Below, piece after piece: positions 1 through 48,053 of a DNA stretch of 48,053 bases. Source of the DNA: a virus. Made by a program: the position numbers and the translations under genes. Positions within the stretch are counted from its first letter, which is position 1. Every line of letters starts with the position of its first letter. The notes under the pieces are model-generated. The model was not told where the DNA came from, searched no databases, and worked only from the letters and a program-made list of their open reading frames with translations. Where the stretch lies: the IMG/VR virus record IMGVR_UViG_3300043119_000523, positions 1-48,053 of that record. One strand, written 5' to 3'.

Positions 1-119
<119 letters not shown>

Positions 120-125
<6 letters not shown>

Positions 126-221
126 ACTGACAGAGCTGGTCCCCTGCCTCCGGGCTGGTCCCGTCGGCCACGGGAGAGTGAGAGGGTGCAAGTTAAAATA
201 CAATGTAGGTCAATCCTACAC
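120..221. repeat. Left arm of imperfect inverted repeat flanking the homopolymer tract
   Basis: Read against the reverse complement of 47737-47837, this 102-base arm shares ACAGAAACTGAC at one end, GCCTCCGG in the middle, and ATACAATGTAGG plus CCTACAC at the other end. I count about 60% identity overall. It ends in a self-complementary hairpin, TGTAGG (204-209) with CCTACA (215-220). Two GCTGGTCC copies start at 135 and 154, 19 bases apart; the right arm has two with the same spacing (47798, 47817). No gene lies here. A replication, packaging or regulatory site is inferred. Confidence 0.6.
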
Positions 222-291
222 ATACTTGCGCCACCAATCAACGGGACCAGAAAGGCACATACTTATGGGCAAACTTCCTCGAAGATATGGC

Positions 292-320
292 TTGAAGCCG
301 GTCCGGAGTTTTGCTATAAT
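292..320 (+). promoter_or_regulatory. Sigma70-type early promoter
   Basis: TTGAAG (292-297) and a consensus TATAAT (315-320) are separated by exactly 17 bases. The predicted start near 327 gives a leader of about 190 nt before the first gene at 517. An inverted CTGGTCCCGT copy (ACGGGACCAG, 241-250) lies ~40 bp upstream of the -35 and could be an activator or repressor site. Confidence 0.7.
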
Positions 321-404
321 TGACGGGCAATCGAAAGAAATGGCACGGCCCCACGGCCATCGCCCTCGAAAGGACTTCACCATGTAACAGTTTGGCCGGA
401 AAGA

Positions 405-439
405 TCAGGCGGCACCGGCTCGCGAGCAACGCCGCCTGA
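405..439 (+). promoter_or_regulatory. Leader stem-loop upstream of first early gene
   Basis: TCAGGCGGC (405-413) pairs perfectly with GCCGCCTGA (431-439). The loop contains the palindrome GCTCGCGAGC, which could extend the helix. GGCACGGCCC also occurs twice in this leader (342-351 and 470-479). No coding sequence is supported between the promoter and 517, so this is probably a 5' leader structure. Confidence 0.45.
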
Positions 440-516
440 AACGAAACTTAAACCCGCCACCTGAACCGTGGCACGGCCCGTTGAAACCGAGGCCGAAATG
501 GAAAGGGATTTCCAAA

Positions 517-792
517 ATGACTGACTTCGCAAAAGATCTTGAAATCGCCCGCGCCGCAATTGCAAACCTCGAAGGGGCTTGCAAGCGCCAAGAGGGAGAT
601 TTGCCGGAATTGCTCACAGAGGCGCTTCCGGCGAACATCACCGCGCAACTGTTGATGAACGCTTTGCCGGACCTGACCATGAACTTCGCAAACAAAGCTT
701 ACTGGCTTGATGTGGCAAACCACATGGGGCCTGACTTTATCAAGGCCCTCCGTCACGTCGCGGCTTTCATGGCCAAGGTTGACGAATTTTAA
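517..792 (+). CDS. Early hypothetical protein, 91 aa
   Basis: First gene after the 292-320 promoter. The ATG at 517 is chosen over an in-frame TTG at 481 because GAAAGGGA lies just upstream of it. The product is soluble and predicted mostly helical, starting MTDFAKDLEIARAAIANLEG, with no signal peptide, membrane segment or motif I recognise. It is followed by the 807-835 hairpin rather than coupled to the next gene. Function unknown; position suggests very early expression. Confidence 0.6.
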   Translation: MTDFAKDLEIARAAIANLEGACKRQEGDLPELLTEALPANITAQLLMNALPDLTMNFANKAYWLDVANHMGPDFIKALRHVAAFMAKVDEF

Positions 793-806
793 GTAGCGTA
801 AGACTG

Positions 807-835
807 GGGCGGGAGGCGTAACTAGTCTCCCGCCC
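807..835 (+). terminator. Hairpin with ACTAGT loop
   Basis: GGGCGGGAG (807-815) and CTCCCGCCC (827-835) form a perfect 9-bp G+C stem around the 11-base loop GCGTAACTAGT. There is no T-run, so this is attenuator- or processing-like rather than a classical intrinsic terminator. The loop sequence recurs twice in the next intergenic hairpin. Confidence 0.5.
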
Positions 836-880
836 TGAGCCGCAAGAGTGCTCTAAACCCCACTGAAAGGAACGAAAGAA

Positions 881-1315
881 ATGACCGAGATTACGGAAAC
901 GCAACTCCGCGAAATGAATATCGCGCAAACGGCCGAAGACTTTCAGGCCGATCTTGAACAGACTTCGCCCGCTTGGCTCTGGTCCGCTTTCATTTTCAAC
1001 CAGTCGCCACAAGGCCATGACCACTGGGCCGATCGGGCCACCGGCGAGCTTCCTCTGACTGAGGCCGACCGCGAATGGCTCGGCGAGGTGCTGGAAGCCC
1101 TGAAGCGCCGCGAAGCTTCGCAGCCCGCCCTGAGAGTGGCCGACGATCTGATCGAGGCTTTCATCGGCATTGGCCGCGCCGGCACTCCGGAAGGGGCACG
1201 GCTCGCAATCGTCGAGGCCACGCCGCGGGATCGGCTTGATGTCTACTGCCACTGGAACGGAATTCTTGGCTACTCTTCCCGCCTCGCCGACATTATGGAG
1301 GATAAGATTAGCTAG
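881..1315 (+). CDS. Early hypothetical protein, 144 aa
   Basis: ATG at 881 follows GAAAGGAACGAAAGAA, the GAAAGGAAC-type leader common in this genome. The protein is acidic and probably helical (starts MTEITETQLREMNIAQTAED), with a Trp pair and FNQSPQGHDHW near residues 32-49. No known domain is recognised. It is bracketed by two hairpins sharing the ACTAGT loop, suggesting its RNA is separately processed or attenuated. Confidence 0.6.
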   Translation: MTEITETQLREMNIAQTAEDFQADLEQTSPAWLWSAFIFNQSPQGHDHWADRATGELPLTEADREWLGEVLEALKRREASQPALRVADDLIEAFIGIGRAGTPEGARLAIVEATPRDRLDVYCHWNGILGYSSRLADIMEDKIS

Positions 1316-1320
1316 GCGAA

Positions 1321-1379
1321 ACGCGGGAGGCGGAGGCGTAACTAGTCAGGGCGTAACTAGTCCCACGTCCCTCCCGCGT
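1321..1379 (+). terminator. Large hairpin with two ACTAGT-containing repeats in its loop
   Basis: ACGCGGGAGG (1321-1330) pairs perfectly with CCTCCCGCGT (1370-1379). The 39-base loop holds two copies of GGCGTAACTAGTC (1335-1347 and 1350-1362), the motif also found at 815-827. No T-tract follows. Probably an attenuator or RNA-processing site. Confidence 0.5.
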
Positions 1380-1440
1380 CCACAGGAACCCCGGCCTACC
1401 TGTGCTGATGAGCCAGGCCGAACGTGAAAGGAACCTCGCT

Positions 1441-1536
1441 ATGACCTATTCCACCCTTCTCCTCGCCCGCATCTATGCCAGGCCCGCGAAGCCGGTTTCT
1501 CTGCCCCAGGTCTCGATCCAAGGAGGCGCGAAATGA
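1441..1536 (+). CDS. Small ORF, 31 aa
   Basis: A 31-codon frame starts at ATG 1441 after GAAAGGAACCTCGCT, the same leader used by the genes at 2132 and 2410. It ends in ATGA overlapping the start at 1533, so it is either a small gene or a coupling leader peptide. The product begins MTYSTLLLARIYARP, short and mildly hydrophobic then Pro-rich. Its C-terminal codons contain AAGGAGG, the ribosome site of the next gene. No function can be assigned. Confidence 0.45.
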   Translation: MTYSTLLLARIYARPAKPVSLPQVSIQGGAK

Positions 1537-1730
1537 AAGCGAGATGTGTAAAGTACTACCCGCTTGTGTCGGCGCATGATCTACCCTACCTTACAGTCGG
1601 GAAAGAATACGAGGTGCTCGTTGATGATGGCGAGCTTTTTGAAATGCTCGACGACGGCGGCACTCGCTTGTGCGTTTTGTGGCAGGGCAGCTCCCATGGA
1701 ATTTTTGAAAAAGTGGAGGAAGGGGAATGA
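1533..1730 (+). CDS. Small beta-rich hypothetical protein, 65 aa
   Basis: Starts in an ATGA overlap with the 31-aa ORF and ends in another with the next gene. The pattern MKARCVKYYP...LTVGKEYEVL...GGTRLCVLW...GIFEKVE looks like the small SH3-like barrel proteins common in phage early regions. That is a fold guess from strand pattern, not a function. No membrane segment. Confidence 0.6.
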   Translation: MKARCVKYYPLVSAHDLPYLTVGKEYEVLVDDGELFEMLDDGGTRLCVLWQGSSHGIFEKVEEGE

Positions 1731-2065
1731 CGGAATTTGAACTCGAGCTGGCACGGTTTTGCAAAGCCCTTCAGGCGGAACTTGCAAAGCCCGCCTCGGA
1801 CTGGTTTGACCGCGACTTCGGTCTTTGCGAAAACATCTACCAGTGGGCCGGCGGGGGCCGTAATCACCACGAGAGCCAGGCCCTTCAAAACCAGCTTTCC
1901 GGCCTCTTCATGAACGAGTTTGGAAATGGTACATTCCCCTTCGAGTCCGGCGCAGACCTTGAGGCCCGCTGGTGGAGCTACAACGCCGCCGCCACCAACG
2001 ACCGCCTCTACGCCAATCCCCGCCGCCTCGCCTTCATCACCAAGTGGGCCGCGCTGGCGCCGTGA
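1727..2065 (+). CDS. Hypothetical protein, 112 aa
   Basis: Coupled to the preceding gene by ATGA. The sequence is Trp-rich with a His pair (WAGGGRNHHESQ, about residues 41-52) and two Arg/Tyr-rich stretches near the C-terminus. No catalytic motif or membrane segment is recognised. A GC-rich hairpin follows it at 2077-2097. Confidence 0.6.
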   Translation: MTEFELELARFCKALQAELAKPASDWFDRDFGLCENIYQWAGGGRNHHESQALQNQLSGLFMNEFGNGTFPFESGADLEARWWSYNAAATNDRLYANPRRLAFITKWAALAP

Positions 2066-2076
2066 GACCTTTCTGC

Positions 2077-2097
2077 CTCGGGCGGGCTTCGCCCGAG
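2077..2097 (+). terminator. GC-rich hairpin after the gene ending at 2065
   Basis: CTCGGGCG (2077-2084) and CGCCCGAG (2090-2097) form a perfect 8-bp stem with the loop GGCTT. Only TT follows, so it may be an attenuator, mRNA stabiliser or weak terminator. Confidence 0.4.
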
Positions 2098-2131
2098 TTG
2101 GAAATGCCTCAACCAAGAAAGGAACCTCGAA

Positions 2132-2413
2132 ATGGACTTGAAAAACATACTGGCGGTCAGGCCCGAAACACTGGCCCAGGAACAGGAAAAGGCTTTGGCC
2201 GATTTCACCTCTGGGCGGCTGTGCGAAATCGCAGCACTCATTTCAGCCGGCGCCTATGAACAGGTAAAAAGCTATCTGGCCTATTCACCTGCCGGCGACG
2301 ATATGGGCTGCGACAACAGCTACATTTCGTTCAAGGACGAAACTGGCCTCGAAGACATCGGCGAGGTAATCGACCGGCTTATCGAGCTGGAAAAGAAAGG
2401 AACCTCGAAATGA
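2132..2413 (+). CDS. Hypothetical protein, 93 aa
   Basis: ATG follows GAAAGGAACCTCGAA at good spacing. The product is acidic and helical (MDLKNILAVRPETLAQEQ...), with GDDMGCDNSYISF in mid-protein and a Lys/Glu-rich end whose last codons encode the leader of the next gene (AAAGGAACCTCG). No recognised domain. Confidence 0.6.
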   Translation: MDLKNILAVRPETLAQEQEKALADFTSGRLCEIAALISAGAYEQVKSYLAYSPAGDDMGCDNSYISFKDETGLEDIGEVIDRLIELEKKGTSK

Positions 2414-2514
2414 AAGATTACATCATCCAGCTTGTCGTTGAAACGACCCGCGCCACAGCGGTCCTCGGCATCATCGGCCTGGCCCTTTTCGCCCTCGTCG
2501 GATATGGAGGCTAA
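2410..2514 (+). CDS. Small single-pass membrane protein, 34 aa
   Basis: Starts in an ATGA overlap with the gene ending at 2413, using GGAACCTCGAA as ribosome site. The product starts MKDYIIQLVVETTR, followed by one hydrophobic segment (VLGIIGLALFALVG) and a Gly-Tyr-Gly-Gly end. It is probably an inner-membrane microprotein. Function unknown; host take-over or superinfection roles are only guesses. Confidence 0.55.
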   Translation: MKDYIIQLVVETTRATAVLGIIGLALFALVGYGG

Positions 2515-2515
2515 G

Positions 2516-2830
2516 ATGACCTCTCGCCAACTCCGCATATCTCTGGCCTCTTCCGGCGAGCTTGCCCTCTTTATTCCGGCCCCTGCCACTGCCAGCGGCG
2601 GCCATACCGTAGAGGTCCCTTGCACCGTTGAGGGCCTTCGCCTCATTCGTGAGACCCTCACCCGATATTCCGCTGGCGAAACCCCCGCTATCGGTTCCGC
2701 CTCGCGTCCGGTTCAGTCCGACATTCAGGCCCTTCTCGCCGCATTCCGGCCCGGCCCTAAGAAGTTCAAGGCCGCGCCGGACCTCGAGGTCGAAATCGAC
2801 TTTTCCATCCTCTCTGACCTGAAACTCTAA
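2516..2830 (+). CDS. Hypothetical protein, 104 aa
   Basis: The ATG at 2516 is chosen because GGAGG (ATATGGAGGCTAAG) sits 6 bases upstream and the start lies one base past the stop of the membrane microprotein. The N-terminal half is strand-rich and includes VPCTVEGLRLIRETL. A Pro-rich linker and an acidic C-terminus (DLEVEIDFSILSDLKL) follow. Unknown function. Confidence 0.6.
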   Translation: MTSRQLRISLASSGELALFIPAPATASGGHTVEVPCTVEGLRLIRETLTRYSAGETPAIGSASRPVQSDIQALLAAFRPGPKKFKAAPDLEVEIDFSILSDLKL

Positions 2831-2841
2831 GGAGCCCTCCT

Positions 2842-3072
2842 ATGCTTGACCGTGAAAAATACGACACCGCCTGTGATATTCTGGAAGCCAGCTGCAGTCT
2901 TGCGGCTGAAATAGGCGTCCCCACGCCTGAGCTTCTCGCCGCTCTTACTTCCACCCTCGGCTCTATTGCCGGCGCCAGCTTTAAGCCGGAACGCTTCGAC
3001 GTCGGCCTCGAAAATATCATCCTGGCCCTCCGCAAGACGGCTGAAATGGAGCGTGGCAATGGCCAGGCGTGA
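2842..3072 (+). CDS. Hypothetical protein, 76 aa
   Basis: ATG follows AAGGAGCCCTCCT, the second recurrent leader form in this genome. The product is predicted all-helical (MLDREKYDTACDILEASCSL...) and shows no membrane segment or known motif. It lies directly upstream of the AAA+ ATPase and could be a partner, which is inference from position only. Confidence 0.6.
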   Translation: MLDREKYDTACDILEASCSLAAEIGVPTPELLAALTSTLGSIAGASFKPERFDVGLENIILALRKTAEMERGNGQA

Positions 3073-3121
3073 ACCGCCAAACAAACCACGTTCCCCCTAC
3101 GACCCGAAAGGAAAACAAAAG

Positions 3122-4255
3122 ATGAGCAAGTTTAACGACGATCTGACTTCCGACTATATGAGGAAAGTCTTAGACAATTTGGTCAAGCAAAAAACAATTG
3201 GCGTCAGGTTCACAGATGCCCCTGACCCTTTCGCCCCTTCCACTCCTGGCGCCTCCGCTGTCAAGCAGTGGCTTCATGAAACGCGCTCCGACGTTACCTG
3301 GGACGCCATCATCGGCAACACCGAGGCCAAGCGAGCCCTCCGCCTCGCCATCGAGGACACGGTGCAGCACGCCGATCTTTTCCGAGCTTACGGCACCCTT
3401 CCCCCGAAGGGCGTACTGCTCTACGGCCCACCCGGCTGCGGCAAGACGATGTTAGCCAAAGCAGCCGCCACGGCCCTCGACGCCCCGCACTACCTCCTCA
3501 TCAACGGCCCGGAACTCGAGTCGAAGTGGTACGGCGAAACGGAGGAGCGTATCCGCGCCATCTTCAGCTATGCCCGGAAGTACGCCGAGCACTACAAGAA
3601 GCAACTCCTCATCTTCATGGACGAGGCCGACAGCTTCCTTATTCCACGCGGCACCGGCCACGCTGTGAACGAAGGTGCCGTGGCACAGTTCCTGACCGAA
3701 CTCGACGGCATGGACAGTCTCGGCGCCTTCATCATCCTCGCCTCCAATCGGCCAGACCACATCGATGAGGCCTTGCTCCGTGACGGCCGTATCGGCAGGA
3801 AGATCAAGGTCGAGCGCCCTGGCTACGAGCAAGTCATCGACATTGTTCAGGCCCTCGTATCTTCCCTCCCTGTCCATCCGTCTTCGCGTCGTGAGGACCT
3901 GGCCGTGACCGCCGCCGAGGCCCTCTTTCATCCGCAGCATGTCCTCCAGGACCTCGCCGCGGTGGGCTTTCGCATGACCGAGGAAGGGCCGGAGATTTCC
4001 CAACACCGCGCCCTGCACTTCTGCCTTTCCGACATCGTCAGCGGCGCCATGGCAGCGTCCCTCGTAGAAAGGGCAAAGCTTCGTGCCATCGAGCGGGACA
4101 AGGAGCATGGCCGCGCCCTTGGCCTCTGCAACGAGGACCTCGTCTTCGCAGTGGAAGAAATCTTCCGCGACAATCGCGGCCTCAACCACAACTTCGCCCT
4201 CGAAGAATTTGTCGAGCGCAAGAAGCTGGAACTCAACAAGAAGGCGATGAACTGA
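3122..4255 (+). CDS. AAA+ ATPase, 377 aa
   Basis: Classic AAA (FtsH/Cdc48/spastin-type) ATPase domain: Walker A GPPGCGKT (~residues 102-109), Walker B LLIFMDEAD (~160-168), and a second region of homology ASNRPDHIDEALLRDGRIGRK supplying candidate arginine fingers. The family forms hexamers that remodel or unfold proteins. The ~60-residue N-terminal region has no substrate domain I recognise, and no protease domain follows. Start ATG 3122 follows GAAAGGAAAACAAAAG; in-frame ATGs at 2966 and 3059 lie inside or beside the preceding gene. It ends in a TGATG overlap with the next gene. Its target is unknown, and it is unusual for an early phage region. Confidence 0.9.
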   Translation: MSKFNDDLTSDYMRKVLDNLVKQKTIGVRFTDAPDPFAPSTPGASAVKQWLHETRSDVTWDAIIGNTEAKRALRLAIEDTVQHADLFRAYGTLPPKGVLLYGPPGCGKTMLAKAAATALDAPHYLLINGPELESKWYGETEERIRAIFSYARKYAEHYKKQLLIFMDEADSFLIPRGTGHAVNEGAVAQFLTELDGMDSLGAFIILASNRPDHIDEALLRDGRIGRKIKVERPGYEQVIDIVQALVSSLPVHPSSRREDLAVTAAEALFHPQHVLQDLAAVGFRMTEEGPEISQHRALHFCLSDIVSGAMAASLVERAKLRAIERDKEHGRALGLCNEDLVFAVEEIFRDNRGLNHNFALEEFVERKKLELNKKAMN

Positions 4256-4623
4256 TGACTAAGATCGTTTACAATTCCTGCTACGGCGGCTTTTCCCTCA
4301 GCAAGACGGCTATTCTCCGCTACGCTGAGCTAAAAGGCATTACTCTTTACCAGCGAGTTGACGACCGCTTTAAGGGCCTCGGCGACCATTTCTCTAGCTG
4401 GTACCTTGACGAGGCTTACACCAAACATTGGTCCGACCGTGACATCAATCGAACAGACCCTGTTCTCGTCAAAGTTGTCGAAGAGCTTGGAACGGCTGCC
4501 AATGGACGTTTTGCTGAGCTTTGTATCGCCGACGTTCCAGTCGGCACACGCTACCGCATCGACGAGTATGATGGAAACGAATCCGTCATGACTGTCGAAG
4601 ACTATGAATGGAGTATTGCCTAA
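4255..4623 (+). CDS. Conserved phage protein of unknown function, 122 aa
   Basis: Coupled to the AAA+ ATPase through TGATG. The N-terminus KIVYNSCYGGFSLS is a signature I have seen in many small proteins of tailed phages, none with an assigned function. The middle is aromatic and charged (GDHFSSWYLDEAYTKHW) and the end acidic (YDGNESVMTVEDYEW). No membrane segment. It ends in TAATG with the next ORF. Confidence 0.7.
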   Translation: MTKIVYNSCYGGFSLSKTAILRYAELKGITLYQRVDDRFKGLGDHFSSWYLDEAYTKHWSDRDINRTDPVLVKVVEELGTAANGRFAELCIADVPVGTRYRIDEYDGNESVMTVEDYEWSIA

Positions 4624-4745
4624 TGCCCTGCGCCACCATCATCCTTTCCATCGTACTCGGTTTCGGAGGGCTTCTTGCCCTCCTTTCCGGCGTCGTCATC
4701 CACCAGCGGGCTAAGGCCCTCGAAGCGTCTGGAGGCCTCGAATGA
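4623..4745 (+). CDS. Small membrane protein, 40 aa
   Basis: Starts in the TAATG of the preceding gene and ends in the ATGA of the next, so it fills the coupling chain exactly. One hydrophobic helix (ATIILSIVLGFGGLLALLSG) is followed by a basic tail (VVIHQRAKALEAS), predicting an N-out/C-in single-pass protein. Second such microprotein in this early region. Confidence 0.55.
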   Translation: MPCATIILSIVLGFGGLLALLSGVVIHQRAKALEASGGLE

Positions 4746-5044
4746 TCTACTACGCAATCAGGCACAAGGAAACCCAGGCCTTCCTTTCCGCGGCCTGGCA
4801 AAAAGGCGGCACGTATTGGGAGGGCGAGGCCGACAACCTTCCGCCCAGGCTATTTAAAACAAAGATGGCCGCGCAGAAGTTTGTGGAAATGTGGGCCAAA
4901 GGCTGCGCCTCCGTCAAGGAAGAGTGGCGAGAAAGCTCACCACTCGGCCCGCGCGAGTGTATCCGTGTTTATACAGTTTACGACGACCAAGGCCGCTCCC
5001 GTTCCGACCTTCTCATCGTCCCTCTTTCCCTTTCGGAGGTCTAA
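4742..5044 (+). CDS. Hypothetical protein, 100 aa
   Basis: ATGA-coupled to the small membrane protein. The opening MIYYAIRHKETQAFLSAAW, the mid-region KTKMAAQKFVEMW, and the strand-rich end resemble small alpha/beta phage proteins; I cannot name the family. Its last codons carry the GGAGG used by the GTG start at 5048. Confidence 0.6.
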   Translation: MIYYAIRHKETQAFLSAAWQKGGTYWEGEADNLPPRLFKTKMAAQKFVEMWAKGCASVKEEWRESSPLGPRECIRVYTVYDDQGRSRSDLLIVPLSLSEV

Positions 5045-5047
5045 CCA

Positions 5048-5473
5048 GTGCCATCCTCCCGTTCCCTCAACGCTTACTCCGACGTCAAGCTCGTCCTCGA
5101 CAAGGCCGTGGCCGACGGCGGTTTCAGCTTCCGACTTCCGAAGCCCTCTCGAGCCACGACTTTCAAATCCCGTATCTACAACTGGCTCCGCATTTGGCGG
5201 AACCACGAGCGCGAGCGGATCGGAAATCTTCCCGCCGGCCAGGTCCCGCCTTCCCCCTACGACGACATAGTAGCTCGGATCGATCCGAAGGACCCCTGTG
5301 TCATCCATCTTACCGTTCGCCAGGCAGACTTCCTGGCCGAAATCACCACGCCCGAAGGAGGCCCAGTTGAACTTTCCTACGACCACTCCAAAAACTCGAC
5401 GGCAGCGCCTCTCGACGACCTCGAAGATACCATTCGACAGTTCGCTCGAAACGCCGGACTTGACCTCGACTAG
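5048..5473 (+). CDS. Hypothetical protein, 141 aa
   Basis: GTG start, supported by GGAGG 10 bases upstream. A basic N-terminal part (RLPKPSRATTFKSRIYNWLR) could bind nucleic acid; an acidic end (PLDDLEDTIRQFARNAGLDLD) follows. No named domain. It overlaps the proposed TTG start of the next gene by ~14 bases. Confidence 0.6.
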   Translation: MPSSRSLNAYSDVKLVLDKAVADGGFSFRLPKPSRATTFKSRIYNWLRIWRNHERERIGNLPAGQVPPSPYDDIVARIDPKDPCVIHLTVRQADFLAEITTPEGGPVELSYDHSKNSTAAPLDDLEDTIRQFARNAGLDLD

Positions 5474-5630
5474 CCCGCACCTCCATGTTCCGTATCTTCT
5501 TCGCGAGAACTGGGAATGTGCGACGATTCTACCAGACGGTACGGTCTGCGGCCGTCACGTCACCTCTGAAACCTTCGCTTTTTGCCCCGAGTGCTTGAAG
5601 CGATTTACCGTAAAAGGGAGTACGAAATGA
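5460..5630 (+). CDS. Small zinc-ribbon-like protein, ~56 aa
   Basis: The C-terminal part shows four cysteines as C-x9-C and C-x2-C (WECATILPDGTVCG and FCPECLKRF), a likely zinc ribbon. The frame ends in ATGA with the next gene. No ATG fits; the TTG at 5460 is my best start because it overlaps the preceding gene's end, but the exact start is uncertain. Zinc-ribbon microproteins often bind nucleic acid or host enzymes, but the role here is unknown. Confidence 0.45.
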   Translation: MTSTSPHLHVPYLLRENWECATILPDGTVCGRHVTSETFAFCPECLKRFTVKGSTK

Positions 5631-5887
5631 CAAAGTTCGTAAAACTAACTGGGTATAAAAGCCCAGCTGCCGGCGAGACCTTTCGCACAGAGCCACTGTG
5701 GGTCAATCCAGAGCTTATTGCGCATATGAGCCAACACCAGGCCCGGCGCGAACGTGCCGCCAATGGCGCTTACTACAACACTTTCGTAACTGTCACCGGC
5801 ATCGCTTTTGCCGCCGCCTTTGCGGAAGAAGTGGTCGGCGTCAGTGTCCTCGAAACACCAGAAGAAATTATGGAGATGGCGCGATGA
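5627..5887 (+). CDS. Hypothetical protein, 86 aa
   Basis: ATG at 5627 follows AAAAGGGAGTACGA and overlaps the previous stop (ATGA). Begins MTKFVKLTGYKSPAAGETF; a run of Ala/Val/Phe residues in the middle (GIAFAAAFAEEVVGV) is too charged for a clear membrane helix. Ends in ATGA with the next gene. Unknown function. Confidence 0.6.
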   Translation: MTKFVKLTGYKSPAAGETFRTEPLWVNPELIAHMSQHQARRERAANGAYYNTFVTVTGIAFAAAFAEEVVGVSVLETPEEIMEMAR

Positions 5888-6078
5888 CCTCCACCTACTA
5901 CCTCGCCCACCATGACGGCACCGGCTGGTGGCACCTGCTCGAAGTCCTCACGGTGAAGGCCACTGAAGAAGGTCCAATCCCTCTCGAAGTGGCCCGCGCC
6001 CATTGGCCCCAGGTCAAAGGCGATCCGGCCAACTGGAAAATCCTCATGGCCATCAAGGATTCCTCTGATGAAAATTGA
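5884..6078 (+). CDS. Hypothetical protein, 64 aa
   Basis: ATGA-coupled. The short protein starts MTSTYYLAHHDGTGWWHLLE and is rich in aromatics and His. It overlaps the next gene by 11 bases, consistent with coupling. No domain recognised. Confidence 0.55.
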   Translation: MTSTYYLAHHDGTGWWHLLEVLTVKATEEGPIPLEVARAHWPQVKGDPANWKILMAIKDSSDEN

Positions 6079-6367
6079 AATCGAGGTCCCCAACGACATT
6101 CAGCTTTGCTCTCTCTCCCGTGAAGGAGGCTGGAAAGGCGAAGCCCATGCCACCTGGCGTGTCGGCGTGAAGCTTCTCCAGTCCGATCCGTGGGAAAGCT
6201 TTTGCTTCTGTTCCGCGGCTGACCCGGACCCTCAGGTCGCCGCAACGCGCGCCGTCGAAGCCCTCCGGGCAGACCTCGCCGCAATCCAGCGCCGGATGGA
6301 AGATCGGCCCGCCGCACCTGCGTTGGACCTCTCCTTCCCTATCAACCTCGACGATATTAGTCTTTAA
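6068..6367 (+). CDS. Hypothetical protein, 99 aa
   Basis: Starts inside the end of the preceding gene. Strand-rich N-terminal half (MKIEIEVPNDIQLCSLS), a helical segment (ATRAVEALRADLAAIQRRME), and a C-terminus DLSFPINLDDISL. It is the last gene before the consensus promoter at 6387-6415 and so may end the first early transcription unit. Confidence 0.6.
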   Translation: MKIEIEVPNDIQLCSLSREGGWKGEAHATWRVGVKLLQSDPWESFCFCSAADPDPQVAATRAVEALRADLAAIQRRMEDRPAAPALDLSFPINLDDISL

Positions 6368-6386
6368 CGTCAGGACGGGGGCGGGC

Positions 6387-6415
6387 TTGACACCAGCCCC
6401 CAGTCCCGCTATAAT
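6387..6415 (+). promoter_or_regulatory. Perfect-consensus sigma70 promoter
   Basis: TTGACA (6387-6392), 17 bases, TATAAT (6410-6415): exact consensus in both hexamers with ideal spacing. It would drive 6450 onward. GGGGGC (about 6378-6383) and GCCCCC (6396-6401) flank the -35 and could form a hairpin in read-through RNA. Confidence 0.85.
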
Positions 6416-6449
6416 CGTAAGTCTTCGCAACCTCGAAAGGAACCCAGCG

Positions 6450-6893
6450 ATGGAACAGGAATTGAAGAACGCCCTCGACCGCCTCGAAGAACGGCTTGAA
6501 GAAAAGCAGTGCTGCAACATTTTTACAAGCTCGATCATCTACAGCCACGCAATGCTCGACGACTACATCAGCATCGCCTACCGCACGAGCCCCAAAGCCG
6601 ATCCGATTTCTTTCTCGGCTTGCGGCTCAATCGCCGAGTGCCTGACCAAGATCCATTCTCACATCAGTTCCATTCCGGCGAAGGCCGACCGCGAGCGGGC
6701 CGAGTTCTACAAGCTCGTCACCCGCGCCGCCGAGTTCGGCAAGTCCATCGACATGGACGAGTCCCTCATCAACCCGCTGGAAGAAATGGCGAAGAAGCTG
6801 GCGAGTAATGCCGTGACTTTTCAGCCCATCGGCGGGGAAGCTGTTGGGCGGACCGCTTTCGCCCAGGACCTCAACGACGAAATCCCCTTCTAA
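6450..6893 (+). CDS. Helical protein with SSB-like C-terminal tip, 147 aa
   Basis: First gene behind the consensus promoter; ATG at 6450 follows GAAAGGAACCCAGCG. N-terminal charged helix (MEQELKNALDRLEERLEEK), possibly coiled coil, then a mixed region. The protein ends QDLNDEIPF, closely resembling the conserved acidic tip of bacterial SSB (DFDDDIPF in E. coli), which docks SSB-interacting repair and replication proteins. No OB fold is apparent, so it is not an obvious SSB. Possible role (inference): competing for or recruiting host SSB partners. Confidence 0.65.
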   Translation: MEQELKNALDRLEERLEEKQCCNIFTSSIIYSHAMLDDYISIAYRTSPKADPISFSACGSIAECLTKIHSHISSIPAKADRERAEFYKLVTRAAEFGKSIDMDESLINPLEEMAKKLASNAVTFQPIGGEAVGRTAFAQDLNDEIPF

Positions 6894-6904
6894 GGAGCCC
6901 TCCC

Positions 6905-7105
6905 ATGCACAAACGCAAATTCTTCATCCAGCTTATGGACATCTCGGCCGAGCCTATTGAGCCTGGCCTTACCGTTTCCGCCTTCACCATCGACCATGCG
7001 CTGCAGGTTTGCAACGCCTGGATCGCCGGCACAGGCAAGGACCTGCTCGTCTACGAAATCCGGGCCGAAGCCAAGCGCGGCCTCGAATATACGGAGTCCC
7101 TCTGA
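6905..7105 (+). CDS. Hypothetical protein, 66 aa
   Basis: ATG follows AAGGAGCCCTCCC at the usual spacing. The product is alpha/beta-like (MHKRKFFIQLMDISAEPIEP, then HALQVCNAWIAGTGKDLLVYEI). TGATG coupling to the next gene. No motif recognised. Confidence 0.6.
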   Translation: MHKRKFFIQLMDISAEPIEPGLTVSAFTIDHALQVCNAWIAGTGKDLLVYEIRAEAKRGLEYTESL

Positions 7106-7341
7106 TGAAGAACACTGTTTGGCTTCTTCAAGCCTCTTTCAACGACTACGACCAGCATGGCGCCTACACCCATGCCGTATTCGCAAAACGCCCTACGCTG
7201 GAAGAGCTTACCAAAGTTCTGAACGACGAGGGCCGGGCGGCTGACGTACTAGCCGACCGTGGACGCCGAAACTACGAATATATGTGGTACAATCTTCGTC
7301 AGGTAACTTTTGGCGAAGCCATTAGTGAGGAGTCCCTCTGA
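7105..7341 (+). CDS. Hypothetical protein, 78 aa
   Basis: Starts in the TGATG of the previous gene. Opens MKNTVWLLQASFNDYDQHGA, with a helical centre (TLEELTKVLNDEGRAADVLA). The pattern is typical of small phage proteins of unknown role. Its end contains GAGGAGTCCCTC, the ribosome site for 7341. Confidence 0.6.
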   Translation: MKNTVWLLQASFNDYDQHGAYTHAVFAKRPTLEELTKVLNDEGRAADVLADRGRRNYEYMWYNLRQVTFGEAISEESL

Positions 7342-7532
7342 TGGCTCGCCCCAACAACTTCCGACGCTGGGCCATCTACGGCCAGCTCGTTCGCGCTTGC
7401 AACCACATCATCGCCCTCGCAGCTTCGCCGGACCTTCTCCCCGGCGAGGCCCAGATGCTCCACAACGCCCGGCTCGAACTGGAAGCGGTCACGCGCCAGG
7501 TTGAAGCGCGGCTTCGGCAGAAAGGAAACTAG
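7341..7532 (+). CDS. Hypothetical helical protein, 63 aa
   Basis: TGATG-coupled. Basic N-terminus (MARPNNFRRWAIYGQLVRA), then two helices. Its high Arg content allows nucleic-acid binding, but no named fold is seen. GAAAGGAAAC near its end serves the next start. Confidence 0.55.
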   Translation: MARPNNFRRWAIYGQLVRACNHIIALAASPDLLPGEAQMLHNARLELEAVTRQVEARLRQKGN

Positions 7533-7533
7533 C

Positions 7534-7962
7534 ATGGCCGACTTTCGTGTCACCTCCACACCCGGCTACAATACTGAAAAGCATGGCCAGCACGGCGCCG
7601 AGCTTAACTTCACCCTTCGCGGCAAGCAAGGCGCCATCGTTGCACACATTCATACAGGCATATCACCACTAGGCTCCTGGCCTTCGCGTGAAAGCTACGG
7701 GCCAACCTGCGAAGGCGTCAATCTTTCCCACGCAAATTCAATGGGCATCTTTGCCCACAGTGAACTCAACGAGCGCACCGCCTCCGATACCGAGTCGCCA
7801 ATGGTTGAAAAATGCGATTGGCTCGAAGGTCGTGCCTGTGTCTGCGATGGCCAATGGTACTCGCAAACTGATACTATGAAGGCTTTCGCTTGCGAGGGCT
7901 TTGATGGCGTGAAGCGCGTCCTCGAAGGGCTTTACGAGCATCACTATGGGGAGAAGGCCTGA
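7534..7962 (+). CDS. Hypothetical protein, 142 aa
   Basis: ATG at 7534 follows GAAAGGAAACTAGC. The N-terminal half looks strand-rich (FRVTSTPGYNTEKHGQHGAE, then VAHIHTGISPLG). Three cysteines cluster around CDWLEGRACVCDG, possibly a metal site. No family recognised. Coupled to the next gene by TGATG. Confidence 0.6.
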   Translation: MADFRVTSTPGYNTEKHGQHGAELNFTLRGKQGAIVAHIHTGISPLGSWPSRESYGPTCEGVNLSHANSMGIFAHSELNERTASDTESPMVEKCDWLEGRACVCDGQWYSQTDTMKAFACEGFDGVKRVLEGLYEHHYGEKA

Positions 7963-8171
7963 TGCCCATCTTTCTCAAGCTCACCGAACACGGCGGCTAC
8001 CGCACACAGCTCTTCAACGTCGCCACTATCTCAACCATTCAGCAGTCGTTAATTCAAGACCAGCTTAACGGCTGCAAGATTTTCTTCGCTGGCGACGGCG
8101 AGGGGTACTTCCGTTGCGCGGAAAACCTCCCCGATATTCTCCGCCGCTTACCAGAGGGGTCCGTGCTATGA
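7962..8171 (+). CDS. Hypothetical protein, 69 aa
   Basis: TGATG start. A small strand-rich product (MPIFLKLTEHGGYRTQLFNV...) with GCKIFFAGDGEGYFRC in the second half. Ends in ATGA with the next gene. Unknown function. Confidence 0.6.
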   Translation: MPIFLKLTEHGGYRTQLFNVATISTIQQSLIQDQLNGCKIFFAGDGEGYFRCAENLPDILRRLPEGSVL

Positions 8172-8458
8172 CCTGCGTCAAAACCGGCTGCCACATCTAC
8201 ATCATCCCGCAGGGCGTCTATGCCTACGGCGATGCCCACGAGGTTGACGGCGTATATTTCTTCCGCCTCGTGGAAGAGTCTCTTACACCCCTCTCCGAGG
8301 TTCTCCACTACGAGGTCAACGGCTACGCCTACTGGTGGGACAGGTGCAAAGACATCTTTTGTACCACCCTCATCGTGCAAGGCCACGACGTTCTCAGCTA
8401 CGGCTACACTGGCCGTGCCCTCACAGAATTTCCCTACCACAAGGAGCCCTCCGAATGA
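8168..8458 (+). CDS. Hypothetical protein, 96 aa
   Basis: ATGA-coupled at both ends. Aromatic-rich with four cysteines (CVKTGCHIYI near the start, CKDIFC near residues 60-65). It lies immediately before the UvrD-like helicase, and its last codons carry AAGGAGCCCTCC, the helicase ribosome site. No domain recognised. Confidence 0.6.
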   Translation: MTCVKTGCHIYIIPQGVYAYGDAHEVDGVYFFRLVEESLTPLSEVLHYEVNGYAYWWDRCKDIFCTTLIVQGHDVLSYGYTGRALTEFPYHKEPSE

Positions 8459-9924
8459 CCCCCTTTCCCCCTACCGCCGAGCAGTCCGCCATTCTTTCCT
8501 TCGTCGCCTCATCCCGTGACAACCTCATCGTTTCGGCCCTGGCCGGCGCGGCGAAAACTTCTACCCTCGTTCGCATCGCCGAGGCTCTCGCCGGCACGTC
8601 CATGCTCTTCCTCGCCTTCAACAAGCGCATCCAGGTTGAAATGAAGGAGCGCCTTCCTTCTACCTGCGAAGTCAAAACCCTCAACGGTCTCGGTCACGGC
8701 GTCTGGAAGGACTACCTTGGCAAACACCTGAAGCTGAACGACGACAAAATCTACCAGCTTCTCCGTGACTACATCGACCGTGCCCAGGACCTCGACCTTC
8801 AGGCCGCGCTTCGCGAGAACCTCAACACCCTGAAGAAGGCCGTCCAGTTCGGCAAGACGTGCGGCTGGATCCCCAACGCGCACGACAAAGCTCAGTCCTC
8901 TTTGCGCCTCATGGACGACGAAGAGTTCTTCGCCCACTGCGAAGATGAGTTCGAGGACTACGAACGCGCCGCCATCATCACGGTCAGCTTGCGTTCCATC
9001 GAGCTCGGCTTCAAGGGGGAGATTGACTTCGCCGACCAGCTTCTCCTGCCGACGGTCTTTCGCGCCAGCTTCCCTGTCTTCCGCGTCATCGGCGTGGACG
9101 AGGCGCAGGACCTTTCGGCCCTCAACCACCTGATGCTTCGCCGCCTTATCAAGGCTCCGGACAAGCAGCGCATTATTGCAGTCGGCGACCGGTGCCAGTC
9201 CATCTACGGCTTTCGCGGCGCGCATGAGGAGTCGATGGACTTGCTCGCTCAGGACTTCAACATGACCGAGTTCCCCCTGACCGTGTGCTTCCGCTGCCCG
9301 CAGTCCGTGGTCGAGGAAGCCCGCTCTCGTGCCCCTGCAATGCAATGGGCGCCGACGGCCGAGCTTGGCTCTGTCTCCAAGCTTTCGCCCTGGTCCGCAC
9401 ATGACCTTCCAACCTCGGCCACGGTCATCTGCCGCAACAACGCTCCGCTTTTCCATACTGCCATCAGGCTCCTTAAAGCCGGCCGCTACCCCGAGCTTAT
9501 TGGTAACGACATCGCCGCCGGTTTGGTGAAGGTAATGGAGAAACTCGGCAAGCCGGAAATTTCACAAGAGGCTGCGATGATCGCGCTTGCCGCGTGGCAG
9601 GAGAAGACGGAGGCGAAGACCAAGAACAAGGCCTCGGTCCGCGATCGCGCCGACTGCATCAGGATCTTTCTACGTCAGGGCGAAACGCTCGGCGGCGGCA
9701 TCGCGGCGGCGAAGAAGGTCTTCAGCTCCACCGGCCCGATCAAACTTATGACTGGGCACAAATCTAAGGGGCTTGAGTTTAAGGACGTATTCTTCCTCGA
9801 CGATGACCTGATTGACTTAAAGCACCAGCAGGAACGAAACCTCCGCTACGTCATTCAGACGCGCGCGCAACGCAGCCTGACGTATATCTATTCGGCGGAA
9901 TACCTGGAAGGAGAAGAGGCATGA
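8455..9924 (+). CDS. SF1 UvrD/FBH1-like DNA helicase, 489 aa
   Basis: Superfamily 1A helicase motifs in order: Q-motif region TAEQSAI, Walker A AGAAKTS (motif I), FLAFNKRI (Ia), VDEAQDLSALNH (Walker B), AVGDRCQSIYGFRGA (III), TVCFRCP (IV), MTGHKSKGLEFKDVF (V) and VIQTRAQRSL (VI). It unwinds DNA or clears protein-DNA blocks in replication and repair. Walker A reads GAAKTS rather than GxGKT, as in FBH1-like members. ATG 8455 overlaps the previous stop as ATGA; an upstream in-frame start at 8335 lies inside the previous gene. It is shorter than bacterial UvrD (~720 aa), lacking most accessory subdomain sequence. Confidence 0.92.
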   Translation: MTPFPPTAEQSAILSFVASSRDNLIVSALAGAAKTSTLVRIAEALAGTSMLFLAFNKRIQVEMKERLPSTCEVKTLNGLGHGVWKDYLGKHLKLNDDKIYQLLRDYIDRAQDLDLQAALRENLNTLKKAVQFGKTCGWIPNAHDKAQSSLRLMDDEEFFAHCEDEFEDYERAAIITVSLRSIELGFKGEIDFADQLLLPTVFRASFPVFRVIGVDEAQDLSALNHLMLRRLIKAPDKQRIIAVGDRCQSIYGFRGAHEESMDLLAQDFNMTEFPLTVCFRCPQSVVEEARSRAPAMQWAPTAELGSVSKLSPWSAHDLPTSATVICRNNAPLFHTAIRLLKAGRYPELIGNDIAAGLVKVMEKLGKPEISQEAAMIALAAWQEKTEAKTKNKASVRDRADCIRIFLRQGETLGGGIAAAKKVFSSTGPIKLMTGHKSKGLEFKDVFFLDDDLIDLKHQQERNLRYVIQTRAQRSLTYIYSAEYLEGEEA

Positions 9925-10205
9925 CCCAACACATCGAGGAAGCGCGGAAGACATACAGAAATGGATGCAACTATCCTCCAGAAACACCGGTTGCAGATGG
10001 CACTTTAATTCTCGCTATTGCCGCCGCCCTCGCCGCAGCAGAGGAGCGCGGAAGGAGTGAGGAACGTGAGCGGTGCGTCGCTGTGTTCGACCGCCTTCTT
10101 AGCCAGATGGTTGAGCTAGAGAAGTTCAATCGCTCGTATGCGCTGAGGCTTACAAGTCTTGCAAAGGCCGATTGCGCCGCCATCACCAAGGAGCAGACAC
10201 CATGA
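9921..10205 (+). CDS. Hypothetical helical protein, 94 aa
   Basis: ATGA-coupled to the helicase. An Ala/Glu/Arg helix (LAIAAALAAAEERGRSEERE) and a second helical segment suggest a coiled coil. Unknown function; possible helicase accessory protein by position only. Confidence 0.6.
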   Translation: MTQHIEEARKTYRNGCNYPPETPVADGTLILAIAAALAAAEERGRSEERERCVAVFDRLLSQMVELEKFNRSYALRLTSLAKADCAAITKEQTP

Positions 10206-10489
10206 CCGACGCAATCGACAGGTTCCGACATTGGCTTATCAGAAAGCTATCGTGCGGAGACATGATGATCCTCAACGCTCACATCAGGTCCGATGGGAAA
10301 TTTATTCCGCGTAATCTCGGCCCGGCAACCATCGCGGAAGCAGAGATAGACCTTGCGGAAGGTGAAAGCGCGCTCTCCATCGGGCGGGGGCTAACAGGGT
10401 CAGGAAAATTGAAGCTAGCCGAGTCCGGCACGATCACCTTTCACAACGTCTACATCCAAAGCGCGTCTATCCCACAGGAGAAACCATGA
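10202..10489 (+). CDS. Hypothetical protein, 95 aa
   Basis: ATGA-coupled. Starts MTDAIDRFRHWLIRKLSCGD, a possible amphipathic helix, followed by strand-rich sequence ending FHNVYIQSASIPQEKP. No membrane segment or domain recognised. Confidence 0.6.
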   Translation: MTDAIDRFRHWLIRKLSCGDMMILNAHIRSDGKFIPRNLGPATIAEAEIDLAEGESALSIGRGLTGSGKLKLAESGTITFHNVYIQSASIPQEKP

Positions 10490-10881
10490 CCCGCCCCACG
10501 ATCCTTGACCTGGACCTAGTCGTCGTGCCGAGAGAGGCGACGGTTGGGATGAAGGTTGAAGCCAATTCCTATGTGGATCTTGGCCCCGCAGACACCTTTA
10601 CCGTCATGCTATCCGCCTCCCCATACCCCACCGCATGGGATGACGTGCAGAAGTATGTCGAGGGGCTGGAGCAGAAAGAAGCGCTGGAATCCGCATCGCT
10701 TACTGGCCTGCTAAACGCGCTTGAACACCACACAGGTGAACGGCATGGCATCATGGCTATCCGGCATCTAGTTGACCGCGCCGAAGCCTCCGAAGCTCGC
10801 ATTGCCGAGCTTGAGAAGGATAAACACGCGGCACTTACCATGATCGCTATGCTTGAGAAGCAACTGGCGGGGAAAGAATAG
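10486..10881 (+). CDS. Hypothetical protein with C-terminal coiled coil, 131 aa
   Basis: ATGA-coupled. N-terminal strand-rich part (TILDLDLVVVPREATVGMKV), then a helical C-terminal half with ASEARIAELEKDKHAALTM, likely a coiled coil. It ends the helicase transcription unit: a ~150-base gap with a promoter-like site follows. Confidence 0.6.
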   Translation: MTRPTILDLDLVVVPREATVGMKVEANSYVDLGPADTFTVMLSASPYPTAWDDVQKYVEGLEQKEALESASLTGLLNALEHHTGERHGIMAIRHLVDRAEASEARIAELEKDKHAALTMIAMLEKQLAGKE

Positions 10882-10950
10882 CCCATCCAGGCCGCGGACC
10901 AGCCCCGCCAGAAACTGTTGCGACCATCCCCCATCCTCCGCATTTTCTTG

Positions 10951-10977
10951 TTGACGTGCCGCGCCAGTCCATATAGT
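10951..10977 (+). promoter_or_regulatory. Possible promoter upstream of 11036
   Basis: TTGACG (10951-10956) and TATAGT (10972-10977) are 15 bases apart, or 17 if TAGTGT is taken as -10. It sits in the only noncoding gap of this part of the early region, just before an apparently well-expressed gene. Spacing is not ideal, so the call is tentative. Confidence 0.45.
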
Positions 10978-11035
10978 GTCAAACATGCAATCGGGCCATG
11001 ACGGACCCGACGAACCCAAACCAAGGAGCCCTATC

Positions 11036-11530
11036 ATGGCCGAGTCGAAAACCATCACCATCTACGAAGAAGAGTTCACTGTCACTACGCCTTACGCTGA
11101 AGGCCACGTCGTCACCGCAGCTGAAGCCAAGGCCCTCAACCAGGTCCGTGCCGAGAACATCGCTAACAACTTCCGCGCCAAGATCAAGGCCGCGAAGGAA
11201 GAAGGCACCCTCGATCAGGTCCGCGCTGACCTTGCCACCTACGATGCCGAATACGTCTTCACCCTCGCTTCCGTCGGCGGCGGCCGTGCCCCTGTCGATC
11301 CGGTCGAGCGCGAAGCCAAGAGCATCGCCACGCAGCTCGTCACCAACATGATCCGCGAGCAGAAGGGCATGACCAAGAAGGACTACCTGGCCCAGGAAGG
11401 CGGCGAGGAACGCTTCGCCGAGAACGTCGCCAAGCTCATGGAACGTGCCGAAGTCATCGCCGCAGCCAAGAAGGCCGTCAAGCAGCGCGAGGACCAGAAG
11501 AAGACCCTCGCCGGCATCGAACTGGGCTAA
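11036..11530 (+). CDS. Conserved phage early protein, 164 aa, probably nucleic-acid or protein scaffold
   Basis: ATG 11036 follows AAGGAGCCCTATC. The segment PYAEGHVVTAAEAKALNQVR followed by ENIANNFRAKI is a pattern I recognise from many tailed-phage hypothetical proteins. DPVEREAKSIATQL and a long Lys/Glu/Ala helix at the end follow. These relatives have no settled function; the charge pattern suggests an abundant DNA-associated or coiled-coil protein. It has its own possible promoter and is followed by three stem-loops. Confidence 0.7.
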   Translation: MAESKTITIYEEEFTVTTPYAEGHVVTAAEAKALNQVRAENIANNFRAKIKAAKEEGTLDQVRADLATYDAEYVFTLASVGGGRAPVDPVEREAKSIATQLVTNMIREQKGMTKKDYLAQEGGEERFAENVAKLMERAEVIAAAKKAVKQREDQKKTLAGIELG

Positions 11531-11722
11531 CCCCTAGGCAACGGCCCATCATCCCGAGCCGTTGTCCCTCCAGCCCGCCACCTTTGTTCCTTTCGGTGGC
11601 GGGCTGCTGAGCTTACCGAGCCGCTCCAATTCAAACCCCTGGTCCGTCGGGGTGGTGATTTGGCTGCAAACCTTCACCGGAGCGGCTCGCTAAACTCTTC
11701 GGAAAACAAGGAGCCTTCCGAT
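11531..11722 (+). ncRNA. Highly structured intergenic RNA (three stem-loops)
   Basis: Three consecutive stems: GGCAACGGC (11537-11545) with GCCGTTGTC (11558-11566); CAGCCCGCCACC (11571-11582) with GGTGGCGGGCTG (11595-11606), a perfect 12 bp; and CGAGCCGCTCC (11617-11627) with GGAGCGGCTCG (11679-11689), a perfect 11 bp enclosing a 51-base loop. The loop contains CTGGTCCGTCGG (11638-11649), close to the end-region motif CTGGTCCCGTCGG at 155-167. No T-run follows, so it may be a processing site, 5' UTR element or small RNA rather than a terminator. Confidence 0.5.
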
Positions 11723-12112
11723 ATGTTCACCTACACCGCATCCCTGCGCGGCGCCCGCTTTCGTGGCGGTAACGCTGTGAATATTCTTCGCCTTCTCGAG
11801 CCCGGCGACCGCATCGCTATTGAGCCGGACTTTGAAAATCCCTACGACCCCAACGCCCTGAAGTGCATCGTCAACGACGAGCACGTCGGCTACGTCGCCA
11901 AGGAAGTCGCTGCTGACATCGGCCCCCAAATGCAGGAGAACGAAAACCTCGCCGCCGTTGCCTTCCTGCTCAAGCACGAGGCCGACGCCAAGGGCAATCC
12001 GAATCCCCTCATCTATGTCTGCGTCATGGACACTGGCGAGGGCGAGGACGAGGACATGGCCCGCGACTACTACGAAGACGAGGCCGAGCTTTACGCCCCG
12101 TCCGAGGACTGA
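11723..12112 (+). CDS. HIRAN-domain protein, 129 aa
   Basis: Residues ~8-75 match the HIRAN pattern: GARFRG near the start, then LEPGDRIAIEPDFENPYDPN, ALKCIVNDEHVGYVAKEVA. In eukaryotic HLTF this domain binds 3' ends of ssDNA; bacterial and phage copies are often stand-alone. The C-terminal ~45 residues are very acidic (GEGEDEDMARDYYEDEAE). Start ATG 11723 follows AAGGAGCCTTCCGAT. It opens the replication/recombination block, suggesting DNA-end recognition; that is inference. Confidence 0.75.
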   Translation: MFTYTASLRGARFRGGNAVNILRLLEPGDRIAIEPDFENPYDPNALKCIVNDEHVGYVAKEVAADIGPQMQENENLAAVAFLLKHEADAKGNPNPLIYVCVMDTGEGEDEDMARDYYEDEAELYAPSED

Positions 12113-12115
12113 CCT

Positions 12116-12334
12116 ATGTCAGTGGAACTGGAACTGCTTGGCCGGGCTCTTGCGTCCGAGTTCGGTATAGCCATCCGGCTTCTTCAGCCATCCGACACCG
12201 CACTCTTTAAGCAAAAACTTTATCGAGTACGGAAGTCCGACCAAGCGTTCCAGTCCCTTTCGATTGTTTCCCCACCCAACGATCCCCTCGCATTGTGGAT
12301 CGTCAAACAAGGAGTTAGCGATGGCCAAGGTTAG
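12116..12334 (+). CDS. Hypothetical protein, 72 aa
   Basis: Starts 3 bases after the HIRAN gene stop and overlaps the next gene by 14 bases. N-terminal helix (MSVELELLGRALASEF), then a basic middle (KQKLYRVRKSDQAF). No domain recognised. CAAGGAGTT near its end is the ribosome site for 12321. Confidence 0.55.
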   Translation: MSVELELLGRALASEFGIAIRLLQPSDTALFKQKLYRVRKSDQAFQSLSIVSPPNDPLALWIVKQGVSDGQG

Positions 12335-12515
12335 CCTTCACAAGCATACGCTCAAACTCCGTGAGGGCGATTACGATGCCCTTATGGACTTCTACCCTGA
12401 AACCGGCGCGGCCTTTGCCATCCGCAAACTCGTTGCGCGTCATGTCGATAAGCTTCGGTCCTCGACCGTAGAGGCCCTTCGCGAACTGGAGTCTTCCGAT
12501 GTCACAAGCGATTGA
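12321..12515 (+). CDS. Small RHH-like protein, 64 aa
   Basis: KVSLHKHTLKLREGDYDALM has the beta-strand-then-helix layout of ribbon-helix-helix DNA-binding proteins, followed by a helix with AAFAIRKLVARHVDKL. Possible dimeric regulator. ATG 12321 follows CAAGGAGTTAGCG. Overlaps the next gene by 17 bases. Fold assignment is from pattern only. Confidence 0.5.
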   Translation: MAKVSLHKHTLKLREGDYDALMDFYPETGAAFAIRKLVARHVDKLRSSTVEALRELESSDVTSD

Positions 12516-12735
12516 CACTACCAAATCCCCCTCCGACATTCAGCGCCTTTTCGATGAAGACCCGCTCAACCTCACGCGCGGTGACATCGACGAGCTGATC
12601 CGCGTCTATCGCAATGCCCGCCATCTGTTCGCTTCCGGCAACGTCAAGGCCGGCTCGATTAAGGCGCCGACTGCCAAGCAGAAGGCCGTGAGCAGCTTGG
12701 CCGCGAAGATCAACCTCGATGGGATTGACCTATGA
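12499..12735 (+). CDS. Hypothetical protein, 78 aa
   Basis: Starts within the end of the RHH-like gene and ends in ATGA with the next. Two helical stretches (SPSDIQRLFDEDPLNLTRGD, then IDELIRVYRNARHLF) and a basic linker. A NLTRGDIDELI-type pattern occurs in other phage early proteins, but I cannot assign a function. Confidence 0.55.
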   Translation: MSQAIDTTKSPSDIQRLFDEDPLNLTRGDIDELIRVYRNARHLFASGNVKAGSIKAPTAKQKAVSSLAAKINLDGIDL

Positions 12736-12971
12736 GCACCGCCACTCTGACGTTGAATATATCTGTTGCTGAAATGCGCGCCTTAGAAAAGCTCGCAGAA
12801 GAACATGATATGTCAAAGACTGCTGTTCTGAGGCAAGCGCTCCGTCTGTACCAGTACTTGCATGAGCGCGCTAAAACTGGCGAAACCTTGATACTGTCCG
12901 GAGACAAGCAAAGAGCTTTGGATTTTGTCGGCCCAGGCTTCGGCCAAGATTTGAGCGAGGACCCGCTATGA
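12732..12971 (+). CDS. Ribbon-helix-helix regulator, 79 aa
   Basis: TLTLNISVAEMRALEKLAEE followed by HDMSKTAVLRQALRLYQYL is a clear ribbon-helix-helix pattern (strand, helix, turn, helix), as in CopG/MetJ-type DNA-binding dimers. ATGA-coupled to both neighbours; lies directly before the RecB-like nuclease. Likely a phage transcription regulator; operator not identified. Base composition is lower in G+C than its neighbours. Confidence 0.7.
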   Translation: MSTATLTLNISVAEMRALEKLAEEHDMSKTAVLRQALRLYQYLHERAKTGETLILSGDKQRALDFVGPGFGQDLSEDPL

Positions 12972-13894
12972 CCCAGCCCCTTTCTTTCGACGCCGACGGC
13001 GTTCAGTTCGCGTGGGATGCAACGTCCATCGAGAACTACGACAAGTGCCCGCGCTACTATTACTACACCAACATCGAGGGCTATCGTCCGTCGAACAAGT
13101 CCGTCCACCTCCTCTTCGGCGGCTTCTACGCTACGGCCCTGGAACACTTCTACAAGCACCTCGCAGATGGTATGTCTTTTGAAGACGCCCAGGCCGAAAT
13201 CGTTTGGGAAGCCCTTCGCTCTACCTGGCTCCGTCTGGAAATCGACGGCAAGGTTCGCGGCGGGCCTATGGCTTTCGAGTCTTCGGAAAAAACCCGCGCC
13301 AACCTCATCCGCACGATCATCTGGTACACCGAGTTCTTCCGTGAAGACCCGATGAACGTGGTACACCTGGCCAATGGCAAGCCGGCTGTCGAGCTTTCCT
13401 TTTCCCTCAACGTCGATAACGGCGTCGTCCTCTGCGGCCACCTCGACCGTGTTGTCGAGTACGGCGGCGCGGCCTACGTCATGGACCAGAAGACGACGGG
13501 CCAGTCCTTGTCGCAATACTACTTCAACCAGTGGGACACGTCGATGCAGATGTCCCTCTACAGCTTTGCCGGCGGCGCCATCCTTAACGCCCCTGTCAAA
13601 GGCGTCGTCATCGATGCAGCTCAGATCGCCGGCGGGTTCAGCCGTTTCATGCGCGGCTTCACTCTCCGCACCGATCTGCAACTTCAGGAGTGGTACGATG
13701 AAGCCATGCACAAGATCGAGGAGGCGCGCCACTACACGCGCGAGCAGCATTTTCCGCGTCGTACAGCAAGCTGTGGAAATTACGGCGGTTGCCCTTTCCG
13801 TAGCGTTTGCGGTAGCGATCCTCGGGTACGGCCTAATATACTAGCGGGCGACTTTGTCCGCGAGGCTCGTTGGGACCCAATCCAAAGGAGGTAA
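12968..13894 (+). CDS. RecB-like PD-(D/E)XK nuclease, 308 aa
   Basis: The opening WDATSIENYDKCPRYYYY is the N-terminal motif of RecB/Cas4-type nucleases. The core has GHLDRVVEYG and YVMDQKTTG (D..DxK), then QMSLYSFAGG (QLxxY motif). Cysteines in CGNYGGCPFRSVC plus the N-terminal Cys resemble the 4Fe-4S cluster site of AddB/Cas4 relatives. Probable role: DNA end resection for annealing or recombination with the adjacent Sak4-like ATPase and SSB-like protein. Its stop overlaps AAAGGAGG used by the next gene. Confidence 0.88.
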   Translation: MTQPLSFDADGVQFAWDATSIENYDKCPRYYYYTNIEGYRPSNKSVHLLFGGFYATALEHFYKHLADGMSFEDAQAEIVWEALRSTWLRLEIDGKVRGGPMAFESSEKTRANLIRTIIWYTEFFREDPMNVVHLANGKPAVELSFSLNVDNGVVLCGHLDRVVEYGGAAYVMDQKTTGQSLSQYYFNQWDTSMQMSLYSFAGGAILNAPVKGVVIDAAQIAGGFSRFMRGFTLRTDLQLQEWYDEAMHKIEEARHYTREQHFPRRTASCGNYGGCPFRSVCGSDPRVRPNILAGDFVREARWDPIQRR

Positions 13895-13898
13895 TGCA

Positions 13899-14090
13899 AT
13901 GCGCGACTGCATAGTTCTTTTTCACGACGGCCAGGAGTATCGCCTCGAGCGCCGCCAGACTCCGTCCATCAGTTCTACCAATCCAGTTGACTTCGGCCTC
14001 CAGGAAGGGTATACTATCATTCTCGTCATGTCGAGTGGCGGCTTCACGAGCTACAAGCTCAACGGCAAGGAGGTCCGGTTCCGTGGTTAA
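13899..14090 (+). CDS. Hypothetical protein, 63 aa
   Basis: ATG 13899 follows AAAGGAGGTAATGCA, a strong ribosome site. A small beta-rich product (MRDCIVLFHDGQEYRLERRQ..., ending YKLNGKEVRFRG). It overlaps the Sak4 GTG start by 8 bases and carries its AAGGAGG. Unknown function. Confidence 0.6.
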   Translation: MRDCIVLFHDGQEYRLERRQTPSISSTNPVDFGLQEGYTIILVMSSGGFTSYKLNGKEVRFRG

Positions 14091-14856
14091 ACTTTCCGAA
14101 CACACCTCCGGCGATGCAACACGCATCCTCTACCTCGGTAACTCTGGCGCCGGCAAAACTGGTTCCCTCGTTTCCCTCGTCGAGGCCGGCTACAATCTCC
14201 GCATCCTCGACATGGACAACGGAGTCGGCATCCTGAAGCAATACATCCTGAACCAATGCCCGGAACGCATTGGCCAGGTCGATGTCGAAACGCGCCGTGA
14301 CGTTTACGAAATGGGCCTTCAGGGTCCGCGTGTAAAGGGCAAACCGAAAGCCTACGTCGAAGCCATGCAGCTCCTCGACAAATGGTCTGACGGCTCTCAT
14401 CCCGCCGAGTGGGACCGCAAGACGATCTTCGTCCTCGACTCCCTTTCGGCCCTTGGTCGCGCCTGTTTCGAGTACGTCAAGGCAATGAACCCCTCGGTTC
14501 GTGAGCCGCGCCAGTGGTACAACACCGCTCAGGACATGATCCAGTCCAACATCGCAAACATGACAGGTGCCGGCTTCAATCCCCATGTCATCGTCTGCAC
14601 CCACGTTCGCTACGAGGAAGACCTCGGCAAAGCTTTCGCCAACGCAATCGGCAAGGCACTTGGCCCAGTCCTCCCGCGCTATTTCAACAACATGGTCCTG
14701 GCCGAAACGGTAGGCGCTGGCAAGATGGCCAAGCGCATCATCAAGACAGTGACCACAGGAACGATCGACCTCAAGAACGAAAACCCGTTCAAGGTCGCCG
14801 CCGAGCTACCGCTGGAAACAGGGATGGCCACTCTGTTTAAGTCCCTCCAGTCGTAG
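14083..14856 (+). CDS. Sak4-like RecA-fold ATPase, 257 aa
   Basis: Walker A GNSGAGKT near residues 20-27, a DMDNG motif, Walker B TIFVLDSLSALGR, and later VIVCTHVRYEE: the layout of phage Sak4/AAA_24 ATPases, distant RecA/Rad51 relatives that stimulate single-strand annealing. GTG 14083 is preferred because AAGGAGG (14067-14073) is 9 bases upstream; the longer frame from 13987 runs through the preceding gene. The SSB-like gene follows after 26 bases, a pairing typical of Sak4 loci. Confidence 0.85.
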   Translation: MVKLSEHTSGDATRILYLGNSGAGKTGSLVSLVEAGYNLRILDMDNGVGILKQYILNQCPERIGQVDVETRRDVYEMGLQGPRVKGKPKAYVEAMQLLDKWSDGSHPAEWDRKTIFVLDSLSALGRACFEYVKAMNPSVREPRQWYNTAQDMIQSNIANMTGAGFNPHVIVCTHVRYEEDLGKAFANAIGKALGPVLPRYFNNMVLAETVGAGKMAKRIIKTVTTGTIDLKNENPFKVAAELPLETGMATLFKSLQS

Positions 14857-14882
14857 AAAACTGCCAACAAAGGAGATCCCAA

Positions 14883-15353
14883 ATGGCAAATTCTTTCGCA
14901 TCCGTACTCGACATGAAGCCCGAGGAAATCGAGCGCACTCCGCCGATCCCGACTGGCATCTACGTCGGAGACATCATCAAGCCTTATGAAACGGGCGAGA
15001 TCAAGTCCGAGAAGGGCGAATGGGAAACCGTCACGTTCATGCTCGGCAACTTCCAGCCGGACATCGTCGAAGACCTCGACGCCTACGACGGCGACATCAG
15101 CAAGGCGATGCCGGTCCGCCTTCAGTTCATGTTCGACAAGAACGACGAAAGCAAGTTCAACGATACGCTGAACCGCATGAAGACGTTCCTGGGCAAGCAT
15201 GTCGGCTGCTGGGAAGAGGGCACCCCGCTCAAGAAGGGCCTCGCCGACTCGGTTCGCCAGCGTGTGAAGTTCGAGATTTCGCACCGCACGAACCCGAACG
15301 ACCCGGAGCAGGTCTTCGCTGAAGTCAAGAAGACCATGCCGATGGAGGCCTGA
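14883..15353 (+). CDS. SSB-like ssDNA-binding protein (DUF669-type), 156 aa
   Basis: ATG follows AAAGGAGATCCCAA. The sequence MANSFASVLDMKPEEIERTP, then PPIPTGIYVGDII and later RVKFEISHRTNPNDPEQVFA, resembles phage ssDNA-binding proteins encoded next to Sak4 ATPases. It lacks the acidic DDIPF tip of classical SSBs and ends MPMEA; an SSB-like tip is instead on the 6450-6893 product. A terminator-like hairpin follows. Confidence 0.7.
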   Translation: MANSFASVLDMKPEEIERTPPIPTGIYVGDIIKPYETGEIKSEKGEWETVTFMLGNFQPDIVEDLDAYDGDISKAMPVRLQFMFDKNDESKFNDTLNRMKTFLGKHVGCWEEGTPLKKGLADSVRQRVKFEISHRTNPNDPEQVFAEVKKTMPMEA

Positions 15354-15366
15354 TCGGCTTAAGTTT

Positions 15367-15390
15367 GGGGCGGCGCAGGTCGCCCCTTTC
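15367..15390 (+). terminator. Intrinsic terminator-like hairpin after SSB-like gene
   Basis: GGGGCG (15367-15372) pairs with CGCCCC (15381-15386), followed by TTTC. Short T-run, so termination may be partial; it would separate the recombination genes from the ParB-methyltransferase gene. Confidence 0.5.
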
Positions 15391-15413
15391 TTAAACCTAT
15401 CATGGAGCTTCGT

Positions 15414-16709
15414 ATGACCAGTGGCGTTTTTGAAATCGTTCCTATCAGCAAAGTCTGGATCGATCGGGCCGAGCGGCAGCGCAAGGATTTCTCCGTCGAG
15501 GACCTTCTGCAATCTATTCCCTCCGTCGGCCTCATCAATCCGATCGTAATTCAGCGCGACGGTAAACTCATCGCCGGCGAGCGCCGCTACACTGCATGTT
15601 CCCAACTCGGCTGGACGGATATTCCGATCCAGTATGCTGACACCCTCGACCCCGTCACTCTCCACCTCATCGAGCTTGAAGAAAACGTCAAGCGGAAAAA
15701 CCTGTCGTGGCAGGACGAGGTCGATGCGGTGGCCAAGTTCCATCAGTTAAAAGCTTCACAAGACCCAGCCTGGAATATGGAGTCCACGGCCGAAGCCCTC
15801 GGTATGTCTCGGTCTTCCGCTTCGGACAAGCTGGCAGTAGCCAAGGCTCTCGAGTCCGGCACGGCCCGCGTTACAGAGGCCCCGAAATTTTCCGTAGCTG
15901 TCGGCATCGTCAAGCGCGATAACGCTCGGAAGAAAGTTGATGCAGTTCAGCGGCTTGCCGCTACCGAAGTTGAGGAGGGGCCGGAAGATCGTGCCTCTTC
16001 TGAGTCCGGCACTGTTCCTCCCACCGCGCCGGCAGTTCCCCTCCTCAACACTTCCTTCCACGATTGGGCCCTCGAATACACCGGCCCTAAGTTCAACCTG
16101 CTCCATTGCGACTTCCCCTACGGCGTCAATGCCGACAAGCACGATCAGGGCCAAGCCGCACTTCAGGGCGGTTACGAAGACTCGCCCGATGTCTACTGGT
16201 CCCTCATCGACACCCTTCGCCTCGTGACCGAGCGCCACGTCGAAGACTCTGCCCACCTCATCTTCTGGTTCAGCATGGACTACTACAAGGAGACTCTCGA
16301 TGCCCTCACTTCTATCGGATGGAAAACTTCGCCGTTCCCTCTTGTCTGGCACAAGTCGGATAACACTGGCGTTTTGCCGGACCCGAACAGGGGTCCCCGC
16401 CGAACTTATGAAACGGCTTTCTTCGCTTCCCGAGGTGACCGCCTCATCGTCGGCGCCAAAGCAAACAGCTTCTCTCACCCAGGACGAGACAAGTCCATCC
16501 ACATGAGTGAGAAGCCGAAGCCCATGCTTCGCCACTTCCTGTCTATGGTCTGCGACGAACACAGCACGATGCTCGATCCGACCTGCGGCAGTGGTAACGC
16601 CGTGAAGGTAGCCCAGCTTCTCGGCGCCGAGCGTGTGCTTGGTCTGGAACTGAACGCCGAGTTCCATGGACGGGCGGTTGCCGCTTGGACCTCGGACGTT
16701 GATCTTTAA
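15414..16709 (+). CDS. ParB-domain / beta-class DNA methyltransferase fusion, 431 aa
   Basis: N-terminal ~190 residues are ParB-like: VPISKVWIDRAERQRKDF, IVIQRDGKLIAGERRYTA (GERR motif), EENVKRKNLSWQDE, then a helix-turn-helix region (TAEALGMSRSSASDKLAVAK). After a linker of ~30 residues, the C-terminal part is a DNA amino-methyltransferase with motif IV LLHCDFPYG (a DPPY variant) ahead of motif I DPTCGSGNAVK, the order of beta-class enzymes. Start ATG 15414 preferred over 15402 because GGAG is 6-10 bases upstream. Likely modifies phage DNA against restriction, or guides site choice via ParB; the role is inference. Confidence 0.88.
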   Translation: MTSGVFEIVPISKVWIDRAERQRKDFSVEDLLQSIPSVGLINPIVIQRDGKLIAGERRYTACSQLGWTDIPIQYADTLDPVTLHLIELEENVKRKNLSWQDEVDAVAKFHQLKASQDPAWNMESTAEALGMSRSSASDKLAVAKALESGTARVTEAPKFSVAVGIVKRDNARKKVDAVQRLAATEVEEGPEDRASSESGTVPPTAPAVPLLNTSFHDWALEYTGPKFNLLHCDFPYGVNADKHDQGQAALQGGYEDSPDVYWSLIDTLRLVTERHVEDSAHLIFWFSMDYYKETLDALTSIGWKTSPFPLVWHKSDNTGVLPDPNRGPRRTYETAFFASRGDRLIVGAKANSFSHPGRDKSIHMSEKPKPMLRHFLSMVCDEHSTMLDPTCGSGNAVKVAQLLGAERVLGLELNAEFHGRAVAAWTSDVDL

Positions 16710-16724
16710 CTAAGGAGCCCTGAA

Positions 16725-17036
16725 ATGAAATACGACAATCCTAGACTTAACGAGCGCCAGTCTACGCATGGCGATTTCCTCAGCACAGCCGACGCCGCGC
16801 AAAAGGTCAAAAGCGTACTGCGCCATACGGCTCAGACCTCCGGTGTCCGCCTCACTACTGTCCAGTGGGAAGTGGTAGACATGATCGCAACTAAGCTCGC
16901 CCGCGTCGTCAGCGGCAATCCGAATGAGCTTGACCACTGGAAGGATATTGCAGGTTATGCTGATCTGGCCGAAGCCCAGCTTATTCCTGTAACTGGCCAG
17001 AAGGTCCCGAGCAGCCCGTCGAAAAAGGAAGACTGA
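16725..17036 (+). CDS. DUF6378-type phage protein, 103 aa
   Basis: NERQSTHGDFLSTADAAQKV, then QWEVVDMIATKLARVVSGNP and DHWKDIAGYADLA match the pattern of the DUF6378 family, common in tailed phages, often near replication genes; function unestablished. ATG follows AAGGAGCCCTGAA. The product ends SKKED because those codons include AAGGAAGA, the ribosome site of the next gene. Confidence 0.75.
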   Translation: MKYDNPRLNERQSTHGDFLSTADAAQKVKSVLRHTAQTSGVRLTTVQWEVVDMIATKLARVVSGNPNELDHWKDIAGYADLAEAQLIPVTGQKVPSSPSKKED

Positions 17037-17037
17037 C

Positions 17038-17310
17038 ATGAACCAACATAAAGCAATGCAGGAAACACTGCAGCTAGCGCGCCTCGCCGGCATGGAAAAT
17101 CTCGTCAGTGACATTCCGGAGTTGGACTTTCCACACCTTCTTGACATGTACAATCGTGTTCACACAGGCGAGATCGAATTTTCGGAAGCCAAGCTCGGAC
17201 GCTGGCTAGGGTGGATGCAGGCTGCTGTTGTCGCAGCGGATATCGGCCTCACTCTCGAGGACATGAAAGCAATCAACAAGGCTAATGCCGATGACAAACA
17301 GTCCACCTAA
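17038..17310 (+). CDS. Hypothetical helical protein, 90 aa
   Basis: ATG one base past the previous stop, using AAGGAAGA. Mostly helical (MNQHKAMQETLQLARLAGME...), with GRWLGWMQAAVVAADIGLTL near the C-terminus, which is moderately hydrophobic but not a clear membrane span. Overlaps the polymerase fragment start by 26 bases. Possibly a small phage protein of the same helical type found beside DUF6378 genes. Confidence 0.6.
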   Translation: MNQHKAMQETLQLARLAGMENLVSDIPELDFPHLLDMYNRVHTGEIEFSEAKLGRWLGWMQAAVVAADIGLTLEDMKAINKANADDKQST

Positions 17311-18337
17311 GATCCTCATCTGCGGTGAAGCATACGGCCAAGCCGAGGAAGAAGCCGGGGTCCCCTTCATTGGGGCCTCCGGCAAATTGCTTCATAAGCT
17401 TCTCTCTGCCGTCGGCATCAACCGCGATCAGTGCCACTTCACCAATGTCTTCAACCTGAGGCCGAAGCCGCGCAACGACGTTTCCAACCTGTGCGGTCCG
17501 AAACACCACGGCATCAAGTGGATGCCGTACCTCAAGCGGGGCGAGTATGTCCGAGAAGATTACGAGTCAGAGCTCCTTCGTCTGTACGCTGAAGTGTCCG
17601 AGGTGCGACCAAATCTTGTCATTGCACTCGGGGCCAGTGCCGCATGGGCTTTCTGTAAAACCTCTGGCATCAAGCAAATCCGAGGAGCACCAACACTTGC
17701 TGATCCAGCAATCGCACGTCGATGCGGTGTCGAGCAGCTCAAGGTGCTTCCCTCTTATCACCCTGCAGCTCTTCTCCGGGAGTGGAAGCTTCGCCCTGTC
17801 TTATTCGCTGATTTGCGAAAGGCTGCCCGAGAAGCGGAGTTCCCTGAGCTTCGTCGGCCTTCTCGTGAAATCTGGCTGGACCCGACGCTCGATGACATGG
17901 CTGAGTTCAAGCGCCGCTTCATTGATCCGGCGCCTCGGATTAGCGTGGACATCGAAACGGTAGGGGACCAGATCACAATGGTCGGGTTCAGCCCCACGCC
18001 AGACCGAGCCCTCGTCGTGCCCTTCATTGACTTCCGAAAGCAGGACCGAAACTACTGGCGGACTTTCGGCGAGGAACGTGCGGCCTGGAACTTCGTCCGC
18101 GAGGTCACATCGATGCCGGACAAGGAGTGCGTTGGGCAAAATTTCAGCTACGACCTGAAATATCTATGGGCGCGCTACGGTATGCCGCCTATGAACTTCG
18201 AGCATGATACGATGCTTCTGCATCACGCCCTTCAGCTGGAAATGGAGAAGTCATTAGGATTTTTGGGTACTCTTTACACGAGTGAAAGTTCGTGGAAGAT
18301 GATGCGAAAAACAGGGACACTAAAAAAGGAAGATTAA
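17285..18337 (+). CDS. Split DNA polymerase A, fragment 1: uracil-DNA glycosylase plus 3'-5' exonuclease (ExoI/II), 350 aa
   Basis: Residues ~8-175 are a family-4-type uracil-DNA glycosylase: KILICGEAYGQAEEEAG, VPFIGASGKLL, TNVFNLRPKPRND and SYHPAALLREW (HPAALLR-type motif). Residues ~215-350 are the first part of a PolA DnaQ-like exonuclease: ExoI ISVDIET (DxE) and ExoII GQNFSYDLKYLW. The frame stops at TAA 18335-18337 shortly after SSWKMMRK, before any ExoIII motif. The missing YxxxD and the polymerase domain are on 19325-20929. UDG-PolA fusions are known in tailed phages; here the fusion is fissioned. Ends RKTGTLKKED, nearly repeated at the end of the HNH gene. Confidence 0.9.
   Translation: MPMTNSPPKILICGEAYGQAEEEAGVPFIGASGKLLHKLLSAVGINRDQCHFTNVFNLRPKPRNDVSNLCGPKHHGIKWMPYLKRGEYVREDYESELLRLYAEVSEVRPNLVIALGASAAWAFCKTSGIKQIRGAPTLADPAIARRCGVEQLKVLPSYHPAALLREWKLRPVLFADLRKAAREAEFPELRRPSREIWLDPTLDDMAEFKRRFIDPAPRISVDIETVGDQITMVGFSPTPDRALVVPFIDFRKQDRNYWRTFGEERAAWNFVREVTSMPDKECVGQNFSYDLKYLWARYGMPPMNFEHDTMLLHHALQLEMEKSLGFLGTLYTSESSWKMMRKTGTLKKED
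18305..18337 (+). repeat. Tail repeat copy 1 (end of polymerase fragment 1)
   Basis: Eleven codons encode RKTGTLKKED-stop. Compared with 18780-18812 (RKNGTIKKED-stop), 24 of 33 bases match and most differences are third-position. Part of the match (AAGGARGAT) is a ribosome-binding constraint, but RKxGTx is not. Confidence 0.6.
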
Positions 18338-18338
18338 C

Positions 18339-18812
18339 ATGGCCGATTGTAAAGTAGAAGGCTGTTCCCGCGTCAGAGAAACTTTAATGGGCTACTGTGT
18401 CATGCACTATAAGAGACTCAAAAGAAATGGCACAACGGATAGAGTACTGCAAAAATACACTGGTCTAGAAACTTGTTTAGAGTGCGGTGAACTTAGCCCT
18501 AGGATGCGAAAGGGTTATTGCCACGCTTGTTCGATCAGGCTCTCGCGGAAAGGTTATGCCGCAAGAGACAGAGGAGTAAAGGGAAAAGGCTGTGTAAACT
18601 CTGCAGGTTATGTTGTACTAACAGTTGACGGTAAAAGAGTTTACGAACATCGGCAAAAAGTTTTTGCCCAACCAGGTGAAATCATTCACCATAAAGACGA
18701 AAGTAAAATAAATAATAATGTAGACAACCTGCAAATACTTTCGTCGCAATCCGAGCATATGAAGTTACATCAGGCGGTGCGAAAGAACGGCACGATTAAG
18801 AAGGAGGATTAA
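18339..18812 (+). CDS. HNH homing endonuclease, 157 aa
   Basis: Two N-terminal zinc-binding-like clusters (CKVEGC...GYCVMHY and CLECGE...GYCHAC), then an HNH_3-type nuclease: VYEHRQKVFAQPG, IIHHKDESKINNN, VDNLQILSSQSEHMKLH. It starts one base after fragment 1 and uses AAGGAAGA in its end. Visibly richer in A+T than flanking genes, with AGA/AAA/TTA codons, indicating recent entry. It ends RKNGTIKKED (18780-18809), matching the fragment 1 tail at 8 of 10 residues with different codons. Probably a free-standing homing endonuclease cutting intact or HNH-less polymerase loci. Confidence 0.9.
   Translation: MADCKVEGCSRVRETLMGYCVMHYKRLKRNGTTDRVLQKYTGLETCLECGELSPRMRKGYCHACSIRLSRKGYAARDRGVKGKGCVNSAGYVVLTVDGKRVYEHRQKVFAQPGEIIHHKDESKINNNVDNLQILSSQSEHMKLHQAVRKNGTIKKED
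18780..18812 (+). repeat. Tail repeat copy 2 (end of HNH gene)
   Basis: Encodes RKNGTIKKED-stop and supplies AAGGAGGA for the ORF at 18814. If the HNH element inserted just before the end of fragment 1, this would be the ancestral tail and 18305-18337 a tail brought in by the element. That is inference from one short match. Confidence 0.55.
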
Positions 18813-18813
18813 G

Positions 18814-18990
18814 ATGGGAAAGCCACTCATACCAGCGGACTTGGCCGCCAAGCTGAAAGAGGAAGACCCACGAAGAACCTGGTCCGATGTAGCAAAGCTT
18901 CTTAAAAAGCTCGGGTATCCAGAAGACCCATTTCCAGCTTTTCAAGCGTCTTCCGTTTATCAGAGCGTGCACAAGGGAACTTACAAATGA
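18814..18990 (+). CDS. Small protein inside split polymerase locus, 58 aa
   Basis: ATG one base after the HNH stop, with AAGGAGGA at good spacing; ends in ATGA with the next gene. Sequence opens MGKPLIPADLAAKLKEEDPR; RTWSDVAKLLKKLGYPED could be a helix-turn-helix-like segment. Codon use is intermediate. It may have belonged to the locus before the HNH gene arrived. No function assigned. Confidence 0.6.
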   Translation: MGKPLIPADLAAKLKEEDPRRTWSDVAKLLKKLGYPEDPFPAFQASSVYQSVHKGTYK

Positions 18991-19340
18991 TCTACCTCGC
19001 TTCTCCTTATTCCCATCCCGACCCTCTCATCATGCGGACGCGCTACCTTCTGGCCGAGCAAGTCACAGCCGGTCTTCTCGCCAAGTCCCTCTGGACCTAC
19101 TCTCCCATCGTCCACTGCCACGAGCTTGCGGCGCGCCATTCACTCCCAACTGACTTCGCCTATTGGCAGGAATACAACATCGACATGCTTCGCCGTTGCG
19201 ATAGGTTCTATGTCTTATCTATCCCAGGCTGGCGAGAGAGCAAGGGCGTAGCAGGTGAAAGTGCCGTAGCCCATATGCTCAACCTGCCTATGGCGCTTAT
19301 CAATGAAGAGGGAGTTGTAACACCGTGGCCCGTATCATAA
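18987..19340 (+). CDS. DUF1937 protein, nucleoside-deoxyribosyltransferase-like fold, 117 aa
   Basis: MIYLASPYSHPDPLIMRTRY is the DUF1937 signature; DMLRRCDRFYVLSIPGWRES and SKGVAGESAVAHML complete it. The family resembles nucleoside 2-deoxyribosyltransferases (GEx2A-like end), so a role in nucleotide metabolism is possible, though activity is unproven. It is ATGA-coupled upstream and overlaps the GTG start of polymerase fragment 2 by 16 bases, so translation of that fragment may depend on it. Confidence 0.8.
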   Translation: MIYLASPYSHPDPLIMRTRYLLAEQVTAGLLAKSLWTYSPIVHCHELAARHSLPTDFAYWQEYNIDMLRRCDRFYVLSIPGWRESKGVAGESAVAHMLNLPMALINEEGVVTPWPVS

Positions 19341-20929
19341 ACTCAGGCGATCTAACCCCTGCCGCCCTCCAAGCCCTGCCACAGCACGACCTCGACTGCA
19401 TCTATAACGGCCTTGACTGCTGCGTCACGCTCGAAGTCTTGGAGGTCTTGCTCGGCGAACTTGACGAGACCTCTTCGGAAACTTACGCCTTCAGCCGTGC
19501 CCTTCAAGGCCCGATCATCGATATGGCCATGCGCGGTATCAGGATTGATTTCCGCAAGCGCGATGCAGTACTGGCCGAGTTCGAGGCGCGCCGTGAAAAA
19601 GTCGGCAATGCCCTCGACCGTATCATCCGCGAGGGCATCGGCGTAGATATCGACTGGAATAGCCCGAAGCAGTTGATGAACCTGTTCTACGACGTGATGC
19701 AGTTTAAGCCTATCAGGAAGCGCAATCCAAAGGGAATGCTCGTTCCGACGATCAATCGTGATGCAATTGAAAAGCTTCAGTCGCATTACTACGCCGGCCC
19801 ACTCTGCGCGCACCTCCTTCTGCTTCGCGACCTGAACAAAAAGATCGGCTTTCTCAAAACAGGCATCGATCCGGATGGCCGCATCCGAGCTGGCTTTAAC
19901 ATTGCCGGCACCACGACAGGCCGCCTGTCTTCTTCCATGTCCGAGTTCGGCACAGGTACAAACCTCCAGAACGTGGACCGTGACCTGAAGAAAATCTTCA
20001 TCGCCGATCCGGGCTATAAGTTTGTCAACCTCGACCTTGAACAAGGAGACAGCCGTAATGTCGGCGCTATCATTTGGAACCTGTTTTACGAAAGCCACGG
20101 CGCCACGGAGGCCGGCCGTTATCTCGACGCTTGCGAGTCCGGTGATCTTCACACGACCGTTTGCTCGATGGCTTGGTCGAACCTTGCATGGCCTGAGGAT
20201 AACAAGGCCAAGCGAGAAGTAGCTGACGGCATTGCATATCGTAACTTCAGCTACCGCGATCTAGCCAAGAAGCTAGGTCACGGCTCCAACTACCTCGGCC
20301 AACCGAAGACTATGGCAGGGCACTCCAAGGTCGAACAGCCTCTGATCGAAGACTTCCAGGACCGCTACTTTGGCGCCTTCCCACTCATCGGTTCCACTTA
20401 TGGCCGGAGCCATGAGCCCAACTGGCACAACTGGGTCAAGCAGCAAATCTGGGATTTCGGCTACATCACTTCTCTCATGGGCCGGCGCAGGTTCTTCTAC
20501 GGCAATCCCGCCGATGAGTCCACCCTCCGCGAAGCCGTGGCCTACGAACCGCAGAGCCTGACCGGTGATGAAATCAACACAGGGATGCTTCGTATCTGGC
20601 GCCAGTTTCCATGGGTGCAACTTCTCTGCCAGGTCCATGACTCGATCCTACTTCAAGTCCCTGAGGAAATGTCGGATGACGTTATCCAGCTTCTTCTCGA
20701 TACGCTTCGCATTACTCTGTTGCTTAAAGGCGGGCGCGAGTTCTCTGTGCCGACAGAGGCCAAGGTCGGCTGGAATTGGGGCGATGCACCGAGTGAGAAG
20801 GAAATCTCTCGCGGCGCTGAGCCAAATCCTGACGGCATGATAAAATGGAAGGGTGCTGACTTGCGCCGCCGTACTGAACACCCGATTGAAAAAGTCGGGG
20901 GCAAACTTACATTGAGGGGTATATTGTGA
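19325..20929 (+). CDS. Split DNA polymerase A, fragment 2: ExoIII motif plus polymerase domain, 534 aa
   Basis: GTG start 19325 follows GAGGGAGTTGTAACACC. Residues ~20-45 hold the missing exonuclease motif III, IYNGLDCCVT (YxxxD). The polymerase palm and fingers follow: TTGRLSSSMSEFGTGTNLQN, motif A NLDLEQGDSRNVG (DxxQxxxR), motif B YRDLAKKLGHGSNYLG, and motif C QVHDSILLQVP. The O-helix residue aligned with E. coli F762 is His, and motif C reads HDS rather than HDE. Together with fragment 1 it covers a whole UDG-PolA with little missing, so a two-chain enzyme is likely. Overlaps the DUF3987-type gene by 4 bases. Confidence 0.92.
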   Translation: MARIINSGDLTPAALQALPQHDLDCIYNGLDCCVTLEVLEVLLGELDETSSETYAFSRALQGPIIDMAMRGIRIDFRKRDAVLAEFEARREKVGNALDRIIREGIGVDIDWNSPKQLMNLFYDVMQFKPIRKRNPKGMLVPTINRDAIEKLQSHYYAGPLCAHLLLLRDLNKKIGFLKTGIDPDGRIRAGFNIAGTTTGRLSSSMSEFGTGTNLQNVDRDLKKIFIADPGYKFVNLDLEQGDSRNVGAIIWNLFYESHGATEAGRYLDACESGDLHTTVCSMAWSNLAWPEDNKAKREVADGIAYRNFSYRDLAKKLGHGSNYLGQPKTMAGHSKVEQPLIEDFQDRYFGAFPLIGSTYGRSHEPNWHNWVKQQIWDFGYITSLMGRRRFFYGNPADESTLREAVAYEPQSLTGDEINTGMLRIWRQFPWVQLLCQVHDSILLQVPEEMSDDVIQLLLDTLRITLLLKGGREFSVPTEAKVGWNWGDAPSEKEISRGAEPNPDGMIKWKGADLRRRTEHPIEKVGGKLTLRGIL

Positions 20930-22149
20930 AGGGACGAAACTTTGACTCATTCATCGAGGGCTTTCTCGAATACACTGCGGCGCTTCCTTCGCCTACGGCC
21001 TTCAAGCGTTGGTCCGCAATCAGCTGTGTGGCCGGGGCGCTTGAACGCAAGACCTGGGTGAACATCCGCAAGCAGCCCCTATACCCGCACCTCTACACCG
21101 TCCTTGTCGGAACGCCAGGCGTCGGCAAGTCGGAGGTAACTTCTCTTGTTGAGCGGCTGTGGGGCGCACTTGGTGCGGGCCTCGATGGCGGGCACTACCT
21201 TGCCTCTACGTCACTGACCAGCGCATCGCTCAAGGACGACCTGCGTGATGCGGAGCGCCGTATCATCAGGCCGAAGGAAGTCCCATCCCACATCAGCTTC
21301 AACTCTCTTCTCGTCTGCGCCAACGAGTTGACTTCCTTCATCAACGCCTACGACGCGGCCTTCATCGGCACACTCACCGACATCTATGATGGCAAGCCTT
21401 TTAAGGAACGCAGGCGGTATGGCAAAGATACGTCCTTCAAGCTGGAACATCCGCAGATCAATATCCTAGCCGGCACGACGCCGTCTTACCTCAACGACTT
21501 GTTGCCGGAAGGCGCGTGGGACCAGGGCTTCACGTCTCGCACCATCTTCGTCTACTCTGGCGACGTGCAGAAACGCAAGCTCTTTTCGGAAGATGACGAC
21601 AACAACAGGGAGATTGAACAAAAGCTTCTAGCCGACCTCAAAGTCATTGGCAAGCTTTACGGAAAGTTTACGTGGACCCAGGAGGCGAAGGCCGCAATCA
21701 CCGATTGGGACTGGAAAGATGGCCCACCGAAGCCCACGCATCCGAAGCTTCAGCATTACAACACACGGCGCACCGTCCACCTCGCAAAGCTTTGCATGAT
21801 TAGTTCAGCTTCGCGAGGCGATGACCTCGTCATTACCCTAGATGATTTTGAAATTGCGCGAGATTGGCTGGCGTCGGTCGAAGCCACGATGCCTGATATC
21901 TTCAAGGCCATGCGCACAGGTGGGGAGCAGAAAGCCATCCGCGAGTTGTGGTACGAATGCTGGATTGAGTACAACAAGCATGGGAAGAAGGCTGTGCCAG
22001 AAGCCCTACTTATCGAGTTCCTTCAAGACCGCGTTGCCGCACATAGCGTTGAGCGCATTCTCGACCTCATGTGCAAGTCGAAGATATTCGAGCGGGAATA
22101 TGAAAAAGGCGCGACACTGTATAAGCCACGCGCCGCACCACCTGCTTAA
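20926..22149 (+). CDS. DUF3987-type P-loop ATPase, probable helicase/primase-like replication protein, 407 aa
   Basis: GTG start overlaps the polymerase stop (GTGA). N-terminal AFKRWSAISCVAGALERKTW, Walker A LVGTPGVGKSEV, SLLVCANELTSFI (Walker B-like) and INILAGTTPSYL match DUF3987-type phage ATPases, often annotated as replicative helicase-like proteins. The C-terminal ~80 residues look like a winged-helix (ALLIEFLQDRVAAHSVERIL). No primase domain is seen here or elsewhere. Its stop shares TTAA with the convergent membrane protein gene. Confidence 0.8.
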   Translation: MKGRNFDSFIEGFLEYTAALPSPTAFKRWSAISCVAGALERKTWVNIRKQPLYPHLYTVLVGTPGVGKSEVTSLVERLWGALGAGLDGGHYLASTSLTSASLKDDLRDAERRIIRPKEVPSHISFNSLLVCANELTSFINAYDAAFIGTLTDIYDGKPFKERRRYGKDTSFKLEHPQINILAGTTPSYLNDLLPEGAWDQGFTSRTIFVYSGDVQKRKLFSEDDDNNREIEQKLLADLKVIGKLYGKFTWTQEAKAAITDWDWKDGPPKPTHPKLQHYNTRRTVHLAKLCMISSASRGDDLVITLDDFEIARDWLASVEATMPDIFKAMRTGGEQKAIRELWYECWIEYNKHGKKAVPEALLIEFLQDRVAAHSVERILDLMCKSKIFEREYEKGATLYKPRAAPPA

Positions 22150-22505
22150 CGGTGGGACAAGAATTTAATAATCGAGTCCCACCAGCCGACCATGGCTGCC
22201 GCCCAGCCAAGAAGGATGCCGCCCGTAACCCACAGGACTCGCCCGAGCTTCCGCGCCCCGACAACCTGAGTCTTGTACGAAACAAATTCCGCAACTGTAG
22301 GTGACATGGCCGTGATAGCGTGTTCGAGCTTTTCAACTCGGTTCTCGATCTTATCGACCTTGCCATCAGTCTGTTCAAGCTTACTGTAAATGCGTTCCCG
22401 AGATACAGCTGACGACTGCCGTTCCATACGCATAGTTTCGTCAATGCTTTTCAGCCGGTCGAGAATAAGCAACGTCGCGCTGTCCCCGTGGAAATCATCT
22501 ACCAT
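22146..22505 (-). CDS. Coiled-coil membrane-anchored protein, candidate holin, 119 aa
   Basis: ATG at 22505 follows AAAGGAACTATT; an earlier in-frame start at 22577 lacks a site. A central coiled coil (SKLEQTDGKVDKIENRVEKL) leads to one C-terminal membrane segment (VLWVTGGILLGWAAAMVGWW) and a short basic end. The layout recalls DUF1515-like proteins of rhizobial phages. Last gene of the late operon, next to the spanins, so a holin or regulator of lysis is likely; this is inference. Confidence 0.6.
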   Translation of the reverse strand: MVDDFHGDSATLLILDRLKSIDETMRMERQSSAVSRERIYSKLEQTDGKVDKIENRVEKLEHAITAMSPTVAEFVSYKTQVVGARKLGRVLWVTGGILLGWAAAMVGWWDSIIKFLSHR

Positions 22506-22515
22506 AATAGTTCCT

Positions 22516-22728
22516 TTACTTTTTACAAAGCTTATCACGCTGGCATTGGGCATTATGTGCCACAACCTGACCGGCAAACGCCCGGTCCTCGGCCACGATG
22601 AAGGTACGAGTTGCAGCGCTCGGCGTCAGGCGAGAATAGCCGGCACCGTCATTCACACCGCCCGTTACGCCACACCCCGCCAAGCTCGCGGCAAAGCTCA
22701 GCAGCAGACATACGCGAAACATTTTCAT
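22516..22728 (-). CDS. Rz1-like outer-membrane lipoprotein spanin, 70 aa
   Basis: N-terminal signal LLLSFAASLAGC is a lipobox signal peptide, predicting lipidation at Cys19. It overlaps the i-spanin gene in another frame by 80 bases, the classic nested Rz/Rz1 layout. The mature part is ~52 residues but not proline-rich, so the o-spanin call rests mainly on lipobox and position. Confidence 0.7.
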   Translation of the reverse strand: MKMFRVCLLLSFAASLAGCGVTGGVNDGAGYSRLTPSAATRTFIVAEDRAFAGQVVAHNAQCQRDKLCKK

Positions 22729-22882
22729 TGACCTTATCCCTTTCTGTCATCTGTTCGAGTAGCTCTTTTCGGGCCTCAGCCTTCGCCGCAGCTTTCGCAT
22801 CATGTTGGCCCTTAATGTAGAGGCCTGTGGCGGCGCCGATTATTGCCAGCACGACGCCGGCGTAAAGATAAGGCTTAAGCAT
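22649..22882 (-). CDS. Rz-like inner-membrane spanin, 77 aa
   Basis: N-terminal anchor (LYAGVVLAIIGAATGLYI), then a charged coiled coil (AAAKAEARKELLEQMTERDK), then a Cys-containing end (AAELCRELGGVWRNGRCE). ATG at 22882 follows AGGAAGGCGGTGGCCG and overlaps the endolysin end by 8 bases. Together with the overlapping lipoprotein it forms the envelope-spanning complex that fuses membranes at lysis. Shorter than lambda Rz (153 aa). Confidence 0.75.
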   Translation of the reverse strand: MLKPYLYAGVVLAIIGAATGLYIKGQHDAKAAAKAEARKELLEQMTERDKVNENVSRMSAAELCRELGGVWRNGRCE

Positions 22883-23690
22883 CGGCCACCGCCTTCCTGA
22901 TAGAACGGACGCGGCGCACCAGCCACTCGCCGAACAGAAGAACGACAAGTACCCCTGTGATAGCAAAGCCGGCGACGATCAGGAGCTTTTCAGTATCCAT
23001 GCCGGAGAGCCAGGAGCCAAGGCCGGCAAGCGCGCCACCTGCACCGAAGATAGAAGTCAGCCAGTTGGTCTTCTGCCGAACTTCCTTCTCAACTTTTTCC
23101 GGCACGACAGGATGATCGACCTTGACGATTTCTTTCGGCTGACCTTCGGCATGGCGCTTGCGAACTTCAGCAAGAACTTCCCGAACACGGCTGGCTTTCA
23201 CGGCGGCGTGCTGCCCTCCGTAATGACCCTTGTTGGCAGTGGTTGGAAAGCTTGCCCACTCCTTCGCCAGGTTATTGATGAGGGTGTCTTCCTTCATCCG
23301 CCCCGCTAGGTACTTGTCGATGCCGCGGACGCCGAGGAGGTAGCATGCCATTTCATCCTGACAGGTTGCGTCGAACTTTCGTTCCGCCGGGTACTGATCT
23401 GGCAAAGCCTTGCGAATGTTCCTGGCCGTGGTCCTGACAATCTGGTACCGCCCACAAGCCGAAGACTTCCAGTTGTTGTCTGGGTCACGCAACATGAGAG
23501 TCTGAAAGGCATCAAGCTCTTTCAGGGTCATATCGACAAGGACCACGTCTTTGCCCTTGCCTTTTGTCTTAACGCCATCGGCCATCTTGCCGTAAGCCAG
23601 CGTTTCGTTGTAGCCGTCGCCCTTGTCGGTTCCCTCGGTGAAACCGATAAGGTCAAGTAGTGGACGATAAACGTAGAATTTATCAGTCAT
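22875..23690 (-). CDS. Endolysin (GH104-like muramidase) with C-terminal membrane domain, 271 aa
   Basis: Residues ~5-170 match lambda-R-type lysozymes: LIGFTEGTDKGDGYNETLAYG containing the catalytic Glu, SSACGRYQIVRTTARNI, then CQDEMACYLL. A Pro/Glu linker leads to a C-terminal region with two membrane segments (IFGAGGALAGLGSWLSG and LLIVAGFAITGVLVVLLFGE) and a basic end. ATG 23690 follows AGGAGAAGTAAA. Soluble endolysins rarely carry a C-terminal membrane hairpin; it may tether the enzyme or combine pinholin-like and lytic roles. Confidence 0.85.
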   Translation of the reverse strand: MTDKFYVYRPLLDLIGFTEGTDKGDGYNETLAYGKMADGVKTKGKGKDVVLVDMTLKELDAFQTLMLRDPDNNWKSSACGRYQIVRTTARNIRKALPDQYPAERKFDATCQDEMACYLLGVRGIDKYLAGRMKEDTLINNLAKEWASFPTTANKGHYGGQHAAVKASRVREVLAEVRKRHAEGQPKEIVKVDHPVVPEKVEKEVRQKTNWLTSIFGAGGALAGLGSWLSGMDTEKLLIVAGFAITGVLVVLLFGEWLVRRVRSIRKAVADA

Positions 23691-23736
23691 TTTACTTCTC
23701 CTATCATTGAGGTTACACATCAAAGTTAGTAACTAA

Positions 23737-23838
23737 TTACGTAAGGTTTCCGGTGATACCAGCTCCCGTAGAGGTGCCGGAAATTGCTGTGGTATAACCA
23801 GAAAGATCACAACCGTTGATGATGTTATCCTTATCCAT
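23737..23838 (-). CDS. Small ORF after the tail fibre, 33 aa
   Basis: A 33-codon frame begins ATG 23838 just after the tail fibre stop and ends 46 bases before the endolysin. The sequence NIINGCDLSGYTTAISGTST with a Gly/Thr-rich end resembles a beta-helix rung or fibre tip. AGGA is too close to the ATG to be a good site, so translation may rely on coupling. It could be a small tip or assembly protein, a remnant of a longer fibre, or noncoding. Confidence 0.35.
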   Translation of the reverse strand: MDKDNIINGCDLSGYTTAISGTSTGAGITGNLT

Positions 23839-23845
23839 TCCTAAA

Positions 23846-26800
23846 TTATGCTTGCTGATTACCCGCTGAGTATGCAGCATTGCTCTGTGTACCTCCAAAT
23901 GCGGCGGTGACGTTTCCACGGAACCTGTTACCCCATACCCATCCGTTACCAGACCCGGTGTTATTTGTTACACCATAACGCTGGTTGTTAGAACCATCGG
24001 GGCCTACGCCGATATAATTGCCCGTAATAACAAAGTCTATGACCCCTGTCTCAAGGCGGATACCATCACCAGTAGTTCGTGCGCCGTTATTGATGATGTC
24101 ACAGCCAGTCACCGTAAGACGCCCGCCGACAACACGGATGCCGTCGCGCCCATTCCCGCGAATAGTGGAGTTGGCTATTTTGAGCCTACCCGTAAACGAG
24201 GAGGCCATATAGACGCCGTCGTCGCCACCGTCTGTTGACATATACATAGTGTCAAGTCTTACATCATCCCCGTAAATCGCGCGAACCGCGTTACCCTGAC
24301 CGTTCTCGAACCCGCCGCCAATAACGGAGATAAACTTAGGGCTAGACCATGACGGATCAGTACGATCGAGGACTAGGCCGTGCTTACCGTACAGGATCGC
24401 ACAGTTTATGAACTTGACGCTGTGGCACTTACCATTGAGGTAAATGACATTCCCGTCTGGGTTAGCCGCCCCGCCAAAGTTGCACTGGATGAACTCCGGG
24501 GCATCGCAGCCATGTGTTGCATCCGGGCCACCGCCCATACTCACGACAGCACTACCAAGCGCATCCTTGAATGTGCAACGGATAAACGCGAGCGATAGTG
24601 TGTTCTCGATCTTGAGCCCGCAGTATCCACCAGAAGTCTCTACCTGCTCGAACAGGATTTTGTCACAGCCACCATTGTTTGTGCCTATGCCGATTAGGTA
24701 GCCTGATGTATCGCCACCAGAGCCAACCACCTTGAACTGCCTGAATGTAGACTTGGAAGCATTCTCAAAGCGAATGCCTTTATTAGCAGCAAATCGTAAC
24801 TTAGTGCCGGCCTGACCTTCAATTCGGATTGGTTTGTTCACTACCACATCATTTGCGCAGTAATATGTCTTATTCGCAAACACACAAGCACCCCCGGAAG
24901 CTACTGCTGCGATCATAGCAGTGATTGCTGCGGTATCATCAGTGGCGTCGTTACCAACTGCGCCGTACGCTTCCGGTGTTACCCAAGGCGTACGGGTTTC
25001 AACGTAATCTGTGTTGGCCAGCTTCTTCCACCCGCGCCAACCGTCGATGCCGCTGCGGAAATAGACCTGATCAGGGTCGGTGTAAGCCTGAGCAAGTTGG
25101 AAGCCTCTGCCGTTGTCCCCGATCTGGATGATCTGATGGTTCAGCCCGTTGCCGCCGTTGGAAGGGCCATTAGACAGTGCGCCGTCCTGACGGTAGAAGC
25201 CACTCTCGTTCGGCAGTGCGCTTGCGTCGAAGCCGTAGAGGTTCGTCTGACCACGCAGGAGGTCAAGCCGTCCCGCAACACTTCCGCCGTTGTATGTCAC
25301 CTGTCCGGCACTATAGTCGCCCGACGAAGGCACCACTGCCCCGGTACGGCCCGCGAACGACGATACACTCTGGGCTGCCAGATCGGCAACAGCCGTGCGC
25401 ACATAGGCCGTCGTGGCAATTTGCGTGGTGTTGGTGCCGACTGCCGCTGTGGGCGCGGTCGGGGTGCCGGTCAAAACAGGAGATACCAGTGGTGCTTTTG
25501 CATCTAGGGCCAAAGCAACGGTCGTCGCGCCGTAGGTAATTTGCGTGGCGTTATAGTCGCCGTTTGCCGAGACGACGGCGCCGGTACGACCAAACACCGA
25601 GTTGACCGCATTGGAGCTCGGGATGCGCTGCCATGCCGTCCCGTTGGACCTCAGCTGATCGCCAATCGCAAAAGCCGTACTGGAGCCGGTGACGGATTGC
25701 GTCCCGGTGACGGATTGCGTCCCGGCGACACTGACAATGTAGTAATCCCCGTTGGTGCTGGGCGTGGTGGTGAGGGCCGGAGTGTTGGTGCTGGCGTTCC
25801 ATGCGCCCTTGTAGCTGCCGGATATCGGGAGGTACGAAGAAGGCACAAGGTTGTCCGCGCCAAGCGGCGCATATCCGTTGGCAACGCCTTTGTTGTTCTG
25901 CGTCTCAACGTCGCCAGCCCCGGAGACCTCCGGCCTCGTTGAAAATCCGATCTTTCCAGTCGCCCCGTTCAATGTGAATCGAGGGCTCCCGCCAGACCAC
26001 AGCTCGACGCCGCCAGGATTTGAAGCGTTTGTCGGACCGCGAGCCACTACGCCACCAGAGCCGCCAACCTGCGCAACTGCGGTCGTTCCGCCCCCAATAA
26101 TGACGCGACTGCTATCCGCCTGTCCAAAAATGGTGTCCAGCCCACGCACATTGGCGGTGTACGTGTCGGCAAAACGAGCAGATGCGGAGCCTATGTTGCG
26201 GACATTATCCACAAGGGGGACAAGGCTTGAACCGACATTCGCAATTGTCACGCCACCGTTGGCGCGATCTATGCGAAACGGGGTGTCGATATACGCCCCA
26301 GCATCACTGTAGCGGTCAAACTGAATGTTGCTTCCTGCATTCGACCCGCTTTCCGCCGCACTGCTCAACCGGATACGAAAACGCGAGCTTGTGCCGCTAC
26401 GGAAATCAATGATCCGATCCGAGCCGACAGCCCCGGCGATATTAATACGAGCGTTGCTGGCGGCCTCAGCCCCAACATTAATCTGTCGAAACCAGCCTGA
26501 CAGCCATGCATTCAGGACGGAGCCAAGCGAGCGGTAGTTAGTCGCATCGGGTACTACATCACCCGCCAGCGTACCTCCAGTCTTGTCGAATTTTGTGGCC
26601 GCGAGTCCCGTTACCTGAGCTTGGAGCTTGCCCACAGCAGAAAGCACGCTATCGGTGGCAGCGATAGCCGTATTGGTGGCGACAGACAGCCCGGCCAGCA
26701 CAGTATCGCGCACGCGGGCGGCTGTGTGGTACAGATTAGAGACGCCTTCGGCTACTTCGTCTGTCGATCCGGGCGAGGCGACAATTTCTACATATGACGA

Positions 26801-27907
26801 CCCTGCCCAACGATATTGATTGTTGGTGGCGAGTACGACGTAAATTTTCCCTGCCTCGCCCGTTACCGGGAGAGAAGCATAGTCTGCTACTTCCAGAACA
26901 TCATCCACATAGGACGGCAGATGTACGGCGGGCACCTTACCATCAGCGCCGAGGGCTGCAACGCCGTTTGCCGCTCCCTTTTCAGTGAGAGCAATCCTTC
27001 CCGCCAAGGCTGATGTGAGCGAAGCATTATCCGGAAGAGCCCCGAGCTTGGTCCTTTCATCCCCACTCATGATTTTTGCGGTCGTAGTCTCCACCAGAAC
27101 GGACACGGCGTCACCCGGCTGCACTGCGCTATCCGCCGTCGTCCCTTGCGCTGCCGTAGCAAATGCCGTTGATGGCTCTACCGCCGCCGTTCCGAGGCCA
27201 AGGTTAGTTCGCGATGTGGCAACATCAGCGACATCGGACAAGTTCGCGGACTTGGCCATTTTTAACGCGGCTATACCTATGACGGCATCAAGGGCCGTCT
27301 CTGCTCCTGCCCGAGCATCCTCAGCTCCTGCTTGCGCACCCTCCGCCCCCGCTTGTGCCGCCTCTGCGGCAAGTTGTGCGGCGTAAGCTGCCGCAGCCCT
27401 TTCGCTATCAGGCAGCTTGTTTTCGAGGCCGGTTCCATCGCCATTCCAGCCGATCAACATACCGGCGACGGGAAACAGTTCATAGTTTCCTTCGTATCCA
27501 ATACCCACGGAGAAGGTCCGATTGACGCGGTCCTGGATCTGCTGGACTTGCCGCGTCGTATTGTCGAACTGGTCTTCGATCGCGCTCAAATACAGCGTGC
27601 CGGAATTGTAAACGTCCGTCTGCTGCTCATACGGCATGTTGCTTTCGATGACGAGGCGGTGAGTGGAGGCAAGCGGAGTACCGCTGAGGGGATACGTAAC
27701 CACGCCACCCTCTTCGACGCCAAGGCCCGAAATAGAGTAATCAACATCGACGGTCAGATCGGTCCTGACACCCGTTGCGATCTCGATAAGGTAGACGAGG
27801 AACTGCGGATCATCGACAGTTCCAGGGATCATGAACGTGTAGGGAAAGGTGGTGGTTACGCCATTACCAGAGCTGAAAGTGAAGCGGTCTTGAGCCGGAA
27901 CTGTCAT
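23846..27907 (-). CDS. Tail fibre/tailspike with T7-gp17-like N-terminus and beta-helix C-terminus, 1353 aa
   Basis: N-terminal ~150 residues match the T7 gp17 tail-attachment domain (QDRFTFSSGNGVTTTFPYTF, later YLSAIEDQFDNTTRQVQQIQ). An Ala/Gly/Glu coiled-coil stretch near residues 170-210 follows, then modular fibre segments with two related FGRTGAVV...GDY...VTYGG blocks, and a knob-like region (GFYRQDGALSNG...WRGWKKLAN). The C-terminal ~330 residues start WVTPEAYGAVGNDATDDTAA and form a pectate-lyase-type right-handed beta-helix, the usual host-polysaccharide-binding or depolymerising part. ATG 27907 follows GAGGAGTTCCCC. Receptor unknown. Confidence 0.9.
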   Translation of the reverse strand: MTVPAQDRFTFSSGNGVTTTFPYTFMIPGTVDDPQFLVYLIEIATGVRTDLTVDVDYSISGLGVEEGGVVTYPLSGTPLASTHRLVIESNMPYEQQTDVYNSGTLYLSAIEDQFDNTTRQVQQIQDRVNRTFSVGIGYEGNYELFPVAGMLIGWNGDGTGLENKLPDSERAAAAYAAQLAAEAAQAGAEGAQAGAEDARAGAETALDAVIGIAALKMAKSANLSDVADVATSRTNLGLGTAAVEPSTAFATAAQGTTADSAVQPGDAVSVLVETTTAKIMSGDERTKLGALPDNASLTSALAGRIALTEKGAANGVAALGADGKVPAVHLPSYVDDVLEVADYASLPVTGEAGKIYVVLATNNQYRWAGSSYVEIVASPGSTDEVAEGVSNLYHTAARVRDTVLAGLSVATNTAIAATDSVLSAVGKLQAQVTGLAATKFDKTGGTLAGDVVPDATNYRSLGSVLNAWLSGWFRQINVGAEAASNARINIAGAVGSDRIIDFRSGTSSRFRIRLSSAAESGSNAGSNIQFDRYSDAGAYIDTPFRIDRANGGVTIANVGSSLVPLVDNVRNIGSASARFADTYTANVRGLDTIFGQADSSRVIIGGGTTAVAQVGGSGGVVARGPTNASNPGGVELWSGGSPRFTLNGATGKIGFSTRPEVSGAGDVETQNNKGVANGYAPLGADNLVPSSYLPISGSYKGAWNASTNTPALTTTPSTNGDYYIVSVAGTQSVTGTQSVTGSSTAFAIGDQLRSNGTAWQRIPSSNAVNSVFGRTGAVVSANGDYNATQITYGATTVALALDAKAPLVSPVLTGTPTAPTAAVGTNTTQIATTAYVRTAVADLAAQSVSSFAGRTGAVVPSSGDYSAGQVTYNGGSVAGRLDLLRGQTNLYGFDASALPNESGFYRQDGALSNGPSNGGNGLNHQIIQIGDNGRGFQLAQAYTDPDQVYFRSGIDGWRGWKKLANTDYVETRTPWVTPEAYGAVGNDATDDTAAITAMIAAVASGGACVFANKTYYCANDVVVNKPIRIEGQAGTKLRFAANKGIRFENASKSTFRQFKVVGSGGDTSGYLIGIGTNNGGCDKILFEQVETSGGYCGLKIENTLSLAFIRCTFKDALGSAVVSMGGGPDATHGCDAPEFIQCNFGGAANPDGNVIYLNGKCHSVKFINCAILYGKHGLVLDRTDPSWSSPKFISVIGGGFENGQGNAVRAIYGDDVRLDTMYMSTDGGDDGVYMASSFTGRLKIANSTIRGNGRDGIRVVGGRLTVTGCDIINNGARTTGDGIRLETGVIDFVITGNYIGVGPDGSNNQRYGVTNNTGSGNGWVWGNRFRGNVTAAFGGTQSNAAYSAGNQQA
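25686..25721. repeat. 18-bp tandem duplication in tail fibre gene
   Basis: CCGGTGACGGATTGCGTC occurs twice head-to-tail (25686-25703, 25704-25721), encoding a doubled TQSVTG on the minus strand. In-frame, so a tolerated slip in a flexible fibre segment. Confidence 0.75.
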
Positions 27908-27931
27908 GGGGAACTCCTCGGTTTATGTGTG

Positions 27932-27960
27932 ACTCTAGCACAATCGTGGGTTGATGGCAA
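27932..27960 (-). promoter_or_regulatory. Possible promoter before tail fibre gene
   Basis: On the minus strand TTGCCA (27955-27960) and TAGAGT (27932-27937) are 17 bases apart, in the only sizeable gap of the late operon. It would give the tail fibre and lysis genes an extra start. Four of six -10 bases match consensus. Confidence 0.4.
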
Positions 27961-27962
27961 CG

Positions 27963-27982
27963 GGCCAGCTTTACGGCTGGCC
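27963..27982 (-). terminator. Hairpin at end of internal virion protein gene
   Basis: GGCCAGC (27963-27969) and GCTGGCC (27976-27982) form a perfect 7-bp stem with the stop codon of the 27971-30406 gene in the loop. No T-run, so probably an mRNA-stabilising or partial-termination element before the tail fibre gene. Confidence 0.4.
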
Positions 27983-30406
27983 AATCGCGGCGCCAAAATT
28001 AGGCCCTCTTACAGGCGATGTTTCACCAACAGGCCAGAAGGGACGATTGCCATTTTCCTTGGCCTTACGGCTTTCAAATTGTTTCATCCTGCGGTAAGCT
28101 TGCGGGTCAGCCGACTGCATGATCTGGTCCCACATGGAACGCTGGAGAATAAGCTTAGTCTGCCACCAGTTGGAACCGGGGATGAGCTTCGAGCCAAGTT
28201 TGATTGCTTCGCCCGCCGGATTGGCCCTCGGATCACCGCCGATCATCGCACCGGTTTCTTTGAAGAGGTTAAGTGTATCATCGATGGTCTGTGGGACTGG
28301 TCCGCCGAGAGCCGCTTCCAGGCCGTTGACGACCAAGTCCCCCATGAGGCCGAAGGTGCCGCCATTGATAGCGGCCTTGGCCCAGAAAGCTGGCTCGGTC
28401 ATATCTTCAAAATCGCGGCCATTGGCAACTGCTTTGGTCTGCGTGATGAAGGCGCCGCCGAGGACCGTGAAAGCGGCGAAGGAGCCGAGGTAAGCCAAGC
28501 GTCCCTGTGTCGTAGAGCGCTGCATCATTTCCCTGCCATACAACGTATACATCAGGACTGGGAAGGTTTTGACCATACCAACTACGTTAAGCAATTCGCC
28601 GCGCAGCGTACCAGGGTTAACGCCCTTGCCCATCGTAGCTAGGACTCGGTAGTCGGCCGTCGGCACAGCTACGTTAGTCGTGTCGAGGATCATGTCCTGG
28701 AACTTGTCCGCAACACGGCGCTCAGCTGCGGTAGTGGCGTTGAAGAACAGGTCGTTGGGGCGGAGCAAATGAGCACCCTCGGGATCATGGACCGGCGTCT
28801 TCCTGAACAAGTCCCAATCGGCTTCAGTAATACCGTAGCGTTCAAGCATCCGAGTGAAGGGAAGTTGATCCCACCGCTTGCCTGAATGGTCCGCAAACAT
28901 GCCCATAGTCTCCATGCCCCATGCCCACTTCGCCGCCTGGGTATGCGGGGTCAGGAGCGTGGCGCGGAAGGTTACGTCACTGACGCGGCGGGCCACGGCA
29001 TTCCCCATCATGGGGCCGAAGTAGCGCTGATAGCTGGATGCCACGGCCATCGCCGACTCAGCTACAAGCCCACTGCGGATTGCGAGCTTGCGACCTTGCT
29101 TGTCGAGAGGGTTCATGTATTTCAAATACCCGCGCATATGCTTGATGCCCGGCAGTTGGTTCATGAGGGCTGTATGCCGAGCGAAGCCGAGGTCGCCCAT
29201 TGCCGAGAGGAAAGCTGAGCCGAGAGCCTGGGCGCCAACAAGCGTCCGAATGGTAGCTGGCGTGGTTGCAGCCATATTCTCCTCGCCATTAAGCACGCGA
29301 CGAGAGTGGATGTTGAATTGTTCCTGAAGGGAGTCGTTGGCGTAATTGGCCAGTGACTCATTCGAGCGGCCCTTCAATGGGGCAGTGCCCTGGGCTTTTG
29401 TAAGGTCTGCTGCATGGCGCTCCATTGTATGGCGTGTGAAGGCGAGGCCAGCGTCTGGGTTAGGGCCGAAGACCTTCATCGACGCAATGTTCCCTGCCAT
29501 AGACTCGATCTGGCCGATGAACTGCTGGAAGAAATTGCCACGCCCATACCGCTCGGACATTTCAAGCCAAGCATCAGGGCCTTTGTAGTACAAGAACCTC
29601 TCACGGGAAAGTTCTGTAGCAAGGCTGCCGACGCCGCGCCCACGCCCTGGTTCGCGCTTGCTATAGCCATCGGTAATGATGGTCTGGTAGACAGTTCGGA
29701 GGATCTTCTCGCGCTGCGCCTGTGGAATATACTTCCCATCATACTCCATCACGTCCCAATCAAGCACACCCTCGCGAAGATGATCGGCCACCCACTTGTC
29801 CTCGCCGGCCATGCGAAGTTTCAGGCGATCGTGGATCTGCGGCAGTCTGCGATTGGGATTTTCGTGGATCGAGGCGCCGAACGCATTCGCGCGCTTACGC
29901 AGATATTCTTCAACAGCGAGAGCCTCCTTCGCAAGTGCCTTAGCATCTGCGTTGCCGGTGCTTTTCCCAAATACCTCGTAGATAGCGTCGCGCATATCAG
30001 CCGTGGACTGGCGAAGCCCGGCAAGTTTCGGGCCGTACTTTTCCAGGTTCTCTACGAAAAGGGAACCGGCCCTACCTATTTCAGTGTGCTTCGCCGACTC
30101 CAGCTTGTGGGAAAGATCATCCACAATACCCTGGAAATCCTTCCCACGCTTTGCCTTAGTGATGATACCGTGAAGCTCATGCTCCCGCCTGATTTGGTTA
30201 ATGCGCTGCCAGCGCTTGTCGGCAGTGCGGGCGTCGATAGCTTTGACGGCTTCCATCGAAGCGAAGTCAGCGGCGGCGGAACCTTCCAGGCCATCGTCAG
30301 CGGCTTTGAGAAGTGCGGCCTCGTAAGCATCAGTTGCCTCCTTCACCTTCTTCTCACTGATAGCCCCGGTCTTTTGCGCGGTCAGGATGCAATCGATAAA
30401 GCTCAT
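27971..30406 (-). CDS. Internal virion protein (distal), 811 aa
   Basis: Large, mostly helical protein in the position of the ejected core proteins of BPP-1-like and T7-like podoviruses. Charged N-terminal helical region (~residues 1-250), LVGAQALGSAFLSAMGDLGF near the centre and AYLGSFAAFTVLGGAFITQT, moderately hydrophobic segments that could insert in the cell envelope during DNA ejection. Start ATG 30406 follows AGGAGCTGTGCACT in an ATGA overlap. Ends with Gly/Pro-rich ATGQP-like tail (FGAAIGQP). Confidence 0.75.
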   Translation of the reverse strand: MSFIDCILTAQKTGAISEKKVKEATDAYEAALLKAADDGLEGSAAADFASMEAVKAIDARTADKRWQRINQIRREHELHGIITKAKRGKDFQGIVDDLSHKLESAKHTEIGRAGSLFVENLEKYGPKLAGLRQSTADMRDAIYEVFGKSTGNADAKALAKEALAVEEYLRKRANAFGASIHENPNRRLPQIHDRLKLRMAGEDKWVADHLREGVLDWDVMEYDGKYIPQAQREKILRTVYQTIITDGYSKREPGRGRGVGSLATELSRERFLYYKGPDAWLEMSERYGRGNFFQQFIGQIESMAGNIASMKVFGPNPDAGLAFTRHTMERHAADLTKAQGTAPLKGRSNESLANYANDSLQEQFNIHSRRVLNGEENMAATTPATIRTLVGAQALGSAFLSAMGDLGFARHTALMNQLPGIKHMRGYLKYMNPLDKQGRKLAIRSGLVAESAMAVASSYQRYFGPMMGNAVARRVSDVTFRATLLTPHTQAAKWAWGMETMGMFADHSGKRWDQLPFTRMLERYGITEADWDLFRKTPVHDPEGAHLLRPNDLFFNATTAAERRVADKFQDMILDTTNVAVPTADYRVLATMGKGVNPGTLRGELLNVVGMVKTFPVLMYTLYGREMMQRSTTQGRLAYLGSFAAFTVLGGAFITQTKAVANGRDFEDMTEPAFWAKAAINGGTFGLMGDLVVNGLEAALGGPVPQTIDDTLNLFKETGAMIGGDPRANPAGEAIKLGSKLIPGSNWWQTKLILQRSMWDQIMQSADPQAYRRMKQFESRKAKENGNRPFWPVGETSPVRGPNFGAAIGQP

Positions 30407-32295
30407 AGTGCACAGCTCCTCATGGCGGCAAGCATGGCATCGTCATCGGCCATGTCTTTAAAAGCCTCGGCTACGGTCATCGCCGTGCCAGTTTCATCGT
30501 CAATAAAACGGAAGGAAGACTCGACGAGAGTGTCGTCACCCAGGTCAATCTTTTCAGGAATGGTTGGCTTTGCGGTAGGTTCAGGCTTGGGGCTGGCTCC
30601 ACCAGTTTCTGACGGAGCTGGCTCCAAAACTCGGCGCTTGATCCCTTCCGTCATAGCTGGTCGATCACGCTCCGCTGCATCGAGCCTGCGTGTTTCGCCC
30701 CTGAAATCTCTTCCGCCCTGCATCATCTGGGCAATCTTCGCCCTCGCGCGCATATCTTCGAGAACCTTGAGCTCAACGGCATCGGCTTCTTTCTTCAGCC
30801 TGTTGTATTCCTTTTGCCTCAGCGACCGCTGCTTCTGCAGTCGCCGTGCCTCTTTCTTCGGGCCAATGCCGGCATCAGCTTCGGCACGAACGAGAGTCTC
30901 CGGCCCCACTGCTTCGACCAGCCCGTCCAGTTCTTTTTCCAGTGCTTGCCTGCGTTTGCGCGGAATAGCGCCATCGAGTTCCTCCTCAATAAGACGGACC
31001 CGTTCTTCCAGGTCCGGGGCCACGCGGTTGAAAGTATCGGAGAGGCGGCGTGAAGTGCGGGCAGCCTCAGCGGCTTGTATTTGCGTATCAACCTCGGTAA
31101 CGCGAGCGCGGGCTTCTTCCAGGTCTCGGTAGAGCGCCGGCTGAACCTCTCGGGCCATGGACTCGATCGAGGCCGGAACACGCCCTTGTTCATCAGCGAC
31201 CTCAGGGAGAAATCGATTGACAGCGGTGGAAGTTTTACGCCCTTCTGCCACAGCTATGGCATCGGCGATTTCTTGTGTCGAAAGCTGGGCTTCCGCGCGC
31301 CGTGCCAGAGGGGGACGATAGCCTTGGGCCTGAATAGCTTCCATCTCGGCCAGCAAGACTTCCCGCGCCGCCCTGACCTTCGGCGTCTGCGGCAACAGTT
31401 CCAGGCCCCGGAGAAGCTCGGCTTCCGTCGGAGTGCGGATGGGGAAGTCTTCCTGCAGGACCTGTTCCATCGTATCGCGGAAGACGCGGGCATTTGCGCG
31501 ATCAGGTGCAATCATACGTTCAACGGAACGAAAGGCCGAGGGCGCAGCTTCCACAGCACCACGCACACCTGCCCCGAGCGCACCGGCGATAAGAATGTCA
31601 CCCCAGGGATTGCGTTGTTCTTCATCGAGCAACTCCCGCGTAGGGCGAATGCCGGAGAACTGCTGGACCGCTTCAGCCCCGGCATTCATGGCAAATTCAG
31701 ACATCAGCCTGGTGGCGACGGCGCGGCCATAACCAGGAAGAAAGAAGCTGCCTACGAGTACTGGGTCACGCTCAAAGCTAAGCGAACCCCACATGGAACC
31801 GAGAATACCACCAGCCATGCCGCCAAGCCCAGCCGTCCTCCATGCCTTGTCTGCTTCACCCGTAATCGCAGCTCGGCTTTTTACCGTATCCTGCAGTATG
31901 TCATCGAGTGTTTGAACCGGCTTGCCCTCGGCCTTCATTTGCTGAAGCCGAGCGTTAAAGGTATTCATCTGGTCAAGCAGGCGTTGCTTGTCTTGGAACG
32001 GACGCCAGGGGTCGAAGGTAGAAAACGGCGCCTCTCCCTTCTTCTGCCTGATCCACGGGATAAGAGCCGCTTCGTCAACGTCAAACTGCTCCCCGCTGGC
32101 GGCTTTCGCGGCGTCCAGTGTTGTACGGAAGCGATCAGACATTTCGGCCTGAAGACCAAACATGGAGTCAACACGGAACTGGCGCTCCGAAGCCGCGAAG
32201 AAGTTCTCGGAGAAGCCGGAGGTAGGGCCGAAAGAGCCTTCACCAGGCTGGAGAGGGGCGAGGTGAGATGTGGACCAGTCTTCTATAACGGCCAT
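30403..32295 (-). CDS. Internal virion protein (middle), 630 aa
   Basis: ATG 32295 follows GGAGGTTTCTA and sits in a TAATG overlap with the preceding gene. Helical throughout: an Ala/Gly-rich segment near residues 150-230 (GGMAGGILGSMWGSLSFERD) and a long coiled coil near 350-520 (ARVTEVDTQIQAAEAARTSR, later KKEARRLQKQRSLRQKEYN). Consistent with an inner core or ejection protein; no enzymatic motif. The family assignment relies on order and composition. Confidence 0.7.
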   Translation of the reverse strand: MAVIEDWSTSHLAPLQPGEGSFGPTSGFSENFFAASERQFRVDSMFGLQAEMSDRFRTTLDAAKAASGEQFDVDEAALIPWIRQKKGEAPFSTFDPWRPFQDKQRLLDQMNTFNARLQQMKAEGKPVQTLDDILQDTVKSRAAITGEADKAWRTAGLGGMAGGILGSMWGSLSFERDPVLVGSFFLPGYGRAVATRLMSEFAMNAGAEAVQQFSGIRPTRELLDEEQRNPWGDILIAGALGAGVRGAVEAAPSAFRSVERMIAPDRANARVFRDTMEQVLQEDFPIRTPTEAELLRGLELLPQTPKVRAAREVLLAEMEAIQAQGYRPPLARRAEAQLSTQEIADAIAVAEGRKTSTAVNRFLPEVADEQGRVPASIESMAREVQPALYRDLEEARARVTEVDTQIQAAEAARTSRRLSDTFNRVAPDLEERVRLIEEELDGAIPRKRRQALEKELDGLVEAVGPETLVRAEADAGIGPKKEARRLQKQRSLRQKEYNRLKKEADAVELKVLEDMRARAKIAQMMQGGRDFRGETRRLDAAERDRPAMTEGIKRRVLEPAPSETGGASPKPEPTAKPTIPEKIDLGDDTLVESSFRFIDDETGTAMTVAEAFKDMADDDAMLAAMRSCAL

Positions 32296-34922
32296 TAGAA
32301 ACCTCCTCCGCCAGCAGGAACAGTGGGCTGCACCATCCCGCCAATCGCCGTGCCCAGTCCATCCATCGTCTGCCGAATAGCTTCAGCCTCGCCGGCAATA
32401 TCCTTCACCGTCTTCGAGGCGAGCCAAAGCATATAACGCTGGCCCGAGGCATCAAGCAGCGGCTGCCCATCGCTTTCCATAACGATCGTGTAGGACGAAG
32501 GGCCGATGCGAACAAAGGTCCCCTCGTCGGCAATGTCGGACGCAGTAGCCTTTTCGCCGGTTGCGTACATCGGCGAACTGTTGTTCCGAGAAAGCCGCAT
32601 GAGGTCTTCGTCGGTGACGGCCTCCTTGAACCCGAGGAAGTCATCCTCGGTAGAGCCGGGGGGAAGGAGCGTCGGCACCGAGCCCTCAGAAACAATAGGC
32701 GCGCCGAGTACTTCCTGCAAGCTTTGCTTGTACAGATCGCTGCCATTAAGCGCCACATCAGGATTGCCGCCCTTCGCCACATACAGGCCCATGGCGGCAC
32801 GATAGATACCAGCGGTGTAATTCCCATCGAGGTACATTTGCGAAGCGCCGAGCTGTTCCTGGAACGTCATCCGCATTCCCTCTTCCTTCGGCTTGCGCGT
32901 AGGGTCCTGTTCCATAAGCTGTAACCCGCGGAGGGCATTGGCAGCAACAGGCGCAGACTCAGGGCTCATGGTAACGAGAGCGCTCAAGTACGCCTCGGCC
33001 GGAAGACCATTCTTTTCCAGCTGTTTAAGTGCGGCGGGGTAAAGATTTCCAGCCTCCTGCCGAAGTCCTGTAACGAAGCCAATCTTCTGCTCAGGAGTCA
33101 TAGCGGCGTATCGCGCTACCTGCTTCGCGGCCACATCTTCCGGCCAGGCCATGCGCTGATGGGGCGGGATGCCAAGCTGTTCGTAGCCGGCCTGCATCTG
33201 AGCGAAGCCCTGGGACATGGGCGCCTGGCCCTGGGAGACAGCGGCCCATGCGTCCTTGGCTGCGGGATAGTTTCGGACCACATACCCTGCGGCGTCCTGT
33301 TCCCGTTGCGCCAGTGTATTCTTTGCGGCTGTTTGCGCGGCCTCAAAGTTGCGAAGCTCTTGTGCGTAGGTTGGCGACGCAGTATTCTTCGGCATCATTT
33401 CGGCCAGTTGCTCTGCGATGGCATCGCCCGCCATAGTCTTCATGTCTTGAACAAACGCGCCGGTATGCTGCGCGCCTTCAAACGCCTTCCACTTCTGCTC
33501 GGCCACATTAGGGGCATAAGCCTGATAGAACTCTTCTCTCGTTGGCGCCTGGCCTTCGTAAGTGCCAGTCGTCATATAGGCGGCGGTGGCATTTTCAGTG
33601 CGCTGGTCCAGGTCGGCGCGGTAACTTGCCTGCGCTTGATTGACTTTTGTCTGAGCCGCGGAAAGCACAGCCCGGCGCTGCGAAGCGTCGAGAGCGTCAA
33701 GGACTGGATTGCCCGTCTTGCCGTCGATGAGCTGGGTGGTGGCGGCGATGCCAGTTCCTTCACCCATCATGCGGCGGGCAAACTCGGCGTCGGAAATTTT
33801 AGCCAAGCCCTCCCATGTGGAAGCTAGTCCACGACGGACCTCAGCAAAGTTTCCGGCCCTTACGTCGGCAATAAGATCACGACCAGTGTTGGTCTTGTAG
33901 TCTTCCTGCGCCAGCCACCAATTGCCGCGGTCCTGGTTCTCAGGCGAGAAGTCAGTGAAGCCGTTGGCAGCGGCGATGCGGTCCCAGGTAGTTTTAAGAT
34001 CCTGATACCGGCCAGCCGCCGTAGAAGTTTTTCCCGCATTTGGCCCAGACTCAATAACCTTTGGACGATTGGGATGCTGGGCATAACTGCCAAAACGCTC
34101 CCCACCATACATAACGTCATAGCCAGGCGACTCAGTCCCGGAGATAACATTCAGTACGACGTTCGCTTCCGGCGGCAGGTCCTGCGCGGCAAGCGGCCTT
34201 CCACGGCCCTGAGTCCAACGGCCGCCAGTCAACAGGTTCAGAACGGTCATGGGCTCTTGGTCAGCTAGACCGTAACCGGCGGCCTCCACAATGACCTTGC
34301 GCTGCTCGTCCTTCAGCTTTTGCTTGAGCGGCGCGTCAAGGCCAGGAAGTTCATCAATCGTGTCGTAGGCCGTTTCGAGCGCGGCCTCCATTTCTGCTGG
34401 ATTGGAACCGGCAAGCTGGCTCAGGTCAAGGCCAACTTTATCCAAATCTTCCCTGACCTTAGCGACGCGCGAAGTAGACTCGAACTTGTAGCCCTCGCCA
34501 TGTAGGGAAGAGCGCATACCAGTAAGGTTGAGGTCCATTTCATTGATGACCTCCTCCTCATAGCCGGCGGCACGCAGCTCTTCGAGAATACCTTTGTGCC
34601 GCTTCTCGTAGTCAGAAAGCAGCTGTTCTGTGAATTTCGGCGCACCGAGTGGGGCTTCCTCAATCCGCTTCTGCATGTCTTGCTGCGCGGCTAGGCCTTC
34701 TTCGGCAAAGCGCTTTGCCACCTCGAACTTGCGAAGTTGCTTGTTCTGAGCCTCGAGTTCCTTTTTCCTCCGGTCCTCTTCTACGCGAAGTTCTGCGCCA
34801 GCTTGTTCGAGTGCGCGCCCAAGCTGAGCCCCGTAATCATTCGGATCGATCTGGCGATTGGAATAACCAGTTGCCGGCTGTTCAGCGCTTACGGTTCCAC
34901 GAGCGAGATTAATAGGTGACAC
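32295..34922 (-). CDS. Internal virion protein with lysozyme-like domain, 875 aa
   Basis: Residues ~255-375 carry a GH104-like/transglycosylase-like domain: LNVISGTESPGYDVMYGGER with a candidate catalytic Glu, then TSTAAGRYQDLKTTWDRIA, the same AGRYQ signature as lambda lysozyme, and NWWLAQEDYK. The rest is helical. Such virion enzymes open the peptidoglycan during DNA ejection, as T7 gp16 does with an unrelated fold. GTG 34922 is preferred because GGAAAGGAATGCGTC precedes it; an ATG at 34973 has no site. Overlaps its upstream neighbour by 14 bases. Confidence 0.8.
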   Translation of the reverse strand: MSPINLARGTVSAEQPATGYSNRQIDPNDYGAQLGRALEQAGAELRVEEDRRKKELEAQNKQLRKFEVAKRFAEEGLAAQQDMQKRIEEAPLGAPKFTEQLLSDYEKRHKGILEELRAAGYEEEVINEMDLNLTGMRSSLHGEGYKFESTSRVAKVREDLDKVGLDLSQLAGSNPAEMEAALETAYDTIDELPGLDAPLKQKLKDEQRKVIVEAAGYGLADQEPMTVLNLLTGGRWTQGRGRPLAAQDLPPEANVVLNVISGTESPGYDVMYGGERFGSYAQHPNRPKVIESGPNAGKTSTAAGRYQDLKTTWDRIAAANGFTDFSPENQDRGNWWLAQEDYKTNTGRDLIADVRAGNFAEVRRGLASTWEGLAKISDAEFARRMMGEGTGIAATTQLIDGKTGNPVLDALDASQRRAVLSAAQTKVNQAQASYRADLDQRTENATAAYMTTGTYEGQAPTREEFYQAYAPNVAEQKWKAFEGAQHTGAFVQDMKTMAGDAIAEQLAEMMPKNTASPTYAQELRNFEAAQTAAKNTLAQREQDAAGYVVRNYPAAKDAWAAVSQGQAPMSQGFAQMQAGYEQLGIPPHQRMAWPEDVAAKQVARYAAMTPEQKIGFVTGLRQEAGNLYPAALKQLEKNGLPAEAYLSALVTMSPESAPVAANALRGLQLMEQDPTRKPKEEGMRMTFQEQLGASQMYLDGNYTAGIYRAAMGLYVAKGGNPDVALNGSDLYKQSLQEVLGAPIVSEGSVPTLLPPGSTEDDFLGFKEAVTDEDLMRLSRNNSSPMYATGEKATASDIADEGTFVRIGPSSYTIVMESDGQPLLDASGQRYMLWLASKTVKDIAGEAEAIRQTMDGLGTAIGGMVQPTVPAGGGGF

Positions 34923-35481
34923 GACGCATTCCTTTCCACGGATCGTAGGTGCTGCTGGTGGACGACGCCCCACCGAGGAGGGTTGAACCTATCTTCGTCG
35001 CACCGCTGAGGAACGTGAAGAGGTTATTGCGTTTTGCATCGGCGGCCTCGGCCTTGAAATCAGCCGCTTGGTTAAGATAATTCTGCGACTCGACATCACC
35101 ACGCCGGCGGAGGTTCATGGCATCTTGGCGGCCCAGGACTCGTGCCCGACGACGAACCAAAGAACTGGAGCCGCTAAGAGTGGAAAGACCTGAGGCGCTT
35201 TGCTGCGCTTCCAGTTCCCCGAGCATCGCGGCCGTTTCAGCATCTTTGGCTTGCTGCTCAATCTGTGAGGTCTGCTGTGTACGAACAGCATTGTCAGCGG
35301 CACGGCGCGCATTTTCCCTGGCCATAGCGGCACGGGCATTATTCGCGCTGATCTGACCGAAGACACCAACTGCAGTACCGATGCCGGAAAGCACAGTTCC
35401 GAGACTAAGCCCGCCGCTCGCTGCTGCGCCGGCTCCGCCAAGGCCTCCGAGAAGTGGCGCTAATGCAGGTGCAAAAGCCAT
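34909..35481 (-). CDS. Internal virion protein (small, gp14-like), 190 aa
   Basis: N-terminal Gly/Ala-rich hydrophobic region (LAPLLGGLGGAGAAASGGLS then LSGIGTAVGVFGQI), followed by a long charged helix (RTQQTSQIEQQAKDAETAAM) and RRRARVLGRQDAMNLRRRGD. This matches T7-gp14-type internal proteins that form the outer-membrane part of the ejection channel. ATG 35481 overlaps the previous stop by one base. Confidence 0.7.
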   Translation of the reverse strand: MAFAPALAPLLGGLGGAGAAASGGLSLGTVLSGIGTAVGVFGQISANNARAAMARENARRAADNAVRTQQTSQIEQQAKDAETAAMLGELEAQQSASGLSTLSGSSSLVRRRARVLGRQDAMNLRRRGDVESQNYLNQAADFKAEAADAKRNNLFTFLSGATKIGSTLLGGASSTSSTYDPWKGMRRVTY

Positions 35482-35897
35482 TAGGTTGCTCCATAGAAAT
35501 CGTATTGATCGGAGGTGTGGGTATAACGAAAGCCGAAGAACCTGGCAAAATGTTTGCCAAGCTGGAAGTCTGTGCGGACACGAGCTGAGACACGGCCTCG
35601 ATCTCGCACAGCCTGTTGAAAATGCCGGCGAAGGACACGCCATGCTGATATGTCAAGTTCTTCGGCACCCTGGCAAACAAGAAGCCAGACCTCAGTATTG
35701 GCGCCGATTATCGAGCCTGTCTTGACGAAGCCGAGCACAAAGATAAGTTGGTCGTCATTACGAACAATCCAGCCATCAGGGGCAATGGCACGAAAAGCTA
35801 GGTCCATATCTACTTTTTGCAGTTCCGCCAAACTGGCCGGAAGCAGGGCTTCTTCCAGGTCATCAGGCTTTTTCAGAAGCGGTTCAATCTGCAACAT
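35481..35897 (-). CDS. GNAT-like/DUF2833-type internal protein, 138 aa
   Basis: Pattern of small acyltransferase-like phage proteins (DUF2833-type) between the tail-tube and internal-core genes: MLQIEPLLKKPDDLEEALLP at the start, IVRNDDQLIFVLGFVKTG, VWLLVCQGAEELDISAWRVL, and ARFFGFRYTHTSDQYDFYG. Acyl-CoA-binding residues cannot be confirmed, and a structural use of the fold is possible. Overlaps the large nozzle gene by 14 bases. Confidence 0.65.
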   Translation of the reverse strand: MLQIEPLLKKPDDLEEALLPASLAELQKVDMDLAFRAIAPDGWIVRNDDQLIFVLGFVKTGSIIGANTEVWLLVCQGAEELDISAWRVLRRHFQQAVRDRGRVSARVRTDFQLGKHFARFFGFRYTHTSDQYDFYGAT

Positions 35898-38700
35898 CGC
35901 CGATACTCATCTTGAGGACGTAGCCAAGGATTGTCGCCGGCAGAGGTTGGTCTTGCGCGAAAATCACTTGCCCGTCAGTGTGAAAGTTGCCATCGATAAT
36001 GTGCTCAGTGATGGCGGACTGGAGGGAAGTTGGAGCACCGCCAATTACAGGTGCATCGAACTTAACATCGTCAAGCCACTCTTCTTTCTGCCCCGCTTTC
36101 AACCCTCGTGTTTCATGATGCCTGAAGGCCACGCCGATAATGCGCTTGTCTTTGTCCTCGATCACGCCTTGCACTACCGAGGGTGGAAGTGTCTTGAGCC
36201 GACACGAGTAAGGGAGGCCGACAACGGCGTAGGTCACAGAAACTGGAAGCGTGATCTTGCCGAGTGCTACGGTCAGGTTTTCAAAAACAGCGCCGTCAGC
36301 GAGGACTGAAACCGTTTCACCCTCAAGGTGTTCAAGGCCGGATACAGTTGTAAAGCCAACGTCATAAGACCAGGTACCGGTAGCGAAAACCTGTGCCACC
36401 TCACGCTGCGGAATTGCAGGAATGGGGTTAACAACAGTGACAAGAACATTCTTCGCATCGACGTAGCTGGTGATAAAGGCGCGGCCAGTACCACAGCGAA
36501 GGTAAGCCCCCACACTGGCCGGGGAGAAAGTATCGACAGAGGTTGTGGCCGTGACGCCGAGTCCTTCAGTCGCAGAGAATGTCAATGTGCCAGCCGGATA
36601 ATTACGCTCAGTTGCAAGCCCACAATCTACACACCAGGCATCATCGACATAGTCATACTGGCGCGGCGCAAACTTTTCAATCAGTTTTACTGAACGCCCG
36701 CCGATCTCACGCTCGACGATGAAGTACATACCAATAGTCTTACCCTCGCGCATAGACAAGGTATTTTTGAAATAGCCGGCAGTGCTGTGCCGGGTCCAGG
36801 CAAGTACCTTGTGCTCGCGCACAATTGTTAGCCCAAGAAGCTCGCCGTCAGTTCTCACGGCCCAGGCAATCTTGAATGGATCAGAGGCGTAAGCCCAATC
36901 AACGATGTAGTTACTGTTACTGAAGAAGTGGTTGGAGAGGATAGAAATGTCCTCGCCGCGATAGTCGTCGGTGTACTGGTTCAGGCCTAGAAGGCGTACA
37001 GTAGAACCGACGGCTTCGACATAGATAATATCCTCGCCAATTGGGAGGGGCGGAGTAGAGGAAACGCCGAGGAAAGACTGCGGATCTGCGCTGGCTTTTT
37101 TCGGGGTCAACTGTGTGCCGAGATCACCACCGTTCAAAAGCCAAATGCCGCCGTCGGTCATCACGAGGAGACCGCCCTTGCCGGAAAGCAGGTGTCGAAT
37201 TGGCGTGACTTCCTCCGAGTCTAGGTCAAATGTGAAACTTTCATTATCGTTCTGCGCATCAGAAAAATTAAAATTGTTGTAAAGCTTAATCTGCGAGCCA
37301 TAGATTGTCAATGGCGCGCTTTCAGTTGCCGCGTAAATCTGCCGCTGCTTATGGATTGTCGATAGAGCAGGATTGTTGCCTGAGGCGGCAGATAGATCCA
37401 TGGTGGCAGTAGCGCCGGAGCCGCCGCCGCCTGTAATAGCTATGGTATCGCTTGAGGCATAGTCCCTGCCGCCATCTATAATCCTGGCCCCGACAACTGC
37501 GCCAGCGCCATTGACGATAGGATAGCCAACAAAACCTATTCCGGTTGAGCTGGTAATCGAAAAAACCGTGTTAGTGGTTGATTGGGAATACCCAGATCCA
37601 GCCGCCGTAATATCAATATTAATAATAGCCCCGTTATTAAACGGCTTGTAGAGCACTGGCGGCGCGCGAGTAAAATCCGGAATAATATTTTGGTCAGTAA
37701 GTTCTGGTACTACAGTTTTCCCAATATAGCCCATGTCATAACCAGTATGAATTTTAGTGCCGTCCGCCAAAATAACTGAGCGGTAGACATTATAATAAAC
37801 GGCATCGGCGGACGCCGCCCAGGTAAATGTAGCGGAACCAGCCGTTGTGGCGTAGTTAATGCAATTAGTAATGACAGCTACGTGTGACGGTAGGCTTTCT
37901 TGGCCGAGTGCATCTACTGCAGTAACACAAACAATAAGACCGGCCGAGCCCGCAGAGCTTGCAGCGATTGTAGGCTTGCCGGGCCGCGCAGGCAAAGCCG
38001 CAAGAAGGGCATCGGAAATAGCCCAATCAGTATGGTCTGTCCGCGTTAATGTCTGCGGTCTGAAATCATTTGAAGTAATCCGGAGTTCATTACGGATTTG
38101 ATTGAACCGAAGATTAGAGAGGTTCGCTGCGGCGTAAGGCGACGCTACAGTATAAACACGGTAAACAGACCCACCGGAGGTATAAGCCGGATAGGCCGTC
38201 GTGCTAAAATTTTCGCCAATGGAGTTGTGCAGGGTGAACGTATCAGTAGTTACATTTTTGACCCAAAAGTACTGGCCATTAACATTCGTCATCCCTGCTA
38301 CGCCTTCGATATAGACGTAGTCTCCGTTGGAAAAGCCATGGCCCACAGCCGTGACGACTCCAGCCGCAGCCTGGGAAATCCCAGTAATAACCTTGGCGGC
38401 TTCGAGCGTATAGCCTTCGTTCTGGATGAACCGAATGTAGTTGTCGCCGAAAAGAATTATATAGCTATTAGCGGCGTCAGGAGAGAATTGGAACTTGGTC
38501 CAGGTTACTTCCTTATCATCATGCTGGATCGGGACGATATACTTGGTGCCTGGGCGTGTGGAGGCCCCACCACGGTAGTCGATAAACCAGTTGTGGGCCT
38601 GTGCCACGCCGAGTTCATACTTCTCGAAATCGCCGCGAAAAAAGAGCTGGGAGGAAAGCTCACCGGCCCCAAACGAGTGAATGATATAGTCAACCGCCAT
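35884..38700 (-). CDS. Tail nozzle protein (tail tubular protein B-like), 938 aa
   Basis: Starts DYIIHSFGAGELSSQLFFRG, the conserved N-terminus of podovirus nozzle/tubular B-type proteins (GELSP-type motif), then NWFIDYRGGASTRPGTKYIV (RPGT motif). Beta-rich repeats, including GNNPALSTIHKQRQIYAATE, follow to an Asp-rich end. It should form the hexameric distal tail tube below the adaptor. Overlaps the adaptor gene by 11 bases. Longer than T7 gp12 (794 aa). Confidence 0.8.
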   Translation of the reverse strand: MAVDYIIHSFGAGELSSQLFFRGDFEKYELGVAQAHNWFIDYRGGASTRPGTKYIVPIQHDDKEVTWTKFQFSPDAANSYIILFGDNYIRFIQNEGYTLEAAKVITGISQAAAGVVTAVGHGFSNGDYVYIEGVAGMTNVNGQYFWVKNVTTDTFTLHNSIGENFSTTAYPAYTSGGSVYRVYTVASPYAAANLSNLRFNQIRNELRITSNDFRPQTLTRTDHTDWAISDALLAALPARPGKPTIAASSAGSAGLIVCVTAVDALGQESLPSHVAVITNCINYATTAGSATFTWAASADAVYYNVYRSVILADGTKIHTGYDMGYIGKTVVPELTDQNIIPDFTRAPPVLYKPFNNGAIINIDITAAGSGYSQSTTNTVFSITSSTGIGFVGYPIVNGAGAVVGARIIDGGRDYASSDTIAITGGGGSGATATMDLSAASGNNPALSTIHKQRQIYAATESAPLTIYGSQIKLYNNFNFSDAQNDNESFTFDLDSEEVTPIRHLLSGKGGLLVMTDGGIWLLNGGDLGTQLTPKKASADPQSFLGVSSTPPLPIGEDIIYVEAVGSTVRLLGLNQYTDDYRGEDISILSNHFFSNSNYIVDWAYASDPFKIAWAVRTDGELLGLTIVREHKVLAWTRHSTAGYFKNTLSMREGKTIGMYFIVEREIGGRSVKLIEKFAPRQYDYVDDAWCVDCGLATERNYPAGTLTFSATEGLGVTATTSVDTFSPASVGAYLRCGTGRAFITSYVDAKNVLVTVVNPIPAIPQREVAQVFATGTWSYDVGFTTVSGLEHLEGETVSVLADGAVFENLTVALGKITLPVSVTYAVVGLPYSCRLKTLPPSVVQGVIEDKDKRIIGVAFRHHETRGLKAGQKEEWLDDVKFDAPVIGGAPTSLQSAITEHIIDGNFHTDGQVIFAQDQPLPATILGYVLKMSIGDVAD

Positions 38701-39367
38701 TGACGCCGCCTACGTTTACGAGGAGAGACCCGTTGGGGTAGATGAATTTTTGCGAGCTTGCATTGCCGTAGCCACGCGCCGAGAACCATTCGGGCATAGC
38801 TTCGTAGGTTTCTTCGTCGGAATTGCTGGCATAGACCTGGGCTTCTACGATAAGCTGATTGGCCTGGCCTTGCAATTCCCGCCCGAGGCTTTGCGAGCCG
38901 GTAAGCTTCCCACTGATGACTGACGCGAGACCGAAGACGACTGCAAGCCGAAACGAGTCGTCCCACTGCGTGATGTCGGTGAGGTAAGAAGTGTAAGAAA
39001 GGATTGGCACAGCGATATTGGTGGAAAGGCGCGCTTTGCCCGAGACCTGAGAAATCTCAAAGGGTTCCCAGGTTGTAAGGGCGCGTGGCCGTACCATATC
39101 GGCTGGAAGATTGAAGGAGTAACGATAGCCTGGGGCAGGAGCACCGGGCACCCAGGTCTCGTTCTCGTTTTCTCCGAAGGGTGCGAGACGCATGTAAGAT
39201 GATGCTGCGGGCCAAGGAGCAGCCCGCAGCACCTGTTTCAGTATTGTCTCGTACCAGAGTACGCAAACGCGGAGCTCTGGCGAGTTCTCGGTTTCGCTTG
39301 CAATGGAAGCCCTGACCTTACAAGCGCCGAGAGCCTGATTGAATACTGAAACAACCGTGTCAGCCAT
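38690..39367 (-). CDS. Head-tail adaptor (tail tubular protein A-like), 225 aa
   Basis: MADTVVSVFNQALGACKVRA is the typical opening of gp11/gp4-like adaptors; WYETILKQVLRAAPWPAASS, then YRYSFNLPADMVRPRAL and WDDSFRLAVVFGLASVISGK complete the family pattern. It forms the 12-fold ring between portal and nozzle. ATG 39367 follows GGAGGCCTTC. Confidence 0.82.
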   Translation of the reverse strand: MADTVVSVFNQALGACKVRASIASETENSPELRVCVLWYETILKQVLRAAPWPAASSYMRLAPFGENENETWVPGAPAPGYRYSFNLPADMVRPRALTTWEPFEISQVSGKARLSTNIAVPILSYTSYLTDITQWDDSFRLAVVFGLASVISGKLTGSQSLGRELQGQANQLIVEAQVYASNSDEETYEAMPEWFSARGYGNASSQKFIYPNGSLLVNVGGVNGG

Positions 39368-39379
39368 GAAGGCCTCCGT

Positions 39380-39724
39380 TTAGAGTTTAGCGTCGGGCTT
39401 TTTCCCGCTCTTCATGGCCTCAAGTTCTTCGCGCAACTCGGCGATCGCTTCGGCGTGGGCGAGGGCCATTTCCTTGGCTTCCTTTTCCAGCTTCTCGATA
39501 CGCGCCTTCTGCGTGAAGACCTCGTTGACATTGCGGACGGGCCGATTTTTGGCCCGCTCCTTTTTCAGTTCCTCGAAGCGGGCGAGGACATTCTTGTCCG
39601 CCTTGAGGATCTTGGCCGAGTCGGAGAGGCTTTCGACGGCCTCGTCCGGCATCTCGACTCCGAACGCCGAAGGCTTGAACAGCTGGCGATCGTAGTACAT
39701 CTTGGTCTGGAGCTTGACAAGCAT
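39380..39724 (-). CDS. Coiled-coil structural-region protein, 114 aa
   Basis: ATG in a TAATG overlap after AAGGAG. The product has a central coiled coil (TQKARIEKLEKEAKEMALAH then AIAELREELEAMK) and a basic end. It lies between cement protein and adaptor, where head-completion or minor head proteins are usual. No family I can name. Confidence 0.6.
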   Translation of the reverse strand: MLVKLQTKMYYDRQLFKPSAFGVEMPDEAVESLSDSAKILKADKNVLARFEELKKERAKNRPVRNVNEVFTQKARIEKLEKEAKEMALAHAEAIAELREELEAMKSGKKPDAKL

Positions 39725-40170
39725 TAGTTAGCTCCTTCCGGGTAAGCGCGCCAGGCCGGCGGGGTGAGCGTGAGGCCCGAAGTGACGACGAGGGTTGCCA
39801 GCGCACTGGCTCCGACATTGGCGCACTGGAGCCCTAGGTACCGTTCGGAAACGATACCGTGCGGCAGCGGGAAGGCGAGAACCGTTCCGGCGGGCAAGCT
39901 GGCGATCGGGATGGCGCCGGTCGAGACGAGCTGCGTAGCGGAACCATCGGTGGCAGGGATGCCGGTCGAGTCCGTGACGAGTTTGAACTCGACCGAGGTG
40001 GCGCCAGTCGGAGCCGTGTCGATCTTGATGTACCAGTAGATCGGCGGGTAGCTGCCAACATCACCACCAACCGTGGCGAGGAGGTCGATCACGTCGCCGA
40101 CGTTTCGCGTACCTGCGGCGCCCGATACAGCTTCGTCAGCTCCGAATTCATTGAGAAAGTCGAGTATCAT
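39724..40170 (-). CDS. Bbp16-like capsid cement protein, 148 aa
   Basis: MILDFLNEFGADEAVSGAAG and VIDLLATVGGDVGSYPPIYW, plus a strand-rich body, match Bbp16 of phage BPP-1, which binds the outer capsid as a jelly-roll dimer and stabilises it. Position directly after the capsid gene agrees. ATG 40170 follows AAGGAGCGAAACA. Confidence 0.75.
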   Translation of the reverse strand: MILDFLNEFGADEAVSGAAGTRNVGDVIDLLATVGGDVGSYPPIYWYIKIDTAPTGATSVEFKLVTDSTGIPATDGSATQLVSTGAIPIASLPAGTVLAFPLPHGIVSERYLGLQCANVGASALATLVVTSGLTLTPPAWRAYPEGAN

Positions 40171-40181
40171 TGTTTCGCTCC

Positions 40182-41189
40182 TTATGCGAAGGTGATGACG
40201 GTTTCGTCGGTGGCGAGTGCATCGACGCGCTTCATCGGAATGCCCTGGAAGTTCATCAGCATCTTGCCGCCGACGTTTTCCATGGACAGGGTGGAGTTGG
40301 AGGTAAGATTGACCGTCTGCTGACGGACCTTCTCGCGCATCGTCCGGCTCATGTAGAAGGCGGCGCGGCCGTTGAGGTTCTGGACGCGCTCCATCGCCGA
40401 GTACATGAGATCAGGCAGAACCACGTCAGTGCCGATGGTCGGATGAGCCTTCAGCGTATCGACATCGATGTTGCAGATACGAGCGACGTAGCGCCAGTCG
40501 CGGACGGTCAGGCCGGCCTGGACCTTGTAATGCGTCGTCAGTGCCTGCATGAGGCCGTTGCCATCCGGGGCGGCGACGGTATCTTCGCCTAGGTCACGCA
40601 TTTCGATGCCCGATCGCGAGCCCTTGGGAACGATGCCGAACAGGGACTGGGGTCCCCAAACGACGAGCCAAATGGACTGGAGCGTCCCGGTGGTGGCGCC
40701 GGCGTTAATGAGCTGGCTGCCGTTCTCCGCCGTCGGATCGTTGAAGCGGGGAACGAGGCCGGTGAACTTGGCTTCATCCACGCCCTCGTCGCCGTAGAAG
40801 ATCGTTTCGGCGAGTTCCTGCGAAATGCCCTCGATATGGGCGGCGTCTTCGGTCATGCGCCAGGCGGCAGAGTTGCCGTTGAGCATGGCGAGGTCGCGGT
40901 CGATACGGGAGTAGTCTTCGAGGTTGCCGCAGTTGTCGGTGATCTGACGGGTTGCAGACTTCGAGGGCTGAACGCCGCCGTAGAGCTTGCGCCAGGTGGG
41001 GGTCGGAAGGCCGGTGCGAATGGTGGACTTGTGGCCGGTGATGAGGTTGCCCTCCTGCCAGACCATGTCGTCCAGGATCTCATTCGTCGAGTTCAGCATT
41101 TCGACGATGTCGGTCTCGATCGAGCCGTCGGGCGTCATGCGCTGCGACAGGTCGAAGAGGGTGGGGTATTTTGCGTCCAAGACTGCCAT
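40182..41189 (-). CDS. Major capsid protein (BPP-1-like HK97 fold), 335 aa
   Basis: MAVLDAKYPTLFDLSQRMTP, then NEILDDMVWQEGNLITGHKS and the body resemble the capsid proteins of BPP-1-like podoviruses (no long scaffold domain, unlike HK97). AFYMSRTMREKVRQQTVNLT and a strand-rich end support a shell protein. Flanked by scaffold and cement genes. Builds the icosahedral head. Confidence 0.85.
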   Translation of the reverse strand: MAVLDAKYPTLFDLSQRMTPDGSIETDIVEMLNSTNEILDDMVWQEGNLITGHKSTIRTGLPTPTWRKLYGGVQPSKSATRQITDNCGNLEDYSRIDRDLAMLNGNSAAWRMTEDAAHIEGISQELAETIFYGDEGVDEAKFTGLVPRFNDPTAENGSQLINAGATTGTLQSIWLVVWGPQSLFGIVPKGSRSGIEMRDLGEDTVAAPDGNGLMQALTTHYKVQAGLTVRDWRYVARICNIDVDTLKAHPTIGTDVVLPDLMYSAMERVQNLNGRAAFYMSRTMREKVRQQTVNLTSNSTLSMENVGGKMLMNFQGIPMKRVDALATDETVITFA

Positions 41190-41201
41190 TGTTGTGTCCT
41201 C

Positions 41202-41837
41202 TTAGGGGTTCATTCCAGGGTACATGCGTTGAGCGGTGGACTCCTTGGTCGTGGGATTTCCGCCGCCCGCTGGGGCGCCTTCGGCAAATCGATCAGCCAT
41301 TTTGACGAAGAACTTTACGATCTCCGGATGGCTGCCGGCGCCTGTGGCATCCAAGGCCTGACGCAACTCCGGTGTACCCTCGGCGTCAATGAGCTTGGAA
41401 ACTTTTGCGAGGTTCGGGGCGAGGTTGGCGCCACCGATCTCAGGATCTGATTTGACAGCAGTTTCCCATTCGGCCTGCTGCCTTTGAACTTCTGCGACCA
41501 TCTGTTCGCCGACGGTCTGGATTGCGGACTGGACCAGCGTGCCGTGCATTTCGACCAGCTTGTTGGCGCGGTCCTTGGGCGAGAGCTTGTCGTCGTTGAA
41601 AAGGTCAAGCAGGGCCGAGGCTTGCTCGTCCGAAACTGTGAGGCCCTCGGGCAGGGCCAGGTCTTCGCGGGTCAGCGGGACGACAGGCTCGGGCGTCGTG
41701 GCGGGCGGCTCCGCCGGGGTCGTTGCCGGGTCAGGCGTTGTCGCCGGTTCCTGGGTCGTAGTCGTCGTATTCTGCTGCGCCGGATCGGGCGTCGTCGGAG
41801 GTGTTGTCGCTTCCTGCGTCTGCTGTTCGTCTGCCAT
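41202..41837 (-). CDS. Scaffolding protein, 211 aa
   Basis: The N-terminal ~55 residues are a low-complexity Thr/Pro/Gln tract, followed by acidic helices (DEQASALLDLFNDDKLSPKD) and a basic-Gly end, directly before the capsid gene: typical of scaffolds. ATG 41837 follows AAGGAGCGTAAAG, a strong site, so the 107-base overlap with the upstream gene is probably genuine. No protease motif seen. Confidence 0.75.
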   Translation of the reverse strand: MADEQQTQEATTPPTTPDPAQQNTTTTTQEPATTPDPATTPAEPPATTPEPVVPLTREDLALPEGLTVSDEQASALLDLFNDDKLSPKDRANKLVEMHGTLVQSAIQTVGEQMVAEVQRQQAEWETAVKSDPEIGGANLAPNLAKVSKLIDAEGTPELRQALDATGAGSHPEIVKFFVKMADRFAEGAPAGGGNPTTKESTAQRMYPGMNP

Positions 41838-42132
41838 CTTTACGCTCCTTGAGCATTTCGAGGTAGCCTTCGGGGTAGGTTGCTATACAGCGCTCCTGGA
41901 CCTTTTGGCCGACCTCCAGTAGGCCGCAATTGAAACCCGTTACCGTAGGGTCCTGGGAGAAGGGATTGCGGTTTATCCCTGTCTGCTCGAAAAGCCACCA
42001 CAGGAAGTCACGGCCTTTGTCCGTTACTAGCAGGGCTTTGAAAGCTTCATCGACGTTCAGCTGGAAGATTTTTTCGCGGGCCGCTTCCTGCTTGGCGTCT
42101 TTCTTCAGTTTCAAGTCTTCATGTTGGGCCAT
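41731..42132 (-). CDS. Bbp19-like head protein, 133 aa
   Basis: Residues ~25-95 (NVDEAFKALLVTDKGRDFLW, WLFEQTGINRNPFSQDPTVT, FNCGLLEVGQKV, CIATYPEGYLEML) match the Bbp19 pattern of BPP-1-like phages; function unclear, probably minor head or scaffold-associated. The acidic last ~35 residues (DDARSGAAEYDDYDPGTGDN) are coded in the region shared with the scaffold gene. Confidence 0.75.
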   Translation of the reverse strand: MAQHEDLKLKKDAKQEAAREKIFQLNVDEAFKALLVTDKGRDFLWWLFEQTGINRNPFSQDPTVTGFNCGLLEVGQKVQERCIATYPEGYLEMLKERKDGRRTADAGSDNTSDDARSGAAEYDDYDPGTGDNA

Positions 42133-42170
42133 AATGGCATCCTTCGGTCAGGAAAGCAAGCGGCTGGCCC

Positions 42171-43829
42171 TCAGGCCAAGAGGGCTTGGAGGGCATTAGA
42201 GCCGCCGCCTACGTCGGTTTCGCTGAGTGTTTTTGCGCCCTGCACAAGTTGCTCACCCTGGACAGCGGCTTGCTGCGCCTGGACCTGATCTTGCTGCTGT
42301 TTGAGCACGGCCTGGAACTCTTCGGGCGTCCGAATGTGTGAGGCTTTGACGCCGATGTCACGGGCATAGTCACGGAGCATTTCGTCCCAATTCGGGAGCT
42401 CGAGTGTGGTCGGGATGATCTGGCCGATCTGGGCGATGACCTGGAGGAGCCGTTCGGTCGGGGCGGCGCCGACAGCGGACTGTGCGACAGAGAGGATCGA
42501 GACGTACTGGACCTCGATGGCCGCGTCCTTCAACTGTTCAGGAATTTCCGGCAGAAGCCCTGCGCGGAGCATGATTTGGAAGTAGCGATTGACGACGGGG
42601 TCGAGGGCTTCGTTCTGGAAGCGCTCCAAAACGGCCGCAAGCAAGACGAGCTTTTCTTCACGCCGTGCATCGATCTCAGTTGCACTTCGCACGGTCTCAA
42701 GCTGCGAGATCATCTTGAAGAGATCGTTGTGGAAGATTTCGCGGATGCGAGTGCGAACGTCTTGGATGTCGGCGGAAAGCTCGGCCAGAGGGATCTGAAC
42801 CTGATAGGCGGCCTTCACGCCGACATTATTAACACCTGCGACGTAGGTAACGCCGCGAGGGAGAAGGGCGTTGGGCTTGCCTCGCAACTGAATGTCGGCG
42901 ATGACCGGAGGATCGACGAGCTTGTCGAGGCCCTGGCCCTTCTTCTTCGTTTCATGCTGAAGCTGGATGATGTCGCCGAGGGCATCCATAGAAGGGCAGG
43001 TGCCATAGGGGTCATTGCCCGTGGTTTCCCAGCGAGCCGCGAGAACCGGGAACTCGTTGTAGCCGCGATGGTCGAGAAGCTCGCCGGCCGGGGCGCCTTC
43101 TGCCCAGTAGACTTCGCGGAACTTAAACTTCGAGGGAATGCCGGTGTCAGGCCGATTGGGCTCGATGAGGTGGCGAATGGTAATGGTGTGGGAGAGGTGC
43201 GCGCCGCCGAGCTTGTACTTGGCCCTGTGGACCTCTGACAAAGCTTCTTCGCCCCAACGCTGAACGACCTGGCGAAGTGTGTAGTCGAACTTGCGGGCGA
43301 ATGTGTCGATCTTGAGGGCGTCGTTTTGGGCCAGCGTATATTCACCGCAGGCTGGGTTGTAGCAGCGCACAACGGTCTCGAAGTCTTCGTAGACGATCAT
43401 GGTGGCGGTGCCGAATACGACGAGGTCGAGGTACATGACGGCCATGGCGTTGTAGAAGTTCGAGTCGGCCATGATGCGAAGCATACGACGCTGGACCTCG
43501 TCAAGCCAACGCTGCACGATGAGGTCGGCGTCGAGTGCCATGTCCCCTGTGCGAAGCTTGAACCACGGACGGCTGGGAGAAGTGATGCCGTTCATGAGGC
43601 CGGCCGCGAGAATGCGTGCTGCAGTCGTGCCAGTCGCATCGAGGATGTTGGGGTTCTTGGTCATCCTCGAGCGGCGTTCGGTAGGGCTGCAAAGCCAGTT
43701 ATAGCGCCGGGGCAGAAGGTAGTCGGCCAGAAGCTTGTAGTGCGGCTTCCAGTCGTTCCATTCTGTGTCCATGCTTGCGAGCATGGCCTTGATTTTTCCA
43801 TGCGCCTCGGCGCTAATTTTCTTAGGCAT
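42171..43829 (-). CDS. Portal (head-tail connector) protein, 552 aa
   Basis: Head-tail connector family: WNDWKPHYKLLADYLLPRRY then NPNILDATGTTAARILAAGL and GITSPSRPWFKLRTGD are the diagnostic N-terminal segments; the centre has ARWETTGNDPYGTCPSMDAL and the C-terminus is Gln/Ala-rich (QQDQVQAQQAAVQG). Forms the 12-mer DNA entry ring. ATG 43829 overlaps the small gene's stop. Confidence 0.9.
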   Translation of the reverse strand: MPKKISAEAHGKIKAMLASMDTEWNDWKPHYKLLADYLLPRRYNWLCSPTERRSRMTKNPNILDATGTTAARILAAGLMNGITSPSRPWFKLRTGDMALDADLIVQRWLDEVQRRMLRIMADSNFYNAMAVMYLDLVVFGTATMIVYEDFETVVRCYNPACGEYTLAQNDALKIDTFARKFDYTLRQVVQRWGEEALSEVHRAKYKLGGAHLSHTITIRHLIEPNRPDTGIPSKFKFREVYWAEGAPAGELLDHRGYNEFPVLAARWETTGNDPYGTCPSMDALGDIIQLQHETKKKGQGLDKLVDPPVIADIQLRGKPNALLPRGVTYVAGVNNVGVKAAYQVQIPLAELSADIQDVRTRIREIFHNDLFKMISQLETVRSATEIDARREEKLVLLAAVLERFQNEALDPVVNRYFQIMLRAGLLPEIPEQLKDAAIEVQYVSILSVAQSAVGAAPTERLLQVIAQIGQIIPTTLELPNWDEMLRDYARDIGVKASHIRTPEEFQAVLKQQQDQVQAQQAAVQGEQLVQGAKTLSETDVGGGSNALQALLA

Positions 43830-44020
43830 TATGCGCTCCCGAGAAGAGACTTACGGCCAGAACGGGCGGTGGAGGTCAGGCCCGAAACGGTGAAGGAAGG
43901 AAGGCTGCGGGCGAGGAGAGTTCCCTGCATCCCGCCAGCAGAGGTATCAGCGTTGGCATCGGCAGTGGTTGCGGCGTAGGCCGGCTTGGGGGCTTTTTCA
44001 ATTTTGGGGGCGAAGCTCAT
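43829..44020 (-). CDS. Small protein between portal and terminase, 63 aa
   Basis: ATG 44020 follows AGGAGTCTACCA and overlaps the terminase stop; TAATG joins it to the portal. Pro/Ala/Thr-rich and basic (KIEKAPKPAYAATTADANAD, ending RSGRKSLLGSA), likely disordered. Similar short genes sit here in BPP-1-like phages; function unknown. Confidence 0.6.
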   Translation of the reverse strand: MSFAPKIEKAPKPAYAATTADANADTSAGGMQGTLLARSLPSFTVSGLTSTARSGRKSLLGSA

Positions 44021-45540
44021 TGGTAGACTCCTGTTTGGTAGGGATTGTAATCGTCATACTGCACGGCTTTTTCTTGCAGAGGCTTTCCAAAGGGATCGAC
44101 CGGAGGCGCGAGCATTGGGAAAGCGAACGTGCAAGCGAGGGCGTCGGCGATGTTAGGGCTCGGCACACCGCGGCGGCGCATGTCTTCTTTCTTTTCCAGC
44201 TGGATGGCATCGCGGCCGTTGAAGCCGTACTGGGGGTCAGAGATTTCATCAACGAGGGTGCGGTCGGAACCGGGCACCTCGAAAGGGTGGATGAGGCCGG
44301 TGCGGAGCCAGTCACGCATGGCGCCCCAGATTTCAGCCCGCTTGTTGGCGTACTTGACGCCGGACTCGGAATTGACGCCGTCGGGTTGCGCGGAAAAGTT
44401 AACCGCCACTACGTTGATGGACATGTGGCGCAGTATGTCAACGACGCCGCCGCCCATGCCGGTCTCGTCAACGAAAACAACCGAGGCCTGATAACGGTCC
44501 ATGGCGACTACGATCTTGCGGGCGAGCTGGACGTTGTCGAGCTTGGCATAAATTTCAGGCTCCCGCGAGCGAGCGTCGTGGCCCTGGCGCGGATAGATGA
44601 CTGAGTAGTCGTCGCCGAAGCGAGCCACGTCAACGCCGAGGACAACGGGCCAGGGGTTATTGTCGTTGGCATGGGGCCGCTCGGCTGAGGCTCGGGCGTC
44701 GTTGATCGAAATGAAGGACTCGATGTCGATGCCGGGAAATTCACCTCGGACACGAACGCGCACGAAGTCGGAGTCCTCGCCGTAGTCATCGACCCAACGC
44801 TGGAGCTGGGACTTGTTCGTGATGGCGACCGAGCGGGAGTCAATCTTGCGGCTACGCCAGCGATGGGCGAACTTGCCCCTGTCGAAGCACTCGTAGAAGC
44901 GGCCCTTGTTCCGAGTTGGGTTACCAAAAACGCACCAAATGATCTCGGTGTTTTCGTCGGTAAGGGCGCCCTCGGTAACTTCCCAGATAACGTCAGGAAT
45001 GGCCGAGGCTTCGTCAAACACGACGAGGATGCGGCGGCCCTGGTTGTGCATACCTGCGAAAGCTTCGGTGTTACGCTCAGACCAAGGGACCATGTCGATG
45101 CGCCAGGTCTTTTCGTGCTCTGGGTCCGCCGAGAAAATGGCCGTGGCGGTGAACTTGAACAAGTGCCTGCCGATGAAAAGGCGATGCCACTTTGCCACCT
45201 CGACCCAGGTTTTTGTCTTGAGCTGGTTTTCGGTATTGGCCGTGACGACGCCCTTGGTGTCGGGCATGGTGGAGACGGCCCACCAGATGAGCATAGCGAC
45301 GAGGGCTGACTTGCCGATGCCGTGGCCAGAGGTGCGGGCGAGCTGAATAGCCTGGTCGATCGAGATAAGCCCCTCGCGAATGTCGCGGAGTAGTTCCAGC
45401 TGCCATGGGTCCGGCGCCGGGAACTTGGCGAGTTCGGTCCCAGGCTCGCCCCATGGAAAAGCCCACAGGACGAACTCGTCTGGCTTGTCGGAGTAGTAGG
45501 CCAGAAGGGACAGAAGCTCGTCGTTGAGGGGATCGCTCAT
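44017..45540 (-). CDS. terL: Terminase large subunit, 507 aa
   Basis: ATPase: Walker A RTSGHGIGKSALVAM (~residues 67-80) and Walker B ILVVFDEASAIPD. Nuclease: VLGVDVARFGDDYSVIYP with the first catalytic Asp, and VVFVDETGMGGGVVDILRHM with the second acidic residue, then a C-terminal Asp-containing region. It drives DNA packaging and cuts the concatemer. ATGA-coupled to the small subunit. Packaging type (pac, cos or repeats) cannot be read from this sequence alone. Confidence 0.93.
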   Translation of the reverse strand: MSDPLNDELLSLLAYYSDKPDEFVLWAFPWGEPGTELAKFPAPDPWQLELLRDIREGLISIDQAIQLARTSGHGIGKSALVAMLIWWAVSTMPDTKGVVTANTENQLKTKTWVEVAKWHRLFIGRHLFKFTATAIFSADPEHEKTWRIDMVPWSERNTEAFAGMHNQGRRILVVFDEASAIPDVIWEVTEGALTDENTEIIWCVFGNPTRNKGRFYECFDRGKFAHRWRSRKIDSRSVAITNKSQLQRWVDDYGEDSDFVRVRVRGEFPGIDIESFISINDARASAERPHANDNNPWPVVLGVDVARFGDDYSVIYPRQGHDARSREPEIYAKLDNVQLARKIVVAMDRYQASVVFVDETGMGGGVVDILRHMSINVVAVNFSAQPDGVNSESGVKYANKRAEIWGAMRDWLRTGLIHPFEVPGSDRTLVDEISDPQYGFNGRDAIQLEKKEDMRRRGVPSPNIADALACTFAFPMLAPPVDPFGKPLQEKAVQYDDYNPYQTGVYQ

Positions 45541-46103
45541 TCGATATCGAGCTCCGGCATGGCGTTGATCGTCTTCATCCGCTGGCGGGCGGCGTCCATG
45601 CGCGAGGCGATGCCGATGTTAACGGAGACCTCGGTCTTGGCGGAAGGTCCGAAGCCTACGCGGTCGGCGGTCTTTGTCAGGATGTCGAGGAGCTGGCCCG
45701 TGGAGAAAGCATCGGGCTCGTCTTCCAGCCTGTCACGAAGTTCGGCCAGGGCATCGGCTGAGAGGCCGGCCAGCTGCTCGTGCATGTCGAAATACTTCTC
45801 ATCGACCTGGTCCTTGTAGAAGCCGATAAGTTCCTCAAAGGCCGGATCGTCCTTCAGAATGGAGATGCGCGAAACTGTGTAGCCAGTCACGGCGGCACAG
45901 GCCTGCACCGTCTGACCTGCGGCAATAAGGCGTGCGAGCAGGTGGTGGCGGTCACGGATTTTGACGAGGGCGGAGGGCCGAGTCCCACGCTCCGAGGAAA
46001 GGGTGGCGAGGTCTGCGGGTCCGAGGTCTCGGTCATGAAAAGCCGCGATCTGCTTGGCGGCCCTGCCCCGCGTGCGCGGCGCGATGTCGAGGTCTAGGTC
46101 CAT
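45537..46103 (-). CDS. terS: Terminase small subunit, 188 aa
   Basis: Precedes terL with ATGA overlap. N-terminal basic region (APRTRGRAAKQIAAFHD) and a helix-turn-helix-like part (AAGQTVQACAAVTGYTVSRI), a central coiled coil (DALAELRDRLEDEPDA), and an acidic-hydrophobic tail. Expected to recognise the packaging site and form a ring. ATG 46103 follows AGGAGCCCCTC and lies ~25 bases behind the late promoter. Confidence 0.85.
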   Translation of the reverse strand: MDLDLDIAPRTRGRAAKQIAAFHDRDLGPADLATLSSERGTRPSALVKIRDRHHLLARLIAAGQTVQACAAVTGYTVSRISILKDDPAFEELIGFYKDQVDEKYFDMHEQLAGLSADALAELRDRLEDEPDAFSTGQLLDILTKTADRVGFGPSAKTEVSVNIGIASRMDAARQRMKTINAMPELDIE

Positions 46104-46136
46104 GAGGGGCTCCTAAGAGGTTTTGGAATTTGGGTC

Positions 46137-46165
46137 AGTATAGCTCGGCGCGGGCCGGGAAGCAA
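46137..46165 (-). promoter_or_regulatory. Late leftward promoter before terminase
   Basis: On the minus strand TTGCTT (46160-46165) and TATACT (46137-46142) are 17 bases apart. A start near 46130 gives a ~25-nt leader to the small terminase ATG. With no phage RNA polymerase seen, this would be read by host sigma70 enzyme, perhaps with an activator. Confidence 0.6.
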
Positions 46166-46391
46166 GGGGCCAGCTCGGAGGGCAGGTCTTCTTTTCTGTT
46201 TTCAGGGTGGGAGCTGGTTCCAGGTAAAATGCTCACAAAATTCGCGAGGGGGGTGCATAACCGCGGCCCCCTGGGGGTACCGGCGAAAGGCCCCCTAGCT
46301 TAGGAGAAGAAAAAGCCGCGCAGGGGGTGGGTGGGTAAGGTAGCGCGCAGGTGGCGGGAGAATGGGGAATAAAAAAGTTTGCGTGCTGGCC
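46166..46391. other. Divergent intergenic region between late and early promoters
   Basis: About 220 bases with no supported gene between the leftward promoter (46137-46165) and the rightward one (46392-46420). It is very G-rich on the plus strand, with GGCCCCCT at 46264 and again near 46290, short inverted stretches such as CCCCCTGGGGG, and an A6 stretch near 46373. A regulator binding here could switch between early and late transcription. No tRNA or named RNA seen. Confidence 0.45.
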
Positions 46392-46420
46392 TTGACATGG
46401 CCCCGCGACTCGCTTATGTA
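46392..46420 (+). promoter_or_regulatory. Rightward promoter for right-end early genes
   Basis: TTGACA (46392-46397) is followed after 17 bases by TATGTA (46415-46420), with an extended -10-like context. It would drive the 46452, 46760 and 47326 genes, ending at the 47533 terminator. Confidence 0.55.
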
Positions 46421-46451
46421 AGGGGCATCGAACAACGAAAGGAGCTTGGTT

Positions 46452-46688
46452 ATGGCGGACATAAAGGTTATTGAATACAAGGGGTTTACGGTGGAAGTCC
46501 GTTCGGACTCCGTATTCTTCACGGCTTATGACTCGTTTGGGGAACCATGCGGGACTATCCAGCGGCCTTCGCGATTGCATGGGAATAAGGACTGGCTCGC
46601 CCATGTTGGGACTGGTCAATGTGTGCAAGCTCACGGCGTTGGTCCGAGGCAATGCCTCCGGTCAATTGCCATTTACCACGGCGCATGA
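46452..46688 (+). CDS. Right-end early hypothetical protein, 78 aa
   Basis: ATG 46452 follows GAAAGGAGCTTGGTT; an in-frame TTG six bases earlier is less likely. Strand-rich start (MADIKVIEYKGFTVEVRSDS), with a basic His/Arg-rich C-terminus (CVQAHGVGPRQCLRSIAIYH) that looks less conserved and may reflect a frame near its limit. Unknown function. Confidence 0.55.
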   Translation: MADIKVIEYKGFTVEVRSDSVFFTAYDSFGEPCGTIQRPSRLHGNKDWLAHVGTGQCVQAHGVGPRQCLRSIAIYHGA

Positions 46689-46700
46689 TATTTCACGGCT

Positions 46701-46723
46701 ATGGCAGGGGGAGACTCTGCCAT
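46701..46723 (+). terminator. Intergenic hairpin
   Basis: ATGGCAG (46701-46707) and CTGCCAT (46717-46723) pair perfectly around a G-rich loop, between the first two right-end early genes. No T-run follows; probably an mRNA processing or stabilising element. Confidence 0.35.
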
Positions 46724-46759
46724 GTCCGGGCAATATCGCCCATGACGAAAGGAACGAAC

Positions 46760-47269
46760 ATGACTACGATTGGCAAAATGGTAGCAGAGGCGCTGCGCGG
46801 CGCAATGCTTGAAACGACTGTCGCGGGGAAAGTCTTCACGATTGATCCGGCGAAGCTCCCGGACAATGCCCTGCTTGACCTGCTCCGCTACGGCACGCAG
46901 CGCCGGTTCAATGACGCGACGGGCGGGAGTGATAAGACGACGGCTGACAAGCACGCGAAAGTTGAAGAAATGATCGCGGGGTACTATGAAGGCGTCACGT
47001 CGGCGCGTCGTGTCGGCTCTGGCGTGGACGAGTTGACCAAGATCATGCGCCAATTTGCACAGGCCCTGTTGAAAGAGACGCAATCGAAGGAGGTCTACAA
47101 GGCCAAGATCACGGATGCGGAAACGGCTGATCGCGAAAAGATCCTCGACTCGGTCATTGCCCGCAACCCGAAGGCCTTTGAAGAGAAGGCCGAGGCAGAA
47201 TTGGCACGGCGCAAGGCCGAGGCGGCGGAACGGGCAAAGCTTGCGGAAGGTCTCGACTTGACGATTTGA
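46760..47269 (+). CDS. Right-end early protein, helical/charged, 169 aa
   Basis: ATG 46760 follows GAAAGGAACGAAC. Starts MTTIGKMVAEALRGAMLETT, then a middle with VDELTKIMRQFAQALLKETQ and a long Lys/Ala/Glu helix (EEKAEAELARRKAEAAERAK). Size and composition recall the 11036-11530 product, with no clear sequence identity. Probably an abundant early nucleic-acid- or protein-binding protein. A hairpin follows. Confidence 0.65.
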   Translation: MTTIGKMVAEALRGAMLETTVAGKVFTIDPAKLPDNALLDLLRYGTQRRFNDATGGSDKTTADKHAKVEEMIAGYYEGVTSARRVGSGVDELTKIMRQFAQALLKETQSKEVYKAKITDAETADREKILDSVIARNPKAFEEKAEAELARRKAEAAERAKLAEGLDLTI

Positions 47270-47275
47270 ACGAAT

Positions 47276-47303
47276 GGGCGCGAGGGAATTGTCTCCCGCG
47301 CCC
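47276..47303 (+). terminator. Terminator-like hairpin
   Basis: GGGCGCG (47276-47282) pairs with CGCGCCC (47297-47303), with more partial pairing inside, followed by AAACTTTT. It lies between the 46760 and 47326 genes; likely partial termination. Confidence 0.5.
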
Positions 47304-47325
47304 AAACTTTTGAAAGGGAACGACG

Positions 47326-47508
47326 ATGAAAAAGCTTTCTTACCATAACGCCTATGGGCAAATTGTGACTTATCCAATCAAGGCCGAAATCACGGATGAC
47401 GACGGCAGGGTTTTCTATGTTGTCGGGCCAGTCCCCCTTGGCATGTATGACACGCGCCCGCCGTATGATGTTATTCCGAAAGACTCGGACGCATGGCGGC
47501 ACGAATAA
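47326..47508 (+). CDS. Right-end small protein, 60 aa
   Basis: ATG follows GAAAGGGAACGACG. Compact, strand-rich: MKKLSYHNAYGQIVTYPIKA, DDGRVFYVVGPVPLGMYDTR. Ends PKDSDAWRHE. Last gene before the noncoding right end; the strong inverted repeat and terminator follow at once. Unknown function. Confidence 0.6.
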   Translation: MKKLSYHNAYGQIVTYPIKAEITDDDGRVFYVVGPVPLGMYDTRPPYDVIPKDSDAWRHE

Positions 47509-47599
47509 GCCGGACGGCAAGGCAGAATGAAAGGGCGAGTCTTTGGGCTTGCCCCTTTTCTTTTCCGGGCCATCCGTGGGCCGCGCCATGCCGTCCGGC
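47509..47599. repeat. Inverted repeat enclosing the terminator
   Basis: GCCGGACGGC (47509-47518) and GCCGTCCGGC (47590-47599) are perfect reverse complements, with one further A-T pair inside. They start directly after the last stop codon and enclose the 47533-47564 terminator, forming a cruciform-capable block. Confidence 0.6.
47533..47564 (+). terminator. Intrinsic terminator of right-end early operon
   Basis: GGGCGAG (47533-47539) and CTTGCCC (47548-47554) pair with one G-T wobble, followed by CTTTTCTTTT. This is the best intrinsic terminator in the window and should separate the right-end genes from the end region. Confidence 0.75.
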
Positions 47600-47926
47600 C
47601 ATGGTGACACGGAAAATCCCCGCAAGCGCGCCACGGGCCAACGGTGGCGGAATGGCGGGCCATTTGGCCGCCCATGCTTTATATCTATCCCGCACCCGCG
47701 CATGGAGTCCTTTCCGAAAGTCCATCCCGCAAGTTGGTGTAGGGTTCCCCTACATTGTATCAATCGACACCTTCTCTCCCTTCCTACTATCGGCGGGGCT
47801 GGTCCGGAGGCGTGGGGCTGGTCCCGTCAGTTTCTGTCATAGCCAGCCCCCGCCCTCCCGTTTCCGTCCGATCCGTACCACAGGCCTCGGACTTGCTCTT
47901 TCGCCCGACCCCCTCTCAAAATTAGG
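47600..47926. other. Noncoding right-end region
   Basis: No supported gene. It contains further short inverted stretches (CGCCAC...GTGGCG at 47629-47648 and ATGGCGGGCC...GGCCGCCCAT), then the right inverted-repeat arm (47737-47837) and ~90 bases of pyrimidine-rich spacer before the homopolymer tract. The structure density suggests a cis-acting replication or packaging region. Confidence 0.5.
47737..47837. repeat. Right arm of imperfect inverted repeat
   Basis: 101 bases, reverse-complementary at about 60% to 120-221. It starts with a hairpin TGTAGGG (47738-47744) / CCCTACA (47748-47754), equivalent to the left arm's TGTAGG...CCTACA. It has two GCTGGTCC copies starting at 47798 and 47817, 19 bases apart as on the left. 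It ends GTCAGTTTCTGT, the complement of 120-131. Confidence 0.6.

Positions 47927-48053
<127 letters not shown>

Follow-up and report, generated by a model that had tools for sequence, protein, structure and literature searches.

A family-A phage DNA polymerase encoded by two genes and divided between exonuclease motifs II and III

Tailed-phage family-A DNA polymerases (PolA) in which uracil-DNA glycosylase (UDG), exonuclease and polymerase domains form one piece (ctMlz233, MW202489; Microcystis phage Mel-JY34; the structurally solved phiLo enzyme, PDB 9qhs) are the direct relatives of the split pair described here. They share with it the domains, their order and the catalytic residues, most carry His at position 762 and several lie next to a DUF3987 gene, as in the split clade; each is nevertheless a single polypeptide in which ExoII and ExoIII stand about 20 residues closer together. 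Other UDG-PolA relatives, in Vibrio phage VS-ABTNL-3 and the contigs L106-L108 and L274-L279, likewise have two polymerase ORFs, but they are cut before polymerase motif A and represent a separate fission. In some Aeromonas phages the T4-like gene 43 is present as 43A and 43B, a two-gene replicative polymerase of family B that is cut elsewhere; these split genes are not known to form a large ancient clade. The PolA of the marine OM43 phages MEP401 and MEP402 is encoded by two ORFs separated by a small one, an arrangement common to most of their relatives, and the first ORF holds the exonuclease domain with the N-terminal part of the polymerase, for which the authors suspected an intron (PMC10580990). 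There the cut falls inside the polymerase domain and leaves the exonuclease site undivided, unlike in the split clade. The separate exonuclease ExnV1 comes from a virus metagenome of a hot spring and is considered a truncated polymerase by its authors; it contains ExoIII equivalents on its own chain and so is not the same thing as the first chain of the split pair. The split clade has one cultured member, Caulobacter phage Kuura (OQ067476, genes 029 and 026), with the same cut and two unrelated small ORFs between the halves; its first half is annotated only as 'hypothetical protein', and the Kuura paper, in the passages located, mentions only a DNA polymerase. No description of a cut between ExoII and ExoIII was found in the literature searched, with most subscription journals outside its scope. 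Split phage polymerases as such are already known; the position of the cut sets this one apart.

The window, meaning the whole stretch of DNA analysed (48,053 nt), forms a separate 48-kb virus record; among its genes are those for terminase, head-tail adaptor, major head and a tail tubular-type protein. At its polymerase locus, where all genes lie on the plus strand, a first fragment (f1, 17285-18337, 350 aa) carries UDG, ExoI and ExoII and ends after SWKMMRKTGTLKKED; it matches Pfam UDG (E 3.5e-21) and a PHROG DNA polymerase profile. Directly behind it is an HNH endonuclease gene (18339-18812; PHROG HNH 8.9e-8, Pfam HNH_3 2e-4), followed by a 58-aa ORF (18814-18990) with no Pfam match and a weak one to phrog_2191 (E 0.035), and by a DUF1937/DUF4406 gene resembling nucleoside 2-deoxyribosyltransferases (18987-19340; Pfam DUF1937 1.5e-10, phrog_355 3.2e-10). 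The second fragment (f2, 19325-20929, 534 aa) starts with GTG 987 nt after the f1 stop, overlaps the DUF1937 gene by 16 nt, and carries ExoIII and a complete family-A polymerase domain (Pfam DNA_pol_A, E 1.3e-27). The two fragments match consecutive, nearly adjoining parts of one PHROG 'DNA polymerase' profile, f1 at positions 477-788 and f2 at positions 809-1235. A DUF3987 helicase/primase-like gene (20926-22149; phrog_14296 DNA primase, 1.9e-50) overlaps the end of f2; this neighbour is found at 102 of 108 split loci and is also adjacent to the intact polymerases of L004 and L006. ExoI (VDIET, D222/E224) and ExoII (QNFSYD, N286/D290) lie in f1 and ExoIII (YNGLD, Y27/D31) lies near the start of f2, so that all three motifs are present but neither fragment is a one-chain proofreading PolA. 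By motifs A (D237), B (R311, K315 and His at the 762 position) and C (D439), with the catalytic Asp residues in place, and by its similarity to Klenow (Z 30), f2 belongs to the family-A DNA polymerases. The two polymerase ORFs, three intervening ORFs and all motifs named in a preliminary description of this DNA are thereby recovered, at the coordinates given there.

Relatives of the locus were collected in three sets from viral-contig scans using alignments of both halves, and reduction at 90% identity left 108 non-redundant pairs; a viral scan with f2 alone gave no matches, and a scan of genome contigs gave only two ordinary bacterial PolA. Every clade locus in which both halves are readable is split at the same place and none is fused (156 of 156, the window and Kuura counted), which excludes chance as well as a sequencing error or frameshift whose correction would restore one frame. 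The closest relative, L010, is 79% identical to the window and is split as well; dS between the two is saturated and no dN/dS is claimed for most genes. The preliminary description had placed UDG on a dispensable chain, a view contradicted by the loci themselves: f1 is never absent where the contig reaches far enough upstream of f2, and the five loci that do lack it all have the f2 start less than about 430 nt from the contig end. A sister set of 77 loci came from a viral scan led by an intact homologue. ExoII and ExoIII share one ORF in 75 of these, while the two exceptions (L206 and L260) are apparently cut between UDG and exonuclease, as judged from coordinates; in six further loci of the same scan the cut lies more C-terminally, ahead of polymerase motif A. 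When 85 concatenated proteins are placed on a tree with the intact set as root, split versus intact amounts to one change (SH-aLRT 99); both samples were picked by similarity to the queries, so that where exactly one ends and the other begins may be indistinct. The fission is real, ancient and clade-defining, inherited once from an ancestor.

To examine the junction, the split pairs were aligned with nine one-piece homologues. In the split pairs the ExoII Asp and the ExoIII Tyr lie 86 residues apart (79-92), as against 65-70 in the intact proteins, and the approximately 20 extra residues make up a short tail on f1 and a short head on f2. Since this spacing is longer, not shorter, than in the intact homologues, the alignment confirmed that no segment of polymerase or exonuclease has been lost at the split, in agreement with the preliminary description. 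AlphaFold2 models were made of each chain folded singly. In the f1 model (mean pLDDT 92.0) the UDG and exonuclease core is ordered, while the 12-residue tail is of low confidence; the f2 model (mean pLDDT 90.9) can be superposed over residues 3-506 on Klenow residues 469-928 (1kfs_A, Z 30.4). As this alignment begins at f2 residue 3, the modelled cut is placed downstream of the helix that follows ExoII and ahead of the ExoIII helix, near Klenow residues 467-470. Both fold (Z 19.6 over 152 residues to 6l6s_B) and profile assign the first domain of f1 to the UDG superfamily (family 4/UdgX-like). UDG folds dominate the structure comparison of f1, so its exonuclease part was located with a profile, whose only match was ExnV1 (7r0t, 7e-6). 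Residues 5-309 of f1 can be superposed on the phiLo polymerase (9qhs), but across the two domains the rmsd is large (15.6).

Conservation was then followed over the 108 non-redundant pairs. The ExoI Asp and Glu, the ExoII Asn and Asp and the ExoIII Asp are each present in 108 of 108 pairs and the ExoIII Tyr in 107, hence the DEDD-Y catalytic set, summed over two chains, is conserved (four acids 108/108, Tyr 107/108). The polymerase residues D237, K315 and D439 are likewise found in 108/108, and R311 in 76/76. Before P63, D31 is the sole invariant residue of f2. In PolA the ExoIII residues serve the exonuclease site, and that they are kept on the polymerase chain argues for a proofreading site used together with f1. 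Divergence was also compared between domains. The pairwise-divergence correlation of the exonuclease part is 0.744 with f2, 0.401 with UDG on the same chain and 0.605 with DUF3987, for pairs that are not independent of one another; we count the closer tracking of f2 than of the own-chain UDG as support, not as proof, for joint function, and the history of UDG may include separate recombination. The UDG catalytic positions vary more, Glu15 being E in 98/108 and His159 being H in 88/108, and because of these departures UDG activity may be altered in some clade members.

These data favour, with a probability of roughly 80%, a two-subunit UDG-exonuclease/polymerase holoenzyme in which binding of the two chains would assemble the proofreading site in trans and permit its catalysis. 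The preliminary description had proposed that this site is built from two polypeptides; the near-invariant catalytic residues of both chains strengthen that proposal, and assembly in trans is probably right. The main competitor is that the chains work apart, f1 as an independent uracil-DNA glycosylase that carries the relic of an exonuclease domain and f2 as a non-proofreading polymerase, and the complete UDG fold of f1 and the complete polymerase domain within f2 are both compatible with it. A relic should however lose its metal ligands, yet they are retained in 108/108 on both chains; the ExoIII Tyr and Asp of f2 have no known use outside an exonuclease site, and the exonuclease part diverges with f2 rather than with UDG. 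We consider independent function of the two chains unlikely.

The gap between the halves ranges from -4 to 1734 nt in the 108 non-redundant pairs (median 571) and is 5080 nt in L069, a locus additional to that set. Its commonest occupant is a gene with a DUF1937/DUF4406-like profile, present in 64 of the 108 pairs; this gene is not in the gap of Kuura or of L102, both near the base of the tree, its presence in the gap needs 13 changes on the tree, and in the intact relative L004 a DUF1937-like ORF lies directly upstream of the polymerase. HNH genes of differing kinds stand behind f1 in six loci of the first set. As they are absent from L010 and from most members and differ in kind among the few loci that have them, the HNH gene is a late insertion behind f1, and the suggestion of the preliminary description that a homing endonuclease caused the fission fails, the split being older on the tree. 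In other members the halves abut: stop and start codons overlap by 4 bases in L083 and L189 and by 1 base in L085, L168 and L180 (ATGA or TAATG-type), and in L040 f2 starts immediately after the f1 stop. From the varied or absent intervening genes and the abutting halves it follows that intervening cargo was gained and lost while the split persisted.

The f1 tail (IKRDE, IKKED) encodes AAGAGG or AAGGAGG before the next start codon, and translational coupling is available in the zero-gap members. Because this stretch provides a Shine-Dalgarno-like sequence for the next gene, conservation of the tail (TIKKED/KRDE) need not reflect a protein interface; W337 (107/108) and K338 (108/108), just ahead of it, appear from their conservation to be better candidate interface residues. 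We also considered an HNH-borne replacement for the f1 3' end, suggested by the recurrence of the f1 tail sequence at the C terminus of the HNH protein (score 45, against at most 29 in other gaps). This reading was downgraded, as a terminal KKED also encodes a Shine-Dalgarno sequence and phiKZ-type HNH proteins end similarly. Elsewhere in the window, the gene at 16725-17036 likewise ends in KKED.

The abutting halves also bear on whether the two products are rejoined into one polypeptide by a self-splicing intron, trans-splicing, a split intein or ribosomal bypassing. Introns are known from phage polymerase genes and the gap of the window does hold an HNH gene, but Rfam introns were found neither in the window nor at the junction (18100-19500), which leaves it without a recognisable group I or group II intron, and in several relatives there is no intervening sequence that could be removed. 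Splicing is in fact unneeded, because in such members the halves abut yet stay separate. Besides, f2 begins with a start motif of its own at the N terminus in 104/108, the intervening genes are intact, vary by lineage and are sometimes missing, and an intein would not fit into tails of about 12 and 20 residues. Splicing of the mRNA is very unlikely, and rejoining by any of these routes is highly improbable. Lastly, a recent HNH disruption of this one genome, or an assembly error, to which the HNH gene directly behind f1 might point, is refuted by the clade-wide spread of the same cut in 156/156 readable loci, by the single origin on the tree and by L010, which is split without an HNH gene, and deserves practically no credence.

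Under the two-subunit reading, the ancestor of the clade would have had a single UDG-exonuclease-polymerase gene that underwent one break, in the loop joining the ExoII helix to the ExoIII helix, and the phage's only recognised DNA polymerase would now be a two-subunit enzyme. We infer that f1 and f2 bind and rebuild the exonuclease fold, the metal ligands of ExoI and ExoII coming from f1 and the ExoIII Tyr and Asp, like the polymerase, from f2. Proofreading would then be confined to the f1-f2 complex, whereas f2 by itself could synthesise DNA as an exonuclease-negative polymerase. The break would have become a landing place for genes, mostly DUF1937 and sometimes HNH, and the halves have stayed unfused even where nothing lies between them. 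A regulatory role of the split is possible, and both fidelity and the handling of uracil could shift with the f1:f2 ratio. More tentatively, and at less than even odds, a large old clade of tailed phages may use a two-subunit family-A replicase with a detachable proofreading and uracil-removal subunit, obtaining polymerase with or without proofreading through the f1:f2 ratio, and selection may keep even abutting halves apart.

The known split phage polymerases found here keep the exonuclease whole. In the present clade the cut crosses the proofreading active site, which therefore can exist only if two gene products meet. Annotation can overlook f1, as in the case of Kuura, and such phages then falsely appear to have a truncated polymerase; as a cultured clade member, Kuura is usable for testing. 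If confirmed, the arrangement would be a natural two-component polymerase, with proofreading perhaps switched on by adding a second protein. It would also offer a test of why selection maintains a fission, and a way to ask whether the subunit ratio tunes the mutation rate of a phage.

The upstream half of the polymerase (f1, carrying UDG, ExoI and ExoII) and the HNH gene directly behind it encode similar C-termini, RKTGTLKKED followed by the stop codon in f1 (window 18302-18337) and RKNGTIKKED followed by the stop codon in the HNH gene (18777-18812). At the DNA level, the end of the HNH gene resembles the f1 end of L010, the closest relative, which is split and has no HNH gene (85% over 41 bp). 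The HNH insertion may have brought a duplicated f1 end that is now seen at the HNH C-terminus. The likeness of the two tails could also have causes other than duplication: a Shine-Dalgarno constraint might account for it, as might the fact that phiKZ-type HNH proteins end in a similar way.

The window contains a DUF1937/DUF4406 (nucleoside deoxyribosyltransferase-like) gene between the polymerase halves (18987-19340), as do most split phages, while in L004 such a gene (2025-2759) lies directly upstream of the intact polymerase. Together, these positions suggest a functional link between this nucleotide enzyme and UDG-PolA. In L069, two large tail-fibre-like ORFs separate the halves (855-5935), an arrangement that may stem from genome permutation or assembly. 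Upstream of the polymerase genes, the window encodes a fusion of a ParB-like domain with a DNA methyltransferase (15402-16709); ParB or methyltransferase genes are likewise found upstream of the polymerase in several intact relatives. The window ends (1-120 and 47934-48053) are near-copies with mismatches, each displaying a T-run of 28-29, then AAATACAGTAAG and a G-run, which perhaps reflects terminal redundancy with sequencing errors.

In phage family-A polymerases, the residues discussed at the Klenow 762 position are Phe, Tyr or Leu. In contrast, His is present in 107 of the 108 split members and in most intact relatives; in the window it is residue 319 of f2, the downstream half (20279-20281). 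Finally, two fission points additional to the split-clade cut were observed in related UDG-PolA genes, one before polymerase motif A (L003, L106-L108 and L274-L279) and one apparently between UDG and the exonuclease (L206 and L260). The UDG-PolA polymerase family seems prone to fission.

Follow-up and report, generated by a model that had tools for sequence, protein, structure and literature searches.

Genes at the exonuclease junction

The window analysed here is a stretch of 48,053 nucleotides from a virus record, with a GC content of 57%. Three consecutive genes on its plus strand concern us: a host gene encoding a uracil-DNA glycosylase (UDG)-like domain and a 3'-5' exonuclease (17285-18337, its start being likely 17285 or slightly downstream), an HNH endonuclease gene (18339-18812), and an open reading frame of 58 amino acids (18814-18990). 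These are followed by a DUF1937 gene (18987-19340) and then by a family A polymerase gene (19325-20929).

The product of the host gene matched the Pfam domain UDG (E = 9e-21), DNA_pol_A_exo1 (E = 0.0014, under the curated cut-off), and the DNA polymerase family PHROG 17 (E = 1.8e-23). Its AlphaFold model, based on 59 sequences, reached a mean pLDDT of 91, with disorder in the last nine residues only. This gene had been described in the original prediction as a polymerase fragment. That an insertion generated such a fragment does not hold: the gene encodes a complete UDG and 3'-5' exonuclease protein, separate from the polymerase gene. Separate exonuclease and polymerase genes are also present in many relatives that lack the HNH gene, which rules out the HNH gene as the element that split the polymerase. 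The split between exonuclease and polymerase is ancestral. Across phages the organization of this module varies. In some, UDG, exonuclease, and polymerase form a single gene (L003:3028-5367, L004:2968-5400, and L033:3240-5731), and in the clade of the window (17285-20929) they are encoded by two genes with none or a few small genes between them.

The HNH gene has a GC content of 43%, compared to 57% for the window. Its product displayed two Cys-rich motifs at the N-terminus and an HNH core at residues ~113-140 (about 18675-18758). The match to HNH_3 (E = 2.2e-4, 21.2 bits) is under the Pfam curated cut-off of 24.8, and ten PHROG families of HNH endonucleases matched at E<=1.3e-3, the best of them at 8.9e-8. 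The catalytic His and Asn residues are present, as IIHHKDESKINNNVDNL...EHMKLH lines up with HNH homologues. A single-sequence AlphaFold prediction of this protein gave a pLDDT of 35 and no usable model. A search of phages at E 1e-5 returned no second record carrying the HNH gene of the window. Likewise, no second copy of the insertion was found in IMG/VR, where only distant relatives (44-45% over the HNH core) were detected.

A duplicated exonuclease end

The exonuclease and HNH products end alike, in RK-x-GT-x-KKED. Copy 1 of this tail (RKTGTLKKED plus stop, 18305-18337, plus strand) belongs to the exonuclease gene and reads, through the next start codon (18305-18341), CGA AAA ACA GGG ACA CTA AAA AAG GAA GAT TAA c ATG. 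Copy 2 (RKNGTIKKED plus stop, 18780-18812, plus strand) belongs to the HNH gene and reads, in the same manner (18780-18816), CGA AAG AAC GGC ACG ATT AAG AAG GAG GAT TAA g ATG. The two are identical at 8/10 residues and 21/30 bases, or 24/33 bases when the stop codon is counted, and seven of their nine base differences fall on third codon positions. This duplication is directly observed, and re-reading the sequence confirmed the coordinates, frames, residues, stop codons, and one-base gaps before the next ATG that had been reported for it. The HNH reading frame is therefore flanked by two exonuclease C-terminal ends, the downstream one consisting of the last ~10-11 codons only. Copy 1 contains a motif resembling a ribosome site, AAGGAAG (18326-18332, plus strand), for the HNH gene, and copy 2 contains the ribosome site AAGGAGG (18802-18808, plus strand) for the 58-amino-acid gene, whose start junction follows this copy.

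Such resemblance could in principle arise without homology, if KKED were dictated by the AAGGARGA ribosome site of the next gene and RK-x-GT were a coincidence. The product of another operon gene (16725-17036) does end in KKED, as originally noted, and an AAGGAGG-like site is found inside many tails of the exonuclease family. We evaluated the tails with a profile derived from the exonuclease ends of ~100 distinct relatives (W-K-x-M-R...T-I/L-K-K/R-E/D-D/E). The HNH end scored 16.1, against a mean of 15.3 for true family tails and 1.9 for the best among ~5,100 other ORF ends of all loci. The 16725-17036 tail scored -9.4, in agreement with the claim that RK-x-GT goes beyond a ribosome-site effect. 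Moreover, when 119 loci including the window were scanned over the 3 kb downstream of the exonuclease, none of the 118 relatives displayed a second exonuclease tail at a comparable score, and copy 2 resembles the exonuclease end of a relative also outside KKED (see below). The tail profile and the scan effectively rule out chance or ribosome-site convergence, which we regard as exceedingly improbable.

The possibility that the tail is an ordinary part of the HNH family was also ruled out. Most homologues stop soon after EHxxLH, with unrelated residues, and others continue into further domains; an end of the RK-x-GT-x-KKED type occurred in none of ~80 C-termini. Homologues elsewhere sharing this tail, which the original prediction had named as evidence against it, were thus absent from this set. 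The alignment of PHROG 7545 to the HNH protein extends through residue 156. Considering the profile score, the scan of 119 loci, and the ends of the homologues, we conclude from these sequence comparisons that the HNH C-terminus is a genuine copy of the exonuclease end.

The closest relative without the HNH gene, and the only close one available, is the IMG/VR contig L001, whose exonuclease is 79% identical to that of the window. Its exonuclease gene ends CGG AAG AAC GCA ACG ATT AAG AAG GAG GAC TGA c ATGGG, and is identical to copy 2 at 26/30 bases and to copy 1 at 18/30. When the last 12 bases, which hold the ribosome site, are set aside, these values are 15/18 and 9/18, respectively. Copy 2 and L001 also have a common junction, with a strong AAGGAGG at the same spacing and the stop codon followed by one base and ATGGG. 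A T-x-K tail is found in 81 relatives; of these tails, 63 are nearer to copy 2, 13 are ties, and 5 are nearer to copy 1. It is therefore the downstream copy that fits the native end of the relatives, while the upstream copy has diverged. This agrees with the expectation that an HNH-less relative should carry a copy 2-type end; the opposite case, an HNH-less relative with a copy 1-type tail, did not turn up, as L001, the closest, is copy 2-type. No HNH gene follows the exonuclease in L001 and in most of the 118 relatives; three have another HNH gene at this position, and that of the window is absent from the relatives.

The proposed inserted block and its origin

When the entire 48 kb were subjected to maximal-scoring-segment analysis, the top-ranking AT-rich island spanned positions 18240-19011, with a score of 26.6 (15.1 for the runner-up). 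Its right edge varies with the AT model used (18770 or 19011): under the stricter model the island covers 18240-18770, starting within the exonuclease gene and ending just before copy 2. A changepoint from host-like to HNH-like codon usage was located at 18254, and only 1/5000 permutations produced one equally strong; the left edge of the putatively imported end is uncertain by ~15 bases. The shift in codons and GC content, itself directly observed, already begins ~50-60 bases ahead of the duplicated part. When GC3 of the gene end is compared with that of the gene body, the exonuclease of the window ranks lowest among 106 distinct genes. Composition by itself is weak evidence for an insertion, because an equally GC3-poor stretch is found near 17645 (17640-17730), in the UDG part of the host gene, where GC3 is also low in L001. 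The weight of the edge evidence is in the coincidence of the island edges with the duplication. An insertion near the exonuclease end that supplied a replacement tail, as originally proposed, is in line with this coincidence, as under the stricter setting the island covers the replacement end and the HNH gene and stops before copy 2.

Based on these findings, we consider it likely that an HNH element integrated into the exonuclease gene at its 3' end together with a replacement gene end, and that the displaced native tail is now the HNH C-terminus. A putative free-standing, homing-type HNH endonuclease gene would have entered the exonuclease 3' end within a phage replication operon. The inserted block, from ~18240 to 18775, would consist of an AT-rich exonuclease end and an HNH frame lacking its own stop codon. 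Its exonuclease part (18240-18337, plus strand, with HNH-like codons and including copy 1) would replace the last ~30 codons, bringing its own stop codon and a weak ribosome site. These imported codons would complete the host exonuclease: they are in frame, in a reading frame continuous from 17285 to 18337, and by alignment and predicted fold they encode the last two helices and the tail of the protein. The displaced tail, ~10-11 codons in frame behind the HNH domain, would in turn give the HNH gene its stop codon and retain the ribosome site for the 58-amino-acid gene. The copy 2-type tail of L001 and the HNH homologues without such a tail favour this part of the original prediction. We infer that the whole block was transferred in one piece through endonuclease-driven recombination, and that its divergent end, owing to donor origin and possibly to selection too, shields the occupied allele from cutting. 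Chimeric assembly could conceivably be the source of the arrangement, although frames and gene spacing are intact.

As to the source of the imported end, both copies encode glycine within RK-x-GT and share CGA, GAT, and TAA; the corresponding positions of L001 are alanine, CGG, GAC, and TGA. In addition, the protein features of the imported end (GT-YTSE-SWKMM) are nearest to those of L001. The glycine of both copies and these features suggest that the imported end derives from the own lineage of this phage; a distant donor for copy 1 is disfavoured by the same features. The shared letters and the same-lineage features would also fit a local event, in which insertion of the HNH gene duplicated the 3' end, like a target site, and copy 1 with the part upstream of it later drifted to AT-rich codons. 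We find this scenario unlikely, as the shift in codons and GC content runs ~50-60 bases beyond the duplicated part, and the two copies differ at 9/30 bases, whereas copy 2 differs from the more distant L001 at only 4/30.

An alternative that we hold possible, if somewhat doubtful, corresponds to the original prediction in its stronger form. It retains the anatomy of an imported replacement end and adds that its tail was recoded by selection: the HNH enzyme would have its site in the native gene end, and the occupied allele would be uncuttable. In favour of recoding, third positions account for most differences between the copies, none of 106 distinct relatives has an end as strongly shifted in codons as the imported one, and the ordered last helices are preserved at the level of the protein. 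Nevertheless, codons for the same residue are identical in 3/8 cases between the copies, compared to 0.46 generally between this phage and L001. Because codon identity of the copies is near the level seen between phage and L001, a donor about as diverged as L001 is enough and special recoding is unnecessary. Furthermore, cutting by free-standing phage endonucleases can take place hundreds of bases away (PMC2988022). Protection from self-cleavage is a plausible possibility. We only tentatively picture the block as a phage HNH cassette that carries a divergent, cleavage-proof end of its target gene, which would repair the gene, protect the allele, and recycle the native end as nuclease C-terminus and ribosome site.

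Similar systems and other HNH genes at the junction

The arrangement proposed here is reminiscent of mobile ORFs that form hybrid genes in fungal mitochondria, described for atp6 of Allomyces macrogynus and for atp6, atp9, cox2, and nad3 of Glomus sp. (PMC3630166). In these cases, the native ends downstream of the mobile ORF share 91-98% identity with those of a relative, and the imported ends 64-81%; the proteins are almost unchanged, and the divergence is mostly synonymous (PMC3630166). The comparison with Allomyces atp6 made in the original prediction is apt, in view of the matching anatomy and identity pattern. In these fungi as in the window, an endonuclease ORF is located near the 3' end of a gene, with a replacement C-terminus upstream and the native C-terminus downstream. 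The native end is again near that of a relative, and the imported end has diverged mostly synonymously. The fungal elements, however, are mitochondrial and encode LAGLIDADG or GIY-YIG enzymes, whereas ours is in a virus record and encodes an HNH enzyme. In the window, unlike in these fungi, the duplication comprises a very short end of ~10 codons, which upon translation forms the HNH C-terminus and which retains the ribosome site for the downstream gene. By analogy, the element of the window would work like the mobile ORFs of Allomyces and Glomus, without being a member of that class.

In T4-like phages, the seg and mob genes, mobE in nrdA of Aeh1, and seg43 of phage 25 are free-standing homing endonucleases. 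Such phage enzymes move through double-strand-break repair with co-conversion of the flanks, and some have inserted into essential genes (PMC2988022). Similar to the HNH gene of the window, they are intronless and lie within or next to replication and nucleotide genes, some within coding sequence. The passages of this review considered here describe gene splitting rather than a replaced end with a captured native end. In the open-access literature, we found no phage precedent for the replacement of a gene end by an endonuclease gene. Gene-end replacement is known from fungal mitochondria; the present case would place it in a bacterial virus, with an HNH endonuclease. According to the proposed history, a replication operon can take up an intronless nuclease gene within its coding sequence and yet not be destroyed. 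The two alleles permit a concrete test of whether synonymous divergence at its end shields the occupied allele. The arrangement also provides a signature for systematic searches of phage genomes, namely, a family-type gene tail that terminates an adjacent HNH gene.

The exonuclease-polymerase junction is a repeated site of HNH genes. Three relatives have an HNH gene that begins right at the exonuclease stop codon, as in the window (L045:2672-3142, L067:6008-6604, and L179:1548-1985), yet none of them has a second exonuclease tail. The HNH proteins of all three are of other families than that of the window: those of L045 and L067 are PHROG 99/59-like, and that of L179 resembles the one from L045. 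GC3 is somewhat low in the exonuclease ends of L179 and L045 (ranks 7 and 10 of 106), and not in that of L067. In L012 (6575-7039), an HNH gene is located farther downstream of the exonuclease.

HNH genes were also found next to other genes. In Vibrio phage 1.097.O (L090:320-1575), a distant HNH homologue is located between two ORFs that both carry the annotation thymidylate synthase complementing protein; the arrangement has the appearance of an HNH gene interrupting thyX. On another viral contig (L006:3884-5306), a short HNH gene and the beginning of a DNA polymerase-like gene overlap.
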